The notes under the pieces are model-generated. The model saw only the letters and a program-made list of their open reading frames with translations, did no database searches and was not told the origin of the DNA. A stretch of DNA of 57,252 nt from a bacterium (GTDB lineage Bacteria; Patescibacteriota; Dojkabacteria; JAKAPS01; JAJZLI01), in contig DAIDGT010000006.1 of assembly GCA_027459825.1 (NCBI GenBank), positions 1-57,252 on the forward strand. The letters are read 5' to 3'. Made by a program: the position numbers and the translations under genes. Position 1 is the first letter of the stretch. Every line of letters begins with the position of its first letter. Shown in pieces: positions 1-57,252 of this stretch.

Positions 1-70
1 GGCGGTTTTAAAAAACTTTCTAATGTAAAGGTTTGTAAACCTTCCCATTTTTATATCATTAAATAAAGAT

Positions 71-442
71 ATGTATAGAAAAGGTGTAGCATGTATTATA
101 GTTAATAAGAATAATGAAATTCTGCTTATTAATTTCATGTCTTTTGAATATCAGTATTTTTCTCTTCCAGGAGGAGGAATTGATAATGGTGAAACAAAAA
201 TTGATGCTCTCAAAAGGGAGCTTTTTGAAGAGCTGGGACTAGAAGACAATAAATATATAATTATAAAAGAATCAGCAAAACCAGTAAAGTTTAAATTTTC
301 ATTAGGTTCAAGAATTATGGATGGGAAAAAATATACTGGCCAGGAAAAGTCTTATTTCTTATCTGTAATAATAGATACATCAAGATTGACTCCAGATGCA
401 GTTATTGGTACTATAAAATCAAATTTCCATGATTCTAAATAA
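71..442 (+). CDS. NUDIX hydrolase (possibly C-terminally shortened)
   Basis: Nudix box GGGIDNGETKIDALKRELFEELGL. Confidence 0.8.
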   Translation: MYRKGVACIIVNKNNEILLINFMSFEYQYFSLPGGGIDNGETKIDALKRELFEELGLEDNKYIIIKESAKPVKFKFSLGSRIMDGKKYTGQEKSYFLSVIIDTSRLTPDAVIGTIKSNFHDSK

Positions 443-449
443 CCAAAAG

Positions 450-1041
450 ATGAAAGACTTACCAAATTTTCAATATTTTTTTATAAAAATTCGAATACAG
501 TAGACATTGTTCTCCATGGGATCAAAGAAGGAATGGAACGTGATTTCATTCAAAAAATTATCAATAAATCCAAATTAAACAATCATAGTGTTATTGCTTT
601 TAATTTTCCTTATTTAGACAGGAATGAAGACCATTCATCTGGACCAGATCTTATTGAAGAAAAATATCATTACAATCTATTGTCAATTATGCAAATGTAG
701 TATCTCCCAAAAAGATAAACTTAATAGGAAAATCTCTTGGAGCAATAGTAGCAAGTTATTTTCTCAAAGATTTATCTCCAAAAGAGCAGCAAAAATACAC
801 AATAACGGTATTAGGATATGTATTGGGAGATATTGATTTAAAGCAATTTGATGGTCAAATTACAGTTATACAAGGTGCCTTTGACAGATTCGGGAATATT
901 GAAAGAGTCAAAGAAGATTTAAAAGATGCTATATCAAGAAATATAACATATATAGATATCCCTAATTCAGATCATAGTTATAGAGATGTTGAAACACAGG
1001 AGCCTATTTATCAAGATAAGGCAATTAGTAAAATTAATTAA
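450..1041 (+). pseudogene. alpha/beta hydrolase-like protein, frameshifted
   Basis: Homology-like segments lie in successive frames: MKDLPNFQYFF / YKNSNTVDIVLHGIKEG...FNFPYLDRNE...PDLIEE / SLQSIVNYANVVSPKKINLIGKSLGAIVASYFL...DHSYRD. GKSLGA resembles a nucleophile elbow. Breaks fall at a T7 run (~478) and an A5 run (~660). Confidence 0.6.
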
Positions 1042-1339
1042 GGCATCGAAATATATATATATATTTATACTTAAAGTAAAATTGTACTACTAATCTTAGA
1101 TAAATAATCAATCTATGTATAAATCTAGGTCTAATAGAATACAAAATACTATAGATTGTGCATATTAAACTTATCCCAGGAAGTGATAAAGTGTAGTATG
1201 AAAATACTGCATGGATTAACTATTGAACAAAAAAATAAACTCTCACTTGCTGTATACATTTCCGTAAATCTCATTTTGTACAATTAATTTTACTTCTTTT
1301 CCTAAATTGATTATTTCATCTTTATCTAATGAAATTTAT

Positions 1340-1677
1340 TTACTTCTCCAATTCTGTGGTATAGAAACCAGACCTAATGTTTGACTGCCATAAGTGTTCT
1401 GTTGATAAATAATCAAAATCCTGTACGAATACGAATGGTTTAGCTGATCTATGAAATAACAGATCGGGCGATGTCTCAAATTCTTCTCAGGTAAGAGTAC
1501 TAAGATCGTATTGTCCTAAGATAATCTCTCCTATTTATTTGCTTGCCTTTTCCGGTTTCTTGTTGTGCAGCTGATGGGTCTATATGGCATATTTTCTATC
1601 CCAATCCACTATTTGGTAATTTTATCTAGGTCTATGATATTATTGTTGTCATCTCTTAATTTATTTAATATTCTCAT
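1340..1677 (-). pseudogene. Degraded ORF, possibly ADP-ribosyltransferase-like
   Basis: Minus strand after the coupled ATGA: MRILNKLRDDNNNIIDLDKITK* then, in shifted frames, DPSAAQQETGKGKQ / IGEIILGQYDLSTLT*EEFETSPDLLFHRSAKPFVFVQDFDYLST...SGFYTTELEK*. Confidence 0.45.
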
Positions 1678-2057
1678 TTCTTTTTATCCTTTCTTTTATA
1701 GAATTTATTTCTAAAGAGTCCGTAAGCATAGCGTTGTTCCTTATCATAAACAATTAATGTTCCTATAGATGTATTGCACACTCTGCATTTTAATTGTTTT
1801 TGATCTGCAGAAATTTCTTTATTATGCAGTATATCTTTATAACCATATGGATATACTATTCTATCAATGTAGCACCTGTATAAATTACCTTGTCCGTCTT
1901 TTTGATAATATATAACTGGGGATGAGCATGATACACAGTAGATAGTGATCATCTCTGCTCTTCCTCCCCTGGATTTCCTGTATGAATCATTTATTGTATC
2001 CTTCTCTTCAATAAATGGAGGATTCCAAACTAAACTGTTATCTGTCTCTTCTTTCAT
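1674..2057 (-). CDS. Small zinc-ribbon-like protein
   Basis: Two CxxC knuckles: YCVSCSS and CRVCNTS. Confidence 0.5.
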   Translation of the reverse strand: MKEETDNSLVWNPPFIEEKDTINDSYRKSRGGRAEMITIYCVSCSSPVIYYQKDGQGNLYRCYIDRIVYPYGYKDILHNKEISADQKQLKCRVCNTSIGTLIVYDKEQRYAYGLFRNKFYKRKDKKK

Positions 2058-2130
2058 ATATACAGTTCAGAGCATATTATAACACTTGTTATATTTAGCG
2101 TATTGCCAATCATAGCAAATATGTAGATTC

Positions 2131-2553
2131 CTATTTTCTACTTATAAGGTATTTGTTAAGGATATCTTTTAAATTTACAAAGGAGAGTTTTGCCATAGCT
2201 TCTAATGGAGAAAACCATGAACCCTCTAAATTTTCATCTTTCATCTCTTGTGTATCTGATTGTTCTTCACTTTTAAGGATCATTGGAAAAAATGTAACTT
2301 GTTTTTTTTTCAATCTATTTTTGTCAAAAGGGTCTTTAAAAGTATATATAGCTGTATATTTTTGAACACTGTTTTCTATAGCAATATTCCTGTATCCAGT
2401 TTCTTCCATTGCCTCCCTTATTGCTGCCATTTGTGGAGTTTCCCCCTTTTCAATGTGTCCTTTAGGGAATTGATATGTTTTATCTCTTGTGTTGTATATA
2501 AGGAAAATATCCCCATTTGTATTTCTTATTATGCCACCAGCTGAATGTATCAT
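2131..2553 (-). CDS. NUDIX hydrolase
   Basis: Nudix box GHIEKGETPQMAAIREAMEETGY. Confidence 0.85.
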   Translation of the reverse strand: MIHSAGGIIRNTNGDIFLIYNTRDKTYQFPKGHIEKGETPQMAAIREAMEETGYRNIAIENSVQKYTAIYTFKDPFDKNRLKKKQVTFFPMILKSEEQSDTQEMKDENLEGSWFSPLEAMAKLSFVNLKDILNKYLISRK

Positions 2554-3449
2554 TATTTTCTATTTCTATCTTTATATTCATAGTATATTACAAGGAGTTG
2601 GCTTGCAACAAATATGCTTGAATATGTGCCTGAAAATATACCAATAAGTAGCGCTACTGTAAACCACCTTATAGTTACTCCGCCTAAGATAAATAATGCA
2701 ACCAGGACAAGTAGTACTGTGAAGGATGTATTTAAAGACCTATTTAGTGTCTGCATAAGTGAGTTATTGACTGTATTTGCAAAATCAGAGACTTCCTTTT
2801 TTAGTAGATTTTCACGAATTCTGTCAAATACAACGATAGTATCATGTACTGAAAATCCAATAACAGTTAAAACTGCTGTGATAAATAATGTATCAACAGG
2901 TGCGCCTAGAAAATGCCCAAGAATTGCAAATGCCCCCAGTACAATGACTGTATCATGTACCATTGCAAGTATTGCTGAAGATCCAAAAATGAATGAATTT
3001 GCAGGTTTTGGTACTTGCCTAAATGCCCATGCAATATACAAAATTATTCCTATCATAACAATTATTATGGAATAAATTGCATCATTTCTCAGTTGACTTC
3101 CAATTGTAGGTCCAATAGTGGTGACACTTTGTGCCTTTCCCAAGTTAAATTTATTAGATATTTCATTTTGTAGATTTGATAGTTGACTTTGAGATAAAGG
3201 TGGTACTTCTACTTGGTAAGTATTTGCATTTTCTTTTGTTATTGTACTTTGTGAATATTGTGAAGTTAAATAACTTTGAATTTGGTTAATGTTAATACTT
3301 CTGTTTACTGTATATGTGAATGTTGTTCCTCCTGTAAAATCTATCCCTAGTTTTAGTCCCCATATGACAAGAAATACTATACTTGCTATAAGCAGTGTTG
3401 ATGATATTATAATATATGTGTATTTGTGCTTAACTATATTTAGGTTCAT
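2553..3449 (-). CDS. secF: Protein translocase subunit SecF
   Basis: GIDFTGG, multi-TM, VIGFSVHDTIVVFDRIREN; adjacent to secD. Confidence 0.93.
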   Translation of the reverse strand: MNLNIVKHKYTYIIISSTLLIASIVFLVIWGLKLGIDFTGGTTFTYTVNRSININQIQSYLTSQYSQSTITKENANTYQVEVPPLSQSQLSNLQNEISNKFNLGKAQSVTTIGPTIGSQLRNDAIYSIIIVMIGIILYIAWAFRQVPKPANSFIFGSSAILAMVHDTVIVLGAFAILGHFLGAPVDTLFITAVLTVIGFSVHDTIVVFDRIRENLLKKEVSDFANTVNNSLMQTLNRSLNTSFTVLLVLVALFILGGVTIRWFTVALLIGIFSGTYSSIFVASQLLVIYYEYKDRNRK

Positions 3450-4839
3450 ATTTTGCCTTTTTATCTGCGATAAATGTGCTGAGTAAATTTCTTGTAATTG
3501 TGACTGATGTGAATAAACTTATTATTACACCAATTGCAAGTGTTATTGCAAAACCTCTAATCTCACTTGTTCCGAATAAATATAGGACTAGTGTTGTAAT
3601 TAGTGTTGATACATTAGAATCTCTAATAGAATTCCATGCTCTTTTAAAACCAAGATCCAATACTACTTTTTCTGTTCTTCCTGCAATTCTTTCCTCTTTC
3701 ATTCTTTCAAAAATAAGTATATTCGCATCAACAGCCATACCAATTGATAGTATAAAACCTGCAATACCTTCTAATGTTAGTGTTATTGGAATAATTTTAA
3801 AAACTGCAAATGTGAGTAGAGTATAAATGATTAAAGAAAAACCGGCAATAAGTCCAAGAGTTTTATAATTCCATATCATGAAGAATAGTATTATTATTAT
3901 TCCTATAATTCCTGCAATAAGACTTTCATTAATTGATTGACTACCTAATGTTGCGCTAACAGTATTTTCTTCTATAAGTTTTACTGGTACAGGTAGCGCT
4001 CCTGCATTTAGTTGGTCTACAAGTGTTTGTGCTTGTTGTAGTGAAAAATTACCAGTTATAATAGGGGATGAAAATGCTCCATTTGCAAGGTCACTATTTA
4101 TAACTGGATTTTCGACAACCTTGCCATCGAGTACTATTCCTATTGGTTTTCCAACATTAGCTTTTGCAAGAGTTGACAATTTTTGAAGGCCTTCGGCTTT
4201 AAAATTAAGCTGTATACTTGGCGTTGCGCTACCTTGTTCATATACAATAGATGCATTTTTCAAATCTGAGCCTGTTAGATTTGTTTTAGAGTTAAAGAAA
4301 CTAATAGGTATGGTTTGTAAATTTTGTAATTGTGAAGGAACATTTGTTTTTAATGTTAAGAATTCTAATTTTGCTGTTTCCCCAACTAGTTTTTTTGCTT
4401 CAGATAAATTTTTTATACCAGCCAAATCTACTATAATCCTATTTTGATTACCATATTTGGCAGTTGTTACTGTTGCATCTGCAATTCCATAAAGATTTAC
4501 TCTGTTTGCAATAACATTGCGAGCTGCGCTCATTGCGCTCTTAACTTCAGATGATGGAATTTTGGAAGTATCAGCCAATAGTACTAGTTCTGATCCTCCT
4601 TTTAAATCTAATCCTAAACTTGGATTAAATGATTTTACAAGAAATCCAGGTATGTTTATATTAGGATGTTCTACTGTTATCGTTTTTTTTATTCCTATAA
4701 AGCTAAGGTTTATTGTAACTTTTGGTAAATCTATATAGAAACATAGCAGGAACAGTAGTACTATGAGAATAAGATAAATCTTAGATTTCTTTGTCATAGT
4801 GCATATTTTAAATGAATGTATCCTTTTATGCAATGGCAT
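3430..4839 (-). CDS. secD: Protein translocase subunit SecD
   Basis: GLDLKGGSELVL, GMAVDANILIFERMKEE; true start probably the internal MTKKSK near 4797. Confidence 0.93.
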   Translation of the reverse strand: MPLHKRIHSFKICTMTKKSKIYLILIVLLFLLCFYIDLPKVTINLSFIGIKKTITVEHPNINIPGFLVKSFNPSLGLDLKGGSELVLLADTSKIPSSEVKSAMSAARNVIANRVNLYGIADATVTTAKYGNQNRIIVDLAGIKNLSEAKKLVGETAKLEFLTLKTNVPSQLQNLQTIPISFFNSKTNLTGSDLKNASIVYEQGSATPSIQLNFKAEGLQKLSTLAKANVGKPIGIVLDGKVVENPVINSDLANGAFSSPIITGNFSLQQAQTLVDQLNAGALPVPVKLIEENTVSATLGSQSINESLIAGIIGIIIILFFMIWNYKTLGLIAGFSLIIYTLLTFAVFKIIPITLTLEGIAGFILSIGMAVDANILIFERMKEERIAGRTEKVVLDLGFKRAWNSIRDSNVSTLITTLVLYLFGTSEIRGFAITLAIGVIISLFTSVTITRNLLSTFIADKKAKYEPKYS

Positions 4840-5127
4840 GAAGTTATTTTAGTTCTTGTAGATAACTTAATTAAAATAGAAGAACAAGTTAAAATACTTG
4901 ACCATTTTTGGATAATTATTGCTTCATATAATAATATATTTTCAAGAGGTGTTGGCAATATCCTAATTTGCGATATAGATACTGATGTTTTGATAGAATA
5001 TATTAATGATTGTCTGAAAGAATATATAGTCCTAGATTACGAAAATGCTAAAAATCTATATAAATTATTAATAGCAAATCCTATTACTGTATATATTATA
5101 ATAAGGTATCTACAAATGAAATTATGA
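4816..5127 (+). CDS. Hypothetical protein
   Basis: Open frame; stop overlaps the next ATG (ATGA, 5124-5127). Confidence 0.45.
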   Translation: MYPFMQWHEVILVLVDNLIKIEEQVKILDHFWIIIASYNNIFSRGVGNILICDIDTDVLIEYINDCLKEYIVLDYENAKNLYKLLIANPITVYIIIRYLQMKL

Positions 5128-5330
5128 GAGCATCTAATGGGAAAAACGGTGCTAAGGGTGCTGGGTCAAAAGATTCATAAAATTCGCTAGATGTTAATAT
5201 ACAGAATATGTCTTCTGGTTATATATTTGATAAAGATAGTTTATTATCTTTGATACTTCAGGAAGTTTATAAAATTCCAAATAGGGAAGGTGCATTAATA
5301 TTTATTGATAAGATTAAACGTTTAATTTAG
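5124..5330 (+). pseudogene. Short ORF with in-frame TAA (MRASNGKNGAKGAGSKDS*NSLDVNIQNMSSGYIFDKDSLLSLILQEVYKIPNREGALIFIDKIKRLI)
   Basis: Frame stays open and protein-like after the in-frame TAA, to the TAG near 5330. Confidence 0.35.
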
Positions 5331-5348
5331 TATTGCGAGATATTTGTT

Positions 5349-6212
5349 TTATATATATAAGTTAAAGTAATATATATTTTTTTTGATGTGATTATTTAAA
5401 ATAGGATATTCTTTTTCTAATGCATTTTCTGCTTCCTGTATTTCTCCAATTATTGCTATATTGTTATATGGTTTAATTTTTAGATATATATTTAATGTTG
5501 GTTCTTCTGTTTGTAATATTAATTCTTGAATTATTTTATCTATTATTGATAAATCAGTATCCTTATGTATTTTGATATTTTTTATTTTAGATTTTTGGAA
5601 CATAATATTATTTAAATATGGACTTATGTATTGTCTTGTTTGTAATCTTGTTTCTATAAATTTATCTATTTTTTCTTGGACTAGGGTATTCAAGTCTATA
5701 TTTAAGTATTCTTTTTCCTTTAATGAATTATTAAATAAAATGTCAACTATATTATGAACCTTTTTTATAAAATTATCATTTTTAATTTTATTATTATCAT
5801 GGAGTAGGTGCTGCATATTTGTTAATATTACATCTTCTGTTATTTGAGATTTATATGATGCAATCTTTTCGAATATTTTTCTTATAATTTCTGCTTTTTG
5901 CATCTCATATTTCCCTTTATTTGAAATTTGGGAGTATATTTCAGATAAGTTTTTTGAATTTAGGTTTTTAATTTCATTAAATAAATCCTGCAGTTTATCA
6001 TAATTTATATTTCCGCTATATATATGCCCAATTTCTTTTAGGTATTTTTCATCGTCAAAGGTGCAGTATAGCGTATTTATGCTACTGTAATAATCAAAAG
6101 TTGTTTTAGGAATTCCTATTTTATATTTCTTAAAAACCCTATTTATCTTTGACTCTGGAAAGATTTGATTATTTAACGTAATGTCTATAAATAATTTTTT
6201 AAAGTTATACAT
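5349..6212 (-). CDS. Hypothetical protein
   Basis: Long ORF, no recognised motif. Confidence 0.6.
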   Translation of the reverse strand: MYNFKKLFIDITLNNQIFPESKINRVFKKYKIGIPKTTFDYYSSINTLYCTFDDEKYLKEIGHIYSGNINYDKLQDLFNEIKNLNSKNLSEIYSQISNKGKYEMQKAEIIRKIFEKIASYKSQITEDVILTNMQHLLHDNNKIKNDNFIKKVHNIVDILFNNSLKEKEYLNIDLNTLVQEKIDKFIETRLQTRQYISPYLNNIMFQKSKIKNIKIHKDTDLSIIDKIIQELILQTEEPTLNIYLKIKPYNNIAIIGEIQEAENALEKEYPILNNHIKKNIYYFNLYI

Positions 6213-6234
6213 AATTTTATTATATTAGATTGGG

Positions 6235-6354
6235 GCCTAAGAGAACTAATGATAACGTATTTGTTATCTTTTGCCCTCTTAGGCTGTTTGTTGGATAAAT
6301 TCAACTCTTGGCCAAAAGAAATAATCCTTTGGTTTGTGAGATATGAATTTATCC
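6235..6354 (-). other. Two tandem long hairpins immediately 3' of the small minus-strand ORF
   Basis: GCCTAAGAG(6235-6243)/CTCTTAGGC(6276-6284) enclosing GATAAC/GTTATC; GGATAAATTCA(6293-6303)/TGAATTTATCC(6344-6354) enclosing CCAAAAG/CCTTTGG. Confidence 0.75.
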
Positions 6355-6361
6355 CTTGTTG

Positions 6362-6571
6362 TTACTTTCCGCTATCTCCCTTGCGGTTGTCATTAAAGCC
6401 TGAAGCTGGGAACTTGGTGAATGTTTTTCCTGCTGCATTGCGAATCTCTAGGTCTCTGCCATATCCTGGTCCGTGGGTGTGGTGGTGAGGGTGGCTGAGA
6501 GTTTCTGATCTGCCGATTTCTCGGGCTTCCCGAAGATCTGCTTCTGTTTTGCCATGCGACAAAGCATTCAT
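6362..6571 (-). CDS. Small His/Gly-rich protein (P1)
   Basis: SD GAAAGGAGG at the start; ...HPHHHTHGPGYGRDLEIRNAAGKTF...GDSGK; clearly more GC-rich than flanks; start uncertain (ATG or the TTG three codons later). Confidence 0.55.
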   Translation of the reverse strand: MNALSHGKTEADLREAREIGRSETLSHPHHHTHGPGYGRDLEIRNAAGKTFTKFPASGFNDNRKGDSGK

Positions 6572-6674
6572 CCTCCTTTCTTGTGAAGATTCGGAAATTG
6601 CATCGCCTCCTTAGCGAAAAGTATGTCTTGTGCAAGGAACAGTTGTATATTAGTGCATAATTTTTTTATTTGCA

Positions 6675-6713
6675 TTGCCATGGATGGCAAATAAAATTTG
6701 CTATCCCTAGCAA
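6675..6713. promoter_or_regulatory. Site A: two dyads TTGCCA-TGGA-TGGCAA and TTGCTA-TCCC-TAGCAA
   Basis: Dyads 6675-6690 and 6698-6713, starts 23 bp apart; between P1 (-) and the ABC-like ORF (+). Confidence 0.75.
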
Positions 6714-6749
6714 TGCTTAAATTTGTTATATATATTATTGTTAAGTTGT

Positions 6750-7496
6750 ATGGATTTTGGAATTTTGCTAAATGGGTCATTTAATATTGGAGGCAAGTAT
6801 AATATAAACGCTTCTCAAGTATCTTTTCAATATTCTGATAATGTAGTCATTTTTGAAGAAGAATTTTTATCTATGTATAGAATACTGATTGAACTAATAT
6901 TATCTGTATCTAAAAATAGAGAAGCAAACTTTGAGTTAAAAGATAAAATTAAAATTTCGCAAGATACAAATATTTCTTATTTATCATCCAACTTGATATC
7001 AAATTTTAAAGGTAGTATCAAAGATTATTTAAATGTATGTTTTTATCCTTTATTAAAGATTTATTTAGAATATAACTTAGTAAAACATAAATTTACTTTG
7101 GATGATCTGAAATGGGTTAGTGAGTATACAAAAATGTCAATATTAATGGATATATATAATTTATGGAATTTTAACTATTATATAGAGGAAGTTGTTGATG
7201 GATTAAATCTGTATCCGTTTTTAAATAATACTGTCAGTGGTAATATTAATGAAATTACTCGTTATAAATTTATGCTAGCGGGTACACTGCTGTCAGATAG
7301 TAATATAATAATTATTGATAATATTAATGATTATTTAAGTCTTAATGAAATAACGTTTTTATATAATTGGATTCAAATACAAAAACGTATATTTATTTTT
7401 TTAGGACATTTGAGTATTAGTGATAATATTAAGAAAAAGAAGATTATTAAGTTTAATTCAAAAACTAATATACTTTACTCATTAGATATAATCTAA
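6750..7496 (+). CDS. Degenerate ABC-transporter ATPase-like protein
   Basis: Signature/Walker-B-like VSGNINEITRYKFMLAGTLLSDSNIIIIDNINDYLSLNE; no Walker A; start at MDFGILLNG preferred over 6723. Confidence 0.5.
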   Translation: MDFGILLNGSFNIGGKYNINASQVSFQYSDNVVIFEEEFLSMYRILIELILSVSKNREANFELKDKIKISQDTNISYLSSNLISNFKGSIKDYLNVCFYPLLKIYLEYNLVKHKFTLDDLKWVSEYTKMSILMDIYNLWNFNYYIEEVVDGLNLYPFLNNTVSGNINEITRYKFMLAGTLLSDSNIIIIDNINDYLSLNEITFLYNWIQIQKRIFIFLGHLSISDNIKKKKIIKFNSKTNILYSLDII

Positions 7497-7726
7497 CCTC
7501 TAATATCCAATATTTTATATTCAATTAAGTTCGAGTTTATATTCACTTTTACTTTATCCCCTATGCATTTTCCTATAATAGCTTGTCCTATTGGAGAGAG
7601 CTTTGTGATTTTTCCGTCAGCAGATTGATCGAGGTTATTTACTAGGGTATATATTTTTTCTCCCTTTGGAGTTTCTATTTTTACCTGACAACCAATGTCT
7701 ATCTGCCTCTTATTCTTGATATTCAT
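7493..7726 (-). CDS. Stand-alone GreA/GreB C-terminal (FKBP-like) domain protein
   Basis: QVKIETPKGEKIYTLVNN...GKITKLSPIGQAIIGKCIGDKVKVN; strong SD AGGAGGTGA; no coiled-coil N-domain. Confidence 0.75.
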   Translation of the reverse strand: MNIKNKRQIDIGCQVKIETPKGEKIYTLVNNLDQSADGKITKLSPIGQAIIGKCIGDKVKVNINSNLIEYKILDIRG

Positions 7727-7792
7727 TTTATGTAGTGTTCACCTCCTCAGTATAAAATTAGTAATTTATAACATTCTTTCTTTATTTGCGCA

Positions 7793-7831
7793 TTGCCATG
7801 GGTGGCAAATATAATTTGCCACCATTAGCAA
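7793..7831. promoter_or_regulatory. Site B: two dyads TTGCCA-TGGG-TGGCAA and TTGCCA-CCAT-TAGCAA
   Basis: Dyads 7793-7808 and 7816-7831, starts 23 bp apart, ATATAAT in the spacer; between the GreA-CTD gene (-) and P2 (+). Confidence 0.75.
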
Positions 7832-7908
7832 TGCAATCAATGTATATATATTATATAAAGTTAATTGTAGACGGAAGTCTATAGTCCTTTGATAAGGGGG
7901 AGAGGCTC

Positions 7909-8142
7909 GTGGCTAATGATGAGCGCCATAGTCTTCCTGGTGGAGGTGAATATGGGTTTAAAGGTGATGGCAGCGGTCACTGGTGGAAGGGTGATGATGG
8001 AGTTGGGTGGCAGGATGCTACTCGCCAAAAACCAGATGGAAGTGTCCGTCACTACAGTCACAAAACCAATGATGCGTCCGTTTCATATGGATGGACGTGG
8101 GGTTCTAGCAAAAAGAACGATAATCCCTCAAGTGGCAAGTGA
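7909..8142 (+). CDS. Small Gly/Trp/His-rich protein (P2)
   Basis: GTG start after AAGGGGGAG; ...GDGSGHWWKGDDGVGWQDATRQKPDGSVRHYSH...PSSGK; locally GC-rich. Confidence 0.6.
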   Translation: MANDERHSLPGGGEYGFKGDGSGHWWKGDDGVGWQDATRQKPDGSVRHYSHKTNDASVSYGWTWGSSKKNDNPSSGK

Positions 8143-8145
8143 CTT

Positions 8146-8235
8146 AGTTCCTCTGTAAAAGGAGGAACTGGTCCTGTCTAAAGGACTGGGGAACGAAGTT
8201 TTAATATGTTTTAAACATATTAATCTTTGTTCCCC
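8146..8235 (+). other. Three tandem hairpins immediately 3' of P2
   Basis: AGTTCCTC/GAGGAACT (8146-8169); GTCCT/AGGAC (8171-8186); GGGGAACGAAG/CTTTGTTCCCC (8188-8235) enclosing TTAATATG/CATATTAA. Confidence 0.75.
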
Positions 8236-8274
8236 TTTCCATAATATATAATAATATTACAAAGTGTAGAATAT

Positions 8275-9612
8275 ATGAATATGAAAAGAAATATTGGGCA
8301 TTATTTAATAAAGTTGAACAGTTCTGTAAATTATGATGAGTGGCAAGGGTATTGTAATGGATTAAAAGAATTTCTCTTGAAACATAATATATTGCTTGAT
8401 GATTTTTATGATAATGGCTTTCATAATTATGATAATTTTGAAAAAATTTTTGAGTGGCAAAACTATAACGAGAGTGAGTTAAATTTTTTTGAAGGCTTTA
8501 TATATGAGCAAGAGAAATCTCGTTATGAGTTGGTAGATTTTGCTTTATTTAAAAAACTAGTTGAAGATTTTTTTAAAGGGAAAGAGTCTATTTCACATGT
8601 ATTATGTTTAACAGATATGAAAAATACTAAGCGTTTTGGGTATTATTTTATAAAATTACGTTCTTCCTTGAGTTATGACAAATGGAAGGATTATTGTGAT
8701 GATTTAAATAAATTCCTATCTGAATATAATATTTCTATTAATGATATTCATAATAGTCAGGGAGGTTATAATAATAACCGTGGAGTAGCAGTGGGAAAGC
8801 AAAAAGCATCTGAAGGCAAATTAGACTTTTTTGAAGGTTCTTTTTATTTTACATATGGAAAAATTGATTTTTATTTATTCCAAATATTAGTCAAAAGGTT
8901 TTTCAAAAATAAAGAAAAGGTTATGTATATACAGAATTTAACTAATGTAAAACATAGGAAAAAAATCCGATACTATTTTATAGAGTTAAGTATTTCTATG
9001 AATTATGATAAATGGCAGAAGTATTGTGATTCATTAAAAGAACTCTTTTACAAATATAATATATTACTTGATAATTTTTACGATAGTCATACTAATGATT
9101 ATAATGGTCCTGATATAAATATTGGAAAGAAAATTGCAAGTAAAGAAAAGTTAAATTTTTTTGCAGGTTTTGTCTCTGTTATGGATAATCCATATCAGCC
9201 TGCAGCCAAAGTTGATTTAATTTTATTCAAAAAAATAATTAAGAGATTTTTTAAAGGAAAAGAAAATATTGTAACTATATCAGATTTAATGAGTATAGGA
9301 AATAGGAAAATAGTTGAGCATTACTTTATAGAATTAAGATCTTCTCTTAATTTTTATCAATGGAGGAAGTATTGTGATGGATTAAAGGAATTATTGTTCA
9401 AGTATAATATATTATTTTATGATTTCTTTGATAATATTTATGATATAGAAGGTGCAAAGCAAATGTCTAGTGAGGGTAAATTAAATTTCTTTGAAGGGGA
9501 AGTTTCTGTATTAGATAATCCATATGAAGAAAAGGTTGATTTTTATCTATTTCAAAAACTAATTACAATATTTTTCAAGGGAAAGGAGGATGTTGTAAGT
9601 ATCAAAAATTAA
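8275..9612 (+). CDS. Four-fold internally repeated protein, unknown function
   Basis: Four ~110 aa repeats [HY]Y[LF]I[KE]L..S..[YF].[EKQ]W..YC..L...L..[YH]NI...D....[EK]L[ND]FF.G...VD..LF..[LI]...FFKGKE. Confidence 0.75.
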   Translation: MNMKRNIGHYLIKLNSSVNYDEWQGYCNGLKEFLLKHNILLDDFYDNGFHNYDNFEKIFEWQNYNESELNFFEGFIYEQEKSRYELVDFALFKKLVEDFFKGKESISHVLCLTDMKNTKRFGYYFIKLRSSLSYDKWKDYCDDLNKFLSEYNISINDIHNSQGGYNNNRGVAVGKQKASEGKLDFFEGSFYFTYGKIDFYLFQILVKRFFKNKEKVMYIQNLTNVKHRKKIRYYFIELSISMNYDKWQKYCDSLKELFYKYNILLDNFYDSHTNDYNGPDINIGKKIASKEKLNFFAGFVSVMDNPYQPAAKVDLILFKKIIKRFFKGKENIVTISDLMSIGNRKIVEHYFIELRSSLNFYQWRKYCDGLKELLFKYNILFYDFFDNIYDIEGAKQMSSEGKLNFFEGEVSVLDNPYEEKVDFYLFQKLITIFFKGKEDVVSIKN

Positions 9613-9636
9613 AAATGATAACTTTTATTGTTTGTC

Positions 9637-10254
9637 TTATGTATTGCCAATAAGTGAGGTTGTCCTATTGTTCCAGTATTTCATATACCTTTGTATTTTT
9701 ATTGCATCTTCTTGATAAAGAGCAAATCTATATAAATCCCAGCGTTGTCCATTAAATTGTCTATGTTTTAAAAAATGACCTTCTTCGCTAAATTGTAAAT
9801 TTTGAGCAGTGCTAAGGGATAATTTGTTGTATTCATATATTTCTATATAAATCTTGTATAAGCCTAATGTTTCAAATAAATATCTTCCAAATGCATATAT
9901 TGTCTCAACTCCATAGCCTAACCTTTCAAATTTTCTTTCTAAATAGATAGTGATAAAAATATTTTGGTCAGTAGGATTATATTCGTATGCATAGACAGTA
10001 CCTATTGCAGCCTCTTGAGTTTTTCTGTATATCATCATTTGCATCAATCTGTCATTTGAAAGGTCATTATTTATCTCTCTAACGAAATTTTCATATTCAA
10101 TACTTGTTCTTCTGACTGAACATAAAGCTTGGAATCTCTCATCATTTCTCCATTTGTATAAGACAGGAATATCTTCAGGAGATGCTTCACGTAAAATGAG
10201 CCTTGGTGTTGTGATAGTTAATAGTGAGTCTATTGTTTCCTCTCTTTCCTCCAT
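9637..10254 (-). CDS. GNAT family N-acetyltransferase (RimJ/RimL-like)
   Basis: TPRLILREASPEDIPVLYKWRND...RLGYGVETIYAFGRYLFETLGLYKIYIEIYEYNKLSLSTAQNLQF. Confidence 0.85.
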   Translation of the reverse strand: MEEREETIDSLLTITTPRLILREASPEDIPVLYKWRNDERFQALCSVRRTSIEYENFVREINNDLSNDRLMQMMIYRKTQEAAIGTVYAYEYNPTDQNIFITIYLERKFERLGYGVETIYAFGRYLFETLGLYKIYIEIYEYNKLSLSTAQNLQFSEEGHFLKHRQFNGQRWDLYRFALYQEDAIKIQRYMKYWNNRTTSLIGNT

Positions 10255-10290
10255 AATATGTAATTATTGCTCAATGCATTCAATTTATCA

Positions 10291-10338
10291 TTGCTATGTG
10301 TAGCAAATAATTATTTTGTAATTTGCTAAGGTTGGCAA
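10291..10338. promoter_or_regulatory. Site C: two dyads TTGCTA-TGTG-TAGCAA and TTGCTA-AGGT-TGGCAA
   Basis: Dyads 10291-10306 and 10323-10338, upstream of an extended -10 TGATATAAT (TATAAT 10361-10366) of the regulator gene. Confidence 0.75.
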
Positions 10339-10394
10339 ATGAAAAAACAAGGTACTGTGATATAATTATGACAATTTAGGAGGATCAATAACTA

Positions 10395-11216
10395 ATGCCA
10401 ATAGATGCTTATAAAGGTAGTGTTGGTGATATTATACGAAAGCTCAGATCTCGGGCATATTCTAAAAATTTTATTCCTTTAAGTCAGTTAGATTTAGCTT
10501 TAAAGATTGGGTGGGAAAATCCATCTACTCTATCACGTATAGAAAGTGGAAAAGTTATTCCTTCAAGAAAAACATTAATTCGTATATGTAAAGCCTTAGA
10601 ACTCACTAGTGTCGAAATAAATTTCCTTCTTAAAAAATTTGAATATGATGAATATATTCCTCGTGTTAATTCTAAATATTTGCAAAAAATGATTAAGTTG
10701 TATCAGAGGGAGGTTGATCTTTATCCTTTTCCTACAATGCTGGAATATTCTCGTAAATTTATTTATACCAATGATAAAGTTTATAGATTTTTCCTAAAGA
10801 GTAATACTCAATTAAAGGAAGCTACTCTGCAAAGGATTTCTTATCTTGAAATGATATTTTTTCCTGAATATGGCTTAAAGAATAGACTTTTAAATTGGAA
10901 AGAATTGGCACAATATTTAGCTGTGAATACTAATATTTTAATACCAGAAATGGTTTCAAATCCAAACTTGGAGGAAGTTTTTAATAGGTTAGCAAATGAA
11001 CCAAATTTTAGGAAAATGTTTAAATCTGGAAAGAAATTTGCAGTTTCAAATTTGAGGGTGCATCATGTACCTTTCGTATATGATCATCCTGATATTGGTA
11101 AGATTTCATTTTCGATAAGTCAATTTCCATTGTTACTAGACAATAGATTTTATATTATGCAATTTATGCCAACAACAGATTTCGATGTTGGATTGTATAG
11201 AGATTATATGAAATAG
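10395..11216 (+). CDS. XRE-family HTH regulator with MLTR-like ligand-binding C-domain
   Basis: LSQLDLALKIGWENPSTLSRIESGKVIPSRKTLIRICKALEL; C-terminal layout (RISYLEMIFFPEYGLKNRLLNWKELAQYLA...FRKMFKSGKKFAV...HHVPFVYDHPDIGKISFSISQFPLLLD) recalls MmyB-like domains; SD AGGAGG. Confidence 0.75.
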   Translation: MPIDAYKGSVGDIIRKLRSRAYSKNFIPLSQLDLALKIGWENPSTLSRIESGKVIPSRKTLIRICKALELTSVEINFLLKKFEYDEYIPRVNSKYLQKMIKLYQREVDLYPFPTMLEYSRKFIYTNDKVYRFFLKSNTQLKEATLQRISYLEMIFFPEYGLKNRLLNWKELAQYLAVNTNILIPEMVSNPNLEEVFNRLANEPNFRKMFKSGKKFAVSNLRVHHVPFVYDHPDIGKISFSISQFPLLLDNRFYIMQFMPTTDFDVGLYRDYMK

Positions 11217-11396
11217 TTTTATCCTTATAGGTTCCTTAGGTTTATCTTATAGAAATAATACTAATTAGTTGTAAATTGTTTTTTGTAAATATTGTTTTAG
11301 GAATATATGTGCCATAGTAGCAATATTATTTTTATTAATATGTAGAATATATTTAATATTTTTGTAAAATATAATTATTGTGATATAATTTATTAT

Positions 11397-12026
11397 ATGA
11401 GTTTAGCAGAGACGCATGGAGAAACTCTACATAGTGTTCCTTTTGAACATGTTGCTGAGTTTCGTGTAGGTTATCCTGATCCTAATGACCCGAAAAACCC
11501 GGGTATGCGTTTTTTGGACACAGTTTTTAACCATGGTAGAGAAAGTTTACATGTTGGAGCTAAAGGATTGTTAGAGTTAAATCAAATTGGAAGGCAGGGA
11601 TATTGGGGATTATTTGATTTTTATTTTCATAATAAGTATGGAGGAGAAACATTCTCTGAATTTAAAGAAAAGAGAGGTTTAGAATTATTAGAAATTTCTT
11701 TTCGCAGTTGGAATGGGAGGAAGATATCCTTACCTGTTATTGATGATCAATTTGGTGATGTAGTTGTGGCAGTGCATACTAGGTTCTCTGCATCTGAAGA
11801 TCCTGTTAGGATACAAATAGGAGAGAGATCTATTGTGCGTCCAGGAATACATCCATTAATTGGAACTCAGCAGATTACATATATTGATGAAAAGGGTAGA
11901 TATCGCAATGCTAGTGGAAGTTCTTTTCAGTTAGTATTTGATCAAAGTCAGAAAGGTAGTGAGCGCATGGTAGATGTTCCTGTAGAAGTATTGGAAGTAC
12001 TAAATGAGATGAATGGTATTTATTGA
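11397..12026 (+). CDS. Hypothetical protein
   Basis: Long ORF behind TGATATAAT 7 nt before ATG. Confidence 0.6.
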   Translation: MSLAETHGETLHSVPFEHVAEFRVGYPDPNDPKNPGMRFLDTVFNHGRESLHVGAKGLLELNQIGRQGYWGLFDFYFHNKYGGETFSEFKEKRGLELLEISFRSWNGRKISLPVIDDQFGDVVVAVHTRFSASEDPVRIQIGERSIVRPGIHPLIGTQQITYIDEKGRYRNASGSSFQLVFDQSQKGSERMVDVPVEVLEVLNEMNGIY

Positions 12027-12096
12027 GTATGTACTTCAGGATTAAAATATATTAACATTATCTAAAATTAAGATATTTTTATATTTTGACGTTGGA

Positions 12097-14292
12097 ATGG
12101 TTGACATAATAATCTCTCTTATCGTTGTTTCTATTATAAGCTTAGCTTTTGGAATTACACTGACTTTTTTTCAAAGGATATCTTATTATAAGTATTATTT
12201 CATTGCTTGGATTTGTGCTGGTATATGGCCACTCTTTATAGCTTTATATTACTCATTTCCAGGGGACAAGATTTTATTGGCCTATATCCACTATACTGTG
12301 GTGTTATTTATCCCTGTGTTTTTACTGCAATTTATTACATCTTGGAAAAACTCTTTAAACGATTTTAAAGATAATTTTTTAACTTTATATATGTTACTTT
12401 TGGTAAATGTTTTATTTGCATTTTTTCTAGCAATACCACATTTTAGTTTTGTCTATGAAGTTGCATATAATGTTGTTAAATTTAATTTTTCATACATTCT
12501 ATATTCTGCTTACTTCCTTCTTGTTATACTAGTCTTTGCTTATAAATTATTTTCTTTGTATCTTGAAAGGTCTGGTGTATTAAAAGTTCAAGTTTTCTAT
12601 ATAATACTTTCAGTTGTTCCTGCAGTCACTACAGGCATTCTTTTTAATATTATCCTTCCATTTTTTACAAATTATAAATATATATATATTGGGCCATATG
12701 GATTAGTTCTCTCTTTTGGAATGTTTTATTTCTTTATGCAAAAATATAGTTTTTGGGGGAGAGCAGTAATAATCAAAACAATTATTAGATACTTCTTGCT
12801 TTCTATTTTAAGTTATGCAACTTTTTATGCAATTACGTTACTAGAAAAAGCATTATTTCATAGTGTATTTGCTACTGGATCATATATATTTGGAAGTTTT
12901 ATTGCTTTTCTCTTTGTTTATTTATTTGTAGAGATAAGCCATATTTCAGATTATAGTCTTAAAATTGATAGTGAATTAAATGATTTTGAAGATTATCTTC
13001 TTGTTGAAGTTGATGTTAATAATGTTACTAATGCAATAAAAGAAGTTTTAAAAAAATCTTTTGGGGTTGATTCTGTTGATATTTATTTGAATCAACATCA
13101 AAGTGTTGGTGTTGGAGATAATTTGGAAGCATTTTCATTACTTACAAGTCGTTTTGGTGGTATTTTATTTTTAGAGCAAATATTTTACAGAAGTAAATCA
13201 TTAGGATTAAGTTGGGATGAAGTTAATCTTGTATCTCGTTTGATGGAATCTGGGTATTCTGTTGTTCTTAAAAGTAAAGAGGTAGAGATATATATTCATA
13301 CTAAGAAAGACCTTACTCCTTTCAGTACTGAGGAGGAAATAGTATTGCGTAGGATCTCAAAATATCTATTTATTACATTTCAAAAATTAGGCCTTATTGG
13401 TGGTCTTCAAGATAGAATTAACCAAGCTACTTATGAATTGGAAAGAAAAAATAGAGATTTGGAAAAGGCAAATGAAGAGATGAAAGGAGTTGATAAAATG
13501 AAGGACGACTTATTATCAATTGCTTCTCATGAACTTAGAACTCCTGCTAGCATTGTTAAGGGGAATGTTTATATGGCTAAATCTTCTATAGATAAGTTGA
13601 AAATTTCTGATAAAAAAGACAAGGATGAAATTGATAAGTTAGAAAGGTATATTTCACGTTCTGTTGAGAGTATAGAAAATGAAATAAGAATAGTAAATAC
13701 TCTACTTGAAGCCTCAAGATTGGGAAAAGAGGATATGAGTATCTTTCCAGAGTATGTTGACATTGATGCAATGATTTCTTCCCAGATAGATGCATTTAAA
13801 AAAGATGCTGATGTAAAAGGTATTCAGTTAAAGCAAATAGTTGGTCATGTTGGAATGTCTGTTGCTGATAAAACAAAGATAGAAGAGGTAATAGGAAACC
13901 TTATTACCAATGCAATTAAATATTCTGAGCATGGTACAGTTGAAGTGAGTACAGAGAAGAATGACAAAGATGTTATTGTACATGTTAAAGATCAGGGAGT
14001 TGGAATTAAAAATGAAGATATTGCAACTCTATTCCAGAAATTCCATAGGTTACATAATTATACAGGGGATCCTAGTGATCCTCAGCACTTACTAGTTAGA
14101 CCTGGTGGTACTGGGTTAGGTTTATATGTTGTAAAAGGAATAATAGAAAGACATGGTGGTAAGGTTTGGGTAAGCAGTAAAGTTGGAGAAGGTTCAACTT
14201 TTTCATTTTCGCTACCTAACAAAAAATTAGAAATCAGTAATGATGATGGTGTTTCAAAGGATATGTTTACCGTATTGGGATTACGAAAGTAA
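12097..14292 (+). CDS. Membrane sensor histidine kinase
   Basis: N-terminal multi-TM; HisKA LLSIASHELRTPASIVKG; HATPase GNLITNAIKYS, VKDQGVGIKNEDI, GGTGLGLYVVKGIIERHGGKVWV. Confidence 0.92.
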   Translation: MVDIIISLIVVSIISLAFGITLTFFQRISYYKYYFIAWICAGIWPLFIALYYSFPGDKILLAYIHYTVVLFIPVFLLQFITSWKNSLNDFKDNFLTLYMLLLVNVLFAFFLAIPHFSFVYEVAYNVVKFNFSYILYSAYFLLVILVFAYKLFSLYLERSGVLKVQVFYIILSVVPAVTTGILFNIILPFFTNYKYIYIGPYGLVLSFGMFYFFMQKYSFWGRAVIIKTIIRYFLLSILSYATFYAITLLEKALFHSVFATGSYIFGSFIAFLFVYLFVEISHISDYSLKIDSELNDFEDYLLVEVDVNNVTNAIKEVLKKSFGVDSVDIYLNQHQSVGVGDNLEAFSLLTSRFGGILFLEQIFYRSKSLGLSWDEVNLVSRLMESGYSVVLKSKEVEIYIHTKKDLTPFSTEEEIVLRRISKYLFITFQKLGLIGGLQDRINQATYELERKNRDLEKANEEMKGVDKMKDDLLSIASHELRTPASIVKGNVYMAKSSIDKLKISDKKDKDEIDKLERYISRSVESIENEIRIVNTLLEASRLGKEDMSIFPEYVDIDAMISSQIDAFKKDADVKGIQLKQIVGHVGMSVADKTKIEEVIGNLITNAIKYSEHGTVEVSTEKNDKDVIVHVKDQGVGIKNEDIATLFQKFHRLHNYTGDPSDPQHLLVRPGGTGLGLYVVKGIIERHGGKVWVSSKVGEGSTFSFSLPNKKLEISNDDGVSKDMFTVLGLRK

Positions 14293-14296
14293 ATTT

Positions 14297-14875
14297 TTAT
14301 TTATATAGATCTTCTTCATCTCCAATAAGTATTACTTTGGATTTAAAGATAACATTTGATATAAAAAGCTCATTCTTCTTTTTAGAATTCTCAAATTCGG
14401 TTGGAGATAAGTATGTATAATTTATTTCTCTACCAATTTCATCTTCTGCGTCTTTTACGATTTTTTCTAAGTACACATAATTAATATTGGATCCAATTAT
14501 TAGGAGATCAATTTCTTGAGGATTTTTTCTCTTATTATTTATATATGAGTTTGACAGTAATGCTATTCTTACACTTCCAATTTTACCTTTATGCTTTATT
14601 ATTCTTCCTCCTATGCCATATTCTTTATTTATCAAAGAAAATAACTCCATAAAAAATACAAAATTCTTATTTAAGGAATAATATACCCTGTTTCCATTTT
14701 TTTCAGATACTAAGAATTTTATTTCTTCGAGTGCCTTTAATATTCTTCTTACTGCATTTATTTCTTCGTTAAGTTGTCTCACTATCTCTCTTACATGGTA
14801 GGTTGAGTTTATGTGTAGTAAAAATAGTTTTAGTATTTTTACTCTGACTTTTGATATAAAAAATTTTTCTATCAT
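14297..14875 (-). CDS. Winged-helix regulator with nucleotidyltransferase-like C-terminal domain
   Basis: N-terminal ArsR-like wHTH (YHVREIVRQLNEEINAVRRILKALEEIKFL) then DLLIIGSNI.. Confidence 0.5.
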   Translation of the reverse strand: MIEKFFISKVRVKILKLFLLHINSTYHVREIVRQLNEEINAVRRILKALEEIKFLVSEKNGNRVYYSLNKNFVFFMELFSLINKEYGIGGRIIKHKGKIGSVRIALLSNSYINNKRKNPQEIDLLIIGSNINYVYLEKIVKDAEDEIGREINYTYLSPTEFENSKKKNELFISNVIFKSKVILIGDEEDLYK

Positions 14876-14878
14876 AAT

Positions 14879-16231
14879 TTACTTACTTGTACTTGTTGTT
14901 GCCTGTGTATATGTAAATGATCCTGTTTGAGGTTGTAATATTTCAAACCATATAGTTCCTCTTTGGAATGTGACTGGATTTCCGTTCGAATCTGTAAATG
15001 TCATTCTTGTAGTATCTGAACTTTTTGTCCAGGTTCCCTGTATTTCCTGCCCATTATTAAATATTGTTGCTTTTCCAGAACCTGTTGTGTTTAATATCCA
15101 TATTAGAGAGTATGGCTCTGTTGTTCCATCTCCAGGGTATGATGATTCTGATCCTGATACATCCATAACTACTACATTTTTTGCTACAACTTCTTGATTG
15201 TTTGATGCATCGTACTGCAAAGTTCCTCCGTTGTATCTTATATAGTCGTTATTTGATTGGTCGTATATCCACTGAACGTTATAATCTGGGTCAGCACTAA
15301 ATGTTATATTTATTGATGATCCATTTGCTCCAAGTAGACTTTGTTTTGGTGTGTTTGCAAAATTGTATGGTGTTACATTACTTGCTAACTGTGCGTCTGA
15401 TGCTGAATACAACCCTTGTGATTTGGCATAACTCCATATGCTTGCTGTATTTCCATATGCATTGTGAGGTGCAAGTCTTTGAGATGACCTACAGAATGTA
15501 TATCCTGAAGTTGCACAATCGGGTGCACCAAAGTCTATCCCATCTATACTTGGAATACTTGTATTTTGAAGTTCTTGCAGAGCATATATATTTCCTCCCC
15601 AGTGAGTATATATAGCACCAATTCCTAATGCCCATGAAATATAGTATTCTCGTGCGCTTCTTATTGGTCCAACCATAGTAGGGCTATTTGCAAGGAATAC
15701 TGCCATAAATCTTGTAATTCCCCCTTCTACCTGATTTTCATATACTAAGTCTGCTTCATCAAGTCCCATTTGTGGTCTTGCATCTGGATAATAATTTTCT
15801 ATCATAACTGCAAGAGGTGGTTTTTGTAGTATTGATTGATTAGTAACATATACTCCATCAAGAGGATCCTGGTATTCTTGTACTGGTTTTTTTGTTGTTT
15901 TTTTTGGTGATATTGGGGTACTGACTTTTGTTGTAGTTATTGTATTATGTGTTTTTATAAAATTGGTTCTTATAAGTATCCATACAAAAGTTATAATTCC
16001 AAGAGTAAATGCAATCCCTAACATTAGTACTGCAAAGAAAACTACTTTTTGATTTGATGATAGATTGTTGTACCAATTTTTAAACTTTGACTGCTTAGGT
16101 ATCTTTGGAGATACATTTTCTACGCTATTTTCTTCCTTATCTACTAAATCCTTTGCATTAAAATTTACTTCTTGCATATTTATATTTTCCTTGAATATTA
16201 TAGTATAATGTCTAATATTAATTGTTAGCAA
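14879..16231 (-). CDS. DUF3048 (YerB-like) membrane-anchored protein
   Basis: PLAVMIENYYPDARPQMGLDEADLVYENQVEGGITRFMAVFLANSPTMVGPIRSAREYYI. Confidence 0.85.
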   Translation of the reverse strand: MLTINIRHYTIIFKENINMQEVNFNAKDLVDKEENSVENVSPKIPKQSKFKNWYNNLSSNQKVVFFAVLMLGIAFTLGIITFVWILIRTNFIKTHNTITTTKVSTPISPKKTTKKPVQEYQDPLDGVYVTNQSILQKPPLAVMIENYYPDARPQMGLDEADLVYENQVEGGITRFMAVFLANSPTMVGPIRSAREYYISWALGIGAIYTHWGGNIYALQELQNTSIPSIDGIDFGAPDCATSGYTFCRSSQRLAPHNAYGNTASIWSYAKSQGLYSASDAQLASNVTPYNFANTPKQSLLGANGSSINITFSADPDYNVQWIYDQSNNDYIRYNGGTLQYDASNNQEVVAKNVVVMDVSGSESSYPGDGTTEPYSLIWILNTTGSGKATIFNNGQEIQGTWTKSSDTTRMTFTDSNGNPVTFQRGTIWFEILQPQTGSFTYTQATTSTSK

Positions 16232-16243
16232 ATATTTTTTTAA

Positions 16244-16492
16244 ATGGCAAATACTAAAAATCTACGATCAGAAATAGAGATATTGAAAGCAAATTCCAAA
16301 ATTTTGAAAAACGATAATTCTATCCATACTTCTTCTATAGACTATTCTTATGTAAAAAGTGGCCTTATTTGGAGTTTCATTTATATTATTATTGCTTTAT
16401 CAATTATTTTTGTTGTTTCCGTATATACAGGTAATTTCAGTTTTGATCTTGCTTTAAGGAATATTTTTCATATATCACAGATTGCTCTTTAG
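16244..16492 (+). CDS. Hypothetical single-TM protein
   Basis: Short ORF with one hydrophobic helix. Confidence 0.45.
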   Translation: MANTKNLRSEIEILKANSKILKNDNSIHTSSIDYSYVKSGLIWSFIYIIIALSIIFVVSVYTGNFSFDLALRNIFHISQIAL

Positions 16493-16509
16493 ATGGTATA
16501 ATTGAATTT

Positions 16510-16840
16510 GCTAGTATTACATGCAATTTACGCTCTATAGATTTATTTGTAGGGTGAGGAAAGTCCGAACTGGCACTATTAATTTAGTGAAGTGGGTGCT
16601 CTTTAACGAAGAGGAAGGAGAAATCTTTCGATTAGGGCAACAGAAAGTATACCGCTTTCGAAAGGAAGTAAGGGTGAAATGGTAGTGTAAGAGACTACCG
16701 CATCAAAAGTGATTTATGATGGCATTGTAACCTCCATCCCCAGCAAGTTGGATATTACCAACGCATGGAAAAATATGAAAGTATCATATTTTCAAGATAG
16801 ATAATTGCATAAAACAGAATTCGGCTTATGTAATGCTAGC
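16510..16840 (+). ncRNA. rnpB: RNase P RNA
   Basis: P1 pairing GCTAGTATTACAT...ATGTAATGCTAGC; GAGGAAAGTCCGAACT; ACAGAAAGTATACCGC; GTAAGGGTGAAATGG; AACAGAATTCGGCTTATG. Confidence 0.93.
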
Positions 16841-16859
16841 TATATATATTAGAATAAGT

Positions 16860-17465
16860 TTATTTTGTGTTTTTAACTTTATATTCAAATATCTTTACAA
16901 TTCTTAGAAAAAATTTTATTAGATTTTCTAATTTTTCTTTCGATATATAAATTATAAAAGTTGATATTATTCCTATTATTGCTCCCACTATTATATCCAA
17001 TGGGTAATGTACTCCTGAAAATACTCTTGAGAATCCTATTAATATTGCTGCAATAAGGAAGAGGATTCCTATTTTTTTGTTATACATATATATTGATATA
17101 GCGATTGCAAAAGTAATTGCGGCATGATCTGATGGAAATGAATTGTCTATTTTGTGATAAATTAATTGGTGTACATATTTTAATGCTAAGAATGGCCTTT
17201 TTTCATAGTAAAATTTACCTGTGATGATATTTAGGATTAGCGCAAGAATACTTGAGAATAGTGAATAAAAGAAAACTCTTTTGTTATCTATTTTTGATAT
17301 AGGGGTTTTTATAAAATATATCAACACTGTTGAGGCAAGGAAAATATATATAAGGTTTGCTGCTGAGAATGCAATTATTGCATTTACTATTTTATTTGTT
17401 GCAAGATTGTTTATAATTCGGAATGTATAAATGTTAAGTTTGATCATAAACTGCAAGTATAACAT
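16860..17465 (-). CDS. PAP2-family phosphatase
   Basis: KxxxxxxRP-like KFYYEKRPF, SFPSDHAA, SRVFSGVHYPLDIIVG. Confidence 0.88.
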   Translation of the reverse strand: MLYLQFMIKLNIYTFRIINNLATNKIVNAIIAFSAANLIYIFLASTVLIYFIKTPISKIDNKRVFFYSLFSSILALILNIITGKFYYEKRPFLALKYVHQLIYHKIDNSFPSDHAAITFAIAISIYMYNKKIGILFLIAAILIGFSRVFSGVHYPLDIIVGAIIGIISTFIIYISKEKLENLIKFFLRIVKIFEYKVKNTK

Positions 17466-17497
17466 ATGTTTTGGGGAATTGATAAAACCTGATTTGT

Positions 17498-17866
17498 ATG
17501 GTATATTCTCTAACTAGGTTAGTAAAATTGTTTATGAAAGGAAAAGATAGAAAATATGAGATGTTGTTGATTTTAAAATCTTCTCTTCCAGAGAATGTAA
17601 GATCTGGCATCCAAAGTAAAGTTGAAAAAATAATGGAGGATACAGGTATGTCTCTAGCAAAAAGAGACGTATGGGGAAAGAAATATTTATCTTATCCAGT
17701 TAAGAAACATAAAGAAGGATATTTTGTGTTTTATAACCTTATTTATCAAAATTTTTCTGGAGATGATTTTGAAAAGGCAATGAAGGCATTTGGGATTATT
17801 CCTGAAATTTTAAGAATTGGTTTTTTTAATGTTAATAATTTTTCTGAAGTCCCAACTGTTAGTTAA
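17498..17866 (+). CDS. rpsF: 30S ribosomal protein S6 (start probably 17534)
   Basis: YEMLLILKSSLPENV...GKKYLSYPVKKHKEGYFVFYN; followed by ssb-rpsR. Confidence 0.9.
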   Translation: MVYSLTRLVKLFMKGKDRKYEMLLILKSSLPENVRSGIQSKVEKIMEDTGMSLAKRDVWGKKYLSYPVKKHKEGYFVFYNLIYQNFSGDDFEKAMKAFGIIPEILRIGFFNVNNFSEVPTVS

Positions 17867-17892
17867 TATTTTATTTTAGTTATTTTATATAT

Positions 17893-18363
17893 ATGGCATC
17901 TAGATCGTTAAACAAAGCACTTTTAATTGGTAATTTAACTAGGGATCCTGAACTTAAATATACTCCAAAAGGTAATGCTGTATGTACATTTAGTATTGCT
18001 ACAAATAGTACATGGAAGGATTCTGATGGTAATGTACAGGAGATTGCTGAATTTCATAATATTGTTACATGGAATAAACTGGCTGAGATATGTTCTCAAA
18101 TTTTAAAAACGGGGATGAAGGTATACATTGAAGGTGAAATTAGAACAAGAAAATGGGAAAAAGATGGGATACAGAGAAATAGAACGGAGATTAGGGCTGA
18201 TGATATGAAAATACTATCTCCTCTTCCTAAGAATGTTGAATCGGAAATGGATGGAGGAAAGAGTGATGAATCCATGAATTCAAAAGAAGAAGATGATACA
18301 AAAGCAAAAAAAACAGTAGCTGAAGAGAGTGAAATAGATTCAATTGATGATTTACCATTTTAA
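17893..18363 (+). CDS. ssb: Single-stranded DNA-binding protein
   Basis: LNKALLIGNLTRDPELKYTPKGNAVCTFSIATN; acidic tail ending DDLPF. Confidence 0.95.
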   Translation: MASRSLNKALLIGNLTRDPELKYTPKGNAVCTFSIATNSTWKDSDGNVQEIAEFHNIVTWNKLAEICSQILKTGMKVYIEGEIRTRKWEKDGIQRNRTEIRADDMKILSPLPKNVESEMDGGKSDESMNSKEEDDTKAKKTVAEESEIDSIDDLPF

Positions 18364-18365
18364 TT

Positions 18366-18626
18366 ATGGCATTTACAACACAAAAATCAAAACATAAGAA
18401 GAAAAAGAAAATAATAAGAAAGTACCTTAAATGTTCTTTATGTCAGGCAGGTATATCTGATATATCTTTTATTGATGTTTACAAGTTAAAAAAGTTTGTT
18501 TCAAGAAGAGGTAAAATTATATCAAGGTTTAAAACAGGAAATTGTAGTAAGCATCAAAGAGTTGTTACCGTAGCTATAAAAAGAGCAAGGCAAATGTCTT
18601 TGCTTCCTTTTGTACTTAAGGATTAA
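18366..18626 (+). CDS. rpsR: 30S ribosomal protein S18
   Basis: IDVYKLKKFVSRRGKIISRFKTGNCSKHQRVVTVAIKRARQMSLLPFV. Confidence 0.95.
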   Translation: MAFTTQKSKHKKKKKIIRKYLKCSLCQAGISDISFIDVYKLKKFVSRRGKIISRFKTGNCSKHQRVVTVAIKRARQMSLLPFVLKD

Positions 18627-19767
18627 GCTTAATAAATCTCTGCCCAAAATGGAAGGTAATTTAAAAGTTTCTGCAAAAAAACAAATACTCTTTATAGTAT
18701 TAGATAATTTTTATATTACATCATATATTCCTTCTAAGAATATTAAATCCTATATATTGAAAATCCCTATTCCTCAAGAATTTTTTAATACATTTTTTGA
18801 TAAAATTAGTTTTATTTCTGATTTTATAAAGTTAAGTTCTTCTGAGGTGGACATTACTGATCCTTATATAGAGATTTATTCATCCATTTCTGCGTATAAA
18901 AAGTATTTTTTGAAAATTACTCAATCTGTGTATATTATTAATTCTCAATTTTTATCGAATGTTGCAATATACTTTGCTTCAAAATTTAATGCTTCAAAAT
19001 GTTATGTAATGTATTTATCCCGTGATAGTATTTTTGTTTCTTCGGGAACAGGTGAATATGTACTGAATAAAAATTTTGATGATTTATATACAGAATTTTT
19101 TAAAAGAAAAAATTTTGACGAATTAATATTATCTTTATCTAAAATTAAAAAATTTAATATTTACAATGCTATTGCAAAATTTCCATATACAGGCAGAGAG
19201 TATTTTGCTATGCCTATTGTTGCAATGCTAATGAAATCTTTATTATCAGATTTTCAAATTGAAACAAATGGAGAACTTCCTATTATTGTTTTAACAGGAG
19301 ATTTTGTGCAATTTTTTTCTGATGTTAATGAGTCTATATTTTCTTTATTGTATGGACTTTCTTCCTTTGGTTTTGCAAGTTTATACATTGATAAATCAAA
19401 TTCATTTCCTCTTTTATCTGCCATATCATCAGAAGAATTTTTTAATGAAAACTTAGTACATGCTGCTGACATATTTAAGATTAGTTTTGAAAAAGGATTT
19501 AGAGATAAAGAATATGTACAGGTTAAGATTGTTGATGATTCTAGTATTCGAAATGTAAAGCTGGAAAAAGGTAATATTTTAAATATTCCTGTTACCTCGC
19601 CTGCTCATATTATTATTAAACTCCCTCCTCATGCCCTGATTGGATCAAAGAGAAATGATGTTGAGTTTATTGCCAAAGGTGATATTGTTGTAGATGCCAA
19701 AGATGTTGCATCTGATAATAATTTTATTAATAAATGGACTGAAAATTTAGAACCTTTATCTTTTTAA
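18610..19767 (+). CDS. Hypothetical protein, possibly ASKHA/MutL(GlmL)-like; start probably 18649
   Basis: C-terminal NILNIPVTSPAHIIIKLPPHALIG...AKGDIVVDAKDV loosely recalls glutamate-mutase-L-like proteins. Confidence 0.35.
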   Translation: MYLRIKLNKSLPKMEGNLKVSAKKQILFIVLDNFYITSYIPSKNIKSYILKIPIPQEFFNTFFDKISFISDFIKLSSSEVDITDPYIEIYSSISAYKKYFLKITQSVYIINSQFLSNVAIYFASKFNASKCYVMYLSRDSIFVSSGTGEYVLNKNFDDLYTEFFKRKNFDELILSLSKIKKFNIYNAIAKFPYTGREYFAMPIVAMLMKSLLSDFQIETNGELPIIVLTGDFVQFFSDVNESIFSLLYGLSSFGFASLYIDKSNSFPLLSAISSEEFFNENLVHAADIFKISFEKGFRDKEYVQVKIVDDSSIRNVKLEKGNILNIPVTSPAHIIIKLPPHALIGSKRNDVEFIAKGDIVVDAKDVASDNNFINKWTENLEPLSF

Positions 19768-19770
19768 TTT

Positions 19771-20772
19771 ATGAATATGCCTTTTATAAAAAAAATTAGA
19801 TATATTAACAAATACAGATATGCTAGGCAGAATAAGGATGGTGCGCATATTAAGGTTGTTATTGGTGATAGTGTTTCTAAAGATACAATAATTGCTAGTG
19901 GCAATATTAGTAAGATGGTTTATAAAATAAAATTGAATGATGTATTTTCTAATATTCAGAAGATAGAAAAATATATATGTAGAGTTGATGGGGAGTTAGT
20001 TTTAAAAGGTGATTCTCTAATTAAAAAAGGGTCTTTTAATCTTTCTTCTCCAGTTGAAGGCATAGTTGATTTTTCTGCGTTGAATAATGGGGTTATTCTA
20101 ATAAAATCTTTTCCAGAGGATGTTACCATTAAATCTATGCTTGATGGTGATATTGTAGATATCTTTGATGATAAAGTTATTATAGAAACATCTGTTGCAA
20201 GAGTGAATTTATCTATGGTACTTGGAGATAGTGTTGAAGCTCAATTTAAGTATATTGCTGATGATAGGGGGTATATGGACATTGATAATATTAATGCTAG
20301 TTGTATTGATAAAATAATTTATGTTGGAGGATATATTACTAGGGAAGCTATAAAAAAATCGGTAGCAGTTGGCGCATCTGGTATTATTGGAGCAGGTATT
20401 GAAATATTTGATAATGAAAATATTGAAGACCTAATAAATGCATCTTCAATAAGTATTGGAATAATTGATGGCTTTGGCAAGATCTCTGATACTACTATAA
20501 ATGAGCTTAAGAATTTTGATGGTAAACTTTCTTTAATTGAGCAAGACACTTCTGCTTTTGTAATACCGTGTGAAAATTCAACTGAGGATATAAAATCATC
20601 TTTTATTAGGAGCCCTAAAATTAATGATATTGTGCAAATTTTTTCTTTTCCAGTATGGGGGCAGACTGGGGTAATTTCAAATATTAATGATAGTAATAAT
20701 ATGCTAACAGTAACCCTCTCCTCTGGAAGTGAGGTTGATGTACATTTGTTTGATGTTATTGGTATAATCTAG
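19771..20772 (+). CDS. Hypothetical protein with barrel-sandwich-like N-part and KOW-like C-terminus
   Basis: GELVLKGDSLIKKGSFNLSSPVEGIVDF... and WGQTGVISNINDSNNMLTVTLSSGSEVDV. Confidence 0.4.
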   Translation: MNMPFIKKIRYINKYRYARQNKDGAHIKVVIGDSVSKDTIIASGNISKMVYKIKLNDVFSNIQKIEKYICRVDGELVLKGDSLIKKGSFNLSSPVEGIVDFSALNNGVILIKSFPEDVTIKSMLDGDIVDIFDDKVIIETSVARVNLSMVLGDSVEAQFKYIADDRGYMDIDNINASCIDKIIYVGGYITREAIKKSVAVGASGIIGAGIEIFDNENIEDLINASSISIGIIDGFGKISDTTINELKNFDGKLSLIEQDTSAFVIPCENSTEDIKSSFIRSPKINDIVQIFSFPVWGQTGVISNINDSNNMLTVTLSSGSEVDVHLFDVIGII

Positions 20773-20777
20773 GGGTT

Positions 20778-21995
20778 ATGAAAAATTTTTTCAGTTCCAC
20801 TTTGAATTTCGTTATTCTTATAATTGTTGCTGTGGCAATAGGTTATTGGGCAGGAAATAATTTTCCTATGGGGAAAAATTCTATAGTAAATTTTGCCGAA
20901 AGTATGAATGGGACTATACAGGTTAATGGTGTTTCTAATCTTTTCAATCAGGTAGTTAATATAATAAAGACACAATACTTTTACTCTAATGTCAATAACA
21001 GTAATCTTTATTATGGCGCTATTGAGGGTATGGTTGCTTCTCTTGGAGATCCTCATAGTGAATTTTACGATCCCTCAGAGGCAAAACAATATTATAATGT
21101 TTTAGATGGAACATCTTTTGCAGGTATTGGCGTTTCTCTTGGATATAATTCTGGTGGGTATGTACAAATTGAAAAAGTACTTGCAAATACTTCTGCAGCT
21201 TCTAGTCATGTTCCTGTTGGCGATTACATAGTATCTATTAATGGATCATCTAAAAATGTTAGAAATATTAACGATGTTGTCTCTATGGTTAGGGGTGTTT
21301 CTGGAACTTATGTGACATTGGGTTTAGAAAATTCAGATTCTAGTATCTCTTATTACAAAATAAAAAGAGAGCCTGTTAATGTTTCCAGTATGTCAATTCA
21401 ATCTCTTCCTAACGGTATTGTTGATGTAAATATTCTGAGGTTTTCCGATTCTTCACTTTCTGTATGGGAGAATAATTTTAATTCAACTATGTCAAAAGTT
21501 GAGAAAATGAATCCTAAAGGAATTATTCTTGATTTACGTGGTGATCCTGGGGGGTATTTTCAGGCAGCAGTATATGCTGCTGGTGAATTTCTTCCAGAAG
21601 GCTCACTTGTTGCAAAACAACAAAATAGAGATGGGAGTATTAATCTCTTTGATACAAATTATCAGGGAAATTTACAAAATGTTCCTATGGTTATATTAGT
21701 GAATGGAGGTACTGCGTCTGCAGCCGAAATATTAACAGGTGCTCTTCAATATTATCATAGGGCTACTGTTGTAGGGGAGAATACATATGGAAAAGGGACA
21801 GCTCAGAATGTATTTACATTTTCTGACGGATCAATTTTAATTCTGACGATAGTACATTGGTTATTACCTTCCGGAAGATGGATTACTCAATCTAATCCTA
21901 TTATCCCTAATGTTAAAGTTACTCTTTCTTCTCAAGATTTTAAAAAAGGAATTGATACTCAACTTCAAAAGGCTGAGTCTATATTATCAAATTAG
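20778..21995 (+). CDS. S41 C-terminal processing peptidase (CtpA-like)
   Basis: PDZ; GIILDLRGDPGGYFQAAV; NGGTASAAEILTGAL; VGENTYGKGTAQ. Confidence 0.93.
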   Translation: MKNFFSSTLNFVILIIVAVAIGYWAGNNFPMGKNSIVNFAESMNGTIQVNGVSNLFNQVVNIIKTQYFYSNVNNSNLYYGAIEGMVASLGDPHSEFYDPSEAKQYYNVLDGTSFAGIGVSLGYNSGGYVQIEKVLANTSAASSHVPVGDYIVSINGSSKNVRNINDVVSMVRGVSGTYVTLGLENSDSSISYYKIKREPVNVSSMSIQSLPNGIVDVNILRFSDSSLSVWENNFNSTMSKVEKMNPKGIILDLRGDPGGYFQAAVYAAGEFLPEGSLVAKQQNRDGSINLFDTNYQGNLQNVPMVILVNGGTASAAEILTGALQYYHRATVVGENTYGKGTAQNVFTFSDGSILILTIVHWLLPSGRWITQSNPIIPNVKVTLSSQDFKKGIDTQLQKAESILSN

Positions 21996-22723
21996 TAATT
22001 AATCTTTATAAATCTATTGTAACCAAATTGATCTTTGATAATTTCTTTCTTTTCTTTGATAATAGCTATTTGTTGTGGATCCATTTCTAATAATAGTGTA
22101 CCCTTCCATTTTTTTGTATGCAATTCTTTAATTAATCTAAGAATTATTTCTATACCATCCAATCCTCCATCTAATGCTATGTGTGGTTCGTAATTTTTTA
22201 CAGATTCCTCTAATGCATTCATATCGGATATATAAGGAAGATTTGCGAATATACATTTATATTCATTAATAGGAATCTTGTCTGTAAGGTCTGTGTGAAT
22301 TATTTTTATATCCATTCCTTGTGCATTTTTTCTTGCAATATATATGGCCTTTATTGATATGTCGCTTATTAGGACATTAATACTCTGGTTTTCCTTTTTA
22401 ACCGTTATTCCTACTGCTCCAGATCCTGTTCCTATGTCTATTACGCTATCAAATTTTATTAGGTGTGGAATTATATTTTCAGTTTCAACTCTTGGAATAA
22501 GTACATTTTTATTAATAAAGAATGTTCTTCCATAAAAATTTGCTTTTTTTAGTATGTACTCTACTGGTTCTTTTTTATCTAACCTTTTAAAATATGCCTT
22601 TATTTTTTTTCTCTCAGAAGGTTTTAGTGTGTAATTTGCATTTGTGTAAACATCTTTAAATACACTTTTTGCTATTTCTATTTTATCTTTATTTTGAAGT
22701 TTAAATATGTCAATTATTTTCAC
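21992..22723 (-). CDS. prmC: Release factor glutamine methyltransferase
   Basis: VIDIGTGSGAVGI; CIFANLPYIS (NPPY position); adjacent to prfA. Confidence 0.88.
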   Translation of the reverse strand: MKIIDIFKLQNKDKIEIAKSVFKDVYTNANYTLKPSERKKIKAYFKRLDKKEPVEYILKKANFYGRTFFINKNVLIPRVETENIIPHLIKFDSVIDIGTGSGAVGITVKKENQSINVLISDISIKAIYIARKNAQGMDIKIIHTDLTDKIPINEYKCIFANLPYISDMNALEESVKNYEPHIALDGGLDGIEIILRLIKELHTKKWKGTLLLEMDPQQIAIIKEKKEIIKDQFGYNRFIKINY

Positions 22724-23714
22724 TTTTTATGAGTTCCTCTATTATTTCTTCAAAATTTTTTTCCATAATACTAGAAATACCAAAAAATGATTTTTGTATT
22801 CTATGGTCTGTAATTCTATCTTGAGGGAAATTGTATGTTCTTATCTTCTCTGATCTTTTTGAGTCAGCAATTTGTTCTTTCCGTATATTTGATGTTTCCT
22901 TTTCTCTTTGCTCCTTTTGTTGTTCATAAATTTTGGATCTTAATATTTCTAATGCTAGTTCTCTATTTTGTATTTGAGATCTTGTTTCTTGACAAGAGAC
23001 AATGATACCTGTAGGAATATGTTTGATTCTAACTGCACTTTCTGTTTTATTTATATGTTGACCCCCTGCTCCTGATGCCCTGAATACATCTATTCTTAAA
23101 TCTTCATTTTTTATGCTTACTTCCTTGTTACTAACCTTAGGCATAACAACTACGGATATTGTAGATGTATGTATTCTGCCACTACTTTCAGTTTTAGGGA
23201 TTCTTTGTACTCTATGAACTCCGCTTTCATACTTTAAATATTTGTATACATCATCTCCCTCTATTGAAAAAATTGCAAGACGTAGACCTCCCGATTGATT
23301 AATATTCACTTCTATGTTTTTTATTTTCCAATTTTTATATATTGCAAAATTGATGTACATATCATATATCTCTTTTGCAAAAAGGGATGCCTCTTCCCCT
23401 CCTGTTCCTGGTCGGATTTCCATTATGATTGATTTCTTATCTTCTTGGTTTTTTGGTGAATATTGATTTTCTATTTCTTTGATTTCATTGCTTATTCTTT
23501 GATTTTCTTCTCGTGCAAGATTATCAAACTCTCCATTATATAGGCGAGTGTTAGATTCTATTTGAGATTTTAGCTTTTCTATTAAATCAAAATTATATAT
23601 ATATCCCTGAGCTTCTTTATATTGTTCAAAGATTTCTGATGTGGGATTGTTTTGAATTTCTTGATTTAATCTTTCGAGTTCTTTTTGAAAGTATTGGTAC
23701 TTTGCAAAGTCCAT
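22710..23714 (-). CDS. prfA: Peptide chain release factor 1
   Basis: EIRPGTGGEEASLFA; GAGGQHINKTESAVRI. Confidence 0.95.
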   Translation of the reverse strand: MDFAKYQYFQKELERLNQEIQNNPTSEIFEQYKEAQGYIYNFDLIEKLKSQIESNTRLYNGEFDNLAREENQRISNEIKEIENQYSPKNQEDKKSIIMEIRPGTGGEEASLFAKEIYDMYINFAIYKNWKIKNIEVNINQSGGLRLAIFSIEGDDVYKYLKYESGVHRVQRIPKTESSGRIHTSTISVVVMPKVSNKEVSIKNEDLRIDVFRASGAGGQHINKTESAVRIKHIPTGIIVSCQETRSQIQNRELALEILRSKIYEQQKEQREKETSNIRKEQIADSKRSEKIRTYNFPQDRITDHRIQKSFFGISSIMEKNFEEIIEELIKSENN

Positions 23715-23716
23715 GT

Positions 23717-24055
23717 TTATTTTTTATTTTGTAGTGCCTGCATCATGTCCCTAAGTGTCATTGGACCTTGAGGGGATCGGTTATCTCTCTTTTTATCTTT
23801 TTCCTTCCTTTCTTCTTTTTGCTTTATCTTTGCATCTTGTATTTTTTGAGCTTCTTTTCTCTTAGTTTCAAAGCTCTTTACCCTATTTGCCGTATCCACT
23901 ATTTTTTGTTCTCCTGTATAAAATGGGTGACATTTATAGCAAAGTTCTACTCTCATTTCAGGAGCTGTAGAATAAAGTGTGAATTTGTTTCCACAGGAGC
24001 ATACAACAGCTGACTCTCCATATTGTGGATGTATATTTTTTTTCATACATGACAT
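23717..24055 (-). CDS. rpmE: 50S ribosomal protein L31
   Basis: [27 protein letters not shown]...[12 protein letters not shown]. Confidence 0.93.
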
Positions 24056-24097
24056 TATAACAGATAATTTACCTAAATCAAAAGATAAATTTATATA

Positions 24098-24718
24098 ATG
24101 ATGTATAATATATTATTAGATATGGAAGGAATTAATAGTACAGGTAAATATGAATTGAGTGGTGCTGATTTTTTAGCTGTTAGTAGAGGTCTCAATGAAA
24201 TGAGCCTATATAATCAAAAATTAAAAAATAAGCCAGTTAATAGTACTGCTGGTGTAGCAAGACGGCTGGGATTTAATTATCTGAGAACTACTGTAGGGGG
24301 TGTCTTTCAAGCAGTACAAGAAAATGGTGTTTTTGCATTTTCCCATGAATTTTTGGGTAGATATAATTTATATGTTCCTGCTATCTTATCACAGGAAGAT
24401 AGAAGGCTGATTGTTTTTTCTGATAATTTGAAATTAAATGTAGATAGAAAATTAGAAGATTTCCATTTGCATATGACTCAGGGAGATTATGATGATTTTA
24501 TATCTCGCGAAGTGGGAGAAATACAGAGGAGGTATCATGATAATTTACATGATTACTCTGATTTTTATGGTGGTGATAAGGTAGTTGATCTTGATGATTT
24601 TAGACCTGTACAAAAGATGAGGAAAGAAGAGCTCCTTGTACTACATGGAAATTTCCAGGCATTTGTTCATGGTGTTCATTCTGCCCATGAAATGTATGTG
24701 AATTTAGTCGATATATAA
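24098..24718 (+). CDS. Hypothetical protein
   Basis: Open frame, no known motif. Confidence 0.5.
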
Positions 24719-24766
24719 TCAGTATGGTTTGATGCATATGATATATTTTGTTATACTATATCTATT

Positions 24767-25429
24767 ATGAAAGACAGTGTGAATATTTCATATTTTGGAC
24801 AATCTTTTTTTAAAGTTTTTGACAAGAATAAAATTCTATATATTGATCCATATAATGCTATTGGTGGCTTAAGTGTTCCCACTCTGAAGGATAAAGTTGA
24901 TGTTCTTTTAATTTCTCATGAACATCATGATCATAATAATAGAAATTTTGCTTCTGATAGTACCTATGTAATATCTCATCCTGGAGAGTATGATTCTTCA
25001 AACATCTTAGTTCGCGGAGTTTTGTCTTTTCATGATAATGTTAAAGGTAAAGAGAGGGGAGAAAATGTCATGTACTCTTTCAACTTTAATGATATTAACT
25101 TTGTACACCTTGGGGATTTAGGGGAGAAGGAGTTATCTAATGAGCAAGTTGATGATCTTGGAGTTGTAAATGTTCTTTTTGTTCCTGTTGGAGGTAATTT
25201 TACAATTGATGCAAAAGATGCAGTTAATATAATAAATCAGCTCAATCCTAATATTATTATTCCAATGCATTATAAAACAGGAAATTTAGAAATTCCTTTA
25301 GCTCCTTTGAGTGATTTCTTAAATGAATTTGGTGGCGCTCATGAAGAGGTAGAGTCTCTAAAAGTAGATACTAATATGTTTCAGGATGAAGATTTTGAGA
25401 CTAGGGTTGTTGTCTTAAAAAACAATTGA
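24767..25429 (+). CDS. Metallo-beta-lactamase-fold hydrolase (UlaG-like)
   Basis: LLISHEHHDHNNRNF; VHLGDLGEKELSNEQVDDLG; IPMHYKT. Confidence 0.85.
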   Translation: MKDSVNISYFGQSFFKVFDKNKILYIDPYNAIGGLSVPTLKDKVDVLLISHEHHDHNNRNFASDSTYVISHPGEYDSSNILVRGVLSFHDNVKGKERGENVMYSFNFNDINFVHLGDLGEKELSNEQVDDLGVVNVLFVPVGGNFTIDAKDAVNIINQLNPNIIIPMHYKTGNLEIPLAPLSDFLNEFGGAHEEVESLKVDTNMFQDEDFETRVVVLKNN

Positions 25430-26175
25430 TGAAAATATATTCTCCCAATGTAAAAATTTTTGATGATGATTCTGATGTTGATAAGTATGCCTCTTCCTTT
25501 GTTATCAACCAGGTAGGGTCTAAACCTTATTCTGTTATTACTTTACCCACTGGGAGTACACCTTTGGGAATGTATACTCTTCTTTCTGATGCATATAGTG
25601 AAGGAAAAATTAGTTTTAGGTTTTCAATATTTTTTAATCTTGATGAATATTGGCCTATTAAGAAAAGTTCTCCTTCTAGTTACTATTATTATATGAATAC
25701 CAATTTCTTTAATAAAATTGACTCTCCTTGCAGTAATAGATTTATCCCTAATGGTGAAGCTAATGACCCAAATCTTGAGTCTGAAAAGTACAATAATTTA
25801 CTGGACAAATATGGGGAATCTGATCTTACTGTATTAGGTATTGGTCCAGGAAAGACTGCCCATATTGGTTTCAATGAAGTCGGTTCTGATTATAATTCTA
25901 AAACGAGGTATGTGCTTTTAAGTCAAGAAACTTATAATACAAATTTAAAATTTTTTAATAAAAAAGAGGATATGCCTATTGGTGCTATTACTCAAGGGAT
26001 TTCTAATATTTTAAACTCTAAGAAAATTATATTAATTGCAAAAGGTGCAAATAAAGCATGGGGAATAAATAGGGTTATTAATGGTCATATAGGGACAGAT
26101 GCGCCAGCTTCCTTTTTAAGGTATCACCCCGATGTAACTTTTATTCTTGATAAAGATGCATCAGAGATGCTTTAA
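25426..26175 (+). CDS. nagB: Glucosamine-6-phosphate deaminase / 6-phosphogluconolactonase family
   Basis: LPTGSTPLGMYTLL; FFNLDEYWPI; LGIGPGKTAHIGFNE. Confidence 0.85.
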   Translation: MMKIYSPNVKIFDDDSDVDKYASSFVINQVGSKPYSVITLPTGSTPLGMYTLLSDAYSEGKISFRFSIFFNLDEYWPIKKSSPSSYYYYMNTNFFNKIDSPCSNRFIPNGEANDPNLESEKYNNLLDKYGESDLTVLGIGPGKTAHIGFNEVGSDYNSKTRYVLLSQETYNTNLKFFNKKEDMPIGAITQGISNILNSKKIILIAKGANKAWGINRVINGHIGTDAPASFLRYHPDVTFILDKDASEML

Positions 26176-26204
26176 TATTTGTAGCTTTTATACTATTCTG
26201 GAAA

Positions 26205-27563
26205 TTGATATACTCTATTTGTATTTTATTAAATCTTGCTTTTTTAATGGATAGAGTTCCTCCTCAAAACACTGACGCTGAAAAATTTGTTATTGGTTCT
26301 ATACTTCTTTCAAAAGATATCCTGCTTGACGTTGTTGAAATTTTAAAACCAGAATTCTTTTATTCCTTGTCAAATCAAAAAATTTATGAAATTATTCTAT
26401 TACTTTTTTCTGAAGGTTCTCCGATAGATATAATGTCACTTAAGGCCCAGCTTAAGAAGAAAAAACTTTTAGAAAAGGTTGGGGGAGATGAATACCTTGC
26501 ATCTTTAGTTGAATCCAATGTAGGTATATCTTCTGCAGTGTATTATTCAAATATTGTTAAAGATGCATATATTAGAAGAGAACTGATAAGGATTTCGGGG
26601 GATATTGTGGATGTTTCCTTTAAAGAAGATACTTCTATTGCTGATGTTATAAATGAGGCTGAAAAAAAACTTTTTTCTGTAGCATCTTCTAATATTAAAA
26701 GTGATTTTGTCGCACTAAAAGATCTTTTAAAAGAAAGCTATAAACGTGCAGAAGAGGTTGAGAAAAGTAGAGATAAGCTTAGAGGTATTGTCAGTGGTTT
26801 TTCTGATTTGGATAACATATTGGGTGGTTTTCAAGAGTCTAATTTGATAATTGTTGCAGCAAGACCCTCTGTTGGAAAAACAGCTTTTCTTCTTGATATT
26901 GCAAGGCATGCAGCTCTAAAGTCTAGGAAAACTGTAGCCTTTTTTTCATTAGAAATGTCTAATGGAGAACTTACTGACAGACTTATATCATCTCAAGTTG
27001 GAATTAATTTGTGGGATTATAGAATGGGAAACATTGATTCGGATAAACTTGAAACTGTAGCTGATGCAATGGGTATTTTATCTGAAGCCGATTTGTTTAT
27101 CGATGATAGTCCTGGTCAATCCATTATGGAGATAAGAACGAAGGCTAGGAGGCTTGATATTGAAAATCATATTGATATGGTTATTGTTGACTATCTACAG
27201 TTAGCTTCTGGAACACCAACAGATAATAGAGTTCAGGAGGTTTCTGAAATTTCAAGATTTTTAAAAAACTTAGCAAGAGAATTAAAAGTTCCTGTTATTG
27301 CTGCATCTCAACTTTCGCGCGCAGTAGAGAATAGATCTTCTAGGATTCCTCAATTATCAGATTTAAGAGAATCTGGAGCAATTGAGCAGGACGCTGATGT
27401 TGTAGTTTTTTTACACAGAGAAGAATTATTTGAACCAGAGACTGAAAGAAAAGGAATAGCAGATGTAATTGTTGCAAAACATAGAAACGGTCCTACGGGT
27501 CAGGTAGAACTAAAATTCATTAAGGAGCAAGCTAGATTTGGTAACCTTGCAAAGGGACGATAA
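26205..27563 (+). CDS. dnaB: Replicative DNA helicase DnaB (start probably 26248)
   Basis: RVPPQNTDAEKFVIGSILL; ARPSVGKTAFLLDIARHAA; DYLQLASG; DLRESGAIEQDADVVVFLHRE. Confidence 0.95.
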   Translation: MIYSICILLNLAFLMDRVPPQNTDAEKFVIGSILLSKDILLDVVEILKPEFFYSLSNQKIYEIILLLFSEGSPIDIMSLKAQLKKKKLLEKVGGDEYLASLVESNVGISSAVYYSNIVKDAYIRRELIRISGDIVDVSFKEDTSIADVINEAEKKLFSVASSNIKSDFVALKDLLKESYKRAEEVEKSRDKLRGIVSGFSDLDNILGGFQESNLIIVAARPSVGKTAFLLDIARHAALKSRKTVAFFSLEMSNGELTDRLISSQVGINLWDYRMGNIDSDKLETVADAMGILSEADLFIDDSPGQSIMEIRTKARRLDIENHIDMVIVDYLQLASGTPTDNRVQEVSEISRFLKNLARELKVPVIAASQLSRAVENRSSRIPQLSDLRESGAIEQDADVVVFLHREELFEPETERKGIADVIVAKHRNGPTGQVELKFIKEQARFGNLAKGR

Positions 27564-27567
27564 TTTT

Positions 27568-28206
27568 TTATATTGCCAGTGGTCTTGCTAAAATTGTGGT
27601 TGGGTATGTATATCTTAGTTGTGTTCCATATAGAACTGGTGTGTTTGAGAAACGTATATTTAATCCCCCTTCTAATACACTTACCACATTAAATCTTGAC
27701 ATTATTGCATCGTATAAAGGTTTTGATGCCCATACTCTATCTGTGTATAACCTGCGTTGCGTATCTTCACCAAAAAGAGCTTTATTTTTACGACCAAAAC
27801 TAAATCGGGTTTCGTGAGTTCTTTCTGCTCCTCTGGTAATGTGTGCGCAATAAAATACATCTCCTTTTGTTTGGAGTCCAGTTATTTGTGTAAATCCCTG
27901 ATATAGTTGTGCTAATGCTATAGGATCCTCTCCTTGAAGGTGGAATTGTTTTGCATCCTCCTCTGCTAAGATTGTTGCTTGGTATCTAATTGCTTCTATA
28001 TCTAGCTCAGATGCATATTCTTCAGGATATGGTATATATCCCAACGATGATGCCATTAAACATATAATGGGGAAATCTTGCAGTGTTTCATCATTACGAT
28101 CTTTTCTAAATTCATCAAGTCTTCTTGCTATTAATTTTTCTGATGGTGATAGATTATGTGATGGACCATATTCTTCTGGTATCATATTTTCACCGAATTC
28201 TAGCAT
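27568..28206 (-). CDS. Hypothetical protein
   Basis: Long ORF, no known motif. Confidence 0.55.
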   Translation of the reverse strand: MLEFGENMIPEEYGPSHNLSPSEKLIARRLDEFRKDRNDETLQDFPIICLMASSLGYIPYPEEYASELDIEAIRYQATILAEEDAKQFHLQGEDPIALAQLYQGFTQITGLQTKGDVFYCAHITRGAERTHETRFSFGRKNKALFGEDTQRRLYTDRVWASKPLYDAIMSRFNVVSVLEGGLNIRFSNTPVLYGTQLRYTYPTTILARPLAI

Positions 28207-28297
28207 ATTTTTCTATTTTTGCATATGTTTTGTGGATATTATTTATACTTTTGTTTTGTTATAATGATTTAGAAATTTATATTAGATATATTAATTT

Positions 28298-29326
28298 ATG
28301 GCAAAAACTAATGATCCTAAAAAAGACACGCAGCAAAGTTCATCAACTTCTTTTGATAAGGATGAAACTTTAAAGATAGCTATAAGTCAAATTGAAAAGC
28401 AATATGGTTCTGGATCCATTATGAAGCTTGGTGATCGTCCAAAGGAAAAGGTTGATGTTTACAAAACGGGAGCAATATCTCTTGATTATGCGCTTGGGGT
28501 TGGAGGAATACCTAGAGGTAGAATTGTAGAGATATATGGACCGGAAAGTAGTGGAAAGACTACTTTAGCTCTAAGTATTATTGCTGAAGCTCAACGAGAA
28601 GGTGGAAGAGCAGTATATATAGATGCAGAACATGCCCTAGATCCTAATTATGCAAAGAATATTGGTGTTGATATTGATAATCTGTTTCTATCTCAGCCTG
28701 ATTACGGTGAGCAAGCTTTGGAAATAGTAGAAACTCTAATTAGGTCAGGATCTATTGATATTGTTGTTGTAGATTCAGTTGCTGCGCTTACCCCTAAATC
28801 TGAAATAGAAGGAGAGATGGGGGATGCATCAATGGGAACTCAAGCTAGGCTTATGAGTCAGGCCATGAGAAAACTTACATCTATTGCTTCAAGATCAAAG
28901 TGTACAATTATCTTTATAAATCAGCTTAGAATGAAGATTGGTGTTATGTTTGGAAATCCTGAGACTACAACTGGTGGAAATGCTCTGAAATTTTATTCTT
29001 CAGTTAGAATAGATGTTAGGAGAAAGGAAAGGATTACTAAAGGTGAAGAAATTATAGGTCATCAAGTTATTGCAAAAGTTGTTAAAAACAAAATGGCTCC
29101 TCCTTTTAAAGAGGCTACATTTGAAATAATTTTTCCGTATGGTATTTCTAAGGAAGGCGCTTTAATTGATACTGCAGTGAAACTTGATATACTTCAGAGA
29201 TCAGGTGCTTGGTTTAAGATGGGGGATAAGCAAATTGCGCAGGGAAAGGAGGCATTGAGAGATCTACTAAAGGAAGATAAAAATCTATATAAATCTCTTG
29301 AGAGTGCTGTAAGATCAAAATTTTAA
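28298..29326 (+). CDS. recA: Recombinase RecA
   Basis: [50 protein letters not shown]. Confidence 0.98.
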
Positions 29327-29332
29327 TAAAAT

Positions 29333-30982
29333 ATGTCTTTGTGGCAAATTGCACCCAAAATTCCACCTTCTCTTCATTATCATGGATTGGATAAAATAAC
29401 TTCACAGCTTTTATATAACAGGGGGGTTATGCCTGATGATGCTAAATCATTTCTTCTTGCAGACACATATTATGACTCGATGCTTTTTACAGATATGGGT
29501 AAGGTTGTAGAACGAATTAGGTTGGCAGTATCTAGTAGTGAAAAGATACTAGTTTATGGTGATTATGATGTAGATGGGATATGTGCAGTCTCAATACTCT
29601 GGGATTATTTATATACAAAAATGCATGCCAATGTGATTCCTTTTATCCCATCACGATTTAATGACGGTTATGGTCTTTCACAAAAACAGGTAGATAAATT
29701 TATTTCAGACGGTACATCTTTAATAATTACAGTTGATTGTGGCATTACTGCTGTATCTGTTGCAGAACATATAAAAAAACTTGGTATTGATCTTATCGTT
29801 ACAGATCATCATCATCCAAAAGATGAATTGCCAGATTGCTTTGCTATTATACATCCTCAAAGAGGATACCCTTTTCAAGAAATTACAGGGAGTGCAGTTG
29901 CGTATAAGTTAATTCAGGCTATTTCTGGTAATTTAGATACTACAGAATATATGGACTTAGTAGCATTATCTACTATTTGTGATATTGTTGATTTAAAATC
30001 AGAAAACCGATCTTTTGTAAAATCTGGGCTCAAGGTTATTAATAGTAAAAAAAGAGTTGGAATAGCCAAATTAATGGAGATATCAAATATTGATTTTGTA
30101 GATGTATACCATATAGGGTATATACTGGGTCCTAAAATAAATGCTAGTGGTAGAATTTATGATGCGTTTGATGGATTGCGACTTCTTAGTACTAAAAAGG
30201 AAGAATATGCTCATCTTTTGGCTGTAAAACTTGATAATCTTAACAAAGAAAGAAAAAAATTATTAGAGGATACTCTCTCTAGTATTATCCCAAAGATTGA
30301 TAGTAGTCTAGATTTTAATCTTGTTGTCTCAGATGACTGGCATGAAGGCATTATTGGACTTGTTGCAGGAAGAATAACAGAAGTTTCAAATAGACCATCA
30401 ATAGTTCTTACAAAAAAAACAAAAGATTTATACATAGGTTCTGCGCGGAGTGTAAATGGATTCAATATAGTTAATTACTTAGAGAAAAATTCATCTCTAC
30501 TTGAGGGGTTTGGGGGACATACTGCTGCTGCTGGGCTTCAGATAAAACAAAAAAATATACCAATATTGAAAAAATCCTTAGAGACAGATGCTAGTCAATT
30601 TTTTAAAAATGTTACAAAGGAGAAAACTATTAATATAGATGATGTTGTTTCTATGTCAAATGTAAATGAATCTTTATATGACGAAATTAATACATTGTCA
30701 CCATTCGGAAAGGGAAATCCTATTCCTGTTTTTTTAATGCAGGGGGTTAAAATTTTATCTGCATATAATGTAGGTAAATCAAATGAATTTTTAAAGATGA
30801 AGTTGACTGATAAAGATGGAGATAGTATTTTTGATGCCATATGGTTTACCCCAAATTTAACTACAGATATTCTATCAACTCTTGCATATATTGATATTGT
30901 TTTCTCTTTAAATAAAAATGTATGGGGGAATGTGTCTAAGATTGAATTTAGAATAATAGATCTAAAACCTTCTGTTTTTTAA
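29333..30982 (+). CDS. recJ: Single-stranded-DNA exonuclease RecJ
   Basis: VYGDYDVDGICAVSIL; ITVDCGITAV; VTDHHHP; GFGGHTAAAGL. Confidence 0.94.
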   Translation: MSLWQIAPKIPPSLHYHGLDKITSQLLYNRGVMPDDAKSFLLADTYYDSMLFTDMGKVVERIRLAVSSSEKILVYGDYDVDGICAVSILWDYLYTKMHANVIPFIPSRFNDGYGLSQKQVDKFISDGTSLIITVDCGITAVSVAEHIKKLGIDLIVTDHHHPKDELPDCFAIIHPQRGYPFQEITGSAVAYKLIQAISGNLDTTEYMDLVALSTICDIVDLKSENRSFVKSGLKVINSKKRVGIAKLMEISNIDFVDVYHIGYILGPKINASGRIYDAFDGLRLLSTKKEEYAHLLAVKLDNLNKERKKLLEDTLSSIIPKIDSSLDFNLVVSDDWHEGIIGLVAGRITEVSNRPSIVLTKKTKDLYIGSARSVNGFNIVNYLEKNSSLLEGFGGHTAAAGLQIKQKNIPILKKSLETDASQFFKNVTKEKTINIDDVVSMSNVNESLYDEINTLSPFGKGNPIPVFLMQGVKILSAYNVGKSNEFLKMKLTDKDGDSIFDAIWFTPNLTTDILSTLAYIDIVFSLNKNVWGNVSKIEFRIIDLKPSVF

Positions 30983-31008
30983 TGGTGTATCGTATATAAT
31001 AGATACCT

Positions 31009-32934
31009 ATGAAATTTTCATCTTTTCAAAATTTACTTGAATATATTAAGCAGAAAGGTGTCAGAGTTGATATACATCTTTTAAGGAAAATGTATGGTGT
31101 ACTTTCTTCGTATACAGAAGATTCAAGTGATCTGACTCTTGTGTTTAATTTATCTCGGCTTTTAATAGATTTTGGGTTTGATGGTGATGTTATTATTGCT
31201 TCATTAGGTCTCTCTTCTTCCTGTAATAGTGAGGTTTTTTTTAGAATTGTTGAAGAACAAATATCTGTGTATGTGTCAGATTTAATAAAAGGATTTTTTA
31301 GGCTTTATGAGATTGGGGAGAGACCTTCAGATTTGCAGAATCAAAACTTAGAAGGACTAAAAAAAATATTGATTTCTTCTTCTTTTAATATATACGCTCT
31401 AGTTTTGTATATTACTGAAAGATTATTATTTGTGTCTTTTCCTGAGCTATTTATGCAGGATAGAAATGAGATTGTCTATGCAAACGATAATTTGAGTATA
31501 TACTCATCGATAGCAGAGTACCTTGGAATGAATGCATTAAAATCTTCCATAGACGATGCTTCATTTAAAATTTTAGAAAAAGAAAAATATAACTCTATAG
31601 AGAGGTTTGTCTTTTCAGAAAATATTTCTTTTTCGGAGTATTTGCGTAACGTTGAAAGGTCTCTTAATAGTGTATTAAAGGATGTTAAGATTAGGGGTCA
31701 AATTTTTGGAAGGAAAAAAAGTACTTATAGTATTTATAAAAAAGTATTAAAAAGAAAAGGTTTTTTTGATGTCTCATATATAAAAAATTTCAGTGATATA
31801 TATGCTTTTACTATTCTTGTGAGTAATGTTGAGGAATGTTATAAGGTTTTAGGCGCATGCAATTCTCATTTTATTAGTATTAAGGAGAAATTTGATGATT
31901 ATATTGTAAATCCAAAGCCTAATGGGTTTAAGGCGTTACAAACATCTTTACATATTTTAGGAGATGTTGTTGAGATTCAAATAAAGACAGAGGAAATGCA
32001 TAATTTTAATGAGTATGGAGGTGCTTCTCATATAGGGTATAAAGGGGCAAAAAATGCTTCGTGGGCATTAATGTTATCAAAGCTTGTGAATAAAGAAGGT
32101 TCCTTAGATATAAAGGAAGTTTTATCTGATAAAATTTTTGTTTTCACACCGGGAAATCTTGTAAAGGAGCTTGATATTGGGGCAACTCCCGTTGATTTTG
32201 CTTATTCTGTACATACTAAAATTGGGAATTCATGTATTGGCGCTAAGGTAAATGGGAAAATGGTTTCTTTGGATAGTAAACTTAAAACGGGGGATATTGT
32301 TGAGATACTAACAGATAAAAATAGAAAAGTCCCAAATGAAGAATGGTTAAATTTTGTTGTGATGTCTTCTACAAAAAAATTTATTAAAAAATTTGTTAGA
32401 GAATCTGTGGTTACTAACACTGAAAATACTATTAAGAAGAATATTCAGTTTGATAGAGTAAGGGTTGATGATATTTTAAAGACTGAAAAAAAAATATCTA
32501 AAGATATTGGTTATAAAGTAATGGTAAAGGGAGTTGTTGGACTCAAAACTGAACTTGCCCATTGTTGTAATCCAGAGTTTGGAGACAATATTGTTGGAAG
32601 AGTTACTATTGAAGGATTGATCAAGATACATAAATCTTCTTGTAAAAGTATTTCAGACAGTACATTAGGAGTTTTTGATGCTTATTGGTATAGAGAAGAT
32701 AGTCAGGGGAGTGGTGCTTTTGTTATTCATGGAAAAGATAGAGTTGGTATATTAAAAGAGATAACTAATGTTCTATCTGAAAATAATATAAATATTTTAT
32801 ATCTTAATACAAATACTTATGATGACAAATTTGACATAGAGGTTGGTTTTAATCTTTTATCAAAGATTGATTTATCTGATATAATGAAGAAAATTTTGGG
32901 TATAAAATCAGTAAAATCGGTAAATATTATATGA
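31009..32934 (+). CDS. RelA/SpoT homologue with degenerate HD domain; synthetase, TGS and ACT regions present
   Basis: GRKKSTYSIYKKV; VEIQIKTEEMHNFNEYGGASHIGYKGAK; TGS VFTPGNLVKELDIGATPVDFAYSVHTKIG; ACT VIHGKDRVGILKEITNVLSENNINI. Confidence 0.85.
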   Translation: MKFSSFQNLLEYIKQKGVRVDIHLLRKMYGVLSSYTEDSSDLTLVFNLSRLLIDFGFDGDVIIASLGLSSSCNSEVFFRIVEEQISVYVSDLIKGFFRLYEIGERPSDLQNQNLEGLKKILISSSFNIYALVLYITERLLFVSFPELFMQDRNEIVYANDNLSIYSSIAEYLGMNALKSSIDDASFKILEKEKYNSIERFVFSENISFSEYLRNVERSLNSVLKDVKIRGQIFGRKKSTYSIYKKVLKRKGFFDVSYIKNFSDIYAFTILVSNVEECYKVLGACNSHFISIKEKFDDYIVNPKPNGFKALQTSLHILGDVVEIQIKTEEMHNFNEYGGASHIGYKGAKNASWALMLSKLVNKEGSLDIKEVLSDKIFVFTPGNLVKELDIGATPVDFAYSVHTKIGNSCIGAKVNGKMVSLDSKLKTGDIVEILTDKNRKVPNEEWLNFVVMSSTKKFIKKFVRESVVTNTENTIKKNIQFDRVRVDDILKTEKKISKDIGYKVMVKGVVGLKTELAHCCNPEFGDNIVGRVTIEGLIKIHKSSCKSISDSTLGVFDAYWYREDSQGSGAFVIHGKDRVGILKEITNVLSENNINILYLNTNTYDDKFDIEVGFNLLSKIDLSDIMKKILGIKSVKSVNII

Positions 32935-33434
32935 TCAGAGTTGTTGAAATTGGAGATCCTTTGCTTAAAAAAAAGTCTCAAAATATTATTAAATTTGATT
33001 CTAATTTGAAATTATTAATTTCAAATATGATAGATTATGGTAAATCTGTAAGTAACTGTATTGGCCTAGCTGCGTGTCAGGCAGGTAAACTTATGAGGGT
33101 ATCTGTAATTAACATTGATGGGGTTTGGGAAGCAATTATAAATCCTAAAATTTTATATAAAAGTGGTGATATGAGTACAGAATGGGAAGGTTGTATGAGC
33201 TTAAAGGATGGTAATCTGTTTGGCAAGGTAAAAAGGTCCAAAAGTGTTATTGTTGAGTATTATGATGAGTATGGAAAAAGACAAGTTGTTAAGTATGAAG
33301 GATTATTTTCCCACTTAATACAGCATGAAGTGGATCATATGGATGGTCTAGTTTTCATTGACAGAATGAAAGATCCTAAAAAATTACTTACGGATCATGA
33401 AATTGAAGCATTAATAGGTGATGATAAAAAATAG
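32931..33434 (+). CDS. def: Peptide deformylase
   Basis: GLAACQAG; WEGCMSL; QHEVDHMDG. Confidence 0.9.
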   Translation: MIRVVEIGDPLLKKKSQNIIKFDSNLKLLISNMIDYGKSVSNCIGLAACQAGKLMRVSVINIDGVWEAIINPKILYKSGDMSTEWEGCMSLKDGNLFGKVKRSKSVIVEYYDEYGKRQVVKYEGLFSHLIQHEVDHMDGLVFIDRMKDPKKLLTDHEIEALIGDDKK

Positions 33435-33658
33435 TGATATTAATTGGCTTTTTAACTACAATATTGTTTGTGTATAAATAAATTTCAGTATTTGTTTTTA
33501 TTGTTGTTACAGTGTTTTTTGTGTGTTGTATTTAAAATATTGCAATTAAATAAGGCTTTCTATATACTCTTTGTTAGAAATACTTTTAGATACAGAGTTT
33601 TTAATGTCGACTGAAAAACTAGTGTATCTGATAGCTATAAAAGGGAGGTGTATTTTTT

Positions 33659-33931
33659 ATGTTGAAAAGTCAATTAGCAGAAAAGGTTGCTTCCAGCACT
33701 GGTCTTACAAAGAAAGCTGCAGCTCAAGCTATAGATGCTTTCCTTGCTGTAGTAACAGAATCTTTACAAAAAGGAGATGATGTTCTTTTAACAGGTTTTG
33801 GAAAATTTGAAGTTAGAGTAAGATCTTCAAGAGAAGGAAGAAAACCACAAACAGGAGCTAAAATTCAAATTCCTGCAACAAAAACACCAGCTTTTAGAGC
33901 AGGTAAGGCTTTAAAAATGGCTGTAAAATAA
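33659..33931 (+). CDS. HU-family DNA-binding protein
   Basis: MLKSQLAEKVASSTGLTKKAAAQAIDAFL...GFGKFEVRVRSSREGRKPQTG; SD GGGAGGTG. Confidence 0.95.
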   Translation: MLKSQLAEKVASSTGLTKKAAAQAIDAFLAVVTESLQKGDDVLLTGFGKFEVRVRSSREGRKPQTGAKIQIPATKTPAFRAGKALKMAVK

Positions 33932-33959
33932 GTTTGATTTTGATAATTTTAATAGAAAT

Positions 33960-33990
33960 AAATCCCGCATAGAAGTGGGATTTATTTTTT
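33960..33990 (+). terminator. Rho-independent terminator after HU gene
   Basis: AAATCCC-loop-GGGATTT followed by ATTTTTT. Confidence 0.85.
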
Positions 33991-33998
33991 ATATAGAT

Positions 33999-34514
33999 CT
34001 AATTTTCAAATGTTGGAAAAGGTAGATTATTTATATCCTGCCCTGGTGGTATAGTTAATCTTGGTATCCTTGTGTCGTGTAAAAAATGAAATGACGCTAA
34101 GGCTTCTGCTGTTTGGTCTTCAAATCTTTGCTGTAGTGTTTCTTCATTGAATGGCTTATGTAGAATTTGTTCAAATACAGGTACAAGCTCTCCTAACGAA
34201 TATATCAAAGAAGGTATTTTTGTTATTCTATTCCCCGTCATTTTTCCATTTGCTGCAGCCCTTACTCTGTGATGTCCGTCTACTATGATAAAATGTCCTT
34301 CTTGTGAAGTTTCTAAATAGCATAGTACAATTGGGTTATCCATTAGATAAAGTATTCCTCCTTTCCTTATTTCTTTTATAGCACTTCTCATTTTTCCTTG
34401 AGAATACTCTTCTCTTCTCTGCCTTCCTCTAAGATAAGGTATAGGAATAATATATTGTCTTCCACCTGGCAAATGTTCTGTCAATTTTAACTCGTCAGGA
34501 TAAAGCTTTTCCAT
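33999..34514 (-). CDS. ParB/sulfiredoxin-superfamily-like protein
   Basis: FIIVDGHHRVRAAANGKMTG. Confidence 0.6.
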   Translation of the reverse strand: MEKLYPDELKLTEHLPGGRQYIIPIPYLRGRQRREEYSQGKMRSAIKEIRKGGILYLMDNPIVLCYLETSQEGHFIIVDGHHRVRAAANGKMTGNRITKIPSLIYSLGELVPVFEQILHKPFNEETLQQRFEDQTAEALASFHFLHDTRIPRLTIPPGQDINNLPFPTFEN

Positions 34515-34603
34515 TTATATAGTATATACTATATGGACTTATTATTCAATATTTTGATAGATAAAACTTATACATAATATTATATCGTACGTTATATTTA
34601 ACC

Positions 34604-35464
34604 TTAGATTTTATTTATGTATTTATCTGTTGTTTGGATAATATCTTTGGGGGGTATATTTGAAATATTAGTGTCCTGTTTCAGAAAAGTGATCTGTTTT
34701 TTCATAAGATGTATTGTAGATTTATTGATTCTATTTTCTAAGTCTTCAATATTGTGTATTTTTCCTTCAATATATTCTAATGTTTCCTTATATCCTATCA
34801 TTTGAAGACCTGGATCATTTTTAGAATATCCAATAGATAATACCTTTTTACATTCATCTATTAATCCTTGTTTTATCATTGTTTTTGTCCTTGATTGTAT
34901 ATTTTTTATTATGTCTTCTTTAGGTATGCTACTTTGTATTAATTTATAGTCAGGATTTAACTTTAGTTCTTTTCCAATATTTGACAAATCAATTTCTAAG
35001 TACCTTATAAGTCTTCTTTTGTTGTGTAAGTCAGAATTATTGAGCTTTGAAAAAAATATAGGATTTTTTATTTTTAATAAATTTTGTATATGTGCTAATT
35101 CTTTAGTTTCTAATTCTTTCCTTTGTGATATATTAGGAATCTCTCCCAGTTTTAAATTGTATATTAATGATTTTATGTATAAATATGTTCCTCCTACTAT
35201 GACAATAGGTTTATCCTTATTTTCTTTAATTATTTTGTTTGCGTCTATTTGGAATTGATAAGCGTTGTATCTTTGATCTGGAGTAATTATGTCTATTAGA
35301 TAGGTGGGGATGTCTATAAATCTCTCTTTATTACTACCTATATCTAAGTATTTATATACTTGTCTGGAATCAGCGCTAATTAGTATCCCATTATATTTTT
35401 TTGCTATCTTGTATGCAATGTGGGTTTTCCCTGATGCAGTGGGTCCTAGTATTACGATTTTCAC
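34604..35464 (-). CDS. miaA: tRNA dimethylallyltransferase
   Basis: ILGPTASGKTHIAYKIA; ISADSRQVYKYLDIGSNK; GGTYLYIKSL. Confidence 0.93.
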   Translation of the reverse strand: MKIVILGPTASGKTHIAYKIAKKYNGILISADSRQVYKYLDIGSNKERFIDIPTYLIDIITPDQRYNAYQFQIDANKIIKENKDKPIVIVGGTYLYIKSLIYNLKLGEIPNISQRKELETKELAHIQNLLKIKNPIFFSKLNNSDLHNKRRLIRYLEIDLSNIGKELKLNPDYKLIQSSIPKEDIIKNIQSRTKTMIKQGLIDECKKVLSIGYSKNDPGLQMIGYKETLEYIEGKIHNIEDLENRINKSTIHLMKKQITFLKQDTNISNIPPKDIIQTTDKYINKI

Positions 35465-36369
35465 TTTTTGTGATTATTGAATTCTTTTTCAATAGAAGTT
35501 AACCCTGAAATTGCTCCAATGTTCATGCTATCAAGTGCTGAAGAAGGAATGACCATTAGCGCTCCTTTTTCTTTCAATCCCTCGAAGAGCATATTCATAG
35601 CTCTTAAATGTAATGCAACTGGGTTGTCTTTATATTGTTTTGCTGCCTCTTCAAAACTTTTTGCAATTATTCTTTCTGAATCTCCTAGTATTACTCTTGC
35701 CTCTCGTTCCCTCTCTGCCTGTGCTTTTTGTGACATTGCATTCTGAAGGCTTTCTGGAATGATTACATCTCTAATTTCTACAGAAATAACTTCAATACCC
35801 CATGGATTTACTCTTTTTGCAATTACATCTTTGAGTGTTTCGTCAATTACCTCCCTTTCTGATAATACTTGAGAAAGCTCACTCTTTCCTATGACATCTC
35901 TAAGTGCTGTTTGTGCTGCAAGAACGACACTACTTTTGTAATTTTCTACTTCAAGTCCTGCCATTTTTGTATCTACTACCCTCCAGAATAGTATTGCTTC
36001 TACAGATACAGGAACATTATCTTTAGTTAAAGTTTGTTCTGCTTTAATAGGAATAGAAACTGTTCGTATATCTACCCAGTATGGAATATTTTCTAAAATT
36101 GGTATCATAAAAAATATCCCAGGACCGGATATTCGGGAGAATTTTCCTAGTCTTAGAATTATCACTCTTTCCCATTGTGATGCTGTTTTTACTGAAGCAG
36201 AGATTATCCATGCAATTATAAGAGTGATAATCCATATAGTTACTGCAGTCCCCATTGCGGATTTCAAGTCGGGAATTGATATAGAAAATCCAACGATTAG
36301 TACGATTAAAAATATCAAAGAAGATATTGGGCTAAGGTGAACTTGATTCTGATTACTATACTGATCCAT
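35461..36369 (-). CDS. SPFH/Band 7 (stomatin-like) protein
   Basis: TM then QWERVIILRLGKFSRISGPGIFFMIPILE; VEIRDVIIPESLQNAMSQKAQAEREREARVI. Confidence 0.93.
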   Translation of the reverse strand: MDQYSNQNQVHLSPISSLIFLIVLIVGFSISIPDLKSAMGTAVTIWIITLIIAWIISASVKTASQWERVIILRLGKFSRISGPGIFFMIPILENIPYWVDIRTVSIPIKAEQTLTKDNVPVSVEAILFWRVVDTKMAGLEVENYKSSVVLAAQTALRDVIGKSELSQVLSEREVIDETLKDVIAKRVNPWGIEVISVEIRDVIIPESLQNAMSQKAQAEREREARVILGDSERIIAKSFEEAAKQYKDNPVALHLRAMNMLFEGLKEKGALMVIPSSALDSMNIGAISGLTSIEKEFNNHKK

Positions 36370-36418
36370 GATTAATTGGTATTCTACACCTTTGTAATAT
36401 TTATTTCTATATACCTAT

Positions 36419-37261
36419 TTATTTAGTTAATGTTTTATATTTATTTTCTGCTAAAATTACAATTTCTTCTGCTACAGAAATTCCTGTACATTTCTCAAAT
36501 TCTGTAAACACAGGAGATCTATTCACTTCTAATATGTAATATTCTCCATCTTTGGATATGACTAAGTCTATTCCCCCTATATCTAATAATGTTGCTCTTC
36601 TACATTCATTTGCAATTTCAATTTCTTTTAAATTAAGTTTGTATGCTTTTCCTATTCCTCCTTGAGCAATATTTTTTATAACATTTTTTGTATTGACTTT
36701 TTCCATTCCAAGGTGAAGTACTTTTTCTCTGACGAAGATAATTCTTATCTCTTTTTGCGCTTCAATATAGTCTTGAATCATAAAATGAATGTTATTATTA
36801 TCTGCAATGATTTTTTTTGCTTCATTTTTATTTTTGACTAAGTATACATTTCTACCCTTTTTTCCTCTTATGTCCTTAATTATTGCTGGATATGTAAATT
36901 TATCTATATCCTCTCTTTGAGGGTTTATTATAAATCTTGGGATATTAAGCCCTTCTTTATGTTCTATGTTTTTTATATTAATTATCTTCTTGTAACCAAG
37001 ATCTTCATCAATTAATATCTTATTGTTTTTATATAAATATTTTCCTATAAGTTGTGCAAAGTCAGTTTCTACTCCTCTGATGATGTACACATCAAATGAC
37101 AAAAAATCCACCTCTTGAGAGTGTATTTCTAATCTTCGATTTGAGTATGTATAGCTCAAAGTTAATGCTGAGATTATTTTAAATTCATGGCCCCTTCCTA
37201 TGGCTTTAGATTGAATACTTTGAGATATCGGACCTTCTTTTCCTATTAGTAGTATTTTCAT
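36419..37261 (-). CDS. RimK-like ATP-grasp ligase
   Basis: KDIRGKKGRNVYLV; MIQDYIEAQKEIRIIFV; GGIDLVISKDGEYYILEVNRSPVF. Confidence 0.85.
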   Translation of the reverse strand: MKILLIGKEGPISQSIQSKAIGRGHEFKIISALTLSYTYSNRRLEIHSQEVDFLSFDVYIIRGVETDFAQLIGKYLYKNNKILIDEDLGYKKIINIKNIEHKEGLNIPRFIINPQREDIDKFTYPAIIKDIRGKKGRNVYLVKNKNEAKKIIADNNNIHFMIQDYIEAQKEIRIIFVREKVLHLGMEKVNTKNVIKNIAQGGIGKAYKLNLKEIEIANECRRATLLDIGGIDLVISKDGEYYILEVNRSPVFTEFEKCTGISVAEEIVILAENKYKTLTK

Positions 37262-37356
37262 AATATTTGCCCATTATAACATTGCTGTCTTTTATTACAA
37301 TAACCTTGTTTTCATGTAGTTCTTGACAGGAACTATTAATATGTATTAAATTGTAT

Positions 37357-37383
37357 GTGGTGAAAAGTGGTGAAGAGTGGTGA
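37357..37383 (+). promoter_or_regulatory. Putative MraZ operator: three direct repeats GTGGTGA at 10-bp period
   Basis: GTGGTGAAAA GTGGTGAAGA GTGGTGA just upstream of mraZ; TTGACA (37323) upstream. Confidence 0.85.
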
Positions 37384-37403
37384 TTTAAATTTGTATTGAT
37401 ATT

Positions 37404-37829
37404 ATGCTCATAGGAGAACATATTACAAAACTAGGTGAAAAAAATAGAGTTGCTCTTCCCAAGAAATTGAGAAGTGAAATTGGAGATAAGCTCATTATTA
37501 CAAAAGGTTATGAAGATTGTTTGATAGTTGTATCTCAAAGTAAGTGGGAAGTTATAACGAAAGATTTAATATCAAAACCATTTACTTCTGGATCTGCTAG
37601 AGATACATCAAGGTTTATTTTAGGAGGAGCTGTAGATGTGGAACTGGATGATCAAGGTAGGTTTGTTATTCCTCAAAATTTAGTTTCACATGCCGATCTT
37701 GATGATAGTATTTGTTTTTTGGGGCTTATCAACTGGGTGGAGATATGGAGTTTAGGAAAGTGGAGAGAAAGAGAAGAATATTTAAAAACTAATGGTTCTG
37801 AAATTGCTGAAAAATTGAATGTATCATAA
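37404..37829 (+). CDS. mraZ: Transcriptional regulator MraZ
   Basis: GEHITKLGEKNRVALPKKLRSEIG; DVELDDQGRFVIPQNL; followed by rsmH. Confidence 0.95.
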   Translation: MLIGEHITKLGEKNRVALPKKLRSEIGDKLIITKGYEDCLIVVSQSKWEVITKDLISKPFTSGSARDTSRFILGGAVDVELDDQGRFVIPQNLVSHADLDDSICFLGLINWVEIWSLGKWREREEYLKTNGSEIAEKLNVS

Positions 37830-38715
37830 TGCTGTTCTTTTTAAAAATATAATAGATAATCTGGGTATAGAAAATGGAAAGATATATGTAGATGCAACTT
37901 TAGGGGGAGGAAGTATTACGTTGGGCATTGCAAATAGATTACAAACGGGTACGGTTATCGGTTTTGATGTTGATATTAATGCAATTGAAAATTTTAGTAA
38001 TAAAGGTTTGCAGATCATAAATCCTTTTCATTTTAAGTTAAAAGATGTTGATATTTATCTTATAAATGCAAATTTTAGAAAAATTGCATCAGAACTTACA
38101 AAGATAGGTATTAATCATGTTGATGGTGTTGTATATGACTTAGGGGTCTCATCCTTTCAAATTGATAATCCTAATATGGGGTTTAGTTACAAAGCAGAAA
38201 GTCTACTTGATATGAGGATGGATAAAAATTTGAAAGTTACTGCCCAAGACCTCTTAATGGTTATGTATAAGAATGAATTGGAAGATATGTTTAAGAAATA
38301 TTCAGATGAACCTTTTGCACATACTATAGCTTTAAATATTGTGAAAGAAAGGAAAAAAAAGAAAATTCAGTCATCTTTACAATTAGTGGAAATAGTGAAA
38401 AGTAGTATCAAAAATCAAACTTATCTCTATCGCCATGTAGCTAGGGTGTTCCAGGCGCTAAGGATCGCAGTAAATGACGAGTTGGGCGCTTTGAATGATT
38501 CTCTGCTCCAGCTGCCAACACTTATAGCTTATGGTGGTAGAGTCGAAATTGTAACTTTTCATTCAATTGAAGATAGAAAAGTAAAAAGTTTTTTTAAAGA
38601 AAATACGGATAAGTTTAGATCTTTATATAACAATATAATTTATCCGTCCGATGTTGAAATTAATGAAAATATTAGGTCTCGTTCCGCAAAATTGCGGATT
38701 TATGAAAAAATATGA
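37819..38715 (+). CDS. rsmH: 16S rRNA m4C1402 methyltransferase
   Basis: YVDATLGGGSIT; DGVVYDLGVSSFQID; GFSYKAESLLDMRMD; FHSIEDRKVKSFF. Confidence 0.95.
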   Translation: MYHNAVLFKNIIDNLGIENGKIYVDATLGGGSITLGIANRLQTGTVIGFDVDINAIENFSNKGLQIINPFHFKLKDVDIYLINANFRKIASELTKIGINHVDGVVYDLGVSSFQIDNPNMGFSYKAESLLDMRMDKNLKVTAQDLLMVMYKNELEDMFKKYSDEPFAHTIALNIVKERKKKKIQSSLQLVEIVKSSIKNQTYLYRHVARVFQALRIAVNDELGALNDSLLQLPTLIAYGGRVEIVTFHSIEDRKVKSFFKENTDKFRSLYNNIIYPSDVEINENIRSRSAKLRIYEKI

Positions 38716-38996
38716 AAAATAAAATATTATTATTAACAATTTTTTTATTATTCTTTACTATTATTGCTCAGCTTGCACTTATGAGTATTCTAGACTCATA
38801 TAATTCAAAAGTTGGTAATCTTGTTAGTGAGTATGGATATCTAAACACTGTTAACCAAAGTTTGCAGGAAAAAGTCTCTTCTGCTGAGTCAATTACAAAT
38901 ATACAAAATCAAGATTTAAAATCTGGTTATAGTAGTATTAACTCATATGTATATGCTCCTTCTGGAGGTGTATACAGCTTAAATGTTTCAAAATGA
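38712..38996 (+). CDS. FtsL-like small division protein
   Basis: Position between rsmH and ftsI, one TM. Confidence 0.6.
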   Translation: MKNKILLLTIFLLFFTIIAQLALMSILDSYNSKVGNLVSEYGYLNTVNQSLQEKVSSAESITNIQNQDLKSGYSSINSYVYAPSGGVYSLNVSK

Positions 38997-40714
38997 ATCC
39001 AAAATTGTTTAGAAAAAAAATATCTTGGATAGTTTTATTCCTTACGGCCTTCCTGTTCATAGTGATTTTTAAGCTCTTTAATCTTCAGGTTATTAATAAT
39101 GCTAGATATACTGTAGAGGCTTCTGTCGAAAATAATTTTGATAGTACTCTCCAGTCTTTAAGAGGTGTCATTACCGCTTCCACAGGACTTATTCTTGCAG
39201 GGGATAGACCAGTTTACGATGTTTATGTCGATAAAACCCAAGTAAAGAATAAAAAAGTTTTTGTTGATACCGTGTCTACAGTGTTGGATATCTCAAAAAA
39301 CAAGCTGAATAGTATTTTAAACTCAAAATATATTTGGGTACAACTTGAAAATAATGTATCTGCTGCTCAAAAAAATAAACTTGCCAATATATCTTCTTTA
39401 GTTTTTGAGCAACATGAAGGTAGATATTATCCAGATGGATCATTGTTTTCTGATATATTAGGTTTCCTTAGTGTAAATAATGGATCTACACCTTCTGGAA
39501 ATTATGGTATTGAGGGATATTTTAATGGCGCTCTGGAAGGGCATAATGGATTTACTTCTGGTACTGAGAGTGCATTTGGTATACCTATATTATCCTCAAA
39601 TTATCAATTTGTTCCACCTAAAAATGGTGATACTGTTAAACTAACAGTTGTTCCTGCCTTACAGAATATTTTAAATACATCTCTAGATTACTGGACTAAA
39701 AAAGAAGATGCAACATCTGGGTCTGCAATTCTTATGGATCCAAAGACTGGCGCAATTCTTGCAATGTCTTCATATCCCACATATAACCCCAATTATTATT
39801 GGAATTATAATAATAATGATTTTGCAAATAATGCAATAAATTTTATATATGAACCTGGTTCTGTTGGAAAGTTAGTTACAGCTGTTGCTGCTATAAATAC
39901 AGGTAAAATGACTCCTTCTACTACAGTAGATGATAATACTGGAATTTTTACAGTTGGTGGAAAGAATATCTATAACTGGAATAAGCAACCAGATGGTATT
40001 ATGAACCTTGCTCAAATTCTAAAGCTTTCTTCCAATGTAGGGGCTAGTATAGTAGCGACAAAATACTTATCATCCCAAACACTCTATAATTATAGCTTAA
40101 AACTTGGTTTTGGTCAGTTAACTGGTATTATGCTTCAGGGAGAAGAAACAGGTTATGTCCCTAATTATCAAACTTGGAATGAATCAAATCTTGCAACTGC
40201 ATCTTTTGGGCAATTCTATGGAGTATCTCCTCTGCAGATTATTGACGCATATGATTCCATTGCAAATGGAGGAAAAAGAATGGAACCATATATTGTTCAA
40301 AGTATTACTACCCCAGATGGAAAGACAATAAATTTTACTCCAAAGGTACTTGATAATGTTGTGTCTTCATCTGTAGCTTCTGAAATAAATCAAATGTTGA
40401 CATATACAACTACGGGCGAACCGAATTGGGCCCTAAATCAAGAGGGAGTAGGTAGTTACATTCCTATTATTGCAAGTAAAACAGGATCTGCTCAGGTTCC
40501 ATCTAAAAAAAGTTCTGGTGGATATTCTAATTCAGATTACATAATGACATATGTTGGTTATGCTCCAGCAAATAACCCTAAATTTATTCTTCTTACTATG
40601 ATGAATGATCCACAGAAACCATTATTAAATCAGTATTATGCAGCAACTACTGCATGTGTAGAATGGGGACAGATGGCAAAAGGTATCTTCAATTACTTTA
40701 ATATATCTCCTTAA
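38993..40714 (+). CDS. ftsI: Penicillin-binding protein 2/FtsI-type transpeptidase
   Basis: EPGSVGKLVTAVAA (SxxK context), SSNVG, SKTGSAQVP (KTG). Confidence 0.93.
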   Translation: MNPKLFRKKISWIVLFLTAFLFIVIFKLFNLQVINNARYTVEASVENNFDSTLQSLRGVITASTGLILAGDRPVYDVYVDKTQVKNKKVFVDTVSTVLDISKNKLNSILNSKYIWVQLENNVSAAQKNKLANISSLVFEQHEGRYYPDGSLFSDILGFLSVNNGSTPSGNYGIEGYFNGALEGHNGFTSGTESAFGIPILSSNYQFVPPKNGDTVKLTVVPALQNILNTSLDYWTKKEDATSGSAILMDPKTGAILAMSSYPTYNPNYYWNYNNNDFANNAINFIYEPGSVGKLVTAVAAINTGKMTPSTTVDDNTGIFTVGGKNIYNWNKQPDGIMNLAQILKLSSNVGASIVATKYLSSQTLYNYSLKLGFGQLTGIMLQGEETGYVPNYQTWNESNLATASFGQFYGVSPLQIIDAYDSIANGGKRMEPYIVQSITTPDGKTINFTPKVLDNVVSSSVASEINQMLTYTTTGEPNWALNQEGVGSYIPIIASKTGSAQVPSKKSSGGYSNSDYIMTYVGYAPANNPKFILLTMMNDPQKPLLNQYYAATTACVEWGQMAKGIFNYFNISP

Positions 40715-41111
40715 TTCTTGGGTAATCTTTGTACCATATAATTTTTCCTTCAGTGTAATTTCTTTTCCTCATATTACTTGCTATTACTATATGAGGTGGT
40801 CTATGATGGTTTGCTGTTATATCTCCAGATTTTACCCTATATAACCTTCCAATGTAGTTAACATATGATTCTGTATTTGCCGTTGTATCTGATAAAGAGA
40901 AAATTTTTACTAATATAATTCCTAAATTTGGATCTTGAAGGCTAGCTGACATATAAATTTCACCAGTAAATCCCAATGGATATTGCTCAAATGTTTCTAT
41001 AAGGCCATTTAAACATTCCATCTCCCTAGAGGTTAATATTCTGTAAAATTCTTTTCTGTTTTCAGTAATAGTTTTTGGATCTGGGATTTTTTCTATTTGT
41101 TCTGTCTCCAT
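40698..41111 (-). CDS. Hypothetical protein
   Basis: Open frame without known motif. Confidence 0.5.
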   Translation of the reverse strand: METEQIEKIPDPKTITENRKEFYRILTSREMECLNGLIETFEQYPLGFTGEIYMSASLQDPNLGIILVKIFSLSDTTANTESYVNYIGRLYRVKSGDITANHHRPPHIVIASNMRKRNYTEGKIIWYKDYPRIKEIY

Positions 41112-41204
41112 ATCAAATTTGTTAGTATTATAACATAATATATACTGTTAAATTTATTTTAAATGTTTTACAATGATTTTTAGATTTGAGATAATTAACT
41201 TCAT

Positions 41205-42497
41205 ATGTATAAATTTGAAATAGATGGTGGTGTTCCACTTTCAGGGGAAGTTTCTCTTGTTGGTGGGAAGAATTCTGTTATTCCTGTTATTTGTGCAACT
41301 CTACTGACAAATAAAAAATGTGTATTAACCAATGTACCTAAGATTTCTGATGTAAGAGTACTTATCAGGATATTAAAAAAATTAGGTTCTAAGGTTGCCT
41401 ATACAGGAGAAAATGAATTAACTATTCATAATTTAAATATTCGTTATGACCCCAGTATTTTATCTGATTTTAAACATTTAAGAGGTTCAATTTTATTTTT
41501 ATGTCCTCTATTTGTTAGGTTAGGTAAGGTTAGATTTGGATATCCTGGTGGAGATAGAATTGGCGCACGAGAAATTACTGCTCACCTTGATGGTATTAGA
41601 TCTCTTGGGGGAAAAGTGGAGTTTGAAAACTCTCATTTTATAGTATCTGGAAAGAGAAAAGGTTCTAATATTTTTCTTTATGAACCATCGGTAACCGCAA
41701 CAGAAAATTTAGTTATGCTTGCTGTTTTAACTCAAGGTACAACAGTAATAGAAAATGCAGCATGTGAACCTCATGTTGCTGATCTTTGCAGGATGCTTGT
41801 TGATATGGGTGCGAGTATTAGTGGTATTGGTACAAATTATTTGAAAATTAAAGGAATTGAAACTCTCTCTGGAGTTGAACATAATATCCCTATAGATTAT
41901 ATAGAGGTTGCAAATTACTTGGTTTTTGCTCTTGTTACAGGAGGAGATATTACTGTTTTAAATATTATTCCAAATGAATTAAAGTCTGTGCTTTATGTGT
42001 TTGAAAAATTCAATGTAGTCTATGAGATAAGTAAAGTAGGGGAAACATTTAATATTAGAATACCTCCTGAACAGAATTTATACTTTAGAAAAGATATCGG
42101 TTTTAATAATTTAGGTATATATACCAATCCTTTTCCTGGTTTTCCTACAGATTTGTTATCTGTTGTTATCTCTCTTGCCCTCCATGTAAAGGGCAAGATT
42201 TTATTTTTTGAGAAAATGTATGAAGATAGATTAAAATTTGCTCTTTCTTTTAATAAAATGGGTGGAAAGGTTAAACTTTTAGATTCTCATCGTATTATGG
42301 TGTTAGGTCCTAGAAATCTTGTAGGTAGATCTTTACATCCTAATGATATTAGGGCTGCTACAGCTTATCTTTCTGCTGCTTTGAGCGCTCGTGGAAAGAG
42401 TCAACTTTATGGAGTGGAACATTTAGATCGCGCATATCCTAGAATAGAGAAGACCCTACAGAAACTTGGTGGTAAAATAAAGAGAATTAGATTATGA
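41205..42497 (+). CDS. murA: UDP-N-acetylglucosamine 1-carboxyvinyltransferase
   Basis: GGVPLSGEVSLVGGKNSVIPVICATLL; PGGDRIGAREITAHL; NPFPGFPTDL; MYEDRLKFALSFNKMG. Confidence 0.93.
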   Translation: MYKFEIDGGVPLSGEVSLVGGKNSVIPVICATLLTNKKCVLTNVPKISDVRVLIRILKKLGSKVAYTGENELTIHNLNIRYDPSILSDFKHLRGSILFLCPLFVRLGKVRFGYPGGDRIGAREITAHLDGIRSLGGKVEFENSHFIVSGKRKGSNIFLYEPSVTATENLVMLAVLTQGTTVIENAACEPHVADLCRMLVDMGASISGIGTNYLKIKGIETLSGVEHNIPIDYIEVANYLVFALVTGGDITVLNIIPNELKSVLYVFEKFNVVYEISKVGETFNIRIPPEQNLYFRKDIGFNNLGIYTNPFPGFPTDLLSVVISLALHVKGKILFFEKMYEDRLKFALSFNKMGGKVKLLDSHRIMVLGPRNLVGRSLHPNDIRAATAYLSAALSARGKSQLYGVEHLDRAYPRIEKTLQKLGGKIKRIRL

Positions 42498-43273
42498 AAA
42501 TATTCATACGTAGGGTCATCAAAAATATATATTCTTTTATTGCCAAGTGCCTAGTTAAGTCAAATAATATTAAGGTAATTGTTGTATTTGGCGCTAGATC
42601 TTCTGATATCTGTGTAGAAGCAATATATAGTGTTTTAAGTGAAAAAGGACTAAGAGTTAAAAGAAGCTATTTAGGTTTTGAGAAAGATCTGGATTTTGCT
42701 AATTTTGTTGCAACTCCATGGGAAAATTACACCTTTATGCATTTTCTTTATGCTCTCGTCACATTTCCGATAATATACTTCTTTAAGATATACAATAATT
42801 TATATTTAATAGTAGATGTTTCTACAGTATCTTCTTCTGTCTGTAAGTATTATACAAAATTTCTACAACCTGAAGTATGTGTTTTCCTTGATACTACGAT
42901 AAGCTCAGTTGTATTTCAAAATAAAATAATAGAAGAATCTGCCGATGATTCTAAGATTATTGTTTTTGGAGATTCTAGAAAAAAAGAACTTCTAAATTTT
43001 GATTTTAAGAGAAAGTTTTTGACTTTTGGTGAAAATATACAGAATACATTATCATATAGTAAGGTATCAGAAAAAAGTATACATGTTTTATATAATGGTC
43101 AATTTATTGATTTTGATAATAATTTTGCAGATTTAGATCTAAAAATTATTGCAGCTGCAATTCTTGCATCTATTATTATGGGAGTACCATTTGAACAGGC
43201 TGTACACAATATATGTAAATTTCAGATGCCTCATAAAGGTTTTCAACGTATATTTGAAAAATTTAAACAATGA
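42494..43273 (+). CDS. Degenerate Mur-ligase (MurF/MurE central-domain) homologue without P-loop
   Basis: Collinear with MurE: KVIVVFGARSSDICVEAIYSVL aligns with KLIGVTGTDGKTTTSTLIYSML; coupled ATGA to murE. Confidence 0.5.
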   Translation: MKIFIRRVIKNIYSFIAKCLVKSNNIKVIVVFGARSSDICVEAIYSVLSEKGLRVKRSYLGFEKDLDFANFVATPWENYTFMHFLYALVTFPIIYFFKIYNNLYLIVDVSTVSSSVCKYYTKFLQPEVCVFLDTTISSVVFQNKIIEESADDSKIIVFGDSRKKELLNFDFKRKFLTFGENIQNTLSYSKVSEKSIHVLYNGQFIDFDNNFADLDLKIIAAAILASIIMGVPFEQAVHNICKFQMPHKGFQRIFEKFKQ

Positions 43274-44493
43274 AAGCTTTCGTACATAGATTAACTTCAA
43301 ATATTTCTACACTCCCTTTTCGAGTATTTAAATCTAGATTTAAACTAATAGGAGTTACAGGAACTGATGGCAAAACTACTACCTCAACATTGATATATTC
43401 TATGCTTAAGACTGATAAAAGAAAAGTTGCATTAATCACTACGATAGGGCTTTTTATTGATGGAAAGTTTTCTTCTACAGGGTTACATACAACTACTCCT
43501 TCTGCAGTTTTTATATGGAAGATGCTTTATAAAGTAAGAAATTTTGATTTTGTAGTAATTGAAGTCAGTTCTCATGCTATAGACCAAGGAAGGATTGCAG
43601 GACTTAAGTTTGATACTATAGTTTATACAAATATAACTCATGATCACCTTGATTATCATAAGAGTTGGAATAATTATGCAAATACAAAGGCTAAATTACG
43701 ATATTTTATTAATAAAATATCTGGCTCTATAATTGTTAATGCTGATGATAAAAAATCATATAAATTTTTAATGAAAAAATTTGAAGGATATAATGTAATA
43801 TCTTATGGAATTTACCATAATGCAGATATAAGGGCGCTTCATATATTAAAAGATTCTTTTGATGTAAAATCAAATAAAATTGATACTACATTAAAAACAA
43901 ATTTATTTGGAGAATACAATATTTCAAACTCCCTAGCCGCTATAGCTTGTGTTTTAAGGTATGATGTGTCCTTGAATAGTATATCTACTGTTATATCAGA
44001 CTTTCCTAAAATTCCTGGTAGATTTGATATTGTATCTTATTCACCTTTAATCTTTGTTGATTTTGCACATACAGCGAATGCAATTTACAATATATTGGAT
44101 TCTGTATCATACAAAAAAGAGAATAATTCAAAAATTATTACTGTGTTTGGTGCACCGGGAGAAAGAGATAAACTTAAGCGTCCAAATATGGGGAAGGCTG
44201 CATCTAAATTTTCAGATGTGATTATTATTACTGCAGATGATCCTAGATATGAAAGTTTAGATAATATATTTAATGATATTACAAAAAAAATTGATAAAAG
44301 TGAGTTTAAACTAAATAAAAATTTGTTTAAAATTGATGCTAGGGAAGATGCTATACGTTTTGCATTAAAAATTGCAACAAAAAAGGATATAGTTGCTGTT
44401 TTAGGTAAAGGCCATGAGGAGTCATTATCTATAAAAGGAAAGGAATACAATTGGAATGATAAAAAATTTATTCAAAAGCTACTCGGAGGGTGA
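43270..44493 (+). CDS. murE: MurE-type Mur ligase lacking the N-terminal UDP-binding domain
   Basis: GVTGTDGKTTT; EVSSHAIDQGRIAGLKFDTIVYTNITHDHLDYH; KIPGRFD; DDPRYE; LGKGHE. Confidence 0.85.
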   Translation: MKAFVHRLTSNISTLPFRVFKSRFKLIGVTGTDGKTTTSTLIYSMLKTDKRKVALITTIGLFIDGKFSSTGLHTTTPSAVFIWKMLYKVRNFDFVVIEVSSHAIDQGRIAGLKFDTIVYTNITHDHLDYHKSWNNYANTKAKLRYFINKISGSIIVNADDKKSYKFLMKKFEGYNVISYGIYHNADIRALHILKDSFDVKSNKIDTTLKTNLFGEYNISNSLAAIACVLRYDVSLNSISTVISDFPKIPGRFDIVSYSPLIFVDFAHTANAIYNILDSVSYKKENNSKIITVFGAPGERDKLKRPNMGKAASKFSDVIIITADDPRYESLDNIFNDITKKIDKSEFKLNKNLFKIDAREDAIRFALKIATKKDIVAVLGKGHEESLSIKGKEYNWNDKKFIQKLLGG

Positions 44494-45023
44494 CTTTGTA
44501 ATCTGCTTGGTTTCATACCTCTTCCTTGTTTAGAATGTGTTACTGTTTCTTGTCCTTGTTGTGACTTTATACTGTTTACACTATTTTCTTCAAATATTTG
44601 ATGTTGTCCTGCTGATAGTAGTTCTGATAACCTTTGTAATTTTGCAATATTCTTTTTGTCTTGTTCTTCCTTTGTAATCATCAAAACTCTTCCTATATTT
44701 TCATTGTTGTTTATTTCTTGCTGGGTATTTTCCACTACGTATGTTTTGCCTCCAGGTGTACTTTCGAGTCTGTATGTTTCTGGGGGTCCTGAAAGTGGGT
44801 GTACTCCAACTGACAATATTGTATTCTTATAATTTTTAATTCTTACAAGCCTTACTGTTACTATTGGATCTGTTGGGATTTTAGGAATTAAATACACCAT
44901 TGAATCTCTACCTGCGTTTACTAGTTCATTTTTTAAATGCATGAACTGAGAGTCAATTTTTTCTTGTAGAGCATCTATACTTTCAATATTTCCACTTGTG
45001 ATTATTTCCTCTTCTATACTCAT
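44472..45023 (-). CDS. Hypothetical protein
   Basis: Open frame without known motif. Confidence 0.5.
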   Translation of the reverse strand: MSIEEEIITSGNIESIDALQEKIDSQFMHLKNELVNAGRDSMVYLIPKIPTDPIVTVRLVRIKNYKNTILSVGVHPLSGPPETYRLESTPGGKTYVVENTQQEINNNENIGRVLMITKEEQDKKNIAKLQRLSELLSAGQHQIFEENSVNSIKSQQGQETVTHSKQGRGMKPSRLQSHPPSSF

Positions 45024-45084
45024 ATTTTAGACAATACTACACAAGTATGATGCAACAACTTCATTATATTATAAATAACTTTAA

Positions 45085-46191
45085 ATGTCTAAATTAGGTG
45101 GTATAATTATCTTCAATATATATATGGATATAGACCCAAAATCTAAAATAGTAATATATGCTCCTGAAGCTTTTGCATCCAAGTCACGAAAAAAGTACCC
45201 TTTGAGGGCAAAAACTGCTGATGGTGTAATCCGATTTTCAGATTATGAAATACTGGGGGTATATGATTTTACCGCATATGAAGGAGAAAGTTGTAAAGAT
45301 GTTCTTGGGATAAGAGATGATATTAAAATTTTTTCTTCCATTAATGATCTTTTATCTTTAAATCCCAAATATCTCTTTATTGGAGTATCACCGGAAGGAG
45401 GAAATATTGATAATAATATGATGGAGGATATAAAGATGGCTCTAAGTCAAGGAATATCTGTTGTTTCTGGTATGCATTTTGAAATGTCCCAAGATTCTAC
45501 ACTATCTCGCATTGCTAAAGAGAATAATGCTTTTTTGTATGATGTTAGGATACCAAAGGAAGATATTCCTGTTGCATCAGCTAGGGCATATTTTTCCCAT
45601 TCAAAAAGAATATTGACAGTTGGTATGGATGCTGCAATAGGCAAGATGACTGTCTGTCTTACATTAGATCGTTATGCGAGAAGCTTAAGTAGAAATAGTG
45701 CTTTTATTGCAACAGGTCAGACAGGTATCATGATATCAGGTAGAGGTATTTCTGTTGATAGAGTTATTGGTGATTTTATGGCTGGTGCTGCTGAAAAGTT
45801 GGTTTTGGAATATTCCCAAAAAGGTCATGATACTCTATTTATTGAAGGTCAAGGATCACTATTTCATCCTGGTTATTCAGGAGTTACCCTCTCTTTGATC
45901 CATGGTTCTGTTCCAACAGATTTGATACTTGTTATTAGGGCAAAGAGGAAACATTCAATAGGATCAAAGTTAATTGAGTTACCAACAATACAGGATGCAA
46001 TAAAAATCCATGAAGATATATGTCTTCCTATTCAAAAGGCAAAAGTAAAGTGTATAGCAGTAAATTCGTATGGAATGGATGGTGTTTCTGCTAGAGAATA
46101 CATTGAAAAAGTAGAAGATATCACTGGTCTTCCGACTGATGATGTTTTACTGAATGGTCCAGAAAAATTATATAATGCATTGAAATTATGA
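45085..46191 (+). CDS. DUF1611 P-loop protein (DgcN-related)
   Basis: N-terminal Rossmann-like region; VGMDAAIGKMTVCLTL; ATGQTGIMISG; LFIEGQGSLFHPGYSGVTLSLIHGS. Confidence 0.8.
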   Translation: MSKLGGIIIFNIYMDIDPKSKIVIYAPEAFASKSRKKYPLRAKTADGVIRFSDYEILGVYDFTAYEGESCKDVLGIRDDIKIFSSINDLLSLNPKYLFIGVSPEGGNIDNNMMEDIKMALSQGISVVSGMHFEMSQDSTLSRIAKENNAFLYDVRIPKEDIPVASARAYFSHSKRILTVGMDAAIGKMTVCLTLDRYARSLSRNSAFIATGQTGIMISGRGISVDRVIGDFMAGAAEKLVLEYSQKGHDTLFIEGQGSLFHPGYSGVTLSLIHGSVPTDLILVIRAKRKHSIGSKLIELPTIQDAIKIHEDICLPIQKAKVKCIAVNSYGMDGVSAREYIEKVEDITGLPTDDVLLNGPEKLYNALKL

Positions 46192-47594
46192 AAGGTAAGA
46201 AAGTCCATTTTATAGGAATATGTGGTACAGCTATGGCTCCTATATCTGTTATGATGAGAAATTTAGGCTTTGATGTTACGGGTTCTGATAAAGGTTTTTT
46301 TCCTCCAGTATCTGTATATTTAAAACAGAACAATATGTCTTTGCTCCTTGGATATAAAAAGGAACATATAACATCCGATATTGATTTTGTTGTTATTGGT
46401 AATTCTCAGGGAAAAGATAATCCTGAAATAATTGAGGTTTTATCAAAAAAAATTCCATATTATTCATATCCCGAGATTCTTGAGAAGTATTTGATTAAAG
46501 AAAATTCTATTGTAGTTGCTGGCGAATTTGGTAAGACAACAATAACCTCAGCTATTGCTCATATATTATCTTGTGCAAATATTGATCCTAGTTTTATGTT
46601 TGGAGGAGTATCCTTAAATTTTAAGGATGCATGTGTATCTTCAAAAGGGGAATTTTCTGTTTTGGAAGGAGATGAATATAATAGCGCATTCTTTGACAAG
46701 AAATCCAAGTTTTTACATTACAGACCTAAATATTTAATTGTTACTGGTCTTGTTTGGGACCATGTTGATCTTTTTCCAACAAAAGAAGATTATATTCAAG
46801 CTTATAAAGATCTTGTTATGCTGTTGCCTAGTGAGGGTGCTTTATTACTTAACTCCGATGGACAAGATGTTATAAATAATTTACAAAATATTGCTCAGTG
46901 TCCTGTATATACTTTCTCTATGGTAAAAAAGGATACTTCATTTTATTTAGAAAGTATTGATCTTTCTTCAGATAATGTTACAAGGTTTAAAATAAGAGAT
47001 AGTATCAAAAATATATCATATGATTTTGAAACTTCTCTAATAGGAATACATAATGTACAAAATATTATTGCTGCAGTGGCATTATGTTTAACTATCACCA
47101 ACATTTCATATGAAGATATTTTTAAGGCAGTAAAATCATTTTTAGGGGTAAAAAGACGGTTAGAGGTTAGGTATAATAAGAACAACATTATGGTAATTGA
47201 TGATTTTGCTCATTCTCCCGTTAAAATTAAAACAACTATTCAGGCTGTAAGAAAAAAGTTTCCAGAGAGACATATAGTTTCTATTTTTGAACCACATACA
47301 ATGAGTGCTAGAGATAAAAAAACACTTAATTGGTATAAAGATATATTTCAAGGATCAGATAGAGTAATAATTTCTGATATATTCAAAGGAAATCTTTTGT
47401 CAGATGATCTAAAGGTTAATCCTAATGATATTGTAAATATTGTAAAAAATGAAATACCTGATAGTTCTCATGTTACAAACATGTTACTTGCAGATGAGCT
47501 TAAGAAAGAAATGAAATCTGGCGATATATTTCTTTTCATGTCTTCAGGTAGTTTTTCTGGTGCATTAGAAAAGTTACTTAGAGAACTTCCTTGA
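46188..47594 (+). CDS. mpl: Mpl-type UDP-MurNAc:tripeptide ligase
   Basis: HFIGICGTAMAPISVMMRNLGFDVTGSDKGFFPPVSVYL; VVAGEFGKTTITS; LEGDEYNSAFFDKKSKFLHYRPKYLI..WDHVDLFP. Confidence 0.82.
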   Translation: MKGKKVHFIGICGTAMAPISVMMRNLGFDVTGSDKGFFPPVSVYLKQNNMSLLLGYKKEHITSDIDFVVIGNSQGKDNPEIIEVLSKKIPYYSYPEILEKYLIKENSIVVAGEFGKTTITSAIAHILSCANIDPSFMFGGVSLNFKDACVSSKGEFSVLEGDEYNSAFFDKKSKFLHYRPKYLIVTGLVWDHVDLFPTKEDYIQAYKDLVMLLPSEGALLLNSDGQDVINNLQNIAQCPVYTFSMVKKDTSFYLESIDLSSDNVTRFKIRDSIKNISYDFETSLIGIHNVQNIIAAVALCLTITNISYEDIFKAVKSFLGVKRRLEVRYNKNNIMVIDDFAHSPVKIKTTIQAVRKKFPERHIVSIFEPHTMSARDKKTLNWYKDIFQGSDRVIISDIFKGNLLSDDLKVNPNDIVNIVKNEIPDSSHVTNMLLADELKKEMKSGDIFLFMSSGSFSGALEKLLRELP

Positions 47595-48492
47595 AATACT
47601 CAATGGTTTCTCTTATCCCATTTTGGATTGTTGTCTTTGGATTCCATGATAGAATATCTTTTGTTTGCGTAATATCATTGATGTACACTTTTTGAGCATT
47701 TTCTGTTCCATTTATATTGTCTATTTTTATATCCTGTCCCAGCACATCTTTTATATATCTTGCAATATTATCTTTTGAATAACCAAGTCCGCTACCAACA
47801 TTTAAAGTTCCATTAAATGCATTATCAAAAGATAATATTATTGCCTTAATTAAATCTGATATATATAGATAGTCATATATACTATTATCTTTTATGATAA
47901 TTTCTTTTTTTTGTATAGCAGAAGTTATTGCTTCTTCTATAAATGAGTTATGCTCTCTTGCATACTCACCGTAGATATTTGAAGTTCTAAGAACTAGACA
48001 GGGGATTCCGTACTCATCTGAATATTTCTTTATTATTTCTTCAGATTCAATTTTTTGTCTTAAGTATTCATTTGATGCAGAAATATTACTGCTTTCTTTA
48101 AAAGGAGGAGTGTCTTGGTAGATTTTATAATCTGACAAATATATGAATTTTTTTAATTTTGAATAATCAATTAGTTCTTCAAGAGTATTGGATAATCCAC
48201 TTATATTTACTTTTCTGCTGAAATCTGGTTTTTGTATTGTTTCCTGCTCTGATAAGCTTGCAAGATGAATAATGTAATCAGGCTCAAAAGATCTTATCTT
48301 AGTTATTCCGGGCACTGTTATATCAGCATATTCTGTTTTTACTAGGTTTTGAGAGATACTACTATCTAGGTTGAATATTTTTCCTAGTTTATATTCAAGA
48401 AATCTGATAATAATATTAGATCCTATAAACCCAGACCCTCCTATCAGTAAGAAATTTTTTTCCTGATCCAATTTATATTTATTTGTTACCAT
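47578..48492 (-). CDS. NAD-dependent epimerase/dehydratase (extended SDR)
   Basis: LLIGGSGFIGSNI; LRTSNIYGEYAREHN; LNVGSGLGYS. Confidence 0.88.
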   Translation of the reverse strand: MVTNKYKLDQEKNFLLIGGSGFIGSNIIIRFLEYKLGKIFNLDSSISQNLVKTEYADITVPGITKIRSFEPDYIIHLASLSEQETIQKPDFSRKVNISGLSNTLEELIDYSKLKKFIYLSDYKIYQDTPPFKESSNISASNEYLRQKIESEEIIKKYSDEYGIPCLVLRTSNIYGEYAREHNSFIEEAITSAIQKKEIIIKDNSIYDYLYISDLIKAIILSFDNAFNGTLNVGSGLGYSKDNIARYIKDVLGQDIKIDNINGTENAQKVYINDITQTKDILSWNPKTTIQNGIRETIEYFKEVL

Positions 48493-48556
48493 ACAAATTT
48501 AGTTATATTCCTTTTGTAACTTTTATTCAATCTTAAAAAATGATATTATCCATATC

Positions 48557-49378
48557 ATGGCTAAAAGAGAAAGTCAAAGTAGTGTACTTACCTTCATAAT
48601 CATATTTGTAATTATTATTGTTGGCGTATTTCTAATGGTATTTTTTGCATTAAGAGGTAATAGTCCATCTTCATCTGTTAATAGTAACGAGGGTAAGGTT
48701 GTTCCTTCCTCTACTATCCAACAATTATCCGATATCCCTATGTCTAATATAAAAAATAGTTTATCTACTAAAGCTTCAACAGCTTTACAAAGTGTTTCTT
48801 ATCCAAGTCCACTTACCAAAAATGGTTTACCTGAAGTATTATATGTTGGTGCAGAATATTGCCCATTTTGCGCAGCAGAAAGATGGGCACTTATCGTTGC
48901 TTTATCTAAATTCGGTTCTTTTAGTAACTTACATTACACTAAGTCATCTTCTTCTGATATTGATCCAAATACAGCAACATTTTCTTTCTATGGATCAAAA
49001 TATACCAGCAAGTATATCTCTTTTGTACCTGTTGAAACATACACTAATGTTGCTGATGCAAGCGGTGGTTATACTCCTTTACAGAGTTTAACTTCTTCCG
49101 AATCTAGCTTATTTAATCATTTTGATGCCCCTCCTTATGTTTCTTCTAGTAACGCTGGGTCTATCCCTTTTGTTGATATTGCCAATAAATATATATTGAT
49201 TGGTGCTCAGTATGTTCCTGATGTACTTCAGTCAAAAAATTGGAGTGAGATATTATCTGCTATAAGTACTTCTAACTCTAGTATTTCTAATGATATATTA
49301 TCTGCTTCTGGATATTTGATTCAGGACATATGTAAGGCTACAAATGGTCAACCTTCGAATATTTGCTCGGAAATATAG
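48557..49378 (+). CDS. Membrane-anchored thioredoxin-like (DUF929-like) protein
   Basis: N-terminal [34 protein letters not shown]. Confidence 0.8.
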
Positions 49379-49751
49379 CTTATTTATACTTTCTATATTA
49401 GGGATAGTCATTAGTGTATATCTTCTTATAATACACTATTCCAATGTTCCTATTGCATGTCCTCAAACAAATTTTGTTAACTGTGACTTAGTGCTTAAGA
49501 GTAGTTATGCTGTTTTGTTTGGTATACCAATGCCATTTTATGGTATGTTTTTCTTTATAGTTACTCTCTTTTTTCTTAAGAGAATAAAATTTCTTATATG
49601 GTGGCTTTCTATTGGTATTATTTTTGTTTTTTATCTGCTTTATACTGAATTATTTCGTTTACATGCAATATGTTTGTGGTGTACATTTGTGCATGTAATA
49701 GTATTTGTCATGTTTTTTTTATGCCTGGTATATTTCCTGTTCGACTCATAA
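49344..49751 (+). CDS. Vitamin K epoxide reductase (VKOR) family protein
   Basis: Four [41 protein letters not shown]. Confidence 0.88.
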
Positions 49752-50397
49752 TATCTTTTTTTATTCTTGCACGTGATGCAATTCCTAACTTTGATACTTC
49801 TTGCACAATATACCCTCCTGCCATTCTGTGAGGATCTAGATTTAACCTATATGGTATATATCTTAGATGAAATAATCTAACTTCCAATTTTGTGAGCTGT
49901 TCTGGTGTAAGTGATAAGTCTACTATTATTGGTGCTAGCATTATAAGTGAAGCAATTTCTCCATATGGATCAACATGATCTTTTTTATGTTGTTTCTCCA
50001 ATGTGTGTAAATATTCCTCATATATGGTACTGATTAATGGTCTTGTAGATATTGTTTTCTCTCCAACTCCATTATTTGATTTTTTTGATTCTACTCTAAC
50101 TTTATGTGGAAATTTTTTTATTACTGTTGAAATTATTGCAATTGCACAATCTCTGGTATTTTGGTCTATTCCGTCTTGATTGTCTGATTCTCCAACAATA
50201 CCTATTAATGTCTTAAGGAGCATCTTTGTATTTTGAAATGTAGGTGAATCTGGGTATATAAGGGGGCGTATGACTTCATTGTATACTCTTTCCTGTTCCT
50301 CTCCTTGGTGTAGAAATGAATTTTGTATATCTACAGATGAGGTAATCCCTAATATTGTTTCTTGCAACTCCTTTGTTTCTATTTCTAAAATTTCCAT
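49708..50397 (-). CDS. Hypothetical protein
   Basis: Open frame without known motif. Confidence 0.5.
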   Translation of the reverse strand: MEILEIETKELQETILGITSSVDIQNSFLHQGEEQERVYNEVIRPLIYPDSPTFQNTKMLLKTLIGIVGESDNQDGIDQNTRDCAIAIISTVIKKFPHKVRVESKKSNNGVGEKTISTRPLISTIYEEYLHTLEKQHKKDHVDPYGEIASLIMLAPIIVDLSLTPEQLTKLEVRLFHLRYIPYRLNLDPHRMAGGYIVQEVSKLGIASRARIKKDIMSRTGNIPGIKKT

Positions 50398-50414
50398 ACT
50401 TAAATATGTAGAGA

Positions 50415-51740
50415 TTATATACTAATCATCCCTTTACTGCGTAATTTTCTATGAAATGTATTTGCAAACCTGTGAGCTTCATCCCTTATTTTTCTTATAA
50501 GGAGTAGGGAGGGATCATTATATTTTAATTTTAAACTATGCTTTTTGTTTGGAAGTATTATTTCTTCTTGTTTCTTTGCAAGTCCAAAGACAGGTATACT
50601 TATATTTGCTTCTTTCATTGCCTGTATTGCTGATCCTAGTTGCGTTTTTCCTCCATCTACTATTATCAAATCTGGTTTTTCAGAGAAACTTTTATCATCT
50701 GAAGAGTTTGTAAGTCTCCTTTTTATTGTTTCATACATCATTGCTGGGTCATCTGGCGTATTTTTTATTTTAATTTTAAATTTTCTGTAATCGCTTTTTG
50801 AGATTTGTCCTCCTTTAAAAACTACCATTGACGATACTGGATATTTTCCTTGAATATTTGATATATCATAACATTCTATTCTCCCATTGGTGTATTTTAC
50901 ATTTCCTATTTTTTTAAATAAGAGTTTTGCTGCCTTAATACCACTCTGTACTTTATTTATCTGGAATATTGTTTCATCTTCTCCAAAGTCTACCTTGATA
51001 TTTTGACTCACATATTGTATTTGTTCTATTTTATCTCTTATTTTGGCTGCCTCTTCAAACATCTCTTCTTTTACAAATTTATCCATTTGGTCTATATAGT
51101 CATTTATAATATTTTTTTTCTCTCCTTTAAAAAATTTTTTAATATTATCTATATTTTTTAAATATTCTTGTCTGGATATAAGAAAGTCACATGGTCCTGT
51201 ACATAACCCTATATCGTAGTATATACAAAGCCTTGATTTATTATATTTTTTATTAATATCTATATTTAAATTACATGTTCTGTATGGAAATATTTTTCTT
51301 AAATTTGAAAGTAACCTTATTACTAATATCCCTGAGGGAAATGGTCCAAAATATGTTGCTTTATCTTTTAATTTTTCTCTTACTCTCTCAATTTTTGGAT
51401 AATAATCATTTGTAATTTTTACCCATGTGTACCTTTTATCATCTTTTAGCAGACTATTATATTTGGGTTTATACTTTTTGATAAGGTTATTCTCTAGTAT
51501 TAGTGCTTCTACATCGTTATCAGTTGTAATATATGAAATATGGCTTGATATGTATACCATTCTTTGAATTTTAATAGGTAATTTCTCTTTAAAGTATTGG
51601 TATATACGCCTTCTTAATATTTTGGCTTTTCCTATATATTGAATGTCTCCATTTTCATTTTTGAACATGTAACACCCAGGAAGCAAAGGTATTTGCTTTA
51701 TGAAATCAGTGTCTTTTGAAATTATAATAGTGTCTTCCAT
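50415..51740 (-). CDS. uvrC: Excinuclease ABC subunit C (short)
   Basis: GIY-YIG LPGCYMFKNENGDIQYIGKAKILRRRIYQYF; YDISNIQGKYPVSSMVVFKGG; IVDGGKTQL; RDEAHRFANTFHRKLR. Confidence 0.93.
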   Translation of the reverse strand: MEDTIIISKDTDFIKQIPLLPGCYMFKNENGDIQYIGKAKILRRRIYQYFKEKLPIKIQRMVYISSHISYITTDNDVEALILENNLIKKYKPKYNSLLKDDKRYTWVKITNDYYPKIERVREKLKDKATYFGPFPSGILVIRLLSNLRKIFPYRTCNLNIDINKKYNKSRLCIYYDIGLCTGPCDFLISRQEYLKNIDNIKKFFKGEKKNIINDYIDQMDKFVKEEMFEEAAKIRDKIEQIQYVSQNIKVDFGEDETIFQINKVQSGIKAAKLLFKKIGNVKYTNGRIECYDISNIQGKYPVSSMVVFKGGQISKSDYRKFKIKIKNTPDDPAMMYETIKRRLTNSSDDKSFSEKPDLIIVDGGKTQLGSAIQAMKEANISIPVFGLAKKQEEIILPNKKHSLKLKYNDPSLLLIRKIRDEAHRFANTFHRKLRSKGMISI

Positions 51741-51785
51741 ATTAATTATGGATGATACTATATGTATATCTTATTATAAAACCCA

Positions 51786-53264
51786 TTAATCAAAATTAAC
51801 GACAATTGTTTTGACCCTTGTTAGAGATTCAATAAGATATTTTGCTCCTTGTATTATTTTCCCATCTCCAGAGTTTTTTACTCCGGTAAAAGGTAAGTTA
51901 TCTGGTCCTCTGGAGTCTTTTCCATTTATATTAACTGTTCCTACATCCAATTTAGATGCTACATAGAAAGCTTTATTAATATCTTGTGTGAAAATTCCCC
52001 CTTGAAGTCCATATTCTGAATTATTTGCAATTTCAATTGCCTCATCTAAGTTTTTTGTTCTTAAAATTGGTAATATTGGTCCAAAAGGTTCCTCCCATGC
52101 AATTTTCATATCTAGAGACACATTATCTAGTATAATTGGGTCTATGTATCTACCATTCCTCCCACCCCCTAATACTACTGTTGCCCCTTTGTTTTTTGCA
52201 TCCTCAAAAAGAGAATATATGTAATCAGCGCTTCTATCATTTATTACTGGCCCTATGTCAACTGTGTGATCCATTGGATTCCCTATCTTATATTTAGAAA
52301 CTTCTTCCTTAATTTTCTGTATTAATGAATCTGCAATACTTTCTATTACTATAACTCTCTTTATTGCAGTACATCTTTGTCCTGAGAAAGAAAATGCCCC
52401 TTGAGCTATTTTTGTTGCAGTTTTATCTATTGGCGTGTCTTCAAGTACTATACTTGCATCTTTTCCTCCAAGTCCAAGTAGCATGACAGGCATTAATTTT
52501 TTTCTACTTTTAAGTACTTCCTGAATATGTAGTGCTGTACTTGTACCTCCTGTAAAGTTTATTCCATCAATTTCATTATGAGTAACTAAGAAATCTCCTA
52601 TTACTGAGCTTTCTCCACTAACTATATTAAGTACCCCTGCTGGTAGACCTGCTAGCCTGAATATTTCTCCTAGAGCTATTGTTGATATCCCTCCTTGTGA
52701 TGGAGCTTTTAGTACTGTAGTGTTTCCTGAAATTATAGCTCCAACCACTTTGGGTGTACTTTCGTTAATAGGATAATTGAATGGAGGAATAGATAATATC
52801 AGACCAATTGGTACTCGCTCTGTTATTGCAATTTTCTCTTTTCCGTAATTTGGATAGATATCTGATTTTATGCTTTCTCCAATTATTCTTCTTCCCTCTT
52901 CTGCATAAAAATCAATTAAGTCTGCTGTTCTTGATACTTCTTCATATGATTCTTTATAACTTTTACCTACCTCTCTTATAATTAGATTTGTAAGAATGTC
53001 TATGTTATTTTTCATAATAACTGAAGCTTTTTTTAATATTTGAACTCGTATATTCATAGGCAATTCTTTCCATTTAAAAAATGCACTTTTAGCATTTTTT
53101 ACAACATCGTCTACTTCTTGTATAGTCATATTCTGAATAGATCCTACATGTGTTCCATCAATAGGAGATATCACTTGTATAACTGAATTACTTGCAGATT
53201 CTCTCCATTCTCCGTTCGAAAGATATCCATATGTTTTTGTATCTGTTATAAAATTATTGAGCAT
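51786..53264 (-). CDS. gapN: NADP-dependent glyceraldehyde-3-phosphate dehydrogenase-like aldehyde dehydrogenase
   Basis: IPPFNYPINESTPKVVGAIISGNTTVLKAPS; FTGGTSTALHI; GLGGKDASIVL; FSGQRCTAIKRVIV. Confidence 0.85.
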   Translation of the reverse strand: MLNNFITDTKTYGYLSNGEWRESASNSVIQVISPIDGTHVGSIQNMTIQEVDDVVKNAKSAFFKWKELPMNIRVQILKKASVIMKNNIDILTNLIIREVGKSYKESYEEVSRTADLIDFYAEEGRRIIGESIKSDIYPNYGKEKIAITERVPIGLILSIPPFNYPINESTPKVVGAIISGNTTVLKAPSQGGISTIALGEIFRLAGLPAGVLNIVSGESSVIGDFLVTHNEIDGINFTGGTSTALHIQEVLKSRKKLMPVMLLGLGGKDASIVLEDTPIDKTATKIAQGAFSFSGQRCTAIKRVIVIESIADSLIQKIKEEVSKYKIGNPMDHTVDIGPVINDRSADYIYSLFEDAKNKGATVVLGGGRNGRYIDPIILDNVSLDMKIAWEEPFGPILPILRTKNLDEAIEIANNSEYGLQGGIFTQDINKAFYVASKLDVGTVNINGKDSRGPDNLPFTGVKNSGDGKIIQGAKYLIESLTRVKTIVVNFD

Positions 53265-53835
53265 AGTTTTTATTAATTAAATTAAGCATATTTACATCAG
53301 GCGGAATAACAAAACCCTTTATTCTTCCTATTAGTGACCCTATATGTAGCATATCACTTGATTTGATGTCCATCAATACATGGTCGAGGTTAAATACTTT
53401 ACCTACAATATCCTTAATACTTGATGGCTTAAATATTTGGTAATCTGCGCCAAGCGCTAACGACTTTGAAAGGTCTTCGACATTGTATGCATAAAGAAAG
53501 CTTAGTATTCCGTTTTCCTTACACTCATTTATAATGTCATATGATGTATTTATCCCAATTCTATGTTCTGGTGAATTTAATATTGCTCCTATTGCTCCAA
53601 TTGACGATAAAGCTTTTGCGCTAATATGTCCCATACTGTCATATGAAGATGAATGGCTAATGTTTTGTGCAATTGTTGGCATTTTAAATTTATTTATAAA
53701 GTCTTTTATATCAATAAGATTTGGAGCAATTAATATATTAGAGTTGTAATATGATTGACGTATTTTATGTATTAATTTTTCTCCATTTTCCCCTATTGTT
53801 TGCTCATTATTTGAGTGAAAATTAATAATTATCAT
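53254..53835 (-). CDS. Archaeal-type triosephosphate isomerase homologue with altered active site
   Basis: IINFHSNNEQTIGENGEKLIHKI; APNLIDI; AQNISHSSSYDSMGHISAKALSSIGAIGAILNSPEHRIG; LALGADYQIFKPSS. Confidence 0.65.
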   Translation of the reverse strand: MIIINFHSNNEQTIGENGEKLIHKIRQSYYNSNILIAPNLIDIKDFINKFKMPTIAQNISHSSSYDSMGHISAKALSSIGAIGAILNSPEHRIGINTSYDIINECKENGILSFLYAYNVEDLSKSLALGADYQIFKPSSIKDIVGKVFNLDHVLMDIKSSDMLHIGSLIGRIKGFVIPPDVNMLNLINKNYAQ

Positions 53836-53951
53836 TCCTTTATTAATATATCCTCTAGAGTATATTTTTTCAACATATGTTGTAAGTGATATGTTAATAA
53901 TAAAACAATATGGGATTGTTATGATGCCATTGTTTGTGATAAAATAGGGGC

Positions 53952-56900
53952 ATGTTAATTTTTAGTATATTTAAAAATATAAATTTTAGGTCAGCGAAAT
54001 TGTTGATTTCTATTTTTGTGCTTTTAAATATAATTTTTATTGCCTTTATTTCTTCTGGATCTCTATTTAAATCTACTGCAGTTAATGCAGCTCATAATTG
54101 TACCTTAAGAGTACAACATCCTTTTTACTTTGCATCAATTGAAGTTAAAGTTATTGATACTAATCCATCAATTCCAATTCCTAATGCAGCTAATCTTGCA
54201 ATGCATACTGATCAATGTAATGATGGGTGGGATAATGGATTACCTTGGGCAAGTGGATATAATTCAAATCTGCAAGAACCTCTGTTACAATCTCCTGACA
54301 TAACTCCAGGAAGTTATATTACCCCTTCTCAAGTAGCAGCTTTTTACAAAGAATATGGGTATGCTCCTAATACATACCAGGTAATGCCTGATATTTCAGT
54401 TGGAACTCAACAGACAGGAGGTACTATTTATACTTGTCCATCAAATACTATTTGTAGTGAGCTTCCTATGAGTTCAGAAATTACAAGAAGTGTTTCCTCA
54501 AGTGAGGTTGATGTGTCATACCTACAGTTGATAGATTGTGATTACTCTCCTGTAAGTTATACCCTCCAAGGTCTTCCTAGTGGATGGAATGTTGTTGGAA
54601 ATAACCAAACAGCAGATATTTCAAACGGCCCTTCTGTACCTGTTTATACTATTACAGTTACTCCTCCTAAAGCTGCTTCAGTAAGTGTATCTATAAATTG
54701 TCAAAATGTTTCTTGGAATGTTTCTGGGTGGCAGAGTGGTGATACTCTTCTTGGTTATATATATGACACTGTTACAGATAAAAAAATTATTATTCCTGTA
54801 CAACAAACTTCTTCAGGGAGCTATGCTCTACCTTCTGGGTTAACTTCAGGTAACCCGTATGTGGCAACTTTGTGGCTTTATGCCCCGGATCAGACAATAT
54901 TAACATCGGGTAGTTCATCTCCTTTATTAATGTCAAGTTGTCAGGTGTCATTACCTGCTCCAACTATTTCTGGTTCTTTGTCATGTAGTGGTATTTCATG
55001 GAGTACAACAAATTTTGTACAAGGAGATTTAGTTGAAGGATTTGTTGTAGATCAGAATACTAATACTCATGTATTTAACTTACCTGCGCAGTCCTCTGCT
55101 AGTGGTTCATATAGTTGGACACAAGATAATAGTCAAGATAATTATGTACTAAACCTCTTTGTTGTTGTTCCTAATGTTAATACAACAAACGTATATACTT
55201 CTCCTACATCTTTTAATTTCTATAACTGCGTGTCTCATGTGACTTCTCCTGTTCTTAATACTGTAAATCTTTCATGTATTAGTAATACATATAATATGGA
55301 GGTTTCATGGACATACTCAAATTTAAATTCATCTGATGAATTTTATGGAGAATTAAAGGATCTAACAAATCCAACTGATGCTCCAATTTCATTTATGACT
55401 AGTGCATCAAATGGTTCATATACGCTGACAGGAATATCTAGTCGTGACAATTACATCGCTGTAGGTTCTATTCAAGGAAATCATGGAATAAGTAGCACTG
55501 TTACTTCATCATCAGCAAATATATCAACTTGCCAGATACCTCTCGTACAACTTACTTCTGTTTCTTTAGCATGTGTTAATAATACAACAAATAATCTTGC
55601 CATAACATGGAATGCAGAAAGTGTATCAAGTGGAGATACATTTCAAGGAGAAATTAGGGATGTAACAACAAATCAGATTGTAGGTGACCTTCCATCTGGT
55701 ATAACTTTATCTCAAGGCCAATATGTATGGGGTGGAGCAAATGGAAAGGATTCATATACAGTTTCTGGATGGGCAGTAAATGCTAATGCTGCGTCAGGTA
55801 ATGTAGTAACTAGTTCGGCAGTAAGCTCTAATTGTATTCCCCAACAGGTTGTAACACCAACAGTTAGTACAGTATTAGGATGTCAAGGAGTTTCTTGGAC
55901 AGTTAATAATTTAGGTTCAGATACGATTTCAGGATATATTACTGATACATCAACAGGTACTAAGGTTTTTGCAGTACCATCATCAACATCATCTAATGGA
56001 AGTGCTCAATATTCTAATAATGATAGTCATGATAACTATCAGGCAACAATAAATGTATTAGATAGTAATGGTAATATTGTATCAACAGCAAATTCTAGTA
56101 ACTTTAACTTCTATGACTGTGTGTCACATACAACACCTCCAGTATTAAATACAGTAAGTTTATCTTGTGTAAGTAATACTTCAAATATGCAAATATCTTG
56201 GACGGATTCAAATGTAAACTCCTCAGATGAGTTTTATGGAGAATTAAAAGATGTGACAAATTCTAGTTCATCTCCTGTCAAATTCAGTATATTAGCATCT
56301 AATGGAGTGTACACAATAAATAATATCTCAAATAATGATGATTATGAGGTTGTTGGTTATATTAATGGAAATCATGGAACAAGTTCTTCTGTTACATCGT
56401 CTACAGCTAATATATCTACATGTCAGGTACCTACTGTACAGTTATCTTCTGTATCCTTATCTTGTGTTAATAATACAACCAATAATTTAGCTATAACATG
56501 GAAAGCAGAAAGTGTATCAAGTAGTGACATATTTGCAGGAAAGGTTACTGATGCAAATACAAATCAAGTTGTTGCTGAGCTTCCTTCAGGAATTTTATTA
56601 TCTCAGGGGGAATATGTATGGGGTGGTGCAAATGGTAAGGATTCATATACAGTTTCTGGATGGGCAATAAACTCTCAAGGTAAATCAGGAAATACTATTA
56701 CGAGTTCCTCTGTGAGTTCAAATTGTATTCCTGCATCACCTACAGTTACTGTTGTATTAGGTTGCCAAGGGGCATCTTGGACTGCAATTAACTTAGGATC
56801 TACTAATGTTGTATCTGGAGAAATTACAGATACTTCGAATAACTCTGTAGTTGCTACTATTCCATCTTCTTCTAGTACTGTAGGTAATTATTCTTACTCT

Positions 56901-57252
56901 AATAATAATAGCCATGATAATTATGAAGTAGCTTTAAATATTAAAGATAGTTTTGGAAATATTATATTTACAGCATATTCTAACAACTTTAATTTTTACA
57001 ACTGCGTATCTCATGTAACTCCTCCAGTACTTAATACAGTTACATTGTCGTGTATAAGTAATACTTCAAATATGCAAATATCTTGGACGGATTCAAATGT
57101 AAATTCATCTGATGAGTTTTATGGAGAATTAAAAGATGTGACAAATTCTAGCTCATCTCCTGTCAATTTTAGTATATTAGCATCTAATGGTGTGTATACA
57201 ATAAATAATATCTCAAATAATGATGATTATGAGGTTGTTGGTTATATTAATG
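53952..57252 (+). CDS. Very large secreted Cys-containing Ig-like repeat protein (3' truncated by window)
   Basis: Signal-peptide-like start (MLIFSIFKNINFRSAKLLISIFVLLNIIFIAFISSGSLFKSTAVNAA); frame open to the window edge in the stretches read by eye; absent from ORF track because incomplete. Confidence 0.85.
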   Translation, partial: MLIFSIFKNINFRSAKLLISIFVLLNIIFIAFISSGSLFKSTAVNAAHNCTLRVQHPFYFASIEVKVIDTNPSIPIPNAANLAMHTDQCNDGWDNGLPWASGYNSNLQEPLLQSPDITPGSYITPSQVAAFYKEYGYAPNTYQVMPDISVGTQQTGGTIYTCPSNTICSELPMSSEITRSVSSSEVDVSYLQLIDCDYSPVSYTLQGLPSGWNVVGNNQTADISNGPSVPVYTITVTPPKAASVSVSINCQNVSWNVSGWQSGDTLLGYIYDTVTDKKIIIPVQQTSSGSYALPSGLTSGNPYVATLWLYAPDQTILTSGSSSPLLMSSCQVSLPAPTISGSLSCSGISWSTTNFVQGDLVEGFVVDQNTNTHVFNLPAQSSASGSYSWTQDNSQDNYVLNLFVVVPNVNTTNVYTSPTSFNFYNCVSHVTSPVLNTVNLSCISNTYNMEVSWTYSNLNSSDEFYGELKDLTNPTDAPISFMTSASNGSYTLTGISSRDNYIAVGSIQGNHGISSTVTSSSANISTCQIPLVQLTSVSLACVNNTTNNLAITWNAESVSSGDTFQGEIRDVTTNQIVGDLPSGITLSQGQYVWGGANGKDSYTVSGWAVNANAASGNVVTSSAVSSNCIPQQVVTPTVSTVLGCQGVSWTVNNLGSDTISGYITDTSTGTKVFAVPSSTSSNGSAQYSNNDSHDNYQATINVLDSNGNIVSTANSSNFNFYDCVSHTTPPVLNTVSLSCVSNTSNMQISWTDSNVNSSDEFYGELKDVTNSSSSPVKFSILASNGVYTINNISNNDDYEVVGYINGNHGTSSSVTSSTANISTCQVPTVQLSSVSLSCVNNTTNNLAITWKAESVSSSDIFAGKVTDANTNQVVAELPSGILLSQGEYVWGGANGKDSYTVSGWAINSQGKSGNTITSSSVSSNCIPASPTVTVVLGCQGASWTAINLGSTNVVSGEITDTSNNSVVATIPSSSSTVGNYSYSNNNSHDNYEVALNIKDSFGNIIFTAYSNNFNFYNCVSHVTPPVLNTVTLSCISNTSNMQISWTDSNVNSSDEFYGELKDVTNSSSSPVNFSILASNGVYTINNISNNDDYEVVGYIN
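55260..57252 (+). repeat. Tandem coding repeats, period ~885-891 bp (295-297 aa)
   Basis: Equivalent motifs at 55290 (TATAATATGG), 56181 and 57066 (TCAAATATGC); last two copies nearly identical at DNA level. Confidence 0.85.

Follow-up and report, generated by a model that had tools for sequence, protein, structure and literature searches.

The window analysed here, a stretch of 57,252 nucleotides (contig DAIDGT010000006.1, assembly GCA_027459825.1) from a bacterium of the Dojkabacteria, contains seven exact copies of the 16-bp dyad TTGCYA-N4-TRGCAA, a motif to which no strand is assigned. Six of them are paired at three sites: A (A1, 6675–6690; A2, 6698–6713), B (B1, 7793–7808; B2, 7816–7831) and C (C1, 10291–10306; C2, 10323–10338). 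As given in the preliminary description of this DNA, each of the six reads TTGCYANNNNTRGCAA without mismatch, the two members of a pair start 23, 23 and 32 bp apart at A, B and C, respectively, and each site is located between divergent genes. The seventh dyad (2103–2118), absent from that description, faces a minus-strand ORF (1674–2057) for a 127-aa protein with CxxC pairs, a predicted target for which no Pfam match was found; a predicted extended -10 element, TGTTATAAT, is present at 2081–2076 on the minus strand.

At site A, dyad A1 is promoter-proximal for the minus-strand gene of P1 (6362–6571), a 69-aa His/Gly-rich small protein and predicted target that had no match in a family search; its predicted -10 hexamer, TAATAT at 6652–6647, is weak. 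Dyad A2 is promoter-proximal for a plus-strand gene encoding a degenerate ABC-like protein (6747–7496, start codon uncertain), which resembles the N-terminal half of a YcaO-linked ABC-F protein (28% over 167 aa, E = 2e-9). No good -10 hexamer was found at +22 from this dyad, the closest being TATTAT at +19.

At site B, dyad B1 is promoter-proximal for the predicted target GreA-CTD (7493–7726, minus strand), a protein consisting only of the GreA/GreB C-terminal domain (PF01272, 1.4e-14), with a predicted -10 element TGTTATAAA at 7770–7765. Dyad B2 is promoter-proximal for P2 (7909–8142, plus strand), a predicted target of 77 aa with a GTG start, and is followed by the predicted -10 hexamer TATAAA at 7854–7859. 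The plus-strand 5' leader of P2 (7866–7908) comprises a hairpin, then AGTCCTTT, then a second hairpin overlapping part of the Shine-Dalgarno sequence. Relatives of P2 occur in genomes G006 and G004, and a shortened form in G001; its structure model is of low confidence (pLDDT 47).

At site C, dyad C1 is promoter-proximal for a GNAT acetyltransferase gene (9637–10254, minus strand; PF13302, 1.3e-15), a predicted target with a -10 hexamer AATAAT at +22, and dyad C2 for the gene of the regulator XRE-MLTR (10395–11216, plus strand), with the predicted extended -10 element TGATATAAT, hexamer at 10361–10366. Most of the flanking genes first named as targets are located behind a dyad with a -10 hexamer at the expected distance, the weakest case being the ABC-like gene. 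The term "accessory island" suits only the P1/ABC-like segment, which is extra in the genome under study (G000); in its sister species (G001), synteny extends to the genes for GreA-CTD, P2 (shortened), a 445-aa protein, GNAT, XRE and a histidine kinase.

A scan of the whole genome and its relatives, suggested in the preliminary description, revealed strong enrichment of the motif. The genome (763,742 bp) contains 13 exact dyads and no copy of the reversed pattern used as a control, while 90 genomes outside the order contain 52 exact copies, a mean of 0.58, from which the probability of at least 13 copies is about 1e-14. Counts across the family genomes are 13, 10, 2, 0, 5, 1, 6 and 3, with the control absent throughout. 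The dyad almost certainly marks a real regulon. One of the 13 copies, C12:20501, falls within the ORF of a DNA methyltransferase and probably matches by chance.

A regulon limited to the island is rejected, the sites being genome-wide and family-wide. The targets comprise the type IV secretion system (T4SS) pilin operon (G000, G001, G002, and G007), genes for GreA-CTD homologues (G000, G001, G002, and G004), YcaO clusters (G000 and G004), one of which combines YcaO, SagB and ABC-F with a Cys-rich precursor, ATP-grasp clusters of graspetide type (G004 and G006), genes for S9 peptidases, ABC exporters and P2-type small proteins and, within the genus of G000 and G001, the XRE gene itself. The T4SS locus encodes a VirB2-like pilin (PF18895/PF04956), with a TraG P-loop (VirB4-like) ATPase downstream.

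The cluster on contig C24 of G000 encodes a SagD-type YcaO protein (PF02624, 9.8e-43, above the cut-off; TIGR03604, 8.1e-57, 192.8 bits, under the cut-off of 219) and a SagB-type dehydrogenase (TIGR03605, 103.8 bits, above the cut-off of 78.4). Directly before the YcaO gene is a precursor with a Cys/Ser/Thr core, METLKNEIKEGITNLVNSDIDSQTIEKCSAGCYPCGGK, preceded by a strong Shine-Dalgarno sequence. No E1-like/RRE partner (SagC) was found among the ORFs listed on this 2.8-kb contig, the operon being split over contigs. For the ATP-grasp peptide maturases of G004 (C23) and G006 (C8), TIGR04187 is the best family (4.1e-46 and 1.4e-48), yet the scores of 158–166 bits are under its cut-off of 350. 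Both clusters are classed here only as putatively graspetide-type, because the core signature TxxxTx(6-10)Dx(1-4)D of graspetides in the candidate phyla radiation (CPR) was not found in them (the cores read QTYST..., with no TxxxT by eye), though this signature has published exceptions (PMC8939145).

The predicted promoters behind the dyads have a characteristic architecture. The -10 hexamer begins 21–22 nt past the dyad, placing the dyad centre near -42, with the transcription start deduced from the predicted -10 hexamer and all promoter elements being predictions; an extended -10 is frequent. Such spacing occurs in 19 of 74 flanks, compared with 4.1 in shuffled sequences, and was never reached in 2000 shuffles. 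Offset 22 has 22 strong -10 hexamers and every other offset at most nine. The spacing also holds when the count is restricted to the other genera (19 of 30 flanks, against 2.5). For G000 alone, P is 0.001 at the preset offset and 0.14 for any offset, so that only the former is significant. All these figures come from draft genomes and include orthologous promoters, which are not independent of one another.

The regulator XRE-MLTR is related over its full length to MltR (PDB 3pxp), whose family includes MmyB. Its N terminus is an XRE-type HTH domain (PF01381, 2.3e-10, above the cut-off). The C-terminal PAS-like ligand-binding domain scores below the cut-off with PF17765 (MLTR_LBD; 18.9 versus 26.3 bits) and is recognized by its relation to 3pxp: the family profile matches this structure over positions 9–256 (1.3e-9), and 3pxp is the best Foldseek match of the structure model (6.3e-13, probability 1.00). 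MmyB is an activator of the methylenomycin antibiotic pathway, acting at pseudo-palindromes (PMC3406030).

Several observations link this protein to the dyad. The paired dyads before the XRE gene are kept in G001 with the same 32-bp spacing, and in G009, of another family, an exact dyad is located about 180 bp upstream of an HTH-only XRE homologue in which the GWENPSTLSRIE segment is identical. For the XRE genes of G002 and G004, no exact copy turned up immediately before the gene. The only other HTH_3 match in G000 is a 308-aa RodZ-like protein. A scan of genome contigs with the single XRE protein gave no match; with the XRE alignment it gave MAS3.bin101, LSA3.bin44, FK3.bin15 and CRAIB_MAG31, along with some distant matches to HTH proteins. 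No XRE relatives were found in viral contigs. In G097, a dyad and a distant XRE gene are 2.2 kb apart; this dyad is within a coding gene and was taken as a chance match.

From this sequence evidence, XRE-MLTR is the probable binder and activator of the regulon, with a probability of roughly two in three. Against this assignment, G006 and G007 carry six and three dyads, respectively, without an XRE-MLTR detectable by profile; among their other HTH_3 proteins inspected, none has the GWENPSTLSRIE segment. Also against it, S9-peptidase sequence is found next to the phosphomannomutase gene, at the place where G002 has its XRE genes. It is conceivable, if rather unlikely, that the regulon and its activator geometry are real but that a different transcription factor, common to the family, binds the dyads, the XRE-MLTR gene being just one target. 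The clearest -10 spacing among dyads is that of G006 and G007, but no candidate for such a factor was found among the MarR proteins examined, and the dyad next to the HTH-only homologue of G009 would be left unexplained. MarR proteins were considered and rejected: MarR_2 proteins are also present in the dyad-poor G003 and G005, so their presence does not track the dyads; no 140-aa MarR_2 protein was seen in the dyad-bearing G002; and no dyad, with two mismatches allowed, occurs near the MarR genes examined.

Overlap of the dyads with the -35 region could also indicate repressor operators, with XRE keeping its own gene and the others repressed until it is released by an inducer, and autorepression is common among XRE proteins (PMC12565409). 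This reading is improbable, since -35 matches at dyad promoters are not above random (mean best match 2.85 versus 3.04), a near-constant spacing of 21–22 nt would be expected of an activator but is not required by a repressor, and MmyB, the precedent within the family, activates (PMC3406030). The constant distance between the dyad, near -42, and the -10 hexamer, often an extended one, together with the weak or absent -35 element, points to activation, and the sequences suggest class II activator geometry over a simple repressor. That the dyads are pieces of dispersed repeats or mobile elements without a regulatory role is hardly credible and already largely refuted by their fixed relation to -10 hexamers: several sites are near contig ends and copies C19:10000 and C20:1431 are embedded in a common stretch of about 90 bp, but flanks differ among sites and positions are kept before orthologous genes across genera.

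In the proposed mechanism, the dyad would be an activator binding site whose centre is some 42 bp before the transcription start, and the bound activator would recruit RNA polymerase in class II fashion to -10, often extended -10, promoters lacking a -35 element. In this genus the activator would most likely be XRE-MLTR, of MmyB/MltR type, which would raise its own expression and turn on the T4SS pilin operon, the YcaO/SagB/ABC-F cluster of ribosomally synthesized and modified peptides (RiPPs) with its Cys-rich precursor, GreA-CTD, GNAT and several small proteins. The signal may be a small molecule, perhaps fatty-acid-like, bound by the PAS-like domain, and the programme could act against hosts or rivals. 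Tentatively, at somewhat less than even odds, an MmyB-type activator with positive feedback may be a family master switch for the T4SS, several RiPP classes, export and self-protection; it would be bistable, directed against hosts or rivals and perhaps tied to the switch between swarmer and host-attached states, with RiPP classes exchanged between species and the regulatory site kept.

Along its full length, XRE-MLTR matches MmyB and MltR in having an XRE-type HTH followed by a PAS-like C-terminal domain, and its association with peptide/antibiotic-type genes is as for MmyB (PMC3406030). The dyad, its predicted target, would be comparable in palindromic form to the sites of MmyB. It differs in occurring in Patescibacteria and in its predicted control in trans, which would extend to a T4SS and several RiPP classes instead of one neighbouring antibiotic cluster. 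A textbook example of an XRE protein acting as a class II activator is lambda CI at PRM. By analogy, the dyad promoters resemble PRM in a centre near -42, paired sites and putative autoregulation; homology to CI is limited to the HTH fold, the ligand domain being MltR-type and the targets genome-wide.

The C24 cluster resembles SagBCD-type (TOMM/LAP) clusters in its SagD-type YcaO, SagB dehydrogenase and short precursor with a Cys-rich end, and differs in that SagC was not seen on the contig, an ABC-F protein replaces the usual ABC exporter and the predicted dyad control is in trans. The clusters of G004 and G006, like CPR graspetide clusters (PMC8939145), have an ATP-grasp maturase and a small precursor upstream; unlike them, they deviate in core signature and have the shared regulatory site in front. 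The VirB2-like pilin and TraG P-loop ATPase are also features of the patescibacterial T4SS in the available part of a published account (PMC12102498), which describes no cis-regulatory site, whereas a conserved site precedes the pilin gene here.

A 2024 review states that the mechanisms of differentiation between Patescibacteria cell states "remain completely unknown" (PMC11665869), and CPR graspetides have no assigned function (PMC8939145). In this family of ultrasmall Patescibacteria, one palindromic site precedes T4SS genes and candidate genes for antibiotic peptides, and within a single genus also an MmyB-type regulator gene, which suggests a single activator of a host- or rival-directed programme. 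The conserved cis-site is a testable handle that unites T4SS, RiPP and small-protein genes as one programme and names a candidate regulator. It also leads to RiPP precursors that escape family profiles; they were located here by following the DNA from a dyad as far as the first ribosome-binding site.

The six copies of the palindrome TTGCYA-N4-TRGCAA listed in the preliminary description, paired at three sites within window 6675-10338, have exactly the positions and spacings assigned to them, and a seventh exact copy lies at window 2103-2118. Their restriction to an accessory island did not hold: the draft Dojkabacteria genome G000 (763,742 bp in 32 contigs, the window being contig C6) contains 13 exact dyads against 0 for the reversed pattern, and dyads elsewhere precede a T4SS pilin gene, a YcaO operon and other genes. 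Ninety genomes from outside the order carry 0.58 exact copies on average, at which 13 copies in one genome would be an event of about 1e-14. We put the probability that the regulon as such is real above 0.9. The match at C12:20501 falls within a methyltransferase ORF and was treated as chance; this stretch (L008, C12:19000-23230) carries consecutive genes for a cytosine methyltransferase, a Vsr-like nuclease and a serine recombinase, probably a mobile restriction-modification element.

On contig C1, the dyad at position 53451 precedes the gene for a T4SS pilin (PF18895), and a TraG P-loop ATPase is encoded downstream. The pilin gene is divergent from an AbiEi/AbiEii-type toxin-antitoxin pair (L005:9523-11213), which has a -35/-10-like promoter of its own; the sister species G001 (MAS3.bin101) also has an AbiE-like pair upstream of its pilin gene, but not the same one (L093). 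The dyad at C1:105641 precedes the gene for a 72-aa protein weakly matching the YydF RiPP leader, and that at C24:78 a precursor-YcaO-SagB-ABC-F operon. The remaining part of this ABC-F gene appears to lie on C20, followed by another dyad (C20:1431); downstream of the ABC-F gene of G001 come a dyad and a homologue of the 151-aa gene of C19. About 90 bp including the dyad are common, in inverted orientation, to C19:9986-10076 (L009; dyad at C19:10000) and C20:1371-1446 (L010). Several of the family's dyads are located at contig ends, which, with this shared stretch, hints that promoter regions may be repeated or strains may vary.

Exact dyads number 13, 10, 2, 0, 5, 1, 6 and 3 in G000 to G007, respectively, the eight members of what is taken to be a Patescibacterial (CPR) family, with controls at 0 in all eight. 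Across genera, they precede genes for T4SS pilins (G000, G001, G002 (LSA3.bin44), G007), GreA-CTD proteins (G000, window 7493-7726 (-); G001, G002, G004 (FK3.bin15)), YcaO clusters (G000 and G004, in the latter with an S9 peptidase first), ATP-grasp peptide maturases with METLE... precursors (G004, G006), S9 peptidases (G004, G006), ABC exporters, one adjoining a C39 peptidase (G006, G007), and P2-type small proteins (G000, G004, G006). YcaO matches were found in G000, G004 and G003; the ATP-grasp maturase gave strong matches in G004 and G006 and a split one in G003. The dyad is kept across species while the RiPP class differs.

MmyB/MltR regulators (PMC3406030), CPR graspetides (PMC8939145) and the Patescibacterial T4SS (PMC12102498) are already known. 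For CPR from acid mine drainage sediments, YcaO genes were interpreted as thioamidation genes (PMC12153355); YcaO here accompanies SagB and a Cys-rich precursor. A literature search of partial coverage found no Patescibacteria paper in which one regulatory site joins regulator, T4SS, graspetides and YcaO.

Reading outward, a TATAAT-like hexamer begins 21-22 nt past the dyad end in 19 of 74 flanks, versus 4.1 in dinucleotide shuffles, an enrichment equalled at no offset pair in any of 2000 shuffles. When extended -10s were also scored, offset 22 gave 22 matches and every other offset at most 9. The data were split by genome because orthologous promoters are not independent: the expected offset was occupied in 19/30 flanks of G002, G004, G006 and G007 pooled (versus 2.5), 6/24 flanks of G000 (versus 1.5; P 0.001 at the preset offset, 0.14 allowing any offset) and 4 flanks of G001 (versus 1.3; P 0.03). 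No -35 signal was found among promoters behind dyads. With the predicted -10 hexamer at -12, the dyad centre is near -42. Sites of class II activators lie near -42, and activation is therefore preferred over repression. The XRE regulator gene (window 10395-11216 (+)) has the same dyad/-10 arrangement as other targets, which predicts a positive feedback loop: the XRE protein, as the proposed activator, would raise expression of its own gene.

The XRE protein itself is a reasonably likely binder and activator at the dyads. It is related to MltR/MmyB over its whole length, 3pxp being its sole PDB profile match (1.3e-9) and best fold match (6.3e-13). The MltR crystal structure contains a fatty-acid-type ligand. 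MmyB is an activator of methylenomycin genes, with pseudo-palindromes thought to be its recognition targets (PMC3406030). The link to the dyad rests on three observations: paired dyads are conserved ahead of the XRE gene in G000 and G001, the two species of the genus; in G009 ('Patescibacteria group bacterium', another family) a dyad stands about 180 bp upstream of an HTH-only homologue, in which the segment GWENPSTLSRIE is identical; and an HTH_3 search of G000 found no other conventional XRE factor. Against it, a profile search found no XRE-MLTR in G006 or G007, though both carry dyads, and S9-peptidase sequence adjoins the phosphomannomutase gene where G002 has XRE genes. MarR-type factors fit no better than XRE.

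Histidine kinases and ThiF-like, acyltransferase-like or similar enzymes are encoded close to the XRE-MLTR genes of G002, G004 and G097 (L085:12425-14352, L090:7390-9920, L022/L046). The window shows comparable neighbours (GNAT; kinase, 12097-14292), and these may form a signal-making and sensing module. In G009, across the dyad and divergent from the HTH-only homologue, a gene (L077:9048-9344) encodes a 98-aa W/Y/H/D-rich protein resembling P2 in composition.

Tracing the sequence from every dyad up to the first Shine-Dalgarno yielded peptides absent from family-model matches: METLKNEIKEGITNLVNSDIDSQTIEKCSAGCYPCGGK before YcaO in G000 and METLELKDLS...CRCSADKECDDGG... before S9 peptidase-YcaO in G004. 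Relatives of the small protein P2 (window 7909-8142 (+)) occur in G004 and G006, all having a common 5' leader (window 7864-7911; L076:1996-2043; L078:7232-7281 (-); L088:5058-5104) comprising ATTGTAG..., AGTCCTTT and a Shine-Dalgarno. G000, G001, G004 and G006 each contain AGTCCTTT a single time, always behind a dyad; among 100 genomes, only one other has it (G040, outside the order). Predicted folds of the G000, G001 and G006 leaders contain two hairpins, the second over part of the Shine-Dalgarno; the first is absent from that of G004. The leader could be a translational control element.

Window 8275-9612 encodes a 445-aa protein of repeated 'YDxWxxYCDxLKEfLxKYNIlLdDFyDn' units, conserved in G001 and without a family match; W-rich repeat proteins ('WIYHWFIIKNxF') occur near dyads in G004 and G006. 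The ABC-like protein (window 6747-7493) shows no obvious Walker A; related in degenerate form to the YcaO-cluster-linked ABC-F protein (28%), it is perhaps an immunity relic or decoy.
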